Shown here piece by piece: positions 1 through 47,462 of a stretch of DNA of 47,462 bases. The DNA comes from Candidatus Azobacteroides sp. (GTDB lineage: Bacteria; Bacteroidota; Bacteroidia; Bacteroidales; WRGA01). Each line of letters opens with the position of its first letter. Positions within the stretch are counted from its first letter, which is position 1. The translations under genes and the position numbers were made by a program. Under the pieces are notes generated by a model. The model was not told the DNA's origin and searched no databases. It saw nothing but the letters and a program-made list of their open reading frames with translations. The stretch lies in the NCBI GenBank assembly GCA_021201815.1, contig JAJQEC010000074.1, positions 1-47,462 on the forward strand. Reading direction: 5' to 3'.

Positions 1-24
1 ATTTTAGACAAAGAATGATTCTCA

Positions 25-78
25 TGCAAACGTACGAGGGGAGTACCTTTGGCTTTGCCAAAGGGGTGGGGTTTGGTG
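25..78. repeat. Contig-end repeat, left copy (inverted relative to the right end)
   Basis: This stretch reads GCAAACGTACGAGGGGAGTA and continues through a TTTGGC...GCCAAA hairpin into GGGGTGGGGTTTGGTGA. The reverse complement of 47408-47462 is almost the same sequence, so the two window ends are inverted copies. A related copy lies near 45253-45300. The central hairpin is CCTTTGGC/GCCAAAGG. It looks like a dispersed intergenic repeat of this genome; an assembly break in such a repeat would explain why the window ends here. Confidence 0.8.
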
Positions 79-287
79 AAAAGTAATAAGGTCACCAGAA
101 AAAAACACCCTAAAAACTTGACTTTCCCTCAAAAAAACAGTATCTTTATATCCCGAGGACAGCCTGTGAGATAAATAGAAATAGGGGTAATAAAAAACCT
201 CCAGGGGCCTTTATAAGCCTCTCCGGGATGTTCTCACCCTACTTCCGCAAGGAAAGATTCCATACCCATTTGGGATTTCATCGTTCT

Positions 288-361
288 ACCAAGGTCAGGC
301 GAGCGTCCTACCAAGGTCAGACGGGCGTTGCACCTAGGTTAAGCGCTCGCCTGACCTTGGT
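288..361. repeat. 18-bp perfect inverted repeat with internal degenerate third copy
   Basis: ACCAAGGTCAGGCGAGCG at 288-305 is matched by its exact reverse complement at 344-361. The 38-nt loop contains a further degenerate direct copy (TACCAAGGTCAGACGGGCG, 309-327). It lies about 170 bp upstream of the HU-like gene. It could be a REP-type element or the terminator of a gene to the left; no T-tract follows directly. Confidence 0.7.
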
Positions 362-378
362 GCTACGATAACATTAAG

Positions 379-444
379 CTTTCATTTATACGACATTGGC
401 CTTTCATTTGTATGACATTGAACTTTCATTTATCTAACTTCAGA
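379..444 (+). repeat. Three tandem 22-bp repeats upstream of the HU-like gene
   Basis: Three head-to-tail units begin CTTTCATTT at 379, 401 and 423, so the period is exactly 22 bp. Units 1 and 2 share CTTTCATTT.TA.GACATTG and unit 3 is more diverged. A period of two helical turns, 90-150 bp upstream of a start codon, fits a set of operators on one DNA face. A decayed iteron or simple repeat is also possible. The rest of 1-530 shows no gene. Confidence 0.6.
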
Positions 445-530
445 ATTTTAGTAACTGATTTTTTGCAGCATTTTTCTTAATTTTACCACAAGAAAAAGAA
501 TATGCTCTTTCCTACATTAAAAAACAAATT

Positions 531-1133
531 ATGAAAGCGAAATACGATGTCTATGAGATGCCGGCTGCCGGTGAAGATAAAGAGAAAAAACAGTATTATG
601 CCCGGCTGGTGCCCTCAGGAACAGTAGATATAAAGCAACTGGCTGAAAAACTTCAATATGGACGGTCCATCACCTCGATAGAGATTCAGGGAGTGCTTGC
701 CGGCTTAATCCATGAATTGGAGGTTGCCCTGCAACAAGGGGAACGGATTCACCTGGACGGACTGGGATATTTCCAGATGAAGATCAGCAGTGAACCCGTA
801 GAAGACCCTGATAAAATGCGTGCGGAATATGTGCGCTTCAAATCCATTGCTTTTCTTCCCGAAAAGAGCCTGAAAAAGAAACTTTCGGGAACGAAATTTG
901 TCCGTTCAACGGGGAAGAACCATTCTCAACACCATTCTGAGGAGACCATGGAAGAAAAACTGGCTTCTTATTTTCGGGAGCATCCTTTTATTACCCGCGC
1001 GCAATTCCAGAAGTTATTCAATTATACAAAAAGCATGGCGCTCCAGAAACTGAATGCGATGATTAAAGACGGGAAATTAAAAAAAGAAGGAGTGTTTCAG
1101 TCTCCGGTATATACGCCGGTAGGGGGTAAATAA
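531..1133 (+). CDS. HU-like DNA-binding protein with C-terminal winged-helix-like tail
   Basis: This 200-residue protein begins with the HU/IHF-like fold typical of Bacteroidetes: an N-terminal extension, then a segment around residues 30-120 with VDIKQLAEKL, the helical VLAGLIHELEVALQQGERI and the beta-arm LDGLGYFQMKI. Such proteins bind DNA non-specifically and shape the nucleoid. After a polar linker (about 125-140) there is a second small domain (about 142-195, YFREHPFITRAQFQKLFNYT...) that reads as a winged-helix or helix-turn-helix tail. That is longer than a plain HU of 90-150 residues. The ATG at 531 is preceded by an A-rich stretch, as is usual here. It is probably monocistronic, since the next gene is convergent. 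The HU-like fold is confident; the function of the tail is inference. Confidence 0.85.
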   Translation: MKAKYDVYEMPAAGEDKEKKQYYARLVPSGTVDIKQLAEKLQYGRSITSIEIQGVLAGLIHELEVALQQGERIHLDGLGYFQMKISSEPVEDPDKMRAEYVRFKSIAFLPEKSLKKKLSGTKFVRSTGKNHSQHHSEETMEEKLASYFREHPFITRAQFQKLFNYTKSMALQKLNAMIKDGKLKKEGVFQSPVYTPVGGK

Positions 1134-1228
1134 TACGTTAATCTGATAATATGCCGATGTGTGCAGGAAAGAATCGGGGATGGATCGGATTGCGGTTACT
1201 AATCCCCCCTTCCTTTCCTTTCCCGGAT

Positions 1229-4207
1229 TTATTCTTCTGCTTCCTGATTCCCGGCTTCATTTTCTGTTTCCAGTAGCTTATCCAGTTGCTCTACGGTTAT
1301 ATGAGACAGGAAATTACCGGAAGTAACAAATGTTTCCGCCAGAGAAGATTTTTCCTGTTGCAGGCGAACGATCTTTTCTTCAATGGTGGCTGTAGAGATA
1401 AAACGGAATACCATTACTTTTTTTTCCTGTCCGATGCGGTGTGATCGGGCAACCGCCTGCATCTCTGCTGCCGGATTCCACCAGGGATCAATAATAAAGA
1501 CATAATCTGCTTCTGTAAGGTTCAGTCCCACTCCTCCGGCTTTTAAGGAAATAAAAAAACAATTTATATCTTTCCGCTCGTTGAATTTTTTGATTTCCTG
1601 TTCTCTTTCGTTAGCATGTACGGATCCTGTAAGCCATGCATATTTCCAGGATTGTTTGTCAAAATACTGTGCCAGCAGTTGCAAATGTTTGACAAAAGAA
1701 GAAAAGATCAGTACTTTGTGGTTTTCAGCCCTGAGGTTTTCAAAATGCATAATGATTTGCTCGAATTTTCCGGAATCTGCTTCATATTCTTTATCCAGCA
1801 ATACCGGATGGTTAGCGAGCAGACGTAAACGGGTCAACCCCTGTAATGCAATAAAAGAAGTGTTTTTTCCTACTTGACTGTTCGGATTAATCACCTCCGA
1901 TAATAACGAATTCCTTACTTTGTTTTTTTCTTCCAGGTATATTTTCTTCTGCCTGGTACTCATGTCACAATAGATTACCTTTTCTGTAAGAGAAGGTAAT
2001 TCGGGAGCGACTTCCCTTTTTGTGCGCCGGAGCAGAAACGGCTGGATCATCTTCAATAGCACAGCCTCTTTTTCTTTATTCTTTTTCTGTAAAATAGGAT
2101 TAATATATGCTTTCTTAAACGAACTTAAACTTCCTAATACACCTTCATTAATAATTTCAAATTGCGCCCAGAGATCGGAAAGGGAGTTTTCTATAGGAGT
2201 GCCGGTCAGAATAAGTTTATGGGCAGCATTTATTTGTTTTACCGCCTTATAAGATTGTGAAGCCGGATTCTTTACATACTGGCTTTCATCCAGAATCAGA
2301 TAATGGAAAGATGCGTTTTTCAGCAGGTCAATATCGTTCCGCAGGATACCGTACGTAGTCAGTACGATATGATAATAAGCAAACACCTTTCCGATATCTT
2401 TACTTTTCAATCGTTTGGTTCCGCTATATAAATAAATCCTGAGGGCAGGAGCAAATTTCTTAAACTCATTCAGCCAGTTGTGCATTAAGGAAGTAGGAAC
2501 TACAATAATAGATGGATTTACCTTTTCTTTAATCCCAGAGGGCAGAGGTTCTTCCCCGAACAGGGTTAGTTGCCCGTTGGGATTTGTTATTCCGGATAAT
2601 ATTTGCGGCCTTGAATCCTTATAAATATGTTGCAGTAATGCAATGGTCTGAAGGGTCTTTCCCAATCCCATATCATCAGCCAGGCAACCGCCGAAATGAT
2701 TTTCATGCAAATGAACCAGCCAGGAAAATCCTTTTTGCTGATAGGGACGTAACGTGGCTTTCAACTCTTCCGGTACAGGCTCTGTTCTTTCAGGGTTGTA
2801 AAGTGGGATTGGTTCTGTTGCTGTATGATTAAGTTGTGTGACCAGATAGAAATGATGTTTTTTCAACCGGATATTTTCTCCGGTCTTTTTTCCGAACAGC
2901 ATAATTTCATAATAGCGGGAAAACCATTCTTTCGGCAGAATAGCAATCCGGTTATCCGGCAGCACATATTCCCGGATTCCTTCAAGGATGTGGTGCCGGA
3001 AATGGCTGAACGGTATCCGGTATTCGCCTATTTGTACAATACATTGAAGATCGAACCAGTCCTGTTTGGAATCAATCGTTGTATTCAGTGAGATTTCCCC
3101 GGTATAATATACTCTTTCCATTTCTTCCTGCCGGAATGAAAAACGGGAAAGGACAGAGGGATGCTCCCGTATCCAGTCCAGTAACAGATAGGTTTCTTTT
3201 TCTTGCTCATGGAATTCATCCATTGGCATAACAAGAGAAGTATTCCGGTAAACAACCAGTCCGTTGTCCGTCAGTAAAGAAAGTAATTCTTTTTCCCATG
3301 CCGGATCCCTGTCGAAGTATACAATCTCCGTTTTTTCTTCCTGATGATTTGCATACGCACTTTTTAACGGTGGAGTGTGAAAAGGGAAACAACTGGTTCC
3401 GTACTGAAAGTACAAACAAAGAACAGGACGTTGGTTATGGTCAGGCTTCAAAGACAGGATTGGCGTTCTTTCCGGTTTCGTCTGCCGGATAGGAATTCCT
3501 TCCGAATGGACTTCATATTCTTTTATACAATTGACAACAAATTTCTCAATGTATTCTTTTTCTGAAGCCGGAGGAATCCCAATATAAGATTTGGTAAAAA
3601 AAGGTTGTAACTTCTTTGCATCGATATCTTCAAAAACAAAAAGCTTCTGGTCTACAATGGCAATAGCCGGATTAGACGAGATTTCCAGATAGGATTTATC
3701 TTTCAGGCTGGTGATATCTTTATTCCATCTGACCTGTATAAAATACCGGAATCCGTTTTCTTCTTCTTTTATAAAATTAAAAATAGCTTTTGCATATTCT
3801 TTGCATACCGTGACTTCGTCCGAATCATACAGGGTCCTTGTTTTACTACCTTCCCTGATATAAAAAGGGATATCGGCTTCCGGCAAAAGAGCAATGATCT
3901 GTTTATGGTAATTCTCAATGCAGGGACGGATATAATTCCGGATGGTATTTTCATTTACTTTTTTCAGGAATTGGGAAGTTATTTTCTCTTTCGAATATAA
4001 CTTCATCAGGGCTTTATCAGAGTATTTTTCTGAAATATGGACGATCTTTTGCTGTGCAGCATTCAATTCCGGAAAATAATCGGCCTTACTGTTTGCAATT
4101 TCCAGTACCTGCAAAGAAAAAGAATTTTTTTCCTCTGTAAGTAAAGGTTGGAGAATTATTCCCCAAAGAGGGTGTTCTACCGCCGTAAGGACAATTTTAT
4201 GGACCAT
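1229..4207 (-). CDS. Snf2/SWI2-family DEAD/DEAH-box helicase (RapA/HepA-like)
   Basis: This is a 992-residue superfamily 2 ATPase of the Snf2 type. Residues 1-480 form a bacterial-specific N-terminal region without clear motifs. The motor starts near 485 (LRPYQQKGFSWL), with Walker A DMGLGKT at about 512-518, a DESQ Walker B at about 640, LTGTPIEN at about 667 and LLRRTK at about 725. The second RecA lobe has GGVGLNLTEADYVFIIDPWW and the Q/R-rich motif VI ARSHRIGQ ending near residue 927. The length and complete motif set indicate an intact translocase acting on DNA or on DNA-bound proteins such as RNA polymerase. No nuclease or methyltransferase partner lies beside it, so it looks like the housekeeping Snf2 protein common in Bacteroidales rather than part of a restriction system. 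Confidence 0.95.
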   Translation of the reverse strand: MVHKIVLTAVEHPLWGIILQPLLTEEKNSFSLQVLEIANSKADYFPELNAAQQKIVHISEKYSDKALMKLYSKEKITSQFLKKVNENTIRNYIRPCIENYHKQIIALLPEADIPFYIREGSKTRTLYDSDEVTVCKEYAKAIFNFIKEEENGFRYFIQVRWNKDITSLKDKSYLEISSNPAIAIVDQKLFVFEDIDAKKLQPFFTKSYIGIPPASEKEYIEKFVVNCIKEYEVHSEGIPIRQTKPERTPILSLKPDHNQRPVLCLYFQYGTSCFPFHTPPLKSAYANHQEEKTEIVYFDRDPAWEKELLSLLTDNGLVVYRNTSLVMPMDEFHEQEKETYLLLDWIREHPSVLSRFSFRQEEMERVYYTGEISLNTTIDSKQDWFDLQCIVQIGEYRIPFSHFRHHILEGIREYVLPDNRIAILPKEWFSRYYEIMLFGKKTGENIRLKKHHFYLVTQLNHTATEPIPLYNPERTEPVPEELKATLRPYQQKGFSWLVHLHENHFGGCLADDMGLGKTLQTIALLQHIYKDSRPQILSGITNPNGQLTLFGEEPLPSGIKEKVNPSIIVVPTSLMHNWLNEFKKFAPALRIYLYSGTKRLKSKDIGKVFAYYHIVLTTYGILRNDIDLLKNASFHYLILDESQYVKNPASQSYKAVKQINAAHKLILTGTPIENSLSDLWAQFEIINEGVLGSLSSFKKAYINPILQKKNKEKEAVLLKMIQPFLLRRTKREVAPELPSLTEKVIYCDMSTRQKKIYLEEKNKVRNSLLSEVINPNSQVGKNTSFIALQGLTRLRLLANHPVLLDKEYEADSGKFEQIIMHFENLRAENHKVLIFSSFVKHLQLLAQYFDKQSWKYAWLTGSVHANEREQEIKKFNERKDINCFFISLKAGGVGLNLTEADYVFIIDPWWNPAAEMQAVARSHRIGQEKKVMVFRFISTATIEEKIVRLQQEKSSLAETFVTSGNFLSHITVEQLDKLLETENEAGNQEAEE

Positions 4208-4413
4208 ACAATTAGAATCAAAAGTCAGGAATCAATATTCAGGACAAAGCAATAGTTAGTTTTTAATATCTGATTCCGGATTATTATTAAAATAAAACAC
4301 ATCGTTTCATCATCTTCCTTATCTGCATTGGCTCTTCCGCACAGAAAAATCCGCACAACTAATTTTTAAATTCCGGATCAAGAGTCTTTAATCCTGCTTT
4401 CTGCTTCCTGCTT

Positions 4414-4893
4414 CTATAACTTTTTCCAGTCTTTATAAGGATGCTTAATCAGATTGATATTATAATACTTCCCTTCGGAAGTGACTTCTTTTCCGATCCA
4501 CGCAGGAATGATGAAAGGATAATTTTCCTCCGGCAATTCCAGTTCGGCGACGACCAATCCCTTATTGTCACCCAGAAATTCATCCACTTCCCAGATCAGT
4601 TCTCCCTGTGGAATACGGTAACGAATTTTTTCTATGACAGGTTGTATACAAAGATTATCAATCATAAACTGTGCATCACTCAACGGAATTTTATATTCAT
4701 ATTCCGGATGAGTAATGCTTATATTTTTTCCTTTTATCGTGAGAAAGGCAGTATCCTCTATAATCCTTACGCGTACTGCCCGTTCCGGGTCATCATTCAA
4801 ATAAGCCTGGCAATAATATTTCCCTTTAGCCAATTGTCGATAGATGGAGCCCTGAACCAAAAATTTACGTTCTGTTTCTTTATGAGAAGGCAT
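4414..4893 (-). CDS. CYTH domain protein (inorganic triphosphatase/adenylate cyclase-fold)
   Basis: This 159-residue protein starts with the CYTH signature ExExK (ETERKF, residues 6-11). Alternating charged strands follow, of the kind that line the triphosphate tunnel: RVRI, FLTIKGK, EYEYKI, KIRYRI, WEVDEF, AELELP. Single-domain bacterial CYTH proteins of this length usually hydrolyse inorganic triphosphate or nucleoside triphosphates with a divalent metal, in the cytoplasm. It is encoded on the same strand as the Crp/Fnr gene, 21 bp downstream of it, so the two are probably co-transcribed. The exact substrate cannot be read from the sequence. Confidence 0.88.
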   Translation of the reverse strand: MPSHKETERKFLVQGSIYRQLAKGKYYCQAYLNDDPERAVRVRIIEDTAFLTIKGKNISITHPEYEYKIPLSDAQFMIDNLCIQPVIEKIRYRIPQGELIWEVDEFLGDNKGLVVAELELPEENYPFIIPAWIGKEVTSEGKYYNINLIKHPYKDWKKL

Positions 4894-4914
4894 AGAAATT
4901 TTTTCTGAATATGC

Positions 4915-5622
4915 TTATCCGATATGACTTATTTTCCTTAATCTGTCTTCATCTATGATCTTGATTCTTCTTCCGTCCATAATAATAAGGTGTTCGGAAA
5001 CAAAATTCGATAACGTACGGATTGCGTTGGATGCAGTCATATTAGAAAGGTTGGCCAGATCTTCACGGGAAAGATAAATATTAATAGTCATATTATCTTC
5101 TTCCAGACCATACGAATCTTTAAGAAATAATAAAGATTCGGCCAGCCGTCCACGGATATGCTTTTGGGTTAAATTGACGGTTTTTGATTCTGAATTTCCC
5201 AGGTCCACAGAAAGTTCCTTGATAAAAAATAATCCTAACTTGCTGTTCATCAGAATAAGGCTGTTCACTACATTCATCGGCAGAAAATAAACCACAGTCG
5301 ATTCAAAGGCCATGGCACTTGTCTGATAGGTTTCATCGACAAAAAAAGCCCGGTAGCCAAAGAATTCAAAAAGTCTCATCATACGGATAATCTGGGTTTT
5401 TCCTCCGACTCCTTCTTTGTATATTTTTGCTTTTCCTTTGACAAGGCACATCAGGTAAGTAGGCACATCTCCTTTGTAGTAGATGACTTCGTTTTTTTTA
5501 AAATTATAAAGTCTTCCGCTCTTCCTTACAATTACCTTTTGTTCTTCTGTCAGCAACTCCCAGATGCCGGAGAGATATTCGGCAAGTTCTTCGGGAGTTG
5601 GCAAATCAAGATTCATTTTCAT
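4915..5622 (-). CDS. Crp/Fnr family transcriptional regulator
   Basis: This 235-residue protein has a cyclic-nucleotide-binding-type beta-barrel (about residues 20-135, with NEVIYYKGDVPTYLMCLVKGKAKIYK) and a C-terminal Crp-type helix-turn-helix (about 175-225, with SREDLANLSNMTASNAIRTL). No cysteine cluster is visible near the N-terminus, so an Fnr-type iron-sulphur sensor is unlikely, and the ligand is unknown. It is divergent from the VOC gene across a 429-bp region and is followed 21 bp later by the CYTH gene. An effector linked to nucleotide or phosphate metabolism is possible but is inference only. Confidence 0.92.
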   Translation of the reverse strand: MKMNLDLPTPEELAEYLSGIWELLTEEQKVIVRKSGRLYNFKKNEVIYYKGDVPTYLMCLVKGKAKIYKEGVGGKTQIIRMMRLFEFFGYRAFFVDETYQTSAMAFESTVVYFLPMNVVNSLILMNSKLGLFFIKELSVDLGNSESKTVNLTQKHIRGRLAESLLFLKDSYGLEEDNMTINIYLSREDLANLSNMTASNAIRTLSNFVSEHLIIMDGRRIKIIDEDRLRKISHIG

Positions 5623-6051
5623 GTAAACGTGCTTTAAAATTAAGCCTTTCTTTTCTTAATGCTGACCTGCAATTTTGAAATAACCCACAAATTTATATGA
5701 AATTTTTTAATCTGTTCTAAGGAAAAGGAAACATTTTTATTTCAGGATGTCGAATTTATGTTAACTATAAAGCCAATTTGCCGGTTTAATAAGAAAATGT
5801 GTTAAATTTTTATTTAATTATGGCTGGCCCGGAAATTTTTGTTCCGTGCTTCCTATAAGGAAAATGTCCGGAAAGTAGAAAATAATGCATAAATTTGTCC
5901 TTTACTTACAGGAAAACAAAAGCCTAAATCCATTTTATGCATTTAGAAAATAGAACAAATAAAAAGATCAGCTGTTTTTTTGCTATAAATTTGTTTTATA
6001 AAAAGAATATAAGAAAGCTTTTCTTTCCTGCTTTATTTAAAATATTAAATA
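5623..6051. promoter_or_regulatory. Divergent regulatory region between the Crp/Fnr gene and the VOC gene
   Basis: These 429 AT-rich bases contain no convincing gene. A Bacteroidetes -7-like element TAAATTTG lies at 5986-5993 facing the VOC gene. Another (TAAATTTG on the minus strand, about 5687-5694) faces the regulator gene. No clear -33 TTTG is at the usual spacing for either, so both promoters are tentative. Confidence 0.35.
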
Positions 6052-6465
6052 ATGAAAATTGAACATATTGCTTTCTGGACGTCAGATCCGGAAAAAATTA
6101 AAGAGTATTACAAAACATATTTTCAGGCAACTTCTTCCGAAAAGTACCGGAATGAAACCAGGCAGTTCGAAAGCTATTTCCTTAGTTTTGAAACGGGTTG
6201 TCGTCTGGAGATTATGTCTGTTCCTGATATTCAGGATGCTGAAAATGATAGATTATCAAAACCTTACAGAGGCTTAACACATGTTGCCTTTGAAGTAGAA
6301 ACAATGAAAGAAGTAGATGAAAAAGCAAAGGAATTAAAAGAAGCCGGATTTGAAATTCTTCGGGGCCCACGGGTAACCGGAGATGGATATTATGAGTTCG
6401 AAACGCTGGATCCGGATAATAATAAGCTGGAAGTAACAACTATTTACCGGGAGAACCCTGAATAA
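6052..6465 (+). CDS. VOC-family (glyoxalase/bleomycin-resistance fold) protein
   Basis: This 137-residue protein has two beta-alpha-beta-beta-beta halves. Likely metal ligands sit at the family positions: His in EHIAFW (start of strand 1), Glu in CRLEIMSV, His in LTHVAFEVE and Glu in NNKLEVTTI. The overall pattern, with DPDNNKLEV at the end, resembles lactoylglutathione lyase or methylmalonyl-CoA epimerase-like members. It is monodomain and cytoplasmic. The next gene (cvpA-like) begins 28 bp downstream on the same strand, so the two may share a transcript. The substrate is not inferable, so no gene symbol is given. Confidence 0.85.
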   Translation: MKIEHIAFWTSDPEKIKEYYKTYFQATSSEKYRNETRQFESYFLSFETGCRLEIMSVPDIQDAENDRLSKPYRGLTHVAFEVETMKEVDEKAKELKEAGFEILRGPRVTGDGYYEFETLDPDNNKLEVTTIYRENPE

Positions 6466-6493
6466 TTATGCATGTCTTTTTCCTGATTGAAAA

Positions 6494-7084
6494 ATGGGGT
6501 TTCTGAATTTTATATTAATCAGTGTCTTGTCATTTGCTCTTATAAAAGGTTTTATGAGAGGATTTGTCAGGCAGATTTTTTCAATTGCAGGATTTATTAT
6601 CGGTATCATTGCCGCTTATTTATTTGCTAAATTATTGGCACCTCCATTGGGAAACCTGCTTGATATCCCTATTACGCTAATGCTGCCCCTTTCCTATTTT
6701 ATTGTATTTATAATTGTAGCAACCGGATGTAATTTATTAGGGAGGATATTTCATAATTTAGTAACTTTGGCAACGCTGGGAGGATTAAACCGGATTGCCG
6801 GAGCAGTTGCCGGCGTGTTAAAATATGCTTTTATCATAGGCATTGTGCTGAATTTATATGATTCAATAGATAAAGAAGGAAAAATTATTTCTCCGGAAGC
6901 ACGCGAAAAGGCCACGCTTTATGAGCCGCTGCGTTCTCTGGGAGAAGCTGTTTTACCGTATGTCGAGGAATTCCGGCAAATGAAGGTGCTGGAAAAGTAC
7001 CAGCAGCTGGAGGATTTAATGAACTCAACGCATAAGAAAAACCCGGAGCCTGTTTCTGAACAGGTACCCGGACAGGAAGTGTAA
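6494..7084 (+). CDS. CvpA family inner-membrane protein
   Basis: This 196-residue protein has four hydrophobic segments: about residues 1-20 (FLNFILISVLSFALIKGF), 28-50 (IFSIAGFIIGIIAAYLF), 60-85 (LPLSYFIVFIIVATGC) and 100-122 (IAGAVAGVLKYAFIIGIV). It also carries the GFMRGFVRQIF loop typical of CvpA/colicin V production proteins. The C-terminal 60 residues are soluble and end in a low-complexity KNPEPVSEQVPGQEV tail. Homologues are inner-membrane proteins linked to envelope integrity or colicin V export. The start codon lies in the stretch directly after the VOC gene. The next gene, sufB, starts 63 bp downstream and may have its own promoter. Confidence 0.87.
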   Translation: MGFLNFILISVLSFALIKGFMRGFVRQIFSIAGFIIGIIAAYLFAKLLAPPLGNLLDIPITLMLPLSYFIVFIIVATGCNLLGRIFHNLVTLATLGGLNRIAGAVAGVLKYAFIIGIVLNLYDSIDKEGKIISPEAREKATLYEPLRSLGEAVLPYVEEFRQMKVLEKYQQLEDLMNSTHKKNPEPVSEQVPGQEV

Positions 7085-7126
7085 GGCATTGTTTATAGGA
7101 AAACATTCGCCGGTATTTATATGTTT

Positions 7127-7134
7127 TAATTTTG
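7127..7134 (+). promoter_or_regulatory. Candidate -7 element (TAATTTTG) for sufB
   Basis: TAATTTTG matches the Bacteroidetes -7 consensus TAnnTTTG and lies 13 bp before the sufB ATG. No good TTTG -33 element is found 19-21 bp upstream. If it is used, the leader would be very short, so this is tentative. Confidence 0.3.
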
Positions 7135-7147
7135 TAATGTAGAAAGT

Positions 7148-8596
7148 ATGCAAGAAAATCCTGATGATATAATTAAAGATGTAACCAATGGGGAATACAA
7201 GTATGGTTTTGAAACAAAGATCGATACGGAAGTGATTCCTCAGGGGTTGGATGAATCGGTGGTACGCCTGATATCGGCAAAGAAGGAGGAACCGGAGTGG
7301 ATGCTCGAATTCCGCCTGAAAGCTTTCCGGTACTGGCAATCTATTAAGATGCCGACATGGGCACACCTGGATATTCCGGAAATAGATTATCAGGCGATTA
7401 GTTATTACGCAGCGCCAAAGAAAAAGGAAGGCCCGAAAAGCCTCGACGAAGTGGATCCGGAATTATTGAGAACGTTTGACCGCCTGGGTGTTCCCCTCCA
7501 TGAGCAGAAAATATTTTCCGGTATGGCGGTGGATGCTGTTATGGATAGTGTTTCCGTCAAGACTACTTTTAAGGAAACCTTAATGGAAAAAGGAATCATT
7601 TTCTGTTCTTTCAGCGAAGCGGTAAAGGATCATCCGGATCTGGTAAAGAAATATTTGGGGACAGTGGTACCTTATAAAGATAATTTCTTTGCAGCATTAA
7701 ATTCTGCAGTATTCAGTGATGGTTCTTTCGTTTATATCCCGAAAGGAGTACGCTGTCCGATGGAATTATCCACTTATTTCCGGATCAATGCCATGAATAC
7801 CGGACAGTTTGAAAGAACCCTGATTATTGCGGATGATGACAGTTATGTAAGCTATCTGGAAGGATGTACAGCACCGATGCGGGACGAAAACCAGCTTCAT
7901 GCCGCCATTGTAGAAATCATTGCACTGGAAAATGCAGAAGTCAAATATTCTACGGTGCAGAACTGGTATCCGGGAGATAAGAACGGAGTAGGAGGGATTT
8001 ATAATTTCGTTACGAAAAGAGGAATCTGCAAAGGCAATAATTCCAAGATTTCCTGGACACAGGTAGAAACCGGATCTGCGATTACCTGGAAGTATCCTTC
8101 CTGTATTTTGCGGGGAGATAATTCAGTCGGAGAATTTTATTCGGTAGCAGTGACAAATAATTACCAGCAGGCAGACACTGGAACGAAAATGATCCATCTG
8201 GGAAAGAATACCCGGAGTACGATTGTATCGAAAGGTATTTCCGCTGGGAAAAGCCAGAATAGCTACCGGGGACTGGTAAAAGTTGCTCCTAATGCAGAGA
8301 ATGCACGTAATTTTTCCCAGTGCGACAGTTTATTGCTGAGTGATGAATGTGGAGCACATACTTTTCCGTATCTGGAAGTAGCCAATGAAACGGCAATTGT
8401 GGAGCATGAAGCTACCACGTCAAAGATCAGTGAAGACCAGATATTTTATTGCAACCAGCGGGGAATTCCGACAGAAGATGCGGTGGGCCTTATTGTAAAC
8501 GGCTATGCCAAAGAGGTACTGAATAAACTTCCGATGGAGTTTGCTGTAGAAGCACAGAAATTGCTTCAGATTACGCTGGAAGGCAGTGTAGGGTAA
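7148..8596 (+). CDS. sufB: Fe-S cluster assembly scaffold SufB
   Basis: This 482-residue protein matches SufB throughout its length. It is the scaffold subunit of the SufBC2D complex, on which Fe-S clusters are built in the cytoplasm. Features seen include the N-terminal [26 protein letters not shown], the central beta-helix with [12 protein letters not shown], and the C-terminal region [13 protein letters not shown] and [10 protein letters not shown]. These last two contain the Cys and Glu/His residues that receive sulphur and bind the nascent cluster in the characterised SufB. It starts the suf cluster. A lipoprotein gene then sits between it and sufC, and sufD and sufS are not present downstream in this window. 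Confidence 0.97.
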
Positions 8597-8637
8597 AATT
8601 GATCGATTGGAATTTGGGAAGAAAACAAAATAAGGAT

Positions 8638-8711
8638 AAAGTAAAAGGTAAAAACCAAAGAGTTTTCTCTTACCCCTTTTGCTTTTTACCTTTTATCTTT
8701 TACTTTATTTG
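8638..8711. repeat. AT-rich long inverted repeat between sufB and the lipoprotein gene
   Basis: AAAAGGTAAAAA (8643-8654) pairs exactly with TTTTTACCTTTT (8683-8694). The pairing extends imperfectly outward (TAAAGTAAAAGG with CTTTTATCTTTTACTTTA). It is made of iterated TAAAAGG/CCTTTTA words, like the hairpin at 22254-22351. It may act as a weak terminator or RNA stability element within the suf cluster. Confidence 0.6.
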
Positions 8712-8730
8712 TAATTAATTCCTGAATAAA

Positions 8731-9492
8731 ATGAAAAAAACAAATGTTCTAAAAATAAGTGCCCTCTTTTTTGTAAGTGTACTCCTGCATGGATGTTTTT
8801 CTGCAAGAACTGCCATAGAAAAGTCGGCCGCTAAATACCCGATTGTGCAGAACGATGTGTATAAGGATGTGCCTTATGATGCAAACGGGGCTTATCCGAA
8901 TGTCCATTTTATCTACACCCGGCAACGGGAAGAAGCAATGAATTTGCCTAAGATACTGAATGGATACAATGGCTTTATCCTTCGGGTATGGATCAATAGT
9001 CCGTCAGGGACAGGAGTGCAGGACGGAGAACTGATAGAAATTAAACAAACCGATGGAGAATGGTCGGGACGGTTTTACAGCATGAAAACCCAGTTCTATC
9101 CGACCAGAAACTGGGACAAGGTAATGGAATACCAGGGATATGATATCCGGCCGGAAAATCTTACCTGGAATGAAGTGATGGCCTTTCTGGTAGAAGAAGG
9201 GATTTTTGAACTGAAATCCCTGGACCAGCTTGAAGCTTATCAACAGTTACCGGCTGCGGAAAAAGGATATCCTACAGGAAGTTCGGTCATCAGTTTTGAA
9301 GTGGCTACAACCAAAATGTACCGCTTTTTCCATTATTTTGCCTTGCCGAAATTTCTGGAAATAGATGAAGTCCGACAGGTAGATACCATAGTGCGGTTCC
9401 TGACCAGAGAATTCAATGTGTATGAAGTCCTGAACGGTAGCCCACAAATAATTATATATGATTTAAGAGAAGATAATCAGATACAGAATTAA
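8731..9492 (+). CDS. Hypothetical lipoprotein encoded between sufB and sufC
   Basis: This 253-residue protein begins with a lipoprotein signal peptide: MKK, a hydrophobic core, then LLHGC with the lipidated Cys at about residue 22. The mature part is soluble, mixed alpha/beta and without a motif I can name. It includes a [20 protein letters not shown] segment and ends in [14 protein letters not shown]. It should be anchored to a membrane, probably on the periplasmic side. It lies 11 bp upstream of sufC on the same strand, so the two are likely co-transcribed, yet an exported lipoprotein has no known part in cytoplasmic SufBCD. It is therefore a passenger gene in the suf cluster. Confidence 0.8.
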
Positions 9493-9503
9493 ATACAGCA
9501 ACA

Positions 9504-10256
9504 ATGAGTATATTGGAAATAAAAGATTTACATGCTTCCATTAACGGAAAAGAGATATTAAAAGGGATCAATCTGACGGTAAATCCCGGAGAAGTCCATG
9601 CCATCATGGGGCCTAACGGGTCAGGTAAAAGTACGTTGTCTTCCGTACTGGCAGGAAATCCGGCTTTTGAAGTAACATCAGGCGAAGTGACTTTTAACGG
9701 CAAAGATTTACTTGAAATGTCTCCGGAAGCCCGTTCCTGTGAAGGTCTATTCCTCAGTTTCCAGTATCCGGTGGAGATTCCGGGGGTAAGCATGGTCAAT
9801 TTTATGCGTACAGCCGTTAATGAACACCGTAAATACAAAGGACTTGCTCCGTTGTCAGCTTCTGACTTCCTGCGCATGATCCGGGAAAAACAACAACTGG
9901 TGGAAATGGATAGTAAATTGACCAACCGTTCTGTCAATGAAGGTTTTTCCGGTGGCGAAAAGAAGAAAAACGAGATTTTCCAGATGGCCATGCTGGAACC
10001 GGTTCTCTCTATTCTGGACGAGACAGACAGCGGGCTGGATATCGACGCGTTGCGTATTGTAGCCAATGGGGTAAATAAACTGAAAACACCTCAGAATGCA
10101 ACGATCCTGATTACCCATTACCAGCGTTTATTGGATTATATCACACCGGATGTGGTGCATGTCCTTTATAAAGGCCGCATCGTCAAAACTGCCGGAAAGG
10201 AACTGGCACTGGAACTGGAAGCAAAAGGCTACGACTGGATTAAGGAGGGAATTTAA
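9504..10256 (+). CDS. sufC: Fe-S cluster assembly ATPase SufC
   Basis: This 250-residue ABC ATPase is the standard length for SufC, which dimerises on SufB and SufD and drives cluster assembly. Walker [10 protein letters not shown] is at about residues 34-42. The SufC-specific signature [13 protein letters not shown] is at about 145-157, directly followed by Walker [15 protein letters not shown]. The D-loop and switch His ([13 protein letters not shown]) are intact. The downstream partner sufD, normally adjacent in Bacteroidales, is not found; a terminator follows 72 bp after the stop codon. Confidence 0.97.
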
Positions 10257-10328
10257 TCATGTGCCAGTATGATTTATAGTAATAAAATAATTGGTTACTA
10301 ATTTGAAAGATTGGTAATTTTAAGGATT

Positions 10329-10377
10329 GCCACAATGGAAGTTTCGGCATGACCGAATATTTCATTGTGGCTTTTTC
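10329..10377 (+). terminator. Rho-independent terminator after sufC
   Basis: GCCACAATG (10329-10337) pairs with CATTGTGGC (10363-10371), with an inner TTCGG/CCGAA stem, and is followed by TTTTTC. It closes the suf transcript directly after sufC. Confidence 0.85.
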
Positions 10378-10837
10378 TTATCTCCTGAATATTCGTTTTC
10401 TTTTCCTTTTGATTGAGTTTATGTATTCCTTTCTGATTGAGAATTTCTTTCCAATAAAATTATTCAGTCTTCCATTTATTCTATAATACTGCTAAATAGT
10501 CTCTTGTCTCTTCGTGTTTTTTACTTATCTCTTTGATTTCTATAATGTATTTCCGTAATTAATCGATGTTCGGGGAATTAATCTTCATACTTTCATGAAT
10601 GTGTAACGGGTTTGGTTTTATAATTCAAAAGGATTGGTTTTGTGATTTCTAGGAAAGAAGGTGTGGTAATAGTTTTTATGTGGGATGCTAAAAAATGGTG
10701 GGCTGGGTTGGGTTCTTGGCGGGAATGGAGCAGAAAGTAGCTGGAGAAAGTCAGTCTGCTATAGGCGTAAAGGTGAATGTGATTGTGAAGGAGGGGTTGT
10801 TGGTAGTTGAAAGGGTGAGGAAGTAAATACGTCCTAA
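10378..10837. other. Non-coding stretch at the left edge of the accessory island
   Basis: No ORF with coding character is visible. The first part is T-rich, and around 10680-10825 it becomes G-rich and purine-rich on the plus strand (GGTGGGCTGGGTTGGGTTC). It may hold decayed sequence at the junction between the core suf locus and the inserted island. No tRNA or clear attachment repeat was found. Confidence 0.5.
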
Positions 10838-10897
10838 TAAAGTAAACTAAACAGTTGTAATAGAACCTCGTCTCTTGAACCTATTTAGTTTACTTTA
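10838..10897 (-). terminator. 14-bp perfect inverted repeat downstream of the radical SAM gene
   Basis: TAAAGTAAACTAAA (10838-10851) is exactly complementary to TTTAGTTTACTTTA (10884-10897), with a 32-nt loop. It lies 20 bp past the stop codon of the minus-strand operon. A terminator for that operon is the simplest reading, but the perfect arms could equally be a recombination or insertion scar at the island edge. Confidence 0.6.
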
Positions 10898-10916
10898 CTT
10901 ATTCATAAACTTTTAT

Positions 10917-12869
10917 TTACTTTTTATTCTTTCTTAATTTATAGGTTGGATTTTTATCATATTCCTGTTTAAGATTATACAATTCTGTATCAGGTGTAAT
11001 AATATCTTTTCTGTAGTTTGTATAAAAGTTTAATAATCTTGCAATTTGAGGATGGCTATTTTCTATGGGAGTAGTTCCGAAATTATTGTTGTGAATGATA
11101 GATAAGGTATACTGCCAGTCTTTTTCATCTAAGTCCTGTTTACATCCACTCCAACAATCTCTCCAGTTTTGGGTAGATGCTTCATGTCCGATTTCTTCCA
11201 ACCATTCAAAAAAATATCTATAAAGGATAAATGTTTCAGGCATTTCCAGTAATTCCAAAAATTCTTTTTCAGTTTTACCAAAAGCTTTGTGAAAAAAGGT
11301 TTTTCCCCGACCAATTTTACCTTTTGTACTGTTTAATATAGCTTGTACAGCACGGATATATTTCCTGTTCCAATGTTTGCCTATATAATCTCTGTTGTGA
11401 CTATATTCTCCAAAAATAGGGTGATATTTCATGGGAAAAGAATAAATATTAATACTTAATTCTTCACATAATTCAATATTTATCTTTAATCGTTCATATA
11501 AATCAATAGGTTTGTCATTATAATTATAGAGTAAATAGTTAGAAAAATCTTTAATTCCAACATTTTTACTCATACGTATAGCTCTGTCATATTCTTCGTG
11601 ATTTCTTATATTATCAAAGGCTATACGTAAGGGACGAATGTTAATTTTTCCTAATAATTCTACTTTTTCTTCATTAAATAAGCGGGCATCTACTCCTTGA
11701 TTAAAATCTACAAAGCGAAGCTTTGAGCTAGCTTTGTAATGCTTTCTATATATATCTTTTATTTCCTCATAAGCTTGTAATAGATTTTCTTTTTTAGAAG
11801 TCAATAATTTGAGAATGTGATATTGTTTAAATATTTTATAAACTTCATAAGACTCCTCTTTATCTTTCAATTTTTTATAAAAAGAAAATAACAAAGACTG
11901 GGTTTTACGAATATATGCACGGTCATTAACTCCTTCTTTCAGATTACGAATGGCAATTGCTAGATGGTCTACCTGAGTATATTTAGCTCCTTTGCTAAAA
12001 CCACAATCAATAATGTTTTGTATTATTTCGGGAAGATCGTCGGAGGCTAAAATGTTATTATCCATTAATAATAAATCTTTCTGATCTCCATATATTTTTC
12101 TTACTTCTTCGATACGTTCTTTTAAGGGAATGTAAGGGATATAATTGGGCTCAAGAATAGGTACTGCACAAAATGAACATTTCCGGATGCAACCTCGGGT
12201 AGTATACCCATAGAAAGCATTTGTCATTGGATATTTGTACTCTATTTCGTCTAATATGGAATAATCTAAGGGAAGATTGTCGATGATATCTAGATTTCCC
12301 TCGTCTAACTGTCCGGGTGTATTCAATATTCCTTTGTAAGGTTCAATTCCGGTAGCGTTTCTTAGTTCCTCTGTCTGGATAGAGGCTAATACACCTCCTA
12401 CCATTAATAATCCGTCGGGCTTAACTAAAGTCTTTGCAAAATTAATGGTTTCAATGGTGATATTCCAGTAAAAGGTAAATAAGGTTGTGACAAAAACCCG
12501 GTCCCAATCAGGATTTCTTTCATATTCTCTTCTCCAATAATAATCCTTGTAGTTTATCAGCCATTGGGTTAAAACAATCTCTAATTCAGATTTATCTAAC
12601 TGTAAAGCCACTAGATATTCCCTTTTTCTTGTTCGTATAAAATCTACAATGATATCTTTCCGGATATACCAATCAATTGTATCGTCTATTTCCGTTAATT
12701 TCTTAATGCATTTATCTGCAATTTGCTCTATTATGAATTGTTTTAAATTCCCTTTGTAAAATACGACATTGTCTCCCATTCGTTTATGGTAAGTCGCTAT
12801 TTTCATTAAGCCTATGGGTGGATATTTATTTGCATAATTTGGCTCTAAAAGCAATATGTTTCTTGCCAT
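10917..12869 (-). CDS. Radical SAM protein with degenerate B12-binding-like N-terminus, fourth gene of a HerA-NurA operon
   Basis: This 650-residue enzyme carries the radical SAM motif CIRKCSFC (Cys about 227, 231 and 234, CxxxCxxC) after TTRG. It should therefore bind a [4Fe-4S] cluster and cleave S-adenosylmethionine. The N-terminus (ILLLEPNYANKYPPIGLMKIATYHKRMG) resembles the Rossmann part of B12-dependent radical SAM proteins. The cobalamin-binding DxHxxG is not visible, so B12 use is doubtful. Residues 250-560 contain long helical insertions, and a second core segment (LRFVDFNQGVDARLF, about 380) completes the barrel. Its ATG overlaps the stop codon of the GHKL gene by one base (TAATG), which suggests translational coupling. 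The substrate is unknown: nucleic acid, nucleotide or peptide are all possible. The AT-rich codon use differs from the suf genes. Confidence 0.88.
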   Translation of the reverse strand: MARNILLLEPNYANKYPPIGLMKIATYHKRMGDNVVFYKGNLKQFIIEQIADKCIKKLTEIDDTIDWYIRKDIIVDFIRTRKREYLVALQLDKSELEIVLTQWLINYKDYYWRREYERNPDWDRVFVTTLFTFYWNITIETINFAKTLVKPDGLLMVGGVLASIQTEELRNATGIEPYKGILNTPGQLDEGNLDIIDNLPLDYSILDEIEYKYPMTNAFYGYTTRGCIRKCSFCAVPILEPNYIPYIPLKERIEEVRKIYGDQKDLLLMDNNILASDDLPEIIQNIIDCGFSKGAKYTQVDHLAIAIRNLKEGVNDRAYIRKTQSLLFSFYKKLKDKEESYEVYKIFKQYHILKLLTSKKENLLQAYEEIKDIYRKHYKASSKLRFVDFNQGVDARLFNEEKVELLGKINIRPLRIAFDNIRNHEEYDRAIRMSKNVGIKDFSNYLLYNYNDKPIDLYERLKINIELCEELSINIYSFPMKYHPIFGEYSHNRDYIGKHWNRKYIRAVQAILNSTKGKIGRGKTFFHKAFGKTEKEFLELLEMPETFILYRYFFEWLEEIGHEASTQNWRDCWSGCKQDLDEKDWQYTLSIIHNNNFGTTPIENSHPQIARLLNFYTNYRKDIITPDTELYNLKQEYDKNPTYKLRKNKK

Positions 12870-14419
12870 TATTTTTTATTAAGCTCCTTTACGACCAACT
12901 TTTTAAGTTCTTCAATTAATTTTTTGTCATCTTCTCTGGGACATTTTTTTACCATTATTGAAAATACTTGTCTTAGTAAGTCTTTATCGTGTTTTGAATA
13001 ATTTGTCAGATTATCTACAATATCTTTTTCTTCTGTTTCTGTATTTTGATTATCCTTTTTGTCTAACGAGGATAACGTGGTTGTATTTGTTACTGCAGCA
13101 TATGAAGAACTGTTTTTATAGTTCTTTACTAATTTCCTTTTATAGATATTTATTATTGTTTGCCCAACATTATTCTGTGCATTTTTAGATTTTTCTATCT
13201 TTTCTAATTTCAATTCAGCTTCCTTAACTTTATCAACAGTAACTTGTCCTGTATTTTCGTACTTTCTGGCATCTGCTACTTTCTCAACGGCTTTTTTAAC
13301 ATCGTTAGCAAGATGATATAGTTTTTTCAGCTCATCAAAATGTTTTTTTAAATGAACTTTAAGCCTTTCTGCTTCTGGGGTAGGAGCTAAACCACTTCGA
13401 GAGCCCTCTGGATTTAAATTTTCATGGACTGCATGCAATTCTCCAACAAAATAATTATTACCTCGAGACTCACTAAAATACTGATTTAATATATCTGGGC
13501 CTCCTACAAGAATATTGTGTTTTCGTAATCTTATTCCTCTGTTTTTTACAGAAGGAGGAATAGCTCTGGTAAATTCTGTAATTCCATACCATCCCCATGC
13601 TAATAACCCATAATCGTCATCTGTAATGCTGAAACATTTTAATGAATGGATTTCGTCTTCTGTACCTTCTACTTTAAGGTTATATGTTTTACGAATGTCA
13701 ACATTTTTATTTACCGATATCTTATATGATTTAATTTGATTATTAAATTCTTCAAATTCTTCTTTAAAAGATGGTTTTACCAATTTTGATTTAAATGGCA
13801 TTGTGTAATCTATGGGAGCCACTTGTTTCAAATAATCACAAATTTGAGTTTCATTTAATAGTTCCGGATACTCTCTCCGTACTCCTTTTAAGGTGGCACA
13901 AAAGTAATGTTTATCTTCTGTTTCGTCAAATGTTTTTATTGCTGTTATTGCATCTATTACCTCTGTTGCGCAACTATGATCTTTTTTATCGTCAATAATT
14001 CTCTGGGCTTTTTCTACATCAAAGGTAATTTCAGTTGCAATAGCTTCTCCTTTATAAGAAGTTTTAAAGGTTAATTCCCTACAATAACCGGCTCCTACTA
14101 ATCTTCCAATTCCATAAAAACCAATTGTATCTACTCCATCTTTATCTGAGTCAGCTATATCTTTTAATTTATGTGCAACTTCGTCAGTTTTTATTCCGGT
14201 TCCGTTATCAGTTATTTTGACAACTGCATTTTTTGAGTCTATTTTTATATAGATATGTCCTTCTTTATTAGATATTATTCCTTCCCTAACCGCATCGTTG
14301 ATGGAGTCACATGCGTTTTGAATGTATTCCCGGTAAATCGTTTTACAATCAGGATACATTGAAAACATTAATATTTTTAATATATTTTTTCCAATTCTTG
14401 TTTTATGTTCGTTTTCCAT
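12869..14419 (-). CDS. GHKL (Hsp90/MutL/MORC-type) ATPase, third gene of the operon
   Basis: This 516-residue protein has the Bergerat fold in its first 200 residues. The N box is EYIQNACDSI (Glu about 31, Asn 35, Asp 38), the G1 box DNGTGI (about 71-76) and the G2 region GFYGIGRLVGA (about 100-110). The layout is closest to the Hsp90/MORC type, in which ATP binding drives dimer closure. Residues about 375-420 look coiled-coil (VKEAELKLEKIEKS). The C-terminal 100 residues are polar and charged (KDKDLLRQVFSIMVKKCPREDD). It lies 9 bp downstream of the HerA-like gene and overlaps the radical SAM gene by one base. In defence islands such ATPases often act as sensors or switches; that role here is inferred from the neighbours. 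Confidence 0.87.
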   Translation of the reverse strand: MENEHKTRIGKNILKILMFSMYPDCKTIYREYIQNACDSINDAVREGIISNKEGHIYIKIDSKNAVVKITDNGTGIKTDEVAHKLKDIADSDKDGVDTIGFYGIGRLVGAGYCRELTFKTSYKGEAIATEITFDVEKAQRIIDDKKDHSCATEVIDAITAIKTFDETEDKHYFCATLKGVRREYPELLNETQICDYLKQVAPIDYTMPFKSKLVKPSFKEEFEEFNNQIKSYKISVNKNVDIRKTYNLKVEGTEDEIHSLKCFSITDDDYGLLAWGWYGITEFTRAIPPSVKNRGIRLRKHNILVGGPDILNQYFSESRGNNYFVGELHAVHENLNPEGSRSGLAPTPEAERLKVHLKKHFDELKKLYHLANDVKKAVEKVADARKYENTGQVTVDKVKEAELKLEKIEKSKNAQNNVGQTIINIYKRKLVKNYKNSSSYAAVTNTTTLSSLDKKDNQNTETEEKDIVDNLTNYSKHDKDLLRQVFSIMVKKCPREDDKKLIEELKKLVVKELNKK

Positions 14420-14428
14420 AGGTAAATT

Positions 14429-16108
14429 TTATCCGTTGGGGAATTGCTTGTATAAAGGTTTAGGGAATTTTATATTGACAATTGACCGAAGAGCCGGATT
14501 TGAAATAATATATTCACCGGGTGTTAGTCGAGTCATCATATTCTGATATACTTTAGGAATATAGCGATAATCTGGTTTAGATACTTCAATGGCATTTGTT
14601 CTTCCATAAGCCTGTGTGGCACAATTTCCTTTAACACGATCATGGATAGCGCTCCGGAATTGTTCTACTGAAAATAGAATAATACCTAAGGAACGTCCTC
14701 TTTCTGCAATATCTAATAGTTGCCGTAGAATAGGAGAGTTTTTTGGAATATCTGTGGATGCATATTTATTTAGTTCATCGACAAACATAATTACCTTGTC
14801 TGGTATATTGTCTCTCTCGTTTCCTAATTTCATCTCATAGATTGCACGGGCTACATCTCCAAAAACAAAACTTTGGGTGCTTTCATCCAGGCGAGCGATA
14901 TCAATTACCATTACCTGGTTTGCTGTTAACTTTTCTGAAATTTCTTTTGTTAAATTGACTTCTTTCTTATCTATATGTATGGTTTGATGAAATATTGGAT
15001 TTTTAATAGCCTTACTAATACAACGTTTGAATTTACGCCAGCTACTTACTTGTATCTCATTTTTATCTCCTCCACCAGAGGCTGTTTTTGTACAATTATC
15101 AATTTGTTCTACTAGCGTTTTCCATTTATTAATTCCTTTAAAATTGCCTCTTTCATCCATAATAAAATTAGCACAACTTTCTAATGTTCCGCTACTATCA
15201 TCTTCATTGGCCAATAAAAGATCTAGCTTTTCCTTTGTCTTTTCAAATGTATATTTATAAGAAAAGGCTTTTCCTAAATCTTTTTGATGTTTTACATCAG
15301 CTGGAGTAGCATATGATTGTACTTCTTCTTGTTTTGTATCTTGTGAATATGGATAATAGTAATGTACATTTTTAAAGGGTTCAACAGATAATCCTAATGA
15401 TTTATAGATTTCTTTTTCCTTTTTAGACAGTTCTTTATTCGGCTCATCTATTGCCATTAAATCGCGACCTTTTACATTAAAGAATACAAAGGCTACACTT
15501 TTTTCATTTTCATCTTTAAATTTGTGTTGAAGTGCATTTAATAAGAACATTGAATAGGACGTTTTGGCTGCTAAACCAGAAATTCCGGATATATTTATAT
15601 GTGCTCCGTCCGGACCAATAAGAAAGTGTGAGTTTAATTCTACTTTAACTTGTTTAGTCTTTTCTCCTTTATACATTTCCAGATATCCACATACTAGCGG
15701 ATTTTTGACATTATCCAGTCCTAATGCTGTTTTTATATCTTTTTCATTACAAAGCAAAACCTGTTTTCCGTTTAAAACCGGAGTGTAGATATTATCGGTA
15801 TTACATATAACTCTTGCTTTTACGTAATTCATACCCAACCTATTCATGTTCCCAATGTCTTTATCCATTTCCCCAAAATCACTGGATATATAGCTTGTGA
15901 AATGACTTGTAGCATCAGTTACATGGTTGATTTCTTCCACTACACCGTATGTTATAGATGCTTCCTTTTCGTTTGGGCTTACATGTTCTACTTTAACAAT
16001 ATCAAAAGGGCTTAATATTCTTCCTTTATCAGTCCAAAAATAAAATTCATCAATTGTAGATGGATTTTTTTCTGTTGCGGATATTTTCCCTATTACATCC
16101 ATATCCAT
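14429..16108 (-). CDS. HerA-like (DUF87/FtsK-HerA superfamily) ATPase
   Basis: This 559-residue protein has an N-terminal HAS-barrel-like region (about residues 5-150, with DIVKVEHV and SITYGVVEEI). A hexameric-motor ATPase core follows. The P-loop GISGLAAKTS (about 175-184) has Ala where Gly normally precedes the Lys. Walker B VIMFVDELN is at about 439-447. Near the C-terminus, ERGRSLGIILFSVEQF and GNCATQAYGRTN match the sensor and arginine-finger region of HerA. HerA motors pump DNA and work with the NurA nuclease in end resection. Here the NurA-like gene ends 1 bp before this start, which strongly supports a HerA-NurA pair. It could be a divergent DUF87 ATPase working in a different complex. 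Confidence 0.88.
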   Translation of the reverse strand: MDMDVIGKISATEKNPSTIDEFYFWTDKGRILSPFDIVKVEHVSPNEKEASITYGVVEEINHVTDATSHFTSYISSDFGEMDKDIGNMNRLGMNYVKARVICNTDNIYTPVLNGKQVLLCNEKDIKTALGLDNVKNPLVCGYLEMYKGEKTKQVKVELNSHFLIGPDGAHINISGISGLAAKTSYSMFLLNALQHKFKDENEKSVAFVFFNVKGRDLMAIDEPNKELSKKEKEIYKSLGLSVEPFKNVHYYYPYSQDTKQEEVQSYATPADVKHQKDLGKAFSYKYTFEKTKEKLDLLLANEDDSSGTLESCANFIMDERGNFKGINKWKTLVEQIDNCTKTASGGGDKNEIQVSSWRKFKRCISKAIKNPIFHQTIHIDKKEVNLTKEISEKLTANQVMVIDIARLDESTQSFVFGDVARAIYEMKLGNERDNIPDKVIMFVDELNKYASTDIPKNSPILRQLLDIAERGRSLGIILFSVEQFRSAIHDRVKGNCATQAYGRTNAIEVSKPDYRYIPKVYQNMMTRLTPGEYIISNPALRSIVNIKFPKPLYKQFPNG

Positions 16109-16109
16109 A

Positions 16110-17273
16110 TTAAAAGAGGTTTAAAATTATATTATTATCCATGTAGTGAGACTTACAGAAAGACTCAGTTAGGAAAACCGGATATAAATGATTGGCCCAT
16201 CTTGTGTCTGCTCCATAGCAAACCGGATATGCTTCATTTATTAGGTTGGCACTTATTGTGTTTATCAGATCAGTATCTAGTAGTTGATTTCCCAACATAA
16301 CCATTTCTACTTTTACAATATCTGAAAAATGTGTTTCCCGGAATTCTTTTCTGCGAAGCCTTAAATACCAGACGGCAAAGTTAATATCGTCAGTGGTGGA
16401 ATATTTGTATGCTTTTGTTCTTTCAAAAGGCCTTAAGTCAGCAATTGTACGTGATAATTTGTCCCCTTCGTAATCTAGTAATAATTCTGGGTCAAATGAC
16501 TTGGAAACACCAACTACATGTTGATAATTAGATCGTAATGCTAGCCATTGTAGTTCTGTAAGATTAGAGAAGCGTGGGTTATATTCTAATGAGCCATCTT
16601 TAATAAGAAAAGCTTCATCATGTAATTTATTTTTGGAACAAAGTTTTGCAACCATGCGTTGTTCTTCATCTGTCATTTCAGCCTGTATTTTTGCTATTGC
16701 ACGGTTTCTGCAATTGTCTTTGTCTTTTAACTCAAATCCATCTGTTTTGTATAATAAAAGTTTATCTAGTTTAATATTTCTTTCCTTAATAAACTCGACA
16801 GTTGATATTTCCTTATTTAGCTGCTCGCGGTAATCCCGTAAAAAGTTTTCTCCTTCATCATTGTCATCAAAATCTTCTGGCAGGGATAATACTATCTTAT
16901 ATTCGAGATCGGTTTTCTTAAATTCATTTCTGCTTCTTCTTTCACAGCAACCTACAACAAATTGACCTGCAACAATTGGAAAGATCTTTGCTCCGATGCC
17001 AATGTCATCTACCTGATAGATACGACGAGAGCCATCTAAAAAATATTTGAATATAGGATATTCTTTGGTTGATACCAGTAAATCGGCAACTGAAACTGTT
17101 TTTTTTCTGCTGTGGTCTGTTTCAGCGAATACACTCTTTTTAAAAGTAGAGATGGGTTTGTCGTCGTAATTTAGGTTATCATTGTTTATTGTGTCCAAAG
17201 AAAATTTTCTTGTTTTGTAACAATAAAATTTCCCATCAGATTTTTCGTGTATAAAGTTAAGGATACGTCCCAT
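16110..17273 (-). CDS. NurA-like nuclease domain protein, first gene of the four-gene operon
   Basis: This 387-residue protein shows the spaced motifs of the NurA/RNase H-fold nuclease family. The first acidic motif is LDGSRR (Asp about 80), the second KDGSLEYN (Asp about 226). A GVSKS segment (Lys about 258) follows, and near the C-terminus AYPVCYGADTRWANHLYPVF (about 348-367) is the typical end of the family. NurA resects DNA 5' ends in complex with a HerA motor, and the HerA-like gene follows after one base. It is longer than archaeal NurA at the N-terminus. A -7-like element lies about 60 bp upstream. The assignment is by motif layout and gene context, so it should be tested by a profile search. 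Confidence 0.75.
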   Translation of the reverse strand: MGRILNFIHEKSDGKFYCYKTRKFSLDTINNDNLNYDDKPISTFKKSVFAETDHSRKKTVSVADLLVSTKEYPIFKYFLDGSRRIYQVDDIGIGAKIFPIVAGQFVVGCCERRSRNEFKKTDLEYKIVLSLPEDFDDNDEGENFLRDYREQLNKEISTVEFIKERNIKLDKLLLYKTDGFELKDKDNCRNRAIAKIQAEMTDEEQRMVAKLCSKNKLHDEAFLIKDGSLEYNPRFSNLTELQWLALRSNYQHVVGVSKSFDPELLLDYEGDKLSRTIADLRPFERTKAYKYSTTDDINFAVWYLRLRRKEFRETHFSDIVKVEMVMLGNQLLDTDLINTISANLINEAYPVCYGADTRWANHLYPVFLTESFCKSHYMDNNIILNLF

Positions 17274-17667
17274 AATTTTTAGATACCAGTGTTGTTCAGG
17301 GTATTTAAATTCTTATCTTAATCAGCATTTGCAAAAATATATAAATTTTTCAATTATCATCAGGAAAGATAAGAAAATGATTGACTTACACTAATATATT
17401 TAGTAATTATTTTTTAGTATATATGATTGGGGAATTAATAAACAGATATTTTATTTAAAGAAGGATTATTGTTTGTCATATTGTTGAAAATAAATATTTT
17501 AATCAAACGTAAATAATAAGATGAATATATTTTTGAAAATAATCTGATTATGTGTGGAGGAATGATTGTTTCAGATACTGAAATGTATATGAAGTGTCTC
17601 GTATTAATTTATATATTTGCATGTCTATCAAATAATGTTAATTAAGCCGTATTGGCGCAATCACCTT
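17274..17667. promoter_or_regulatory. Shared divergent promoter region of the HerA-NurA operon and the McrB gene
   Basis: This AT-rich region has no gene. Facing left, a minus-strand TATTTTTG (17332-17339) matches the Bacteroidetes -7 TAnnTTTG for the nurA-like operon. Facing right, TATATTTG at 17612-17619 matches it for mcrB and would give a leader of about 40 nt to the ATG at 17668. The -33 elements are not clear. Both systems are therefore read from one control region. Confidence 0.45.
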
Positions 17668-19992
17668 ATGGATAATACTAAACAACCGAATAATCGAGAT
17701 TACGATTTGTCGTTAATTAATAAAAACCATGTTTTATCAGCCCTAAATGAGATCGACCAAAAGGGGATTCCACCCAATGCTCATTCCTCTACCTACGATC
17801 TTATTTATAATGGAGAACCTTATCCTCCTAAGCTTGTATTATCGTGGGCGTATAAACATGCTACCGGGAAGGAGTTAGAGAGAAATCTTTTTGAGGGTGG
17901 GTTAAATACTCCTTGTTTTAATACACTAGAAAAGCTTGGATTTACCATTGTTCTTAAAAACTCTAATATAGAATTACTTTATCAAAAAGAAGTAGATTAT
18001 ACGGCCTTGACAGAGTGTTTTACTGTAGTATATGATGTATTGCCAAGATTTATTGAAATACTTGGCGATATAGAGCCTGGAAAACGAAGAAAAATTAAAG
18101 TAACAATTGAGGAAAAAGATTATGAAGTAGATTTTAGACAAATCAATACTACTCAAGGCGCAAATGTTTATCAAATTGTATATCCTGTAAAAGGAGACGT
18201 ATCTTCACATCTTATTTCTCTTTTTCCCGAAGCATATAAGATTTTAGAAGAAGAACGTTCTAAAGCAAATGGAAAAAAGTCTTATGCAAAACTTCCAGCA
18301 GACAAGAAAGAGTATCTCTTAATCTATTACGACAAAAAGAATAAAAAATTAGTTTGGCAAAAAAAAGAGAACATGGAAAGCTTTTATCCCCATTTACAGC
18401 AGTTTATAAAGCAAGCAGACAAAGGAGGGGATCAAACAACAAAACAATATGCAAATGAATATAAAGGGTTGGAGGTTGTTACAAGTTTTGGGAAAGGGAA
18501 TGCTGCAACTATTCCATGGATTTCATTTCTTTATGAAGGCCAAACTACACAGAATGGGATATATCCTTGTTTCTTATATTACAAACAACAAAAGCTATTA
18601 ATATTAGCTTATACTATGAGTGAAACTTTTCAAGCAGCTTATACTTGGGAATTGCCAGAAGAAACGGAAACAATTACTAATTATTTCAAAACAAATAACC
18701 TAGGTAAACCGAAGCGTTATGGTGCCTCTTATATCTTTAAAGTATACCACACCTCTTCCCCCTTAAACCCCCAACAAATAGACAACGACTTACAAGAAAT
18801 CATCGACATTTATAAAAATCTAATGGCAAAAAATACAGCAAGCGATAATAACGATGCAGACATTACCACCCCACAACCCTTCACCCTATCCCGCACTTCC
18901 GATATCCGCCGTACCGGACTCCTTTTTAATCCCGACCTTGTTAATCGGTATGCCATCTCTCTACTCACCAAACCCTTTGTGATCCTGAGCGGATTATCCG
19001 GATCCGGCAAAACAAAGCTTGCCCTGTCCTTTGCCAAGTGGCTGACCGGAAAGAGCGAACAGGTAAAAATCATCTCCGTGGGGGCAGACTGGAACAACCG
19101 CGAATACCTACTCGGATATCCCAATGCCCTACACGAGAAGCAATACGTAAAACCCGATAACGGGGTGCTGGACTTTATCATCCGGGCATCCAACGATCCG
19201 GACATGCCTTATTTCCTTATTCTCGACGAGATGAACCTTAGCTATGTCGAGCGGTATTTTGCCGATTTCCTCAGTACCATGGAGTCACGGCAACCCATCA
19301 CCCTGCATCCCGGACCCGGCGTATGGGACGATAAAATTCCGCCGACCCTGACCTTACCTGAAAACCTTTACATCACCGGAACCATCAATGTCGACGAAAC
19401 CACCTATATGTTTAGTCCCAAGGTATTAGACCGCGCCAACGTCATTGAATTCAGGATTAATGCCGAGGAAATGACCACCTTCCTTGCCGAATGCAAGCCG
19501 TTGGATGCCGATGCTGCCGACCACCTGGGGGCATCCATGCAGAAAGACTTTGTAGAGCGAAGCAAAAGCAATAATTTAGAAAGCGATCCCGACACCAATA
19601 ATATTTTGCTGGATTTCTTCACAGCACTCAAAAAAGCAGGCGCAGAATTCGGGTATCGCACTGCATCAGAAATATACCGGTATATCACCATTGCCAAGGA
19701 GCTTGAAGCATCCGATGGATCAGATGAGGAAGAAGTAAAACGAAAAAACCACCGGATCGATGTCGTTATCATGCAAAAACTCCTGCCTAAGCTCCATGGA
19801 TCCCGGAAAAAGATCCAGCCGATCCTCCAAACCCTTTGGAACCTATGCCAGAAGAAAGGAGATAAGACGACAATCGAAAAAGAAGATATCCGGTTTGACG
19901 AACAGTTTATCTATCCGCTCTCTGCCGCCAAAATATGGCAGATGAATAAAAACGCCAAAGACAACGGGTTCACCAGCTATGCCGAAGCTTGA
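17668..19992 (+). CDS. McrB-type restriction protein: DUF3578 specificity region plus AAA+ GTPase-like motor
   Basis: I prefer the ATG at 17668 (774 residues). The reading frame stays open back to a TTG at 17617, but that TTG overlaps the likely -7 promoter element. An N-terminal segment (YNGEPYPPKLVLSWAYKHATG) and the DUF3578/MrcB-type region (GNAATIPWISFLYEG, NGIYPCFLYY) form the DNA-recognition half, to about residue 370. A further unassigned stretch lies between them. The motor has Walker A GLSGSGKT (about 442-449), Walker B FLILDEMN (about 516-523) and the conserved TGTINVDETTYMFSPKVLDRA. With the next gene it should form a modification-dependent or foreign-DNA-targeting McrBC-like complex. 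The first 1,080 bp or so are AT-rich and the rest GC-richer, a sharp switch near 18740-18890. Confidence 0.9.
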   Translation: MDNTKQPNNRDYDLSLINKNHVLSALNEIDQKGIPPNAHSSTYDLIYNGEPYPPKLVLSWAYKHATGKELERNLFEGGLNTPCFNTLEKLGFTIVLKNSNIELLYQKEVDYTALTECFTVVYDVLPRFIEILGDIEPGKRRKIKVTIEEKDYEVDFRQINTTQGANVYQIVYPVKGDVSSHLISLFPEAYKILEEERSKANGKKSYAKLPADKKEYLLIYYDKKNKKLVWQKKENMESFYPHLQQFIKQADKGGDQTTKQYANEYKGLEVVTSFGKGNAATIPWISFLYEGQTTQNGIYPCFLYYKQQKLLILAYTMSETFQAAYTWELPEETETITNYFKTNNLGKPKRYGASYIFKVYHTSSPLNPQQIDNDLQEIIDIYKNLMAKNTASDNNDADITTPQPFTLSRTSDIRRTGLLFNPDLVNRYAISLLTKPFVILSGLSGSGKTKLALSFAKWLTGKSEQVKIISVGADWNNREYLLGYPNALHEKQYVKPDNGVLDFIIRASNDPDMPYFLILDEMNLSYVERYFADFLSTMESRQPITLHPGPGVWDDKIPPTLTLPENLYITGTINVDETTYMFSPKVLDRANVIEFRINAEEMTTFLAECKPLDADAADHLGASMQKDFVERSKSNNLESDPDTNNILLDFFTALKKAGAEFGYRTASEIYRYITIAKELEASDGSDEEEVKRKNHRIDVVIMQKLLPKLHGSRKKIQPILQTLWNLCQKKGDKTTIEKEDIRFDEQFIYPLSAAKIWQMNKNAKDNGFTSYAEA

Positions 19993-22253
19993 TGAGTAAA
20001 TCGATACACATATCTATTTCACTCGAAAACGGAGAGACCGTTTCGCTGGAGATCTATACGGAAAAAGAAGAAACTGTCCTGCGTGTCATCCATCCGGAAG
20101 ATGCCTCTAAAAACGGGGAAGCGCCTTATCAGCTTGAAGAAGGGAAAATCTATGAATACCGGTTAACCGAAGGCTACCGGCTGGAAAGATCCGGAATAGT
20201 CCGTATGTCTCCTATGGAAACACATCGGGGAAGCATTCATACGAATATCTATGTCGGAACATTAGCCGTCAATGTTTATCGCGATGAAGATTTGAGGCAT
20301 CCCGTAGGAAATATTTCTTTGGAAATCTGTTCCCGAAAAATGGATTATCAGAACGATTACCGGGATATGCTAACGGATATCACCCGGCATTGCACCGACC
20401 TGCTATTGCGGCAATCTTCTCCTGTATCCCAGTCTTTCAAAGGAGATATTCACCACGACTCGAGAACCCTCTACCAACGGTTTGTTTTTGTGGAGTCCTT
20501 GGTGCGTTCGGAATCATTTGCCGATGCCTTGCATCGCATTCAGACGATGCCTGTAAAACGTTGGGAAACGGTAGAGAGATCCCGAAATATCTCCAATATC
20601 CGGCGCGTCAATCGTTCGGTGATGCGTCAGATAATTACCAGTCCCAACCGCATTACCCTGCATCCGCAGCATGCGTTGTCCGATATGTTAGGTTCTTTAC
20701 CGAATCATGTGAATATCGTGGATAAACAGGAAACGACCGATACGCCCGAAAATCGATTTATCAAATATGTGCTCGAAACATTCCTCCATTTCACCCTCCT
20801 TGTACATCAGCATAAGGATGCCGAGGAACGGTTGAAACAGGAAGCACTTGCTACTTCCGAATTACTGGAAAAATACCTTGCGATGCCTGTCTTCAAAGAA
20901 GTATCCCGACTGGATATTATTCCTCTCAACAGCCCTATCCTGCAACGGAAAGAAGGCTACCGGGAGGTATTGCAGGCGTACCTAATGTATGACATGGCTG
21001 CCAGCCTGGTGTGGAAAGGCGGGGAAGAAGTCTACCGGGGTGGAAAGAAAGATGTAGCTGTCCTCTACGAATACTGGTTGTTTTTCCAGTTGCTGGAACT
21101 CATTGAAGACGTGTTCGGAGTGAAGTCCCTGTCACTCGACCACCTGATACAACCCACGGACGAACAGACTCTGGAACTGAAACTGCGTCGGGGTGAGTTG
21201 AAAATGGTAGCCGGCTCTTTTGTTTCCCATCACCGGAAATACAACCTGGAGTTTTATTACAACCGTACCTTCGGGATTGCCGGGAACTATCCTGATTCCG
21301 GTAGCTGGACCCGCAAGATGCGTCCGGATTATACCTTATCTATCTGGCCCGATGGGTTATCTCAGGAACAGGCGGAAGAAAGGGAGACCATCGTGCACCT
21401 GCATTTCGATGCCAAGTACAGGATAGATGCCTATAAAATCTTTAACGATATAGATCCCGGCGCAGAAAAAGAACAACAGAAGCGGGGAGTTTACAAGCGT
21501 GCCGACCTGATGATTATGCATGCCTACAAAGATGCGATCCGCCGTACTGCCGGGTCGTATATCCTGTATCCGGGTTCGGAAGAAGCGAACTTTTCCAGTT
21601 TTCACGAGATATTGCCGGGACTGGGTGCTTTTGCTGTATCTCCTTCTACTAACTACAAAGCAGGCCTGAAACAGTTCCTGGAGGATGTGGTCTTGCACCT
21701 TGGTAACCGTACTTCGCAACGGGAGCAGCATTCGTATCATATCCGTGAAACGTTCTGCAAGGAGCCCGAACCGGCTATGGAAGGAATACTTCCGATCGAT
21801 AATGACACCTTATTTCCGCACACTACGTTTGTACTTGTCGGGTATTACAAAAGCCAACAATACCTTGAATGGATTTTGAAAAATAAACTGTATACCACCC
21901 GCACGGGCAATGATAAAGGAGCCTTGCCTCTTTCCCGGAAAACGACCGAAGCCCGGTATTTGTTACTTCATACCAGGAACGAACTGGTAACAAACAGGAT
22001 ATATGAATTGTCTACTGATGGGCCGGAAATCATCACCAAAGAACTTCTGGAAGGAATGGCTTATCCTTCATCGTCGAAAGATATCAAACCCTATTACTTG
22101 GGATATCGGCTGGCTTCCGATACGCTTTTATCGGAGGAATTCGGCCATGTCCACTGGGATATCCGCAAATTGCCGGGATATGAAACGGGATGGAAATCGG
22201 GCTATCCTTTTGTGGTGACGTTAGAGGAACTGATGAAAGGAAAATGCAAATAA
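19992..22253 (+). CDS. McrC-type nuclease subunit (DUF2357, PD-(D/E)XK)
   Basis: The start is taken as the ATG at 19992, which overlaps the mcrB TGA by one base (TGATG); a TTG just upstream at 19989 is possible. The 753-residue protein has an N-terminal beta-rich DUF2357-like part (to about 250) that would contact the McrB ring. The C-terminal nuclease domain carries MRPDYTLSIW and, 20 residues on, HLHFDAKYRID: the PD...DxK catalytic pair of the PD-(D/E)XK superfamily. It is much longer than E. coli McrC, as is usual for the DUF2357 type. It cleaves DNA when the McrB motor translocates. Codon use matches the motor half of mcrB and the downstream core genes, not the AT-rich left part of the island. 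Confidence 0.9.
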   Translation: MSKSIHISISLENGETVSLEIYTEKEETVLRVIHPEDASKNGEAPYQLEEGKIYEYRLTEGYRLERSGIVRMSPMETHRGSIHTNIYVGTLAVNVYRDEDLRHPVGNISLEICSRKMDYQNDYRDMLTDITRHCTDLLLRQSSPVSQSFKGDIHHDSRTLYQRFVFVESLVRSESFADALHRIQTMPVKRWETVERSRNISNIRRVNRSVMRQIITSPNRITLHPQHALSDMLGSLPNHVNIVDKQETTDTPENRFIKYVLETFLHFTLLVHQHKDAEERLKQEALATSELLEKYLAMPVFKEVSRLDIIPLNSPILQRKEGYREVLQAYLMYDMAASLVWKGGEEVYRGGKKDVAVLYEYWLFFQLLELIEDVFGVKSLSLDHLIQPTDEQTLELKLRRGELKMVAGSFVSHHRKYNLEFYYNRTFGIAGNYPDSGSWTRKMRPDYTLSIWPDGLSQEQAEERETIVHLHFDAKYRIDAYKIFNDIDPGAEKEQQKRGVYKRADLMIMHAYKDAIRRTAGSYILYPGSEEANFSSFHEILPGLGAFAVSPSTNYKAGLKQFLEDVVLHLGNRTSQREQHSYHIRETFCKEPEPAMEGILPIDNDTLFPHTTFVLVGYYKSQQYLEWILKNKLYTTRTGNDKGALPLSRKTTEARYLLLHTRNELVTNRIYELSTDGPEIITKELLEGMAYPSSSKDIKPYYLGYRLASDTLLSEEFGHVHWDIRKLPGYETGWKSGYPFVVTLEELMKGKCK

Positions 22254-22351
22254 ACTAAGAGGTAAGAACTAAGAGGTAAAAGATAAGAACAATTAAAGGC
22301 AATATGGGATATAAATTTTACCTTCTTTATTCTTAGTTCTTACCTCTTAGT
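22254..22351. terminator. 20-bp inverted repeat after the McrC-type gene
   Basis: ACTAAGAGGTAAGAACTAAG (22254-22273) is exactly complementary to 22332-22351, and TTCTTTTTATT follows. The left arm contains a 13-bp direct repeat (AACTAAGAGGTAAG). It starts at the mcrC stop codon and is a likely terminator, related in style to the hairpin at 8638-8711. Confidence 0.7.
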
Positions 22352-22397
22352 TCTTTTTATTATCTTAGCACACAAAATAAATAACCGGCTGATACCT

Positions 22398-24608
22398 ATG
22401 AATAACATTCAAACATACACCCGTTCTGTCTTTATCCTGCTACTGCTTTGTATCTTTCCGCTCCATGCACAGAAGAGTATCTACGACCCCATGCTCGATC
22501 CCGATTGTACCCCTATTATTCCGGAAGAAGAAAAATGGTCTTCCTCCTACATGTGGTATCCGGGTCAGTTAGCAGTCTTCTACCAGCAACAGTGCCTGAT
22601 ATTATCCAAAGACCGCTGCGTGAATGTCGGGTATCTCGGTAAGTTCTTTGTGCCTGTAGAGAGGACATATTTTAAGAAAGAAGTAAAGTTAAAGAAAGAA
22701 ACTGCCATTCAATGGGCCGGACCTTCTGCCATAAAGCTATATGTAAACGGCGAACTCCAATCTACTCCGGGAAACCGGATTACCCTTTCCCCGGGGAAAA
22801 AGACATTGTTATTTGACGTGCTGACAGAAAGTCGGGTACCGGCCATTATCTTACAAGGCAAAGGAGTAGAAGAAATCGAAGGCTGGCAGGTAAGCCTGAA
22901 CGGGACCTACTGGATTATTCCCGAGACATCGCCCATGTATAATAAACCTAAAAAGTTGCCGGATTCCCTACAGGAAAGGCTGGTAGAAATAAAACCCCGT
23001 GAGATTACACCCATCCGACAAGCGGAGGTCGCCGGATATCAGGATATATACATGGATACGAACGGGATGGTACTGGTCGATTTTCATCACCTGGAAACCG
23101 GCTACCTGTTTTTCCGTGCGGAAGGTGCCGGTGTGATAGAAGTGCGGGTAGGGGAGACCCCCGAAGAAGCCCTGAATATGAATCAGGCATTATTCGAACA
23201 GCACCCTATTCCTCCTTTTGAACTTACGGAGAACGGCGATACCTATCACGTCCCGGTACGGGCATTCCGGTATGCTGTTTTTCATACCAACGGGCATGCC
23301 GTGATTCCCTATATCCGGTTTTATGCCCATTCCTGGCCGGTGGAGTACCAGATGCAGTTCGATTGCGACGATGACTATATCAACAATCTGTTTGATATGG
23401 GAAGTGCCACGCTGCATGCCAGCATGAACCGATTTTACCTCGACGGGATTAAGCGCGATTACCTGCCCTGGTCGATGGATGCAATTGTGAGTACCTTTGC
23501 CGGGGATTACCTGTTCGGTGACCAACAGGTATCGAAGAATGGAATTTCCATTGCCCTGATGCCATATAATCCGGAGCCTTCCGACCTGGGTATTCCCGAT
23601 TATCCGCTGCATGCGCTGGTAGGGTTGAAACAGAATTACCTGCGGTATGGCGACCTGGCTACCACCCTTCAGTATAAAGACCGGGTGTTGCAATTGTTGA
23701 ATTTTTATATGAACATGGTAGATGAAAACGGCTTTCTTCACGGAAAGGACGGTGAATTCGGATTTACTCCCGGCTGGGCAACCAAAAACGGACCGGAAAG
23801 CAAGGGGGTACCTGCGTATGCCCAGATTATGCTATACCATAATTATATGCTTGGCGCCTGGTTTGCCGACCTGTGGAAAGAAAAGGCCTGGGCTAAGGCA
23901 TGCCGTTACCGGGCAGAGCAACTGAAAACGAATATCCTTACCTCTTTCTGGGACGATGACCGCAAAGCTTTTATTAACGGCTTTTCCGAAACTGGCCAAC
24001 CCGATACCCGCATCTCCCATCATGCCCAATACTGGGCTATCCTTGCAGATCTGTTTCCGGAGGAATATTATGATCATTTATTTGAAAATGTGTTCCCCAA
24101 TATCCCTTTTTACTATGAGGACATCAGTTATGAAAAAGGGTATGAATTCCTTGCGTATGTAAAAGCCGGCCGCATAAAGGAAATGTGGGACTTTATCGAT
24201 CACGTATTCGGGGATTGGATGAAACAAGGCCACACCCGTTTCCCGGAAAACTTTTCACCCGGAGCTTCCAAAGAGAAGCAGCTGGAGTTCTACGGCCGTC
24301 CGTATGGGTTAAGCCTGTGCCACGGAGCCAATGGCGCGCCACCGGTGGTAGGAGTATTAAACGGCCTGATCGGTTTCAGTCAGTCCGATACCAAACCCAA
24401 TGAATATACCATTCGGCCGGAAATGCTGCATCTGAACCGGATCCATGCGCGGATACCCGTAAAGGAAGGATATATTACCCTGCGGCTTTATAAAGATAAA
24501 GCATGTGAGATGGAGATACCGAAAGGATGCACGGTGAAGGTAATCACAAAAGATACCGGTAAGCCGTTGGTATGGAAAAAACAAGGAGTATATACATTTA
24601 ATTTATAA
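22398..24608 (+). CDS. GH78-like alpha-L-rhamnosidase family protein, exported
   Basis: This 736-residue protein has a signal peptide (hydrophobic residues 10-23, cleavage near LHAQ). An N-terminal beta-sandwich region to about 310 is followed by an (alpha/alpha)6-barrel domain containing DGIKRDYLPWSMDA (about 349-362), the family motif with its conserved acidic residues. A C-terminal beta-sandwich (about 650-736) closes the protein. It should release L-rhamnose or act on a similar sugar from a plant, host or bacterial polysaccharide in the periplasm. No SusC/SusD pair or other glycan genes are adjacent, so it is not in a typical polysaccharide utilisation locus. A strong terminator follows. 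The substrate is not certain. Confidence 0.85.
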   Translation: MNNIQTYTRSVFILLLLCIFPLHAQKSIYDPMLDPDCTPIIPEEEKWSSSYMWYPGQLAVFYQQQCLILSKDRCVNVGYLGKFFVPVERTYFKKEVKLKKETAIQWAGPSAIKLYVNGELQSTPGNRITLSPGKKTLLFDVLTESRVPAIILQGKGVEEIEGWQVSLNGTYWIIPETSPMYNKPKKLPDSLQERLVEIKPREITPIRQAEVAGYQDIYMDTNGMVLVDFHHLETGYLFFRAEGAGVIEVRVGETPEEALNMNQALFEQHPIPPFELTENGDTYHVPVRAFRYAVFHTNGHAVIPYIRFYAHSWPVEYQMQFDCDDDYINNLFDMGSATLHASMNRFYLDGIKRDYLPWSMDAIVSTFAGDYLFGDQQVSKNGISIALMPYNPEPSDLGIPDYPLHALVGLKQNYLRYGDLATTLQYKDRVLQLLNFYMNMVDENGFLHGKDGEFGFTPGWATKNGPESKGVPAYAQIMLYHNYMLGAWFADLWKEKAWAKACRYRAEQLKTNILTSFWDDDRKAFINGFSETGQPDTRISHHAQYWAILADLFPEEYYDHLFENVFPNIPFYYEDISYEKGYEFLAYVKAGRIKEMWDFIDHVFGDWMKQGHTRFPENFSPGASKEKQLEFYGRPYGLSLCHGANGAPPVVGVLNGLIGFSQSDTKPNEYTIRPEMLHLNRIHARIPVKEGYITLRLYKDKACEMEIPKGCTVKVITKDTGKPLVWKKQGVYTFNL

Positions 24609-24670
24609 TTTCCTATCACTATAGGAAAAAGGCGTATTTCTGTGAGAACAAAGAAAGAATACGCTTTTTT
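24609..24670. terminator. Tandem terminator hairpins between convergent genes
   Basis: TTTCCTAT/ATAGGAAA (24609-24628) forms a tight hairpin with a 4-nt loop. GCGTATT/AATACGC (24632-24664) then forms a second stem, preceded by A5 and followed by T6, so it can work in both directions. Confidence 0.85.
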
Positions 24671-24739
24671 CTATGGCCGAAGGTTTTATCTTTTTAGTGA
24701 TAAGTATTGCCAGACAAAATGCTTTTTCTTCTTCCCTAT

Positions 24740-24790
24740 AAGCCGCAGAACGGCGATATGTAATTAGCCGTGTTGCCTCAGCACGCGGTG
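24740..24790 (-). repeat. Dispersed palindromic repeat, copy 1 (AGCCGTG family)
   Basis: The element is in reverse orientation: an AAGCCGCAGAACGGCG-like stem, a TATGTAATTAGCC spacer, then GCCGTGTTGCCTCAGCACGCGG. Family layout: stem 1 AGCCGTG...CACGGCT, spacer AGTAATATG, stem 2 GCCGCTACGCGGC. This copy is diverged. The rest of 24671-24962 shows no gene. Confidence 0.75.
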
Positions 24791-24962
24791 AAAATAAATA
24801 TATACCGTGTCAGGAAATTCATCTCATAGATTTCGGATATTTTTGTTTATTTATACCTTTCAGTAATTCTCCGAAGTCCGGATTGCAAACAATACATGGA
24901 ACCCCCATACCTGCTGATTTTAACTTACCCACTTTTGAAAACACTGCCGGTAATTATCCTGA

Positions 24963-25844
24963 TTAATAATTATACTCCAGTTCCTTATATCCACCCTTCC
25001 GGCTCATCTCTTCCACGTTATTAACCAAGCCGTTCAGTAATTCTTTTATATTTACGTTCTCTCCGTCTTCCACTCTTTTCGAAATCATGGTCATTGGAAA
25101 AACCGTAAGCGCGAGATTTTGATACTGAAGGCATATATCTCTTCCATATTCATCACGGACTACTGCCCAATGATAATCCGGATTAACATATCGGATATAA
25201 TCACCGAATGCAATTCCGAGAGACTGTAACGCATGTATCTGGTCTGCCTTGTATTTATTTTCATCTAATGCCTTTTGTATAATTAATAAAGTATCTCCAT
25301 TCTCATGATACATATCTATTTCATCTTCCGAAATACCTAGAATAGTTGCTGTTCTTTTATTAATAGTCGCAAAATCAGCATATTTAGGTTCAAATATGGT
25401 TGGTTCTTTTATAGATATTTGTGTAATGGAAGGAATAAACTGTTCTATTTCTTCCCTTGTTTTTGTCCATACCGGCTTTTCTCTTATTTCCGATAAAGAG
25501 GTAATGGAAATAAGAATATAATTCCATTTGTATCCTATTTCATAAAAGAAAGTACTGATTTTATCGTTAGTCGATTTCGATTCCTGAGAATAATAAAAAT
25601 AACTTTTGTCATTTTTAATCCGGACTGCATATCCTTTTTCTTTTCCTTTCCGGATAATTTTATTAAAAATATCATCCGGATCCGATGCGTCTTTTGGTTG
25701 AATAGATATAACAGTGATCCTTATTTCGATACCATTGTCCTCTGCTTTATAAAGCATTACATTCTCATCATTTTCCCAGTCCGAATAATAATCACCGGAT
25801 ACCAGTATAGATTTCAGTCCATCCCCTATTTCGAATAATTTCAT
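24963..25844 (-). CDS. DUF3806 domain protein
   Basis: This 293-residue cytoplasmic protein has no signal peptide. The C-terminal part (about residues 195-275) reads LQSLGIAFGDYIRY, WAVVRDEYGRDICLQYQN and LTVFPMTMISKRVEDGE, which matches the DUF3806 pattern. The N-terminal 160 residues are a beta-rich region of unknown role (ILVSGDYYSDWENDENVMLY). It lies 82 bp downstream of the cupin gene on the same strand and could be co-transcribed with it. No function is established for the family. Confidence 0.8.
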   Translation of the reverse strand: MKLFEIGDGLKSILVSGDYYSDWENDENVMLYKAEDNGIEIRITVISIQPKDASDPDDIFNKIIRKGKEKGYAVRIKNDKSYFYYSQESKSTNDKISTFFYEIGYKWNYILISITSLSEIREKPVWTKTREEIEQFIPSITQISIKEPTIFEPKYADFATINKRTATILGISEDEIDMYHENGDTLLIIQKALDENKYKADQIHALQSLGIAFGDYIRYVNPDYHWAVVRDEYGRDICLQYQNLALTVFPMTMISKRVEDGENVNIKELLNGLVNNVEEMSRKGGYKELEYNY

Positions 25845-25926
25845 AAATATTATTTTCTAGCGTGCCTGGAAGTTTAACCGGCACAACCTGATTTACTTAT
25901 TCTTACCATAATCTTCAAAGCGTATA

Positions 25927-26373
25927 TTACCACCGTTTCTCCACCTCCGCCAACCTTCCATCCTCTCCGGAATACTCTTCCAGCGACCCTTCTTTTGTCT
26001 GAATCACCATATATACCATTTCGCTATCTGAAATATTTGCCAGGCTTCTTTTTCCTGGGGTAGATACCCTTATTACACTGCCTTCCTCGATATCGAAACA
26101 GTTGTTATCTACCTGAAACTTTCCTTTTCCTTTCAGGATAATATAGGCTTCTTCATTTTTAATGTGTGTATGAAAATAAGGCAATTCCTCATGAGCAGCC
26201 AGCGACTGGAAGGAAATCTCCATGCCGGTAAATCCTATTTTATCTTTCAGGAAGATTTTATGAAGTTCGGCTCCTGTCTTAGGATGGATCAGGGTATAGT
26301 TTGCAATGTCATGTATATTTCCGACCTGTATAGCGGAATAATTATTTCCTTGGATTACTTGTTGTTTTTTCAT
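25927..26373 (-). CDS. Cupin domain protein
   Basis: This 148-residue single-domain beta-barrel protein has cupin motif 1 as HTHIKNEEAYIILKGKG (two His and a Glu) and motif 2 as EEGSVIRVSTPGKRSLANIS, in which the usual His is less clear. It is probably a metal-binding sugar isomerase-like or sensor protein of unknown ligand. The protein starts MKKQQVIQGNNY with no signal peptide. The substrate cannot be predicted. Confidence 0.85.
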   Translation of the reverse strand: MKKQQVIQGNNYSAIQVGNIHDIANYTLIHPKTGAELHKIFLKDKIGFTGMEISFQSLAAHEELPYFHTHIKNEEAYIILKGKGKFQVDNNCFDIEEGSVIRVSTPGKRSLANISDSEMVYMVIQTKEGSLEEYSGEDGRLAEVEKRW

Positions 26374-26770
26374 GGTGTTTTTATTATTTGTGAATAAATT
26401 TTTTCATTGTCTATGTGGGAGGAACCGTGGGCTGAGGCCTCACGGCTAGTGATGTGGTGCCACTACGTGGCTCTAAAACGGGTATATAAATGATATATTT
26501 AGTTTAAATATGGTACATATGAATTTTCTTTTGTGATAAATAATCCCCTGGAGTAGTATTTTCCCGGTGCTTCGGGTGTAAAGCCAGTATAAAGGGCGAC
26601 ATTCAGGAAAGACGGTTCCCGGTCGGTGTATTGGTTTAGAAGGACAAAGATAACTTCTTGCTTCATGGGAGAACCTATTATTTAATCAATACAAAAATAC
26701 AAAAGAAAAAGGATAATATGTGTCCTTTTTGACTGTTTCTGTCATCGAAGAATAAAACTTTCCGATTAGG
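26374..26770. other. Intergenic region with one dispersed palindromic repeat
   Basis: No coding sequence is seen. Apart from the repeat at 26424-26472, the region has an A-rich tract (26685-26725) and no clear terminator for the MATE gene, which ends at 26771. Confidence 0.5.
26424..26472 (+). repeat. Dispersed palindromic repeat, copy 2 (AGCCGTG family)
   Basis: ACCGTGGGCTGAGGCCTCAC continues into GGCTAGTGATG and GTGCCACTACGTGGC. The two-stem layout and the TAGTRATRTG spacer match the family, with compensatory changes (CCGTGgg/ccTCACGG; GCCACTACGTGGC). Confidence 0.8.
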
Positions 26771-28072
26771 TTATACAAACTCCTTTTTTAATGTAATGTT
26801 GTAATACAGTGTCTGTACCATTCCCCTTAAAAACAGATACAGGATAAACGAAAACCACAATCCGTTATTTCCGTATACCGGCTGAAGGATATAATAACTC
26901 ACAAAAAACAAGGCAACCGCTATAAACATGGAGTTCCGCATATATTTCGAAGCCGTCATTCCGATAAATATGCCATCCCACAGAAAAGCAGCAAATCCGG
27001 CCACCGGAAATAATACCGTCCATACTTTATACCGGGCAGCAGCCTGTACAATCTCTGTTTTATCAGTCAGAATAAAAAGAATCTGTTCGGCAAAGAGTGC
27101 ATACACAAGGCTGAACAGTCCGGTCAGCAGCAGTCCCCACCGGAAGATTAACCGGATAAAACGGGAAAGCATCTGGGTATCTTTTGCGCCTATAAACTTT
27201 CCGGTCAATGCCTCCGCAGCATATGCAAATCCGTCCATCATATAGGAGAAAAGGATAAAGAGTTGCATCAACAGCGTGTTGACAGCCAGCAGGGTATCTC
27301 CCTGTTTGGAGGAGGCAGATGTGAAAAAGGTGGTCACAGCAATTAAGGCAAGACTGCGGAGAAAAATATCCCGGTTTACCTTAAAAAACGGTTTAAAGCC
27401 TGTAAGGTTACGGACAACCTTCATCGAAAAATAAGTTTTTAAATACGGGTATTTGTGTATAATAATGCTGCCTGAAAGAATAAACGCGATATACTGCGAA
27501 ACCAAAGATCCCAGGGCTATTCCTTTGATTTGCATGTGAAAACCATATACCAATGCAATGCTTATGCCAATATTCAATACATTCGTAAGAATAGAAATAT
27601 ACATAGGAGTTTTAGCATCCTGATTACCTATAAACCAGCCGGATATGGCATACATTCCCAATACGGCAGGAGCTGCCCAGATGTATAGGTAAAAATATTC
27701 TTTGATATAAAGAAGGGTGTCAGGAGTTACTTCCACTATGCGGAAAGCAGCATGCAGAATAAAATACTGGCAAAGAATCAGCATAAAAGCGCTTGCAAAA
27801 GCCACTGTCAGGGAACGGATTAAGATGTAGGTGCTTTCTTTTTTATCTTCTGCTCCGTATGCCTGTGCCGTAAAGCCACTGGTTCCCATCCGCAGGAAAG
27901 CAAAATTCCAGTAAATAAAATTAAAAATCATAGAACAGATCGCAATAGCACCAATATATAACGGAGAATCCAGATACCCGACCAGTGCCGTATCTACCAG
28001 TCCCAGCAGAGGAACGGTAATGTTGGTAATAATATTCGGGATAGCCAGCCGTAGAATCTGTTTGTTTATCAT
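26771..28072 (-). CDS. MATE family efflux transporter (DinF-like)
   Basis: This 433-residue inner-membrane protein has about 12 hydrophobic helices in two six-helix halves. The N-terminus (ILRLAIPNIITNITVPLLGLVDTALVGYL) and the MGTSGFTAQAYGAED loop are typical of the DinF-type MATE exporters, which exchange drugs or metabolites for Na+ or H+. The length is standard (430-460). It is monocistronic and divergent from the MORN-like gene. The substrate is unknown. Confidence 0.93.
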   Translation of the reverse strand: MINKQILRLAIPNIITNITVPLLGLVDTALVGYLDSPLYIGAIAICSMIFNFIYWNFAFLRMGTSGFTAQAYGAEDKKESTYILIRSLTVAFASAFMLILCQYFILHAAFRIVEVTPDTLLYIKEYFYLYIWAAPAVLGMYAISGWFIGNQDAKTPMYISILTNVLNIGISIALVYGFHMQIKGIALGSLVSQYIAFILSGSIIIHKYPYLKTYFSMKVVRNLTGFKPFFKVNRDIFLRSLALIAVTTFFTSASSKQGDTLLAVNTLLMQLFILFSYMMDGFAYAAEALTGKFIGAKDTQMLSRFIRLIFRWGLLLTGLFSLVYALFAEQILFILTDKTEIVQAAARYKVWTVLFPVAGFAAFLWDGIFIGMTASKYMRNSMFIAVALFFVSYYILQPVYGNNGLWFSFILYLFLRGMVQTLYYNITLKKEFV

Positions 28073-28409
28073 ATTTCAAAATTAATATAAATTTACTACG
28101 ATCGGAAAGAATTTTACAGGACCGGTATGTTTCGTGTAAATATAAAAACAGCATAGGATATGATTGGTTCTTGTTTCTCTTATGTATTCTTTTTTACAGG
28201 ATGTTGTACCGGAATGTTTTCGACTGTTTTAAAGAACAGATACGTGGATTACTCTTTCGGAGAAATAAAAAATGAAAACTAACCTGAATTCTATCTCTTG
28301 TTTTACTTAAATAATGTTTATTTTTGCTATGAATTCATCAGGATAAAACATCCGGGTGCGTATTATAATTATTTTATTTAAATCAAATAAACCTCCACCT
28401 ATCCATAAC
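28073..28409. other. Divergent intergenic region, MATE gene and MORN-like gene
   Basis: There is no gene in this AT-rich stretch. It must hold the promoters of both neighbours, but no strong -7/-33 pair was recognised. Confidence 0.4.
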
Positions 28410-30194
28410 ATGAGAAGAATATTTTTATTGGCCGCTTTTGTAGTCGTATGTATGCTCCAGGCTCAGAACCTCAGGACGTATAAGGGTGAAATGTTGGGAG
28501 AAACAGGAACCGGGAATTTCTCCTATACCTATTATGAAGATCCTGACGGAAATGAAATCCGGCAGGGAGATTTTAAATATACGGAATATTCTTCCTATGA
28601 CGGGGGAACATATTCTGCCGTATTTACCGGAAAATATAAAGCGGGATACAAGGATGGAATATGGAATCATGTGATTGAAAAAAAAGATTATCCCAATGTG
28701 GCAGGAGGATATACAACCAGCACACTGAAATTTTCCACTTCTTATAAAGACGGCATGCCGCATGGTACATGGAGTTATTCTTTTACCGGGAAGGCCAGGC
28801 GAAAAGTTTATTCCCGGAACGGCTGGCAATGGAGTGCTTACGAAACCATTACTCCGGAAGTAATCCGGGTAAATTTTAAAGAAGGAAGGTTGACAGGCCC
28901 CCTTAGTATGAAAGCACCTTTTTATAATATCAGCGGACAACTGGACGAAAATGGCTTCTGGACAGATACCTGGTTGTTAGACGGCCAGGCGGATGAATGC
29001 GTGTTTTCCAACGGGGTATTGAAAAAAAGGGTCGTAAGGGAAAAAAGCGGACAGATTGCTTTTAATACCAAGTATGATGAGGAATTGCTTGCGCTTCAGG
29101 AGCAGTTTATTACCCTTCCGGCTGAAAAGCAACAAGAGTTTCTTTTCAGCAACCGCCTGAAAGTAGACACCGTCCAGGGCATTAAATTCTATAACCTGAA
29201 TGACGGCTATTTTGATAACCGGATATTCAAACAGCGCGAAACCGGAGGAGATAAGACTTCTGTTTCCAATGAACATGGCAATTTATATGATAAAAAAGAT
29301 TATGGGCGTTTTATTGTGATCGAACGGGTAGAGGCAGTTCCATTGGATAAATTAATAAGCCAGCATGGAGGAAACATAAGCCACAGGACACCGGAGGAGA
29401 TGGAAGATTTTCTGGAAATGCACAAAATAAAATTAAGCGAAGAAGATATTGACCGGTTTAAAGAAATGATAGAAGTAAGGAGACAAGAGGTAAAGGCAGA
29501 ACAGGAAGAGCGGGAATTTGAAAAATATTATACAGCGTTATACGGGGAGCTAAAGGAATTAACCGGATTTCAAAAGCCGTATTGTGAGGGAAATATATCC
29601 GGCATGCAGACGATGCGGAACATAGATGATGTAATCTTTAAACTGAATAGCCGCATTTCTGATTTTAAACCGGAAATCCGCTATTTCTCCGGGCCGTATG
29701 CACTGACGGACTTTTCTTCCTCCGGATACAGGCCGGATGGCACATCTTCCCGGAGAGCAGACAATAAAGAATCGTATGAGAAATTAAACGAATACATGGA
29801 TTTTGTAAAGTCCAGGCTGCATGAAAAAGATTCCATCCTTCAGTTGGTATGCTTCCCGGCAGAAATTAAAGTAAATGCCTATAAGGTAGAATACGCGTAT
29901 GTAACCAATATACAGCAGATGGGTACAGGTGGGTGGACTACCTTCCATCCTAAAAAAGTAAAGAAAAGCAAACTCTATACCCCTTATATCTCTGTTCTCT
30001 CTTATTGGATAGATACTATAAACAAACAGGAAACTTTCTCAGGATTTTATAATTCCCTGTCCGATATAAATGCCCTTTGCTTATTTATGTTAGAGCATGT
30101 AAAAGCAAAAACCGGAAATATAGAAAAAGAATTGAATGCCACGGAGAAAGTAGAAGAGCAGGCGGAAATATTTAAAAAGTATATAAAAAAGTGA
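28410..30194 (+). CDS. Exported protein with MORN-like repeats, unknown function
   Basis: The start is set at the ATG at 28410, which begins a clean signal peptide (MRRIFLLAAFVVVCMLQAQ). The reading frame is open further upstream to 28356, but that would bury the signal peptide. The 594-residue product has several MORN-like or toxin-immunity-style beta repeats in its first 220 residues (YKAGYKDGIWNHV, YKDGMPHGTWSY, FKEGRLTGPLSM). A charged helical region (about 310-390, EVRRQEVKAEQEEREFEKYY) and an unassigned C-terminal half follow. It should be periplasmic or on the surface. No known enzyme motif was seen. Confidence 0.78.
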   Translation: MRRIFLLAAFVVVCMLQAQNLRTYKGEMLGETGTGNFSYTYYEDPDGNEIRQGDFKYTEYSSYDGGTYSAVFTGKYKAGYKDGIWNHVIEKKDYPNVAGGYTTSTLKFSTSYKDGMPHGTWSYSFTGKARRKVYSRNGWQWSAYETITPEVIRVNFKEGRLTGPLSMKAPFYNISGQLDENGFWTDTWLLDGQADECVFSNGVLKKRVVREKSGQIAFNTKYDEELLALQEQFITLPAEKQQEFLFSNRLKVDTVQGIKFYNLNDGYFDNRIFKQRETGGDKTSVSNEHGNLYDKKDYGRFIVIERVEAVPLDKLISQHGGNISHRTPEEMEDFLEMHKIKLSEEDIDRFKEMIEVRRQEVKAEQEEREFEKYYTALYGELKELTGFQKPYCEGNISGMQTMRNIDDVIFKLNSRISDFKPEIRYFSGPYALTDFSSSGYRPDGTSSRRADNKESYEKLNEYMDFVKSRLHEKDSILQLVCFPAEIKVNAYKVEYAYVTNIQQMGTGGWTTFHPKKVKKSKLYTPYISVLSYWIDTINKQETFSGFYNSLSDINALCLFMLEHVKAKTGNIEKELNATEKVEEQAEIFKKYIKK

Positions 30195-30604
30195 AATGGA
30201 ATATTTTTTTCTCCTCTGTTCCTTTTAGTATTCTTACTGTGTACTTATACAGGCAGGAAATGTGTTTGTTTGAATGTGTTTGTTTTTTTGTATCACCTGC
30301 CTGATTCTGTCTTTTTTAATTTTCCTTAAAAACAGTCCGGATATATTATAATATATATCTATAATCGGTTTTGTTAACTATTTTCCGTTTCCGCTTTTTT
30401 CTGCTTCCCGGAGGTTATATCTCTTCTTTTGGAATTAGGGAAACAGCAATATTTTCTGTATCTTTATTTGACTTAATAGAAGTGTTATCCTGCATCTATA
30501 CCCCTTGGTAAAAGAAGAAATTTAATTTTTTCAAAAACTTATTTTGTGAAATGGCTATGTAATAAGAAAAGCAAAAATAGGGAATAGGGCGAAATGTATC
30601 GGCT
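30195..30604. other. Intergenic region with possible terminator
   Basis: An inverted pair CAGGCAGG/CCTGCCTG (about 30250-30305) flanks a duplicated TGTGTTTGTTT word. It could be a terminator for the MORN-like gene. Nothing else was recognised. Confidence 0.45.
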
Positions 30605-31264
30605 ATGGAAAAGGTTTCTTTATTATTGTATGTTATCATAAGTTTGTTTTTAGTGTTATTAGGATTAAACAAAGGGATAATACAAAAGAAGATAGCTGCT
30701 AGTAGGTTATTGTTCGCAAAATATGTGGTGTTCACCCTACTGTGTTGTTCGGAGTTATACTATTTCTTGTATCAGGAAAATGGAATGTGGTTTTGCAATT
30801 ACAAAGAAATCGGATGGATTAAAGCCATTATCGGATTTATCCTTGTATGCTTTTTTTTCTTTACACAGTTCTGTGCATTTATAAATATATTATTTGATGT
30901 GCATAAAGGAGAAAAACCTGCAGATTTCAGAATAGGATTCTATTCTTATTTTCTTCTTTTTATAGCATGTTTTATAAGCCTTTTCTTTTTTGAAGAATAT
31001 TTACGGTATGTTATTTATCTTTTTCTGATAGGACAACTTCTTCAGCTTTTATTCATAATTTATACTAATAAGTCTTATTGGAAGTCTGCTATTGCGGGGA
31101 TTTTTATTTATTTGTTAGGAACAGTTACACTTGTTGCAGCCTTAATTTATTTTATTAAGCCTGTCCTATGCATATGTCTTATCTTTCTCATTATCTATAT
31201 TATTTCATTATTATCTCCGAATGACAGGATTAAGATAGATATACATATTAAAATGGAGCAATAA
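30605..31264 (+). CDS. Seven-helix membrane protein, unknown function
   Basis: This 219-residue protein is dominated by about seven hydrophobic segments (around residues 4-22, 38-56, 70-92, 105-125, 130-150, 158-182 and 184-203). Between them are short loops and a charged C-terminus (NDRIKIDIHIKMEQ). No family motif was recognised. The composition is AT-rich. It precedes the flavin-reductase-like gene by 144 bp, so linkage is uncertain. Confidence 0.7.
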   Translation: MEKVSLLLYVIISLFLVLLGLNKGIIQKKIAASRLLFAKYVVFTLLCCSELYYFLYQENGMWFCNYKEIGWIKAIIGFILVCFFFFTQFCAFINILFDVHKGEKPADFRIGFYSYFLLFIACFISLFFFEEYLRYVIYLFLIGQLLQLLFIIYTNKSYWKSAIAGIFIYLLGTVTLVAALIYFIKPVLCICLIFLIIYIISLLSPNDRIKIDIHIKMEQ

Positions 31265-31408
31265 AGAAGAAGATTTTATATACATTTGTACTGTTTATCC
31301 GAAGATATCGCCACGAAACAGGATGTCCGTTGTTAAACCGGGCATATTCTTCCTTACCGACAGGAATACAAAGATTTACCTATTTATATACATTTAAAAG
31401 ACAGCCTT

Positions 31409-32080
31409 ATGAAATTACAAAAACTATCGGTGCTTTTATTTTCGGTTATATGGATAGCCGGATGCAATGGGAATGCGGGAAATGAGACTACAGAACAGGC
31501 AGCACCAGCCGAACCCCGAAGGGTAACGACAGAAGAGGTAAAAGACAAATCCTTTGATGAGTTGTTTACAAAAATTGCGGAAACGGAGATTCCGGACAAT
31601 GTATTCCAGTTGGTAGGAAAGGATTATACGGTGATTACTTCCGGTAATCCGGAACGGTATAATTCTATGGTTGCCAGTTGGGGCGGATGGGGCATCATGT
31701 TTGAAAAACCCGTTACCTGGTGTATGCTTCGTGCAAACCGCTATACGCTCGAACTGATGCGGGAATACAAAACGTATACCATGGCCTATTTTGATGATAA
31801 CTTCAAAGACCAGATCATGTTGTTCGGTACCCAATCGGGAAGAAACACCGAAAAAATGAAGGAAAGTACACTAACGGCTGTGCAAACCCCCTCCGGAAGT
31901 ATGTCTTTTAAAGAAGCCAAACTGATTATCGAATGTGAATTATCGGAAGTCACTACCGTATCACCGGATGACTTTTCCGAACCATCGAGCAGGCAGTTTA
32001 TAGAAGAAGGGTATGGAGATGCAAAAGAATACCATAAGCTTGTTTTCGGGAATATTACCGGCATCTGGGTAAGGAAATAA
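31409..32080 (+). CDS. Flavin reductase-like domain lipoprotein
   Basis: This 223-residue protein has a lipoprotein signal peptide (LLFSVIWIAGC, Cys about 19) and a short Glu/Pro-rich linker. A split-barrel domain follows (about 60-220: DYTVITSGNPERYNSMVASWGGWGIMFE, VTWCMLRANRYTLELM, FGTQSGRN). These are the landmarks of the FMN-binding flavin reductase-like/NimA-like family; the Gly/Ser-rich VTSG..ERYNSMVASW segment binds flavin phosphate. Bacteroidales carry related flavoproteins with nitro- or iron-reduction roles, but the substrate here is not known. The lipid anchor places it in the envelope. A strong terminator follows at 32129-32176. Confidence 0.82.
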   Translation: MKLQKLSVLLFSVIWIAGCNGNAGNETTEQAAPAEPRRVTTEEVKDKSFDELFTKIAETEIPDNVFQLVGKDYTVITSGNPERYNSMVASWGGWGIMFEKPVTWCMLRANRYTLELMREYKTYTMAYFDDNFKDQIMLFGTQSGRNTEKMKESTLTAVQTPSGSMSFKEAKLIIECELSEVTTVSPDDFSEPSSRQFIEEGYGDAKEYHKLVFGNITGIWVRK

Positions 32081-32128
32081 TTGATTTTAATTTTTCTGGT
32101 ATATTCTTATTCTTATAAGAAAAATAAT

Positions 32129-32176
32129 AATGATGGAACAGAGTATAAAGTATTATTTACCCCCTGTTCCATCATT
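32129..32176. terminator. Terminator hairpin after the flavin-reductase-like gene
   Basis: AATGATGGAACAG (32129-32141) pairs exactly with CTGTTCCATCATT (32164-32176), followed by TTGTTTTGC. A 13-bp perfect stem. Confidence 0.85.
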
Positions 32177-32238
32177 TTGTTTTGCTAGCTTGTGTAATTC
32201 TGAAAAACATGGCTTTTTTGTTTTTTTGTGTGTTTATT

Positions 32239-32289
32239 AGCCGTGTGCTGAGGCGCACGGCTAGTAATATGTTGCCGCTACGCGGCTTG
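32239..32289 (+). repeat. Dispersed palindromic repeat, copy 3 (AGCCGTG family)
   Basis: AGCCGTGTGCTGAGGCGCAC, GGCTAGTAATATG and TTGCCGCTACGCGGCTTG: an almost ideal copy with two stems. It faces copy 4 (32461) about 170 bp away in inverted orientation. Confidence 0.9.
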
Positions 32290-32460
32290 CGAGAAGGATT
32301 TGATTTACATTTTATATTTTTTCTTCCAAATTTTTTGATTTTACACCATTGATTGTTGTTTTTTAATAAAAGAAAAATAACGGAATTAAATCTGTCCTGA
32401 CCGTACAACAATCCATAACTTTTATTATTACAAACCCATATTCAAAAAACACCTTCCCAA

Positions 32461-32512
32461 CAAGCCGCGTAGCGGCGCTATGTCATTAGCCATGCTGCCT
32501 TAGCACACGGTT
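32461..32512 (-). repeat. Dispersed palindromic repeat, copy 4 (AGCCGTG family), inverted
   Basis: CAAGCCGCGTAGCGGCGCTA, then TGTCATTAGCC, then ATGCTGCCTTAGCACACGG: the reverse orientation of the family, inverted with respect to copy 3. The pair could fold into one long structure between the two convergent genes. Confidence 0.85.
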
Positions 32513-32539
32513 ACATTACAATATTATTTCCACCAAACA

Positions 32540-32572
32540 AAACAGCTGCTCCTATGTCAGGAACAGCTGTTT
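32540..32572 (-). terminator. Terminator hairpin of the three-module secreted protein gene
   Basis: AAACAGCTG (32540-32548) pairs with CAGCTGTTT (32564-32572). On the minus strand TTTTGTTTGG follows the stem. It lies 48 bp past the stop of the gene ending at 32620. Confidence 0.6.
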
Positions 32573-32619
32573 CACCCAATTAATTCAAATATATGAAAAC
32601 TACTTACTTAAAAATGTAC

Positions 32620-34785
32620 TTATAAGATGATTTTAATCACTTTCTTTGTCAGGTCCCCATTGGTCACATCTACTATATAAATTCCTTGTATCAGATTCAG
32701 TTCCTTGTAAAAAGCATTCTTTCCGTTCACCTCGTCCGTTGAAATAATACGCCCCTGCAGATCGGTGACAGTAACCGTAGAGATGCCGGTTGTATTTTCT
32801 ACGAGCAGGCTGCCGTTCTGATACCGGATGTTCGTATCGTCCGTTCCGGCAGTAAATATACCATCCGGGTTGCATTCTTCTGCGTCCGGGTCGTAGTTCG
32901 GTCCGTCGGGGTTGCACGGGCTGCAGTATGCTGCATCATACTCCGGGTTATTCGGGTCACACGGACATTGGGAAGGATCGTAATCCGGATTGTCCGGGTC
33001 ACAGATACATACTTCATCCTTGCAATATACCCGTTGCAGGTACACATTATCCACGCCCAGAATGAAATCACTTCCTTCCCCTGTATTGTCTGCATGGATG
33101 GTGAAGAATTGTGCATTCCCACCATATATGCATGGGAAAGGTATTTCCGCGCCTGAGAATTTATTCAGGGAAATATGGATAGTCGCGAAATCCTCTCCGT
33201 TCCTTGCATTTAAAGGCAAATCCTGTTCCGTAACTTCGTATTTGAAATGGGCACTTCCGTTAAAGAAAATCAGGTTAATCGGACTTACGGTCATGTTTGT
33301 TTTAAGATCTAGATTCAAGGACCACTTTTCATCTACATCTTCAAATTCGATGGAGGTATCTGCATTTACCCGGCTGTCAAAACTCCACCAGCCGCTTGTC
33401 GGTTTATTAAAATACAAATAGTCATAATCCGGGTCCTGCGTCATTTGGTTAACGGCTATATTTAATACGTTTCCGATCCGGTAATCTATGCTTTGTATTC
33501 CTTCTGCAAGGGTAGGCAGCGTGCTGCTGCTTACAATATAATATCTCTTTTCATCCGGGTCATCCGGGTCAACAGGCGGATTCGGACCGTCCGGGTCACT
33601 TTCTTCATTGGTCAGGTATACATCGTCTATTGCTACGAATAATCCGCTTCCTTCTCCTTCATTGGCATGCAGGGTAAAGAATTGTTGTCCTTCCGTATAG
33701 GTACCCGGGAAAGGAATCACGGCATCGTCTTCCAGGATGAAATCCTTTAATGGAATACTCATCTCTGTAAATTCCGCTCCGCTTCTTTCCGGGAACGTTT
33801 CTTCGGTCAGTTCGTAATAGAATTGCTTATTCCCATTAAAAAAGATTACATTGATGGGGCTGTATGGTACATTGGTCTGCAGATTGAAACGGAGAGACCA
33901 GTTTTCATCCACATCCGTAAAATCAAGCGTATTTCCGGCCATGGGTTTCGTATTGAAACTCCACCAGCTGCCTTCCGGGATGTCGAAGTAAGGATATGCA
34001 TAGTCGTCATCCTGTACCATTTGCCGAACTTCCATTTCCAGCGCTGTTCCTACCCGGTAATCTACACAAAGCATATCTTCCTGCTGTGGGAGATCGCTAC
34101 TGCTGATGATGTAATATCTTTTTATTTCCGGATCGGCAGGGGGCGTCGGAGGTTCCGGCGTGGAGATACCCTGATTGCTCAGGTATACTTCATCTATGGC
34201 AATCATCATATTGTCTACTCCCGACTGGTCGGCATGGATGGCAAAAAAGTAATTCGTGATGGTCGTTGGAAAAGGATTTTCTATTCCCCCGAATCCGGAT
34301 AAAGGCAAGGTCAATGTCATAAATTCCGTTCCGCTTCTATCCGGTAAATCCGCTGCTGTTACTTCATATTTGAACTGTGCATTCGTGTTATGCAAATAGA
34401 AAATTACATTGATGGGGCTATGTGTACAGGTGGTCCTGATTTTCATGTTTAATACCCAGTTTTCATCTACATCCGGGAATGCCAGGGTTTCTCCCTCTTT
34501 TACCACTACATCGAAACTCCACCAGCCGCTGCCGGTCCGTTCGAAATACAGGTAATTGTAATCCGTATCCTGTACGAATTGCGTAGCAATCCCGGAATTT
34601 ATGGTAATGTCCGTGGCATTTCCTACCCGGTAATCCACACATTCCAGGTTTTCCCCGGTGGGTAATTCCGTACTGTTGATGATATAATATCGTTTTTCCG
34701 TTTCAGCATGTGCATGTATTCCCAGGCAAAAAAGGAATAAAAGCACCATGCATCCTTTTAAAAGTGTAAAGAATTGTTTTTTCAT
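32620..34785 (-). CDS. Secreted three-module protein with a T9SS-type C-terminal domain
   Basis: This 721-residue protein has a signal peptide (LLKGCMVLLFLFCLGIHAHA, cleavage near residue 28). Three tandem copies of a roughly 190-residue beta-sandwich-like module follow (about 30-215, 225-415, 425-605), each starting KRYYII/VSS and containing WWSFD, FxDVDExW and SPINxIF. They are separated by Pro/Asp-rich linkers. Next comes a Cys/Asp/Pro-rich stretch (about 612-660) built on a CDPNNPEYD-like repeat. The last 65 residues (TVTDLQGRII...GIYIVDVTNG) fit a T9SS C-terminal sorting domain. It is probably a surface or secreted adhesin or binding protein; the modules look like carbohydrate-binding folds, but no ligand is known. 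It is monocistronic with its own terminator. Confidence 0.82.
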   Translation of the reverse strand: MKKQFFTLLKGCMVLLFLFCLGIHAHAETEKRYYIINSTELPTGENLECVDYRVGNATDITINSGIATQFVQDTDYNYLYFERTGSGWWSFDVVVKEGETLAFPDVDENWVLNMKIRTTCTHSPINVIFYLHNTNAQFKYEVTAADLPDRSGTEFMTLTLPLSGFGGIENPFPTTITNYFFAIHADQSGVDNMMIAIDEVYLSNQGISTPEPPTPPADPEIKRYYIISSSDLPQQEDMLCVDYRVGTALEMEVRQMVQDDDYAYPYFDIPEGSWWSFNTKPMAGNTLDFTDVDENWSLRFNLQTNVPYSPINVIFFNGNKQFYYELTEETFPERSGAEFTEMSIPLKDFILEDDAVIPFPGTYTEGQQFFTLHANEGEGSGLFVAIDDVYLTNEESDPDGPNPPVDPDDPDEKRYYIVSSSTLPTLAEGIQSIDYRIGNVLNIAVNQMTQDPDYDYLYFNKPTSGWWSFDSRVNADTSIEFEDVDEKWSLNLDLKTNMTVSPINLIFFNGSAHFKYEVTEQDLPLNARNGEDFATIHISLNKFSGAEIPFPCIYGGNAQFFTIHADNTGEGSDFILGVDNVYLQRVYCKDEVCICDPDNPDYDPSQCPCDPNNPEYDAAYCSPCNPDGPNYDPDAEECNPDGIFTAGTDDTNIRYQNGSLLVENTTGISTVTVTDLQGRIISTDEVNGKNAFYKELNLIQGIYIVDVTNGDLTKKVIKIIL

Positions 34786-35293
34786 AAGGCATTTAGTTAA
34801 AGATTAAACATAGCAGCAAATATAAATTCTCTATAAACGAATGTGGTTTAGTATTTGATTTGTAAGCTTTCATTTTTGACACAAAAATTCTATATCCTTT
34901 TTTTTGAATGAACAGCAGGGTTCTGTCGGAGAAAACAATCTTTCTGGGTATCTCGGGACAGACGTATTGAAATGACTGGGTTTATCTTTTGAGAAATACC
35001 GGTTTTATGTATAAAGGTATTGAGTTCAGCAGTCTTATGGTAGTCGAGATTAGCTTCGTTGCTTGAACATGTTCACTTTCCTAAGAAAGAAATTGTCTTG
35101 ATAAAAAAGAAAAATGCGAATGGATACATGCATAAATAATTATACAAAAGCTTTTTATGCTCTATAATTTCCCTTATATTAACCAAAGCAACTTTCACAT
35201 GACCTGCCTTTCGTTATTTATTTCCTATTAAAAAATATACCTGTTTCCTCTTAAGGACGATAGGAGCGGAAACGAATGAAAGGTCTTTCTACT
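34786..35293. other. Intergenic region before the REPtron
   Basis: No gene is seen. About 35095-35190 (TCTTGATAAAAAAGA ... AAAAGCTTTTT ... CTATAAT ... TATATTAA) is a diverged direct repeat of about 36850-36945, on the far side of the transposase. The remainder presumably carries the promoter of the leftward secreted-protein gene. Confidence 0.45.
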
Positions 35294-35392
35294 TCAACTC
35301 GCTTCGGGGTTGAGTGAAAGGATAAGCTTCTTTCTTTTCCCCGGTCGCTATGCTTCCCCGGTGGGTATTGATATTTAACCCTGCGGGTTTTG
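35294..35392 (+). repeat. RAYT-associated REP element A
   Basis: Three hairpins in order: TCAACTCGCTTCGGGGTTGA, CCCCGGTCGCTATGCTTCCC with its CGGTGGG end, and TTAACCCTGCGGGTTTT. They are joined by a GTGAAAGG...TTTCTTTT spacer. Same order and orientation as element D. Confidence 0.85.
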
Positions 35393-35530
35393 CGGAAGCG
35401 GGGAATTTTGTTTCTACTATGGAGTGGTTACATTGAACACCTTATCCATATCAAAAGGGACAGCTCTTCTGCGGGCCGGACTCCCGGCTTTATTTATCAA
35501 CCTATCTTCTCTTTTAAACAGTCCCGGGGA

Positions 35531-35629
35531 AAATCCCGCAAGGGATTAACTGGCATACCCCCCGGTGAAGCGTAGCGACCGGGGGAGAGGAAAGTCCACC
35601 GTATAACCCAACCCCGAAGCGGGTTGAAT
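35531..35629 (-). repeat. RAYT-associated REP element B
   Basis: The same three hairpins in reverse order and strand: AATCCCGCAAGGGATT, CCCCGGTGAAGCGTAGCGAC plus CGGGGG, and CAACCCCGAAGCGGGTTG. Confidence 0.85.
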
Positions 35630-35869
35630 GAAAGGAAGGATACCTGGCGGCTAACGTTTCGGGTAATAGAAGAAGAAAGGATACCTATAAGGCCTTATCA
35701 GAACTCGTTATTTTGATATTTTTTAATAAAATAGTTATTATTACTCACTTAAATGGATAACATGGATATTTAACTGTAGGTTAACATTTTAGTCGTGAAA
35801 CAATATGTTCTTGATTCTTTTTTTATATAACTTTATATCCTTAAATTTTAGTATCTATATTTACCACGG

Positions 35870-36001
35870 ATGAAAAAGTCAATTGCTTATTTACTACCGG
35901 CCAGGCAGGAGGATTTGCATTTTATTGCACGGGAAATCCTCAAAAGGCTGCAGCAAGCCGGAATAATTATCCTTTTCGGTAGCTACGCCCGCAACGGATA
36001 A
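35870..36001 (+). pseudogene. Truncated nucleotidyltransferase (MNT/HEPN-linked) gene fragment
   Basis: A 43-residue frame starts at ATG 35870 (MKKSIAYLLPARQEDLHFIA...) and ends in LFGSYARNG followed by TAA. The N-terminus and GSYAR match the start and the first catalytic motif (GSxAR) of the Bacteroidales nucleotidyltransferase-HEPN proteins. The acidic residues that should follow the motif and the whole HEPN part are missing, and no continuation was found downstream before element C. It is a remnant between REP elements B and C. Confidence 0.65.
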
Positions 36002-36103
36002 GACAGGAAGCTATTGCTCTTATGGTTTGACGCGTTGCAAGGGTGCTTTCCTTTCCCGGCTGGGGGTGTTGGGACCTCTCCTCTTTTTAAAAGCTCCGGG
36101 AAG

Positions 36104-36200
36104 AATCCCCCAAGGGATTAATATGCATATCCCTAGGTGAAGCGCAGCGACCGGGGGAAAAGATTATCTGCGGGATGCTCCAACCCCGAAGCGGGTTGAA
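36104..36200 (-). repeat. RAYT-associated REP element C
   Basis: AATCCCCCAAGGGATT, CCCTAGGTGAAGCGCAGCGA with CCGGGGG, and CAACCCCGAAGCGGGTTGAA. Reverse orientation; it lies 71 bp upstream of the transposase start and forms an inverted pair with element D. Confidence 0.85.
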
Positions 36201-36271
36201 TAAAAAGAGTGCCCATTGCCGATAAATTCAACCTTATTTCTTATATATATGATCATATAAAAAACAATATC

Positions 36272-36712
36272 ATGTCCTATACCCAAATCCTTTATCACAT
36301 TGTAATCCGCACTAAAAGTAGCTTTTGCACCATTCCCCGGGAGCATTTCCTGCAATTATACAAGTACATATGGGGCATCATCAGGAATAAAAAAGGTACT
36401 CTTTACCGCATTAATGGAGTGGAAGATCATATCCACTTGGTGTGTGACCTTCCTCCTTGCATTTCCCTGGCAAATTATGTAAAAGATATTAAAGTGGCTT
36501 CCTCCCTGTGGATGAAGCACTCAGGTCTTTTTCCTTCCTTTGATGGGTGGTCAAAAGGATATTGCGCATTAACTTATTCCTATAAGGGAAAAGATATTCT
36601 TATCCGGTATGTGAAGAATCAACAGGCACATCATAAAAGGGAAACCTACCGGGAAGAAATAGCCCGCTTTTTTGCGGAGATGGGAGTAGAAGTGGATGAA
36701 CGTTTTTTCTAG
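36272..36712 (+). CDS. REP-associated tyrosine transposase (RAYT, IS200-like Y1 HUH family)
   Basis: The start is set at the ATG at 36272, giving 146 residues, normal for the Transposase_17 family; upstream in-frame codons have no family match. The HUH motif is HIH in GVEDHIHLVCDLPP. The C-terminal helix IRYVKNQQAHHKRETYREE carries the candidate catalytic Tyr and the conserved NQ..HH. Y1 HUH enzymes nick single-stranded DNA and join to the 5' end through that Tyr. The gene is flanked by element C (inverted) and element D, which begins directly after the stop codon. This is the arrangement of a REPtron rather than a plain IS200. No TnpB gene is present. It appears intact. Confidence 0.9.
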   Translation: MSYTQILYHIVIRTKSSFCTIPREHFLQLYKYIWGIIRNKKGTLYRINGVEDHIHLVCDLPPCISLANYVKDIKVASSLWMKHSGLFPSFDGWSKGYCALTYSYKGKDILIRYVKNQQAHHKRETYREEIARFFAEMGVEVDERFF

Positions 36713-36812
36713 TTCAACCCGCTTCGGGGTTGGGTGAAAGGGTAATTGTCTTTCTTTTCCCCCGGTCGCTGCGCTTCACCGGGGGTTACACTAGTTAATC
36801 CCTTCGGGTTTA
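36713..36812 (+). repeat. RAYT-associated REP element D
   Basis: TTCAACCCGCTTCGGGGTTG, CCCCCGGTCGCTGCGCTTCA with CCGGGGG, and AATCCCTTCGGGTTT. Same orientation as element A. It starts at the base after the transposase stop codon. Confidence 0.85.
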
Positions 36813-37107
36813 TGCACGAGAAGCTAAGTCTTGATTTTTTTGGCACTTTTTTTCTTGATAAAAAAGACATATTGTAAGTATATTATCTTGAATGCTCCTT
36901 CAAAAGCTTTTGGCACCCTATAATATTTCATATATTAAGAAAAGTGTCTTTCTTTCATTCATTGAGCAAGATCAATTATTTCCATTTTATACGTTCTCCA
37001 TATAGAAAAAGAAAGATCCCGGATAATTTTAATGTGTTTCCCTTTCCAGCTATCCGTTTGGATTTTGTTGGCTATGTCTCTTTTCTTGAAATACCATCTT
37101 CCTTTTC

Positions 37108-39972
37108 TTATCGTTTAATTATTTTAAATTGTTTATTTCCTGCTTTCAGGATATATATTCCTTCCGGCAAATGGGAAAGGTCTATCGTTTCCGGGTTTCT
37201 TTGGCTTGTGGTGCACAGGTGTATTCTGCCTGTCAGGTCATAGATCATCACCGGCTGGTCCACGGCATGCTTGATGGTAATATGGTCTCTGACAGAGGTC
37301 GGGTATACCTTGCACCCGGTTTGCGGTGAATCCGGAATATGTACCGTATGATTCGGTCGGTTGAAGGTCGGTGCCTGGATCACCCAGTGCTCACTGCCAT
37401 CCGGTACCCGGGCGTAACTCATATTGGCCGCTAAGGCCGGAAAAGAAACCCGGTCGGCTAGGTATACAGTTCCTTCTGCATCTTCATACGCCAGGGAAAG
37501 GGTTTCCCCGCTTTTGCTCAGTCCGAAATTCGTATGCAATACGCCCTGATGGGGTTCACTATCTGCCCATACAATCAGCCTTCCTTTAGCCGGAATAAGC
37601 GTTTTAAGCAAATCTGTTTCCGGAATCCGGTATAACGTAGGATCAGACGGTTTATCGCTCAGGTACCATCCGGCTATGTTGATATCGGTATCTCCGGCAT
37701 TATACAGTTCTATATAATCGTCCGTATCGCCGTATTCGTCTTTTATGAGGGTATTGCTGGCTACTATTTCATTGATATATACCTGTGGGGTTTCCAGCGG
37801 GTCTCCTTCTTCGTAGATGGCTGTTAGTTCCATATCTTCATTCAGAAGGGAAGTATAAGTTTCTTCGTTCGTAGTCCGTATATTTCCGGATGTTCCGTTT
37901 TTGATTTCCCAGTGGGAAAACCGGTAGCCCGGCAAAGAAAGCGGGGAAATGGAAAAAGCATGGTCCCGGAAGTAACGCAGCCGGATAGAAGCATCCCGTA
38001 TGGTTTCCGCATTGAACCGGTAAGCGGCCTGAGGAATGTTGGAGGTAACGCTTAGCGTATGCACCGGAGCATGATCTGCCAGGTATTCGCTCAGGTGAGT
38101 AAGCATCACTTCTGCACGGGTTGCGGAGAAATTTTTCATGTTGGCTATATCCGTAGAAAAATCCCTTCTGCTTCCCCACTTGTTTTTATGATGGACGATC
38201 TCTTGTTCTATCCGGGATGCAATGCTGTCCATAATATGATTCACCCGTTCCGTAGCAAAAGTAGAAGACATATGGATGCAATACCGGTCTGTAAATCTGC
38301 GTTTAAATGTCTCATTCAGGATCAGCCGGCGGATGGTGTACGAAGCCCAAATAGGGGCCTTCGTAAAGACATAACTCACGGTTCGGGAGTTGTGTGCATT
38401 CAGGTTTACCAGGTTAAAGCCATAGTCCGTATCGTACATAATCCAACGCCACTTTCCCCCTTCTTTTTCTTTCCAGACCTTAAAATTGTTATGGGGCCAG
38501 TCGGTGGTGTTTTCGAAATACATTTCCGCAATCATATAGTCCATATAACTTTCCAGGTCCACCATTTCCGATATCTCTTTGTATATATCCGGATCGGTCA
38601 CATCCTGGTCCCTGAGAAAAACCGTAAAGGAGAGGAAAGCAGGATGGGTCTGAATTTCTGTGGTTTCCAGCAGGTAAAAGTCTTCTTCATCCAATCCGTA
38701 GTTGGTATAGAGGTAATCTTTATTGCTTCGTTCCCGTAGGTTCTGAATACCGTAATATTCCCCGTTCATAAAGCAGATGGCCGGTTCATAAGCCAGGTAA
38801 TCGATATCCATCCGGTTTATTACCAGGGAATGCATAAATCCGTCCCGCATCATGCTGTAATTAAAGTCATTCCCTGAATTGCGGAATTGAATATCCTTGT
38901 ATTTCCGGTTGGGTTTGGCAGCCGGGAATATATCATACCTCAGGCGGTTATCCCCGAACTTTTTTCTGGGGGAGATTTTCAGGGATTTTTGCGGATTGGT
39001 ACGGGAACCTCCACCGGAAATGGAAATATCCAGCTCCTGATTTAAGCATACCGTTCCGGTTTTATCGTATAACTCGAAATTTGCCGGACGGCGCCAGTCC
39101 CGGTTGTAATTGGCTATCAATGTATTGACGCCTCTTATCCCGTTTTTTCCTACTGTATAAATGCCGATCCAGTCGTCCCAGAGGTTTTTTTCTTCTGTCA
39201 CGATCGAAACGACCGGTAGATTAAAATCCCGTTCGTTTATAAAATACGTATTCGTTACTATGTTGCCGGGTATTTTCCCGTTGGCAAAGATTTGTGCCCT
39301 GACAATACTTGTGCTGGCGATAGGGATTTCCGTTCCCGGCGTGTATTGCAGCGAATGATCCGGATGGGGTTCCGAGCCATCCAGGGTATAATAGATGGTT
39401 TCTCCGTTGGCCGGGGTTCCGAATGACAGCCTGCAGCTTCCGGAATAAAACCCGCCGGGAAGGGAAAAGACCGGATCCGTGCAGATAGCGGTTGCCTGGG
39501 TTTTTCCGTTATTAGATTCGCCGGGGCTGTAGTCCGGAAAGAATACCCAGTTCCCGTTGCCATCCGTAGCCCTGCCGTACGAGGTATTTCTTTTCTGTTG
39601 GGGATAGGTCACGCTATCTGCCAGCTTTCCATTTTTATCGAACAGGTAAAGGGTACCTCCTTCGGGAGCTAATTTAAAAGATGCTCTTCCCGTAATCTCC
39701 GGTCGTTCGAACCAGAGTACATGGAATCCTCCCGGGGGAATAAGCCTGGAAGAAGGCTGCCATTTCTCCGGATCGGAAGGGTCGTCGGTAAAAAAATAAT
39801 CTTCCGGGTTAAGGGATGTTTCACTGGCGTTATATATTTCCACCCACATGCTGTAGTCCCAGGCATCGTCCATAACCGCAGATACATTATTGGTCATCAG
39901 TTCGTTAATGCGTAACTGTGAAAAGACCGGAACGGATATAAAAATCAACAAAAAGGAAATATATTTTTTCAT
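37108..39972 (-). CDS. CotH kinase-family surface protein with lamin-tail domains and T9SS C-terminus
   Basis: This 954-residue protein has a signal peptide (KKYISFLLIFISVPVFSQ). A lamin-tail domain follows (about 20-140: LRINELMTNN, WVEIYN, FTDDPSDPEKW), then a chitobiase-C-like segment (about 180-245: GETIYYTLDGSEPHPD). The CotH kinase-like domain is at about 250-620 (WRRPANFELYDKTG, SLKISPRKKFGDNRLRYD, NLRERSNKDYLYTNYGLDEED, WRWIMYDTDYGFN). Next are an InlB-like repeat, a second lamin tail (about 735-860) and a T9SS-type C-terminal domain (GCKVYPTSVRDHITIKH...EGIYILKAG). CotH domains can be atypical protein kinases; a surface kinase or spore-coat-like role here is inference. It has a close paralogue at 40068-43457, 95 bp away. 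Confidence 0.88.
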   Translation of the reverse strand: MKKYISFLLIFISVPVFSQLRINELMTNNVSAVMDDAWDYSMWVEIYNASETSLNPEDYFFTDDPSDPEKWQPSSRLIPPGGFHVLWFERPEITGRASFKLAPEGGTLYLFDKNGKLADSVTYPQQKRNTSYGRATDGNGNWVFFPDYSPGESNNGKTQATAICTDPVFSLPGGFYSGSCRLSFGTPANGETIYYTLDGSEPHPDHSLQYTPGTEIPIASTSIVRAQIFANGKIPGNIVTNTYFINERDFNLPVVSIVTEEKNLWDDWIGIYTVGKNGIRGVNTLIANYNRDWRRPANFELYDKTGTVCLNQELDISISGGGSRTNPQKSLKISPRKKFGDNRLRYDIFPAAKPNRKYKDIQFRNSGNDFNYSMMRDGFMHSLVINRMDIDYLAYEPAICFMNGEYYGIQNLRERSNKDYLYTNYGLDEEDFYLLETTEIQTHPAFLSFTVFLRDQDVTDPDIYKEISEMVDLESYMDYMIAEMYFENTTDWPHNNFKVWKEKEGGKWRWIMYDTDYGFNLVNLNAHNSRTVSYVFTKAPIWASYTIRRLILNETFKRRFTDRYCIHMSSTFATERVNHIMDSIASRIEQEIVHHKNKWGSRRDFSTDIANMKNFSATRAEVMLTHLSEYLADHAPVHTLSVTSNIPQAAYRFNAETIRDASIRLRYFRDHAFSISPLSLPGYRFSHWEIKNGTSGNIRTTNEETYTSLLNEDMELTAIYEEGDPLETPQVYINEIVASNTLIKDEYGDTDDYIELYNAGDTDINIAGWYLSDKPSDPTLYRIPETDLLKTLIPAKGRLIVWADSEPHQGVLHTNFGLSKSGETLSLAYEDAEGTVYLADRVSFPALAANMSYARVPDGSEHWVIQAPTFNRPNHTVHIPDSPQTGCKVYPTSVRDHITIKHAVDQPVMIYDLTGRIHLCTTSQRNPETIDLSHLPEGIYILKAGNKQFKIIKR

Positions 39973-40067
39973 ATGGAAAATGTGTACTTATTCATTTATC
40001 CGGTTAAGGATTTTGTTGAACGAAAAGATGCTTTCGCTTTTACTTGCGTATTGTTTTATCCGGATAT

Positions 40068-43000
40068 TCATTCCATCTTTATTACTTTATATGCTATGTT
40101 TTCTATGGTAAGGATATACATTCCTTCCGGATACCGGGTCATGTCAATCTTTTCTTTTCCGGAACCGGCTACGGAAGCATAGAGCAAGTGTCCGGAAAAT
40201 GTGTAGATCCTTATCATCCGGTTTTCTGCATTCTCAACGGTTATATGGTCTGTTACTTTTGTCGGGTATACCAAAAAAGGAGAAGACGGGAGGCGTTGTA
40301 TCATGCTTCCGGTTGAATTCGGCTCATTGAATGTCGGCGGTTGAATCACCCATGTGTCACTGCCGTCAGGAACCCGGGCATAGCTCATATTAGCGGGAAG
40401 TGCGGGGAATGTTACTTTATCGGCTTCTACCAGGGTTTCATCGGCATTTTTATAAGAAAGTACGAGGGTTTCCCCGTCTTTGCTCAGACTGAAATTTGTA
40501 TGTAAGATCCCCTGATGCGGTTCTCCGTCTGCCCATAGGATGATTCTGCCTTTTGCCGGGATAAGGGTCCGGACAGGGTCGGTCGCAGGGATTTCATATA
40601 ACACCGGGTTCTCCGGTTTATCACTGATGTACCATCCTGCCATGTTTACATCGGTTTCCCCGACATTGTATAACTCTATATAATCGTCCGTATCTCCGTA
40701 TTCATCTGTTATTTCCGTATTGCTTGCCACAATTTCATTGATAACGATTTCAGGAACTTCCAGCGGGTCTCCTTCTTCATAGATGGCTGTTAATTGCACA
40801 TCGGAAGTCAACACCGTACTGAAAACCGGATGTTCGTATATGGTCACGTTTTGTCCTGTTTCCTGTTGACAGGACAGGCTCAGGTCGAAAATAAGGTCTG
40901 TGCTTTTTACGCTTACCTGGTGGACTTCCACGGCAAGGAGGTTGGTGCCTTCTTTCAACAGGCTTTTATCTACCGGAAAGGTGGCTGTTACTCCATTTCC
41001 TGCCATCGTGGCCAGGGTATGGAACGATAAGGACCCGGAAGGCAGGTTATGGCGTCCTATTTCTGTTCCGTTTATATATACGGCAGCTCCGTCATCCATA
41101 AATACGCTTACGGTAAAGTTTTCATATTCTTCCGGGTTGGTGAGCCGGAATGTTTTCCGGAAGTAGGCGGTAGGGTATTTATTGTCCGGATCATCCCCAT
41201 AGCCGATGGTTGTTTTTTCTCCCATTCCACCGTAACCCAGCCGAGCTTCCCCGCTTTTCCATGCCTGGTCATTATAGCTTTCCGTGTGCCAGTTGGCTGC
41301 CGGTATGCCTTCCAGGTCCCAGTACTTCCATGTGCTACCCATGGGTACGGGCAGACGCGTTTCTGTGATCCGGTCCGATTGTTCCCAGTGTTTAAAATTG
41401 TATCCGGGCAATGGATTGGCTTTCAGGGTAACGGCCCGGTTTCCGAAATAAGACAGTATCACCTGGCTGTCCCGGATTGTTTCCGTATTGAAAAGATAAG
41501 AAGCGTGCGGAATATTGGAGCGAATGTCCAGCGTATGCCGGATGCTGCTGTTTACCAGGGAACTTTTGCCCAGATCATTCAGGATTTTACCGGGCCGCAG
41601 AGCCGCGAAATTTTTCATATTGGCCAGGTCTTCCGTAAAACCACGTGCAGATCCCCATTTATTTTTATGATAAACGATTTCATTGGCTATGCGTCCGGAA
41701 ATGCTGTCCATGATATGGATTACCCGTTCCGTAGCAAAAGTAGAAGCCATGTGGATGCAGAACCGGTCGATAAATTTATTTTTAAAGGTTTCATTCAGGA
41801 TAAGGCGCCGGACCGGATATGTACACCATTCCACACTTCCGTCGTTGAAGACAATCGAAACCGGGTTGTGATTGTTATGCCCGTTCAGGTCGTGATAATT
41901 GTATCCATAGTCCGTATCGAGCAGAATCCAGCGCCATTTGCCGCCTGTTTTCTTTTTCCAGACTTTAAAGTTATTCTGAGGCCAGTCGTAGTTGGCATAA
42001 TACATTTCCGCGATCAGGTAATCTATGTAACTGTCTGTATCGATCATTTCACAGGCCTGCCGGTAGATTTCCTCATCGGCCGGATGATTGTTTCTCAGGA
42101 AATCCGTCACTTCCTGAAAATGGATATCCTCCGTAATTTCCGTTGTTTCCAGCAGGTAAATATCTTCTTCGTCCAACCCGTAGTTGGTATACAGATAATC
42201 TTTATTGGTCCTTTCCCGTACATTGATGATTCCGGAATACACTCCGTTCAGGAAATATACGGCCGGTTCATAGGCTTGGTAATCGATATCCATCCGTCCT
42301 GCTACCAGCGATTGCATGAATGCATCCCGTATCATGGTGTTTCCGAAGTCATTTCCCGAATTCCGGAGCAGGATGTCTTTAAACTTCCGGTTGGGTTTGG
42401 TTGCTGAAAAAACATCGTACCGCAGGCGGTTATCCCCGAACTTTTTCCGGGGAGATATTTTCAGGGATTTCAGGGGAAAGGTACGGGTATAGCCTCCGGA
42501 TACGGAGATGTCCAGTTCCTGATTGAGACACAGGTTCCCTTCTTTATCATACATCTCGAAATTGGCCGGCCGGCGCCAGTTCCGGTTGTAATTGGCTTGT
42601 CCGTTGTTGACTCCGGGGATACCGTTTTTCCCGACGACATAAATTCCTGTCATCTCATCATACAGGTTTTTGTCTTCGGTAACTACGGAAATGGTATAGG
42701 TCAGGTCAAATTCCCTTTCATTTATAAAATAAGTATGGGTAAGGATGTTTCCCGGAATTTTTCCGTCGGCAAAGGATTGCGCCCGGAGAATGCTTGTTTT
42801 GCTAATGGGTATTTCTTGTCCTGGTACATATTTTTCCGATGTGTCGGGGTTCGGTTCCGAACCGTTCAGGGTATAATAAATGGTTTCTCCGGCTTCCGGT
42901 GTCCGGAAGGAGATGTGCAAGGTGCCTGCATAAAATCCGCCGGGAAGGGAAAATACCGGGTCCGTGCAGATAGTGGTTGCCTGGGTTTTTCCGTTATTGG

Positions 43001-43457
43001 ATTCGCCGGGGCTGTAGTCCGGAAAGAAAGTCTAGCCGCCGGTGCCGTCGGTCATTCTTCCGTAAGAGGTATTTCTTTTCTGTGCCGGATAGGTTACGCG
43101 GTCAATAAGTTTCCCGGTAGCATGAAAAAGATACAGGCTACCCCCTTCCGGCGCCAATTTGAAAGAAGACCGGCCTGTCATTTCAGGACGTTCGAAATAC
43201 AGTATATGGAAGCCTTTCGGGGGGATCGGATAGGAAAGGGGTTGCCACTTTTCCGGATCGGAAGGGTCGTCGGTGAAAAAATATTCCTGTTGGTTTACGG
43301 TTTCTTCGCTTTCGTTGTAGAGTTCTACCCACATGCTGTAATCCCACGCATCGTCCATGACGGCAGATACGTTATTACTCATCAGTTCATTGATGCGTAA
43401 TTGGGAGAAAACGGGCAGGCAGGCAAGAAAAGAAAACAGAAACGGTATTTTTTTCAT
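40068..43457 (-). pseudogene. CotH kinase-family paralogue interrupted by an in-frame amber codon
   Basis: Read through, this frame is 1,129 codons plus stop. It aligns end to end with the neighbouring CotH protein: signal peptide (KKIPFLFSFLACLPVFSQ), lamin tail, chitobiase-C-like segment, CotH domain, InlB-like part, second lamin tail, T9SS domain. A TAG at 43032-43034 replaces the TGG (Trp) found in the paralogue (DGNGNWVFF versus DGTGG-stop-TFF), with the frame intact on both sides. This leaves an N-terminal piece 43032-43457 and a long C-terminal frame whose first ATG is at 42920. It also carries an extra jelly-roll-like domain of about 175 residues before the second lamin tail. It is either a true pseudogene by one substitution or a sequencing error. 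Confidence 0.85.
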
Positions 43458-44192
43458 GGTCCGGGGAACTTATATGTAAGGAATCTCAGATTTCAGGGTA
43501 TGTATCAGGATTGCCAATGCAAATGTAACTCTTGGGGAAAGAAGAGGGATTAGTATTTTGATATGAAAACTTTCATTTTTGATTTAATTTTTGGTTCTTG
43601 AAGAACAGGGAAAATTATTTTTAAAGACAGCCAGTGTATGATGGATGCTTTTTTAAGTGACGGAACAGAGGAAATTATATAAGAATAATATTAAACTTTA
43701 TTTTTAGCTAGCTTCGGGTTAGGTAGAGAATGGGAAGGGAATTATTTTTTATATAAAAATGCTTTCTTCTTTCCGGAAGAAAAGGAATGGAACCTCTTTT
43801 CAGGCTTATGGGAAAAAGGGGAATGTGAAGGAAAGGTAAAATGATGAATTTGTCCGCTAAAAACAAGGGTATAGTGAATAACCGTTAGTCTGCAGCCGAT
43901 ATAACATCTTTCTGAATCCGGGTACGACATGGCTGAGGAAAATATATTATTTACCTCTTAGTAATCTGGGAACTACCTCTTAAGAGTTGGTCAACTACCT
44001 TAAGGTAGTTGACCAACTATGTTAACCGAAATACCCAACTACCTTAAGGTAAATGTCCGGTTTTGACTAAAAAAACGGCTTTTTTGCCGTAGTAGTTGCC
44101 CAACTACGTTAAGGTAGTTGGGCTGTTTTGAAAAATAAAAAGAAGATCCCTGGCAGAAAACGTTATTGTTTTTGCCGGAAATACTCTTTTTA
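43458..44192. other. Long intergenic region with palindrome cluster
   Basis: No gene is supported. The left part (43458-43960) is featureless apart from a G-rich stretch around 43775-43850. The right part holds the palindromic units at 43971-44123 described separately. It lies between the promoter of the amber-interrupted CotH gene and the 3' end of the HU-like gene. Confidence 0.5.
43971..44123. repeat. Cluster of AACTACCTTAAGGTAGTT palindromes including a 34-bp perfect palindrome
   Basis: Units share the core CAACTACCTTAAGGTAGTTG, which is self-complementary. The best copy extends to a 34-bp perfect palindrome at 43985-44018 (AGTTGGT + core + ACCAACT). Related units lie at 43971-43990 (with CTCTTAAGAG), 44032-44050 (half-unit) and 44098-44123 (GCCCAACTAC...GTAGTTGGGC). 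A small ACGGC/GCCGT hairpin with a T6 loop sits at 44075-44090. The cluster is 70 bp downstream of the HU-like stop codon. Confidence 0.85.
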
Positions 44193-44633
44193 TTAGTACT
44201 GTTCACGTTCGGTTTTCCTGCTTTCTTCGCGGGTTTTTACCGATACTACCTGCTCGAATTCCAGGTTCTGAAGGTTGGGTTTCAGTAATTTGCCGGGCCG
44301 GAATTGTATTCGTGCTTTGCGTATATACTGCTTTGGAAACAGCGCAAGAGCATCAAAAGTAACGGCTCCTTCGCAGGATAGCTGGTACTGGAAACTGCCG
44401 AAGTCTCCCAAGTCCACCATATCTCCATTGGAAAGATGGTTTTTGATATTGGCAATCAGCCCGTGCAGGGTACTCAGGATATCGTTCTCTTCCAGGGCGC
44501 TTCTGCCGCCTAGTTCTTTGGCGATCTTCTTCAGGTCGACCTTTTCCCTGACCTGTGCTTTTGCATAAAAACGGTAGGGTTCTTCCGGTTTTAACGGATT
44601 GCGCATGTGCGCAACGGAATACTTCACACTCAT
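44193..44633 (-). CDS. HU-like DNA-binding protein (Bacteroidetes type)
   Basis: The start is taken as the ATG at 44633, giving 146 residues that begin MSVKYSVAHMRNP, the usual start of these proteins. The frame is open to 44819, but the extra 62 residues look non-coding. The fold has the HU landmarks: VDLKKIAKELGGRSALEENDILSTL (helices), NHLSNGDMVDLGDFGSFQYQL (DNA-binding strands) and a C-terminal tail rich in basic residues. It is one of the HU-like paralogues Bacteroidales carry in number and probably has a nucleoid-shaping role. It resembles the HU part of the protein at 531-1133 but lacks the winged-helix tail. Confidence 0.85.
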   Translation of the reverse strand: MSVKYSVAHMRNPLKPEEPYRFYAKAQVREKVDLKKIAKELGGRSALEENDILSTLHGLIANIKNHLSNGDMVDLGDFGSFQYQLSCEGAVTFDALALFPKQYIRKARIQFRPGKLLKPNLQNLEFEQVVSVKTREESRKTEREQY

Positions 44634-44988
44634 TGGATATTGTTTTAAATGATTAATACTGAGATAATACATTAAAAAAATGCTGATAGCTGCAGCATTT
44701 ATGGTCATTTCCTTAGCGAACGTTCTTTTTAAACTAAGGAGAATAGATATATAGCGTCCCTTGAATACTTTCCTGAAAAACAGGTGTTCTAGGGTGAGAA
44801 GATAATTTTCGTTCATCATTTCTTTCTTTTTTTATTTGTACAAATATACATTTAAAAAGTGTAATATGCAAATTATTTCCAAATTATTTTTGAATAAATG
44901 GGTATTTTTTATTTTATAAAGGTAGGAAGGGTGTATTTTTTATGAGGTAGTGGCGTGTGGCATTCTGTCGTATGAAGCCGTGTGGAGG
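44634..44988. other. Upstream region of the HU-like gene
   Basis: An open frame extends the HU-like gene to 44819, but it has no HU similarity. The AT-rich 44820-44930 part is the likely promoter zone. A partial AAGCCGTGTGG at 44975-44985 is a fragment of the dispersed palindromic repeat. Confidence 0.4.
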
Positions 44989-45040
44989 AGCCGTGTGCTG
45001 AGGCAGCACGGCTAGTAATATGACGCCGCTACGCGGCTTG
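44989..45040 (+). repeat. Dispersed palindromic repeat, copy 5 (AGCCGTG family)
   Basis: AGCCGTGTGCTGAGGCAGCA, CGGCTAGTAATATG and ACGCCGCTACGCGGCTTG: a near-ideal copy with both stems, preceded by a partial AAGCCGTGTGG. Confidence 0.9.
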
Positions 45041-45173
45041 AAGAGGGTTGGGGATTGTTTCCGGTTTTTTATGTTTTTTGTTCCGGGAGGATTCTTTGTC
45101 GGTATTTTTTAATAATTCCTTTCTCTTAATACTTCGGGTTAAGAGAAAGGAATATGAATGGGTGCTTGATTTG

Positions 45174-45310
45174 TAGTCGGAGGGAAGAAAGGAATGTTAC
45201 CGAACCTCTTCTTTTTGGCGAAGCGTAGAAGATAATGGTTATCACCAAACCCATCCCTTTTGGCGAAGCCAAAAGGGACTCCCCTTCTTCGAGGGGAGAG
45301 GAGTGGGATG
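45174..45310 (+). repeat. Direct repeat upstream copy (GTAGTCGGAGG ... TTTTGGCGAAGCC)
   Basis: GTAGTCGGAGGGAAGAAAGG, then CTTTTTGGCGAAGCGTAGAA, then a TCCCTTTTGGCGAAGCCAAA hairpin with AGGGACTCCCCT. The same order recurs at 47249-47462, with an insertion there. Copies flank the lipoprotein gene 45588-46949. The last third is the contig-end repeat. Confidence 0.75.
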
Positions 45311-45378
45311 CTTATTTTGGGGTAAAGAGGAAAGAGTATTTCGGGAGTGCTCTTAACATACCAGGATAATACAAAGTT

Positions 45379-45547
45379 ATGGCCGGAAGATTTCTCTCAT
45401 TATTATACTTCATGAAGCAAGCACTTAAAATGCAAGATGTGCAGGAGAATTCAACTCTGCTGATCTTACGCTTAATTCCGTTGACTGGTTATACCGAACG
45501 TTGTTTTTTCGAATTGTTAAATCAGCAGAGGAGAATCTTCCGGCCAT
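45379..45547. repeat. MITE-like nested inverted repeat
   Basis: ATGGCCGGAAGATTTCTC (45379-45396) pairs with GAGAATCTTCCGGCCAT (45531-45547), with one bulged T. Directly inside, CTCTGCTGAT (45455-45464) pairs with ATCAGCAGAG (45521-45530). The 169-bp unit has no gene of its own that I trust. It looks like a small non-autonomous element or a structured RNA. Confidence 0.55.
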
Positions 45548-45587
45548 CACTGGTTGGAAATCCCCTTGGAACAGGTTATCAGGTCCA

Positions 45588-46949
45588 TTACATTCTTTCC
45601 AGATATATTATTTGGTCTCCATTGGAGCTTTTGATGATATTAAGTGTTTTATCAGGATATATCTCTCCAACCACATCATTTCCTCCGCGAAGTTCGAATG
45701 CTGTGAAAGTTACGATTCCATCTTTAACGGTCATTGATTTTATTACAAATTCGTTACCATATTTGTATAGGAGTTCCGGTTTTCCGGACTCTACTTCAAG
45801 TCTCCATATTTCACTCTCAGACATACCATACAAATACTTTTCTTTACTCGGATATCTGTTTTTCTCATAATAGTCAAATTTTATATTGAGGTAAGTAAAA
45901 TAAGGCAACTCCTCAAGTTGAATATTGTCCTTATCGAAAATAGTGACTTTTATGGACACATTTCCATACTCGGATAATTGTAATAAAACAGTTCTGTTTT
46001 CATAAACAAAGCAATGAAAATCCCGATCATTAAAATTAGCATTCTCAATTGTAAATACTTTCTGTTCCTGCCATGAAGATAAAGGAGATTCTGGTCGGCA
46101 ATAATAAATTGTTACATCATTAATAGTGGAAGGAAATTCGGTATACCACTTATTCAGGCAATAAAATCCCTCAGAATCCATCCATGAAAAGAATATACCT
46201 GGATTAACATCCACCATCAATGATATAAATTCATACCTTGCAAATTCGCCGGACCAGAGGCGAATATATTCTTTATTAATCAAAACATTTCCTTTTCTGT
46301 CGACTAACCATTCAATATCTCCATTTATTCCAATATTATGAATTGCCGGATACATATCATCCCGGTTTATCTGAGTTATGTATACGTTTCCTCCCTGCGT
46401 GTAAATTTTATAAATTCTATACTGGAATACAAAATACACATGTCCATTATAATCGGTACGGAAGTCTGTCTCTAATGAAATAACATCTCCATATCCGGAA
46501 CCATAGTTAGGATTACTTAACTTTGACGGATCTATGATAAATACCGCTCCATCGGACTTTTGAATAATTACCTGAGCATGCTTACGCATATAATCAAATG
46601 CCATATAAATATACTTTTCCGACATTTTACGAAAAGCAGTTACCTCTATTCCGTCGATAGGCTTTCCTACTGAATCACGGAAAATCACCCTCTCTGTGGC
46701 ACCATCATAAGAAATTTTAAAGAGTACATTTTCAGGTTCATCGGTTGTTTCTGTATCCGCACTTCTCTTACCTATGGTAGCATTACTTCCTGTAAGATAA
46801 AGCACCTCGGCATCCACAATATCTGCAAAAGCAACAGTATTGATTCCAGTGCCTTTCGGATTCGACGGATTTTCGGTATCATCCGTACAATTTGTCATTA
46901 AAAATGACACCGCTATCATTAAAGATAGCAACAATAAGTGATTTTTCAT
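45588..46949 (-). CDS. Lipoprotein with beta-propeller-like repeats, unknown function
   Basis: This 453-residue protein has a lipoprotein signal peptide (LLLLSLMIAVSFLMTNC, Cys about 21) and an Asp/Pro-rich linker. A beta-rich body follows, with repeating strand-turn units (GHVYFVFQYRIYKIYTQGG, GDIEWLVDRKGNVLINKEYIRLW, SEIWRLEVESGKPELLYKYG) that suggest a beta-propeller. No known binding or catalytic motif was found. It should be anchored to the outer membrane or on the surface. It is flanked by direct repeats and a MITE-like unit, and a structured leader lies between 46993 and 47074. Confidence 0.8.
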   Translation of the reverse strand: MKNHLLLLSLMIAVSFLMTNCTDDTENPSNPKGTGINTVAFADIVDAEVLYLTGSNATIGKRSADTETTDEPENVLFKISYDGATERVIFRDSVGKPIDGIEVTAFRKMSEKYIYMAFDYMRKHAQVIIQKSDGAVFIIDPSKLSNPNYGSGYGDVISLETDFRTDYNGHVYFVFQYRIYKIYTQGGNVYITQINRDDMYPAIHNIGINGDIEWLVDRKGNVLINKEYIRLWSGEFARYEFISLMVDVNPGIFFSWMDSEGFYCLNKWYTEFPSTINDVTIYYCRPESPLSSWQEQKVFTIENANFNDRDFHCFVYENRTVLLQLSEYGNVSIKVTIFDKDNIQLEELPYFTYLNIKFDYYEKNRYPSKEKYLYGMSESEIWRLEVESGKPELLYKYGNEFVIKSMTVKDGIVTFTAFELRGGNDVVGEIYPDKTLNIIKSSNGDQIIYLERM

Positions 46950-46992
46950 ATCGAATATTTATTCCTCCGGCCTTTAAGAGGGTATATAAAAA

Positions 46993-47074
46993 AGAAAGTG
47001 TGAAGGCTCTTCACTTAATCCTGTTGGATTCAATAATTCAGACTCATCGCAAGGATTAGGTAAACACACTTTCT
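46993..47074 (-). promoter_or_regulatory. Structured leader upstream of the lipoprotein gene
   Basis: On the minus strand AGAAAGTGTG/CACACTTTCT (46993-47002 with 47065-47074) closes a domain with an inner TAATCCT/AGGATTA stem (47016-47022 with 47052-47058). Six Ts follow the closing stem. An alternative hairpin GTGAAG/CTTCAC (47000-47014) uses bases of the closing stem, so the two folds exclude each other. This resembles an attenuator; no ligand class was recognised. Confidence 0.5.
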
Positions 47075-47248
47075 ATTTATCCAATTAGACTTTTGGTAAT
47101 ATAATGCAAATATAATAAATATAATTATAATATATTTTAATAAAATATTAACTTTTTATTTTCCTGGTAACTCTTTTATCCGGGATGTAAAAATCTTCCA
47201 TCCACCACCGGATTATTATCCGGGATTATAAAGTTGTGATTGTGCTGT

Positions 47249-47462
47249 AGTCGGAGGAGAGAAAGGAAGAAATATTATCGAACTCCCTCCTTTTTGGCGA
47301 AGCGTAGAAGATGATGAAATCACTAAACCCGACTCTTCTCTTCGGAAAAGGGGAAGGGTTAACCCACGGTTGATATATTTTTTTAATAAGATAAATAAGA
47401 TTGTTATCACCAAACCCCACCCCTTTTGGCGAAGCCAAAAGGTACTCCCCTCGTACGTTTGC
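47249..47462 (+). repeat. Direct repeat downstream copy and contig-end repeat, right copy
   Basis: GTAGTCGGAGGAGAGAAAGG and CTTTTTGGCGAAGCGTAGAA match 45174 onward. After an insertion of about 100 bp, the repeat continues as ATCACCAAACCCCACCCCTT with a TTTGGCGAAGCCAAAA hairpin and TACTCCCCTCGTACGTTTGC. The last 55 bases are the inverted copy of 25-78. The stretch 47075-47248 shows no gene. Confidence 0.8.

Follow-up and report, generated by a model that had tools for sequence, protein, structure and literature searches.

A NurA-HerA-GHKL-radical SAM gene cassette with a probable role in bacterial defence

In the window, that is, the entire 47,462-nucleotide stretch of DNA analysed here, a NurA-like nuclease, a HerA-like motor ATPase, a GHKL ATPase and a radical SAM (rSAM) enzyme are encoded in a four-gene cassette that very probably has a defence role. 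Our main reading, to which we assign a probability of about 0.5, is that the cassette spreads horizontally and acts against invaders in the manner of a restriction-modification system: the rSAM enzyme, together with the GHKL protein, would make a self-mark on DNA, and NurA-HerA would degrade unmarked DNA. The rSAM enzyme could put a radical-derived chemical mark on the DNA of the host or, alternatively, on some factor bound to it; driven by ATP, the GHKL protein would aid the rSAM enzyme as a DNA clamp or as a switch for assembly, and HerA-NurA would load on, and degrade, incoming DNA that lacks the mark. The mark is suggested by the exchange of partners described below; DNA as the rSAM substrate, a protective effect on self and the part played by the GHKL protein are likewise inferred. 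If the rSAM enzyme indeed makes a DNA mark, bacteria would possess a type of DNA modification that is introduced by radical chemistry, along with a new means of telling self from foreign DNA.

The operon and its setting in the window

All four genes lie on the minus strand, starting with the nurA-like nuclease gene (16110..17273; 387 aa), which is followed by the genes for the FtsK/HerA-type motor ATPase (14429..16108; 559 aa), the GHKL ATPase of the Hsp90/MutL/gyrase type (12869..14419; 516 aa) and the rSAM enzyme (10917..12869; 650 aa). When the open reading frames were re-derived, the single-strand layout and the gaps of +1, +9 and -1 bp given in the initial annotation proved exact. From the gene layout and the sequence, the operon promoter is presumed to lie in the intergenic region (17274..17616) from which the operon and an McrB-like gene diverge. 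Just 3' of the rSAM stop codon, there is an inverted repeat (10838..10897; 27-nt arms, 81% complementary, 6-nt loop) that is a possible, albeit weak, candidate for the transcript end; no T-run is seen there. A search with Rfam found no RNA families in the operon region.

The four-gene block is AT-rich, with a GC content of 0.32-0.33 versus about 0.40-0.47 on both sides. To the right of the operon, and divergent from it, Pfam and PADLOC searches identified a pair of genes (17617-22253) coding for an McrB-like protein (MrcB_N, 8e-10; PADLOC PDC-M26A, 2.4e-53) and an McrC-like protein (DUF2357, 4e-43; PDDEXK_7, 2e-26), which supports the original description of AT-rich, defence-type surroundings next to an McrBC-type pair.

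On the other side of the cassette (region 7148-10917 of the window) lies sufC, so that the order is sufC, then the cassette and the McrBC pair. In a congener, G395, and in a relative from the same order, G398 (loci L266 and L267 for the two), sufC is directly followed by a SufB/SufD-type gene, presumably sufD. A search of the whole genome from which the window comes detected no sufD, the only match being SufB at 25%. Insertion of the cassette accompanied by the loss of sufD, or else an assembly gap, is possible at this site. No direct repeats bounding an element were found around the cassette.

Identity of the four proteins

The HerA-like protein has no strong family in Pfam, NCBIfam, PADLOC or PHROGs, with no Pfam family assigned and weak matches only. 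In a search of the PDB, a profile built from 13 sequences matched HerA of Deinococcus radiodurans (7f6d_B) with E=4.3e-132, and the other HerA-type chains at 5e-11 or weaker. The P-loop of the window protein, GISGLAAKTS (residues 175-184), is one residue longer than the canonical Walker A motif, and the extra residue is fixed in the family, with the consensus GISGLA(A/S)KTS(Y/F). The Walker B motif, DELN (residues 444-447), and an ERGRSLG motif are present as well; across the loci compared, the P-loop, Walker B and ERGRSLG motifs were found in 79/80, 80/80 and 79/80, respectively. The profile match and the Walker motifs bear out the HerA identity.

For the NurA-like protein, the initial annotation held that failure to match any nuclease profile would count against the assignment. 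At the level of Pfam, this was indeed the outcome, and NCBIfam, PADLOC and PHROGs did not yield a family either, but comparison of structures overturned it. A profile of 65 sequences produced one PDB match at E values up to 10, namely, D. radiodurans NurA (E=0.013). The AlphaFold2 model, although of modest confidence (pLDDT 62.6), had as its best Foldseek match the same protein (DrNurA, 7f6d_G; E=4.7e-10), followed by TdpB (3.5e-4) of TdpAB, an anti-phage nuclease of a DNA-phosphorothioation system; this second-best match is in keeping with the main reading. VIA searches with this model gave Z scores of 14.3 for 7f6d_G, 13.1 for the NurA structure 2ygk, 11.2 for TdpB (8wfd, chain 8wfd_G) and 9-10 for other NurA structures; the top nine matches (Z 14.3 to 9.4) were all NurA-type nucleases, that is, NurA, TdpB and the putative nuclease TM1739. 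The predicted fold, RNase H-like as in NurA, thus supports the NurA assignment. The gene is conserved in 79 of the 80 loci, and the conserved residues of the protein include D80-G81, K225-D226-G227-S228 and W359/H362-L-Y-P, where D80 is invariant and D226 nearly so among 65 sequences. A tblastn search of plasmids with NurA gave no match. HerA and NurA, accordingly, belong to families whose members assemble into a DNA pump, a hexamer, combined with a dimeric nuclease.

The third protein is confirmed as a GHKL ATPase by a match to HATPase_c_3 above the Pfam cut-off (1e-8; HtpG, 5e-11) and by the presence of the N, G1 and G2 boxes (REYIQNACD at position 30, DNGTG at 71 and GFYGIG at 100).

The radical SAM identity of the fourth protein is likewise borne out, by motif and by fold. 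The CX3CX2C motif (CIRKCSFC, residues 227-234, in the window protein) is present in 66 of 67 sequences; the Pfam Radical_SAM match (1.5e-5) is below the cut-off. In the AlphaFold2 model (pLDDT 92.2), an N-terminal Rossmann domain of the B12-binding type is combined with a partial TIM barrel, two helical insertions and a helical C-terminus, and the closest structures found with VIA are AprD4 (Z 22.0), MgmA (20), TsrM (20), MiaB (19.5) and OxsB (19-20). Given these neighbours, the predicted fold is that of the B12-type and MiaB-type radical SAM enzymes, with the layout of a B12-binding-type domain plus a radical SAM domain. The classical cobalamin motif DxHxxG is absent in all 67 sequences; TsrM-type enzymes can bind cobalamin without this motif, and AprD4, the best fold match, does not use cobalamin. 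A profile of net charge by domain revealed no strongly basic DNA-binding region in the rSAM protein, which speaks against the main reading.

The closest rSAM folds span enzymes that act on protein, RNA and small molecules, and the rSAM enzyme of the cassette could act on any of these. An alternative is defence without DNA marking: the rSAM enzyme would modify a protein, or make a small signal or antiviral nucleotide, the GHKL protein would be a sensor switch, and HerA-NurA would be the effector released upon infection, acting abortively or by direct degradation. The proximity of the fold to MgmA, a protein methylase, and to AprD4 and TsrM, which act on small molecules, speaks for such a mechanism, as does the fact that GHKL ATPases are switch proteins and that a second GHKL protein with an uncharacterised partner is often inserted in the operon. 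A viperin-type product is not favoured, given a Z score of only ~10 to viperin versus 22 to AprD4 and the lack of a PADLOC match for the rSAM protein. More generally, the partners that are common across the different architectures (Pbe, the DISARM core, DpdB/DndB) belong to DNA-modification systems, and we consider defence without a mark to be rather unlikely.

Distribution of the cassette and neighbouring genes

When one genome per species was scanned, HerA relatives were found to be encoded in at least 512 genome stretches, which points to a common but apparently unnamed system. We retrieved the best 80 of these. Among them, all 64 loci with enough flanking sequence share the order NurA-HerA-GHKL-rSAM, counting locus L059, where NurA is located 1.9 kb upstream. 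The median intergenic gaps of the four-gene loci are 3, 6.5 and -1 bp. The originally proposed single transcription unit is supported. The distance matrices computed for the four proteins are correlated (r=0.67-0.93; 63 loci), and none of 500 permutations reached the observed value. The four-gene arrangement is conserved far beyond chance.

The isolates among the best 80 loci include members of Bacteroidota, Clostridia (Roseburia faecis, Clostridium sp., Clostridioides difficile) and Desulfobacterota (Desulfogranum marinum), and the metagenome-assembled genomes, some of which may be mislabelled, include Acidobacteriota, Ignavibacteria, Lentisphaerae, Treponema and Cloacimonadota. Phocaeicola barnesiae DSM 18169, Chryseobacterium defluvii and Flagellimonas meridianipacifica DSM 25027 are examples of carrier strains. 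Within Bacteroidota, the close HerA clade occurs in 5 of 395 genomes, and a search of 390 genomes for the full-length rSAM protein identified exactly the same five. The cassette is absent from both congeners examined (0/2). The only addition to these five, locus L120 (2294-2956), encodes a 220-aa C-terminal remnant of the rSAM protein without the other three genes, which we read as a decayed copy.

The flanks of the cassette loci contain genes of type I restriction-modification systems, AbiEii, AbiLi and NucC, as well as relaxase and integrase genes. PADLOC families numbered 175 among 137 flank proteins versus 45 among 124 random proteins; the difference is in the expected direction, in a crude comparison with an unmatched control where one protein can match many models. 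The neighbourhood survey called for in the initial annotation thus found the four-gene association conserved across several phyla, with defence genes nearby. Some of these genes are located within the operon itself: in five loci (L020, L058, L065, L082, L086), PADLOC detected nsnB (1.4e-63) and nsnC (4e-9), with a second GHKL gene, between the GHKL and rSAM genes. Another insertion at the same position consists of a second GHKL gene (HATPase_c_3, 5.7e-18) and a gene for a 330-aa uncharacterised protein. In 15 loci (L031-L046, L075, L099), the rSAM gene is followed by related large genes, of about 800 aa, a representative of which contains RNA_pol_A_CTD and Sigma70_r4-like domains.

These observations bear on two alternatives to immunity. 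Under the first one, the cassette would be a DNA repair or end-resection operon in which HerA-NurA act as in Deinococcus and the GHKL and rSAM proteins are accessory factors for damaged ends. The D. radiodurans protein is the closest relative of the HerA motor, and distant HerA relatives are found on plasmids in operons with SbcD and SbcC (loci L012, L013, L014 and L016), mostly preceded by a NurA-sized gene. The distribution of the cassette is, however, patchy, with horizontal spread and absence from congeners, defence genes lie inside the operon, and rSAM-GHKL is paired with restriction modules elsewhere; because of the patchiness and the defence neighbours, we regard a repair function as very unlikely. 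Under the second alternative, the cassette would belong to a prophage or an integrative element and serve the maintenance of its own DNA or competition between elements. Relaxases and integrases are present near some loci, the complete cassette occurs on a small number of viral contigs, and Marinitoga camini virus 1 (L010, 6927-10753) encodes NurA-HerA beside a short radical SAM protein on the other strand. Against this possibility, an alignment search through 2.9 million viral contigs recovered the HerA clade in just 4, compared with the at least 512 genome stretches, and no integrase gene adjoins the window copy; a module of mobile elements is, in our estimate, quite improbable. A scan of the viral contigs with a single HerA sequence gave no match.

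A separable rSAM-GHKL module and comparison with known systems

The initial annotation took the occurrence of the four genes apart from each other as evidence against a system. For NurA-HerA of this clade, no such separation was observed, these genes being always accompanied by GHKL and rSAM, but rSAM and GHKL also occur where NurA-HerA is missing, beside at least three other sets of DNA-restriction genes. The rSAM-GHKL pair is thus a separable, exchangeable module, and it is this module that becomes the unit of interest. The separable rSAM relatives mostly represent a shorter form without the two insertions.

The first group of partners is of the Pbe type. In loci L170 (532-12411) and L171, PbeA (3e-243) and PbeC (6e-226) are encoded alongside rSAM, GHKL and two additional genes; in L169, no GHKL gene adjoins rSAM, and L173 ends after rSAM. 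The homology of the genes common to these four loci was checked, and in the one locus tested, neither of the two additional genes was matched by the PbeB or PbeD model. DndC is absent from all four genomes, and its profile, TIGR03183, is absent from the genome containing the window and above the cut-off in 1 of 13 carrier genomes. Pbe cores are coupled to phosphorothioation (PMC6459918), and in CxC/Pbe cores cytosine methylases can be recruited in place of phosphorothioation (PMC10853773), a precedent for swapping the modification enzyme. The PbeA-PbeC operons with rSAM but no dndC are, possibly, a non-phosphorothioate Pbe system.

A DISARM-type pairing is represented by a single locus on a viral contig that ends shortly afterwards (L181, 858-12586), with DrmA (7s9v_A, 5e-51), DrmB (9e-8), rSAM and GHKL, along with a NERD-type helicase and an Mrr-like gene, both recognised by eye. 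In a third arrangement, a DpdB/DndB-like gene (PF14072) forms operons with rSAM and GHKL on alphaproteobacterial plasmids of Novosphingobium, Bradyrhizobium, Rhizobium and Roseomonas (L108-L112) and in L175; a DndB-like gene is paired with rSAM in L171 as well as in L175. Pairs of PIN_8 and GHKL genes, or SNF2/ParB genes, are located near the plasmid loci, the Roseomonas locus lacking the PIN pair. The operons of this type, mostly with PIN_8-GHKL pairs, look like another unnamed system. On two phage-like contigs (L179, 6364-9617; L180, 6254-9623), rSAM follows a gene identified by eye as ParB-like, with no nuclease recognised beside it; this combination could be a phage-made counter-mark.

Read most simply, these gene neighbourhoods suggest that several unrelated restriction machines depend on something provided by rSAM-GHKL. 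Given that the partners, namely, Pbe, the DISARM core and DpdB/DndB, come from DNA-modification-based systems, a DNA self-mark appears to be the most economical candidate, and the protective modification by the rSAM enzyme, as first proposed, gains support from the position of rSAM-GHKL next to other restriction modules. The GHKL protein may be the licensing switch that was first suggested. More tentatively, rSAM-GHKL might be a portable DNA-marking module of a super-group of modification-based immunity that has not been known so far, a module that has joined up, independently each time, with machines of the HerA-NurA, Pbe, DISARM-core and DpdB/DndB-PIN types, and the mark might be a new DNA modification chemistry.

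Among the known systems, the HerA-NurA end-resection complex (D. radiodurans, 7f6d; Sulfolobus; Thermococcus) consists of the same two families encoded by adjacent genes (HerA, E=4e-132; NurA, Z 14.3), whereas in the cassette the pair is joined by GHKL and rSAM, and its distribution is patchy and its nature mobile, unlike that of a core repair operon. TdpAB(C) (PDB 8wet, 8wfd) likewise combines a HerA-type motor with a NurA-like nuclease; its partner is TdpC, presumably the DNA-phosphorothioation enzyme of the Tdp system, rather than rSAM and GHKL, the HerA of the cassette is nearer to Deinococcus HerA, and TdpA is not among the HerA sequence matches. In SIR2-HerA and DUF4297-HerA, a HerA ATPase and an effector similarly share an operon, but the effector of the cassette is NurA, and none of the four proteins contains a SIR2 or DUF4297 domain.

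The window operon itself lacks the Pbe genes of DndCDEA-PbeABCD (CxC ABC-ATPase/DndE), the Drm genes of DISARM, which normally carries a DNA methyltransferase, DpdB/DndB-type genes of the ParB superfamily, and the NsnB and NsnC homologues of Menshen (NsnABC). The PADLOC 2023 and NCBIfam 2026 collections contain no model covering the core proteins, and no description of HerA, NurA, GHKL and radical SAM in combination was found in the open-access literature searched (preprints and subscription journals being outside the search), which, within that literature, upholds the original statement that no system of this composition has been described. The cassette is, apparently, a widespread and undescribed form of immunity, a variant both of HerA-nuclease and of modification-type systems, in which the modification chemistry may be new.
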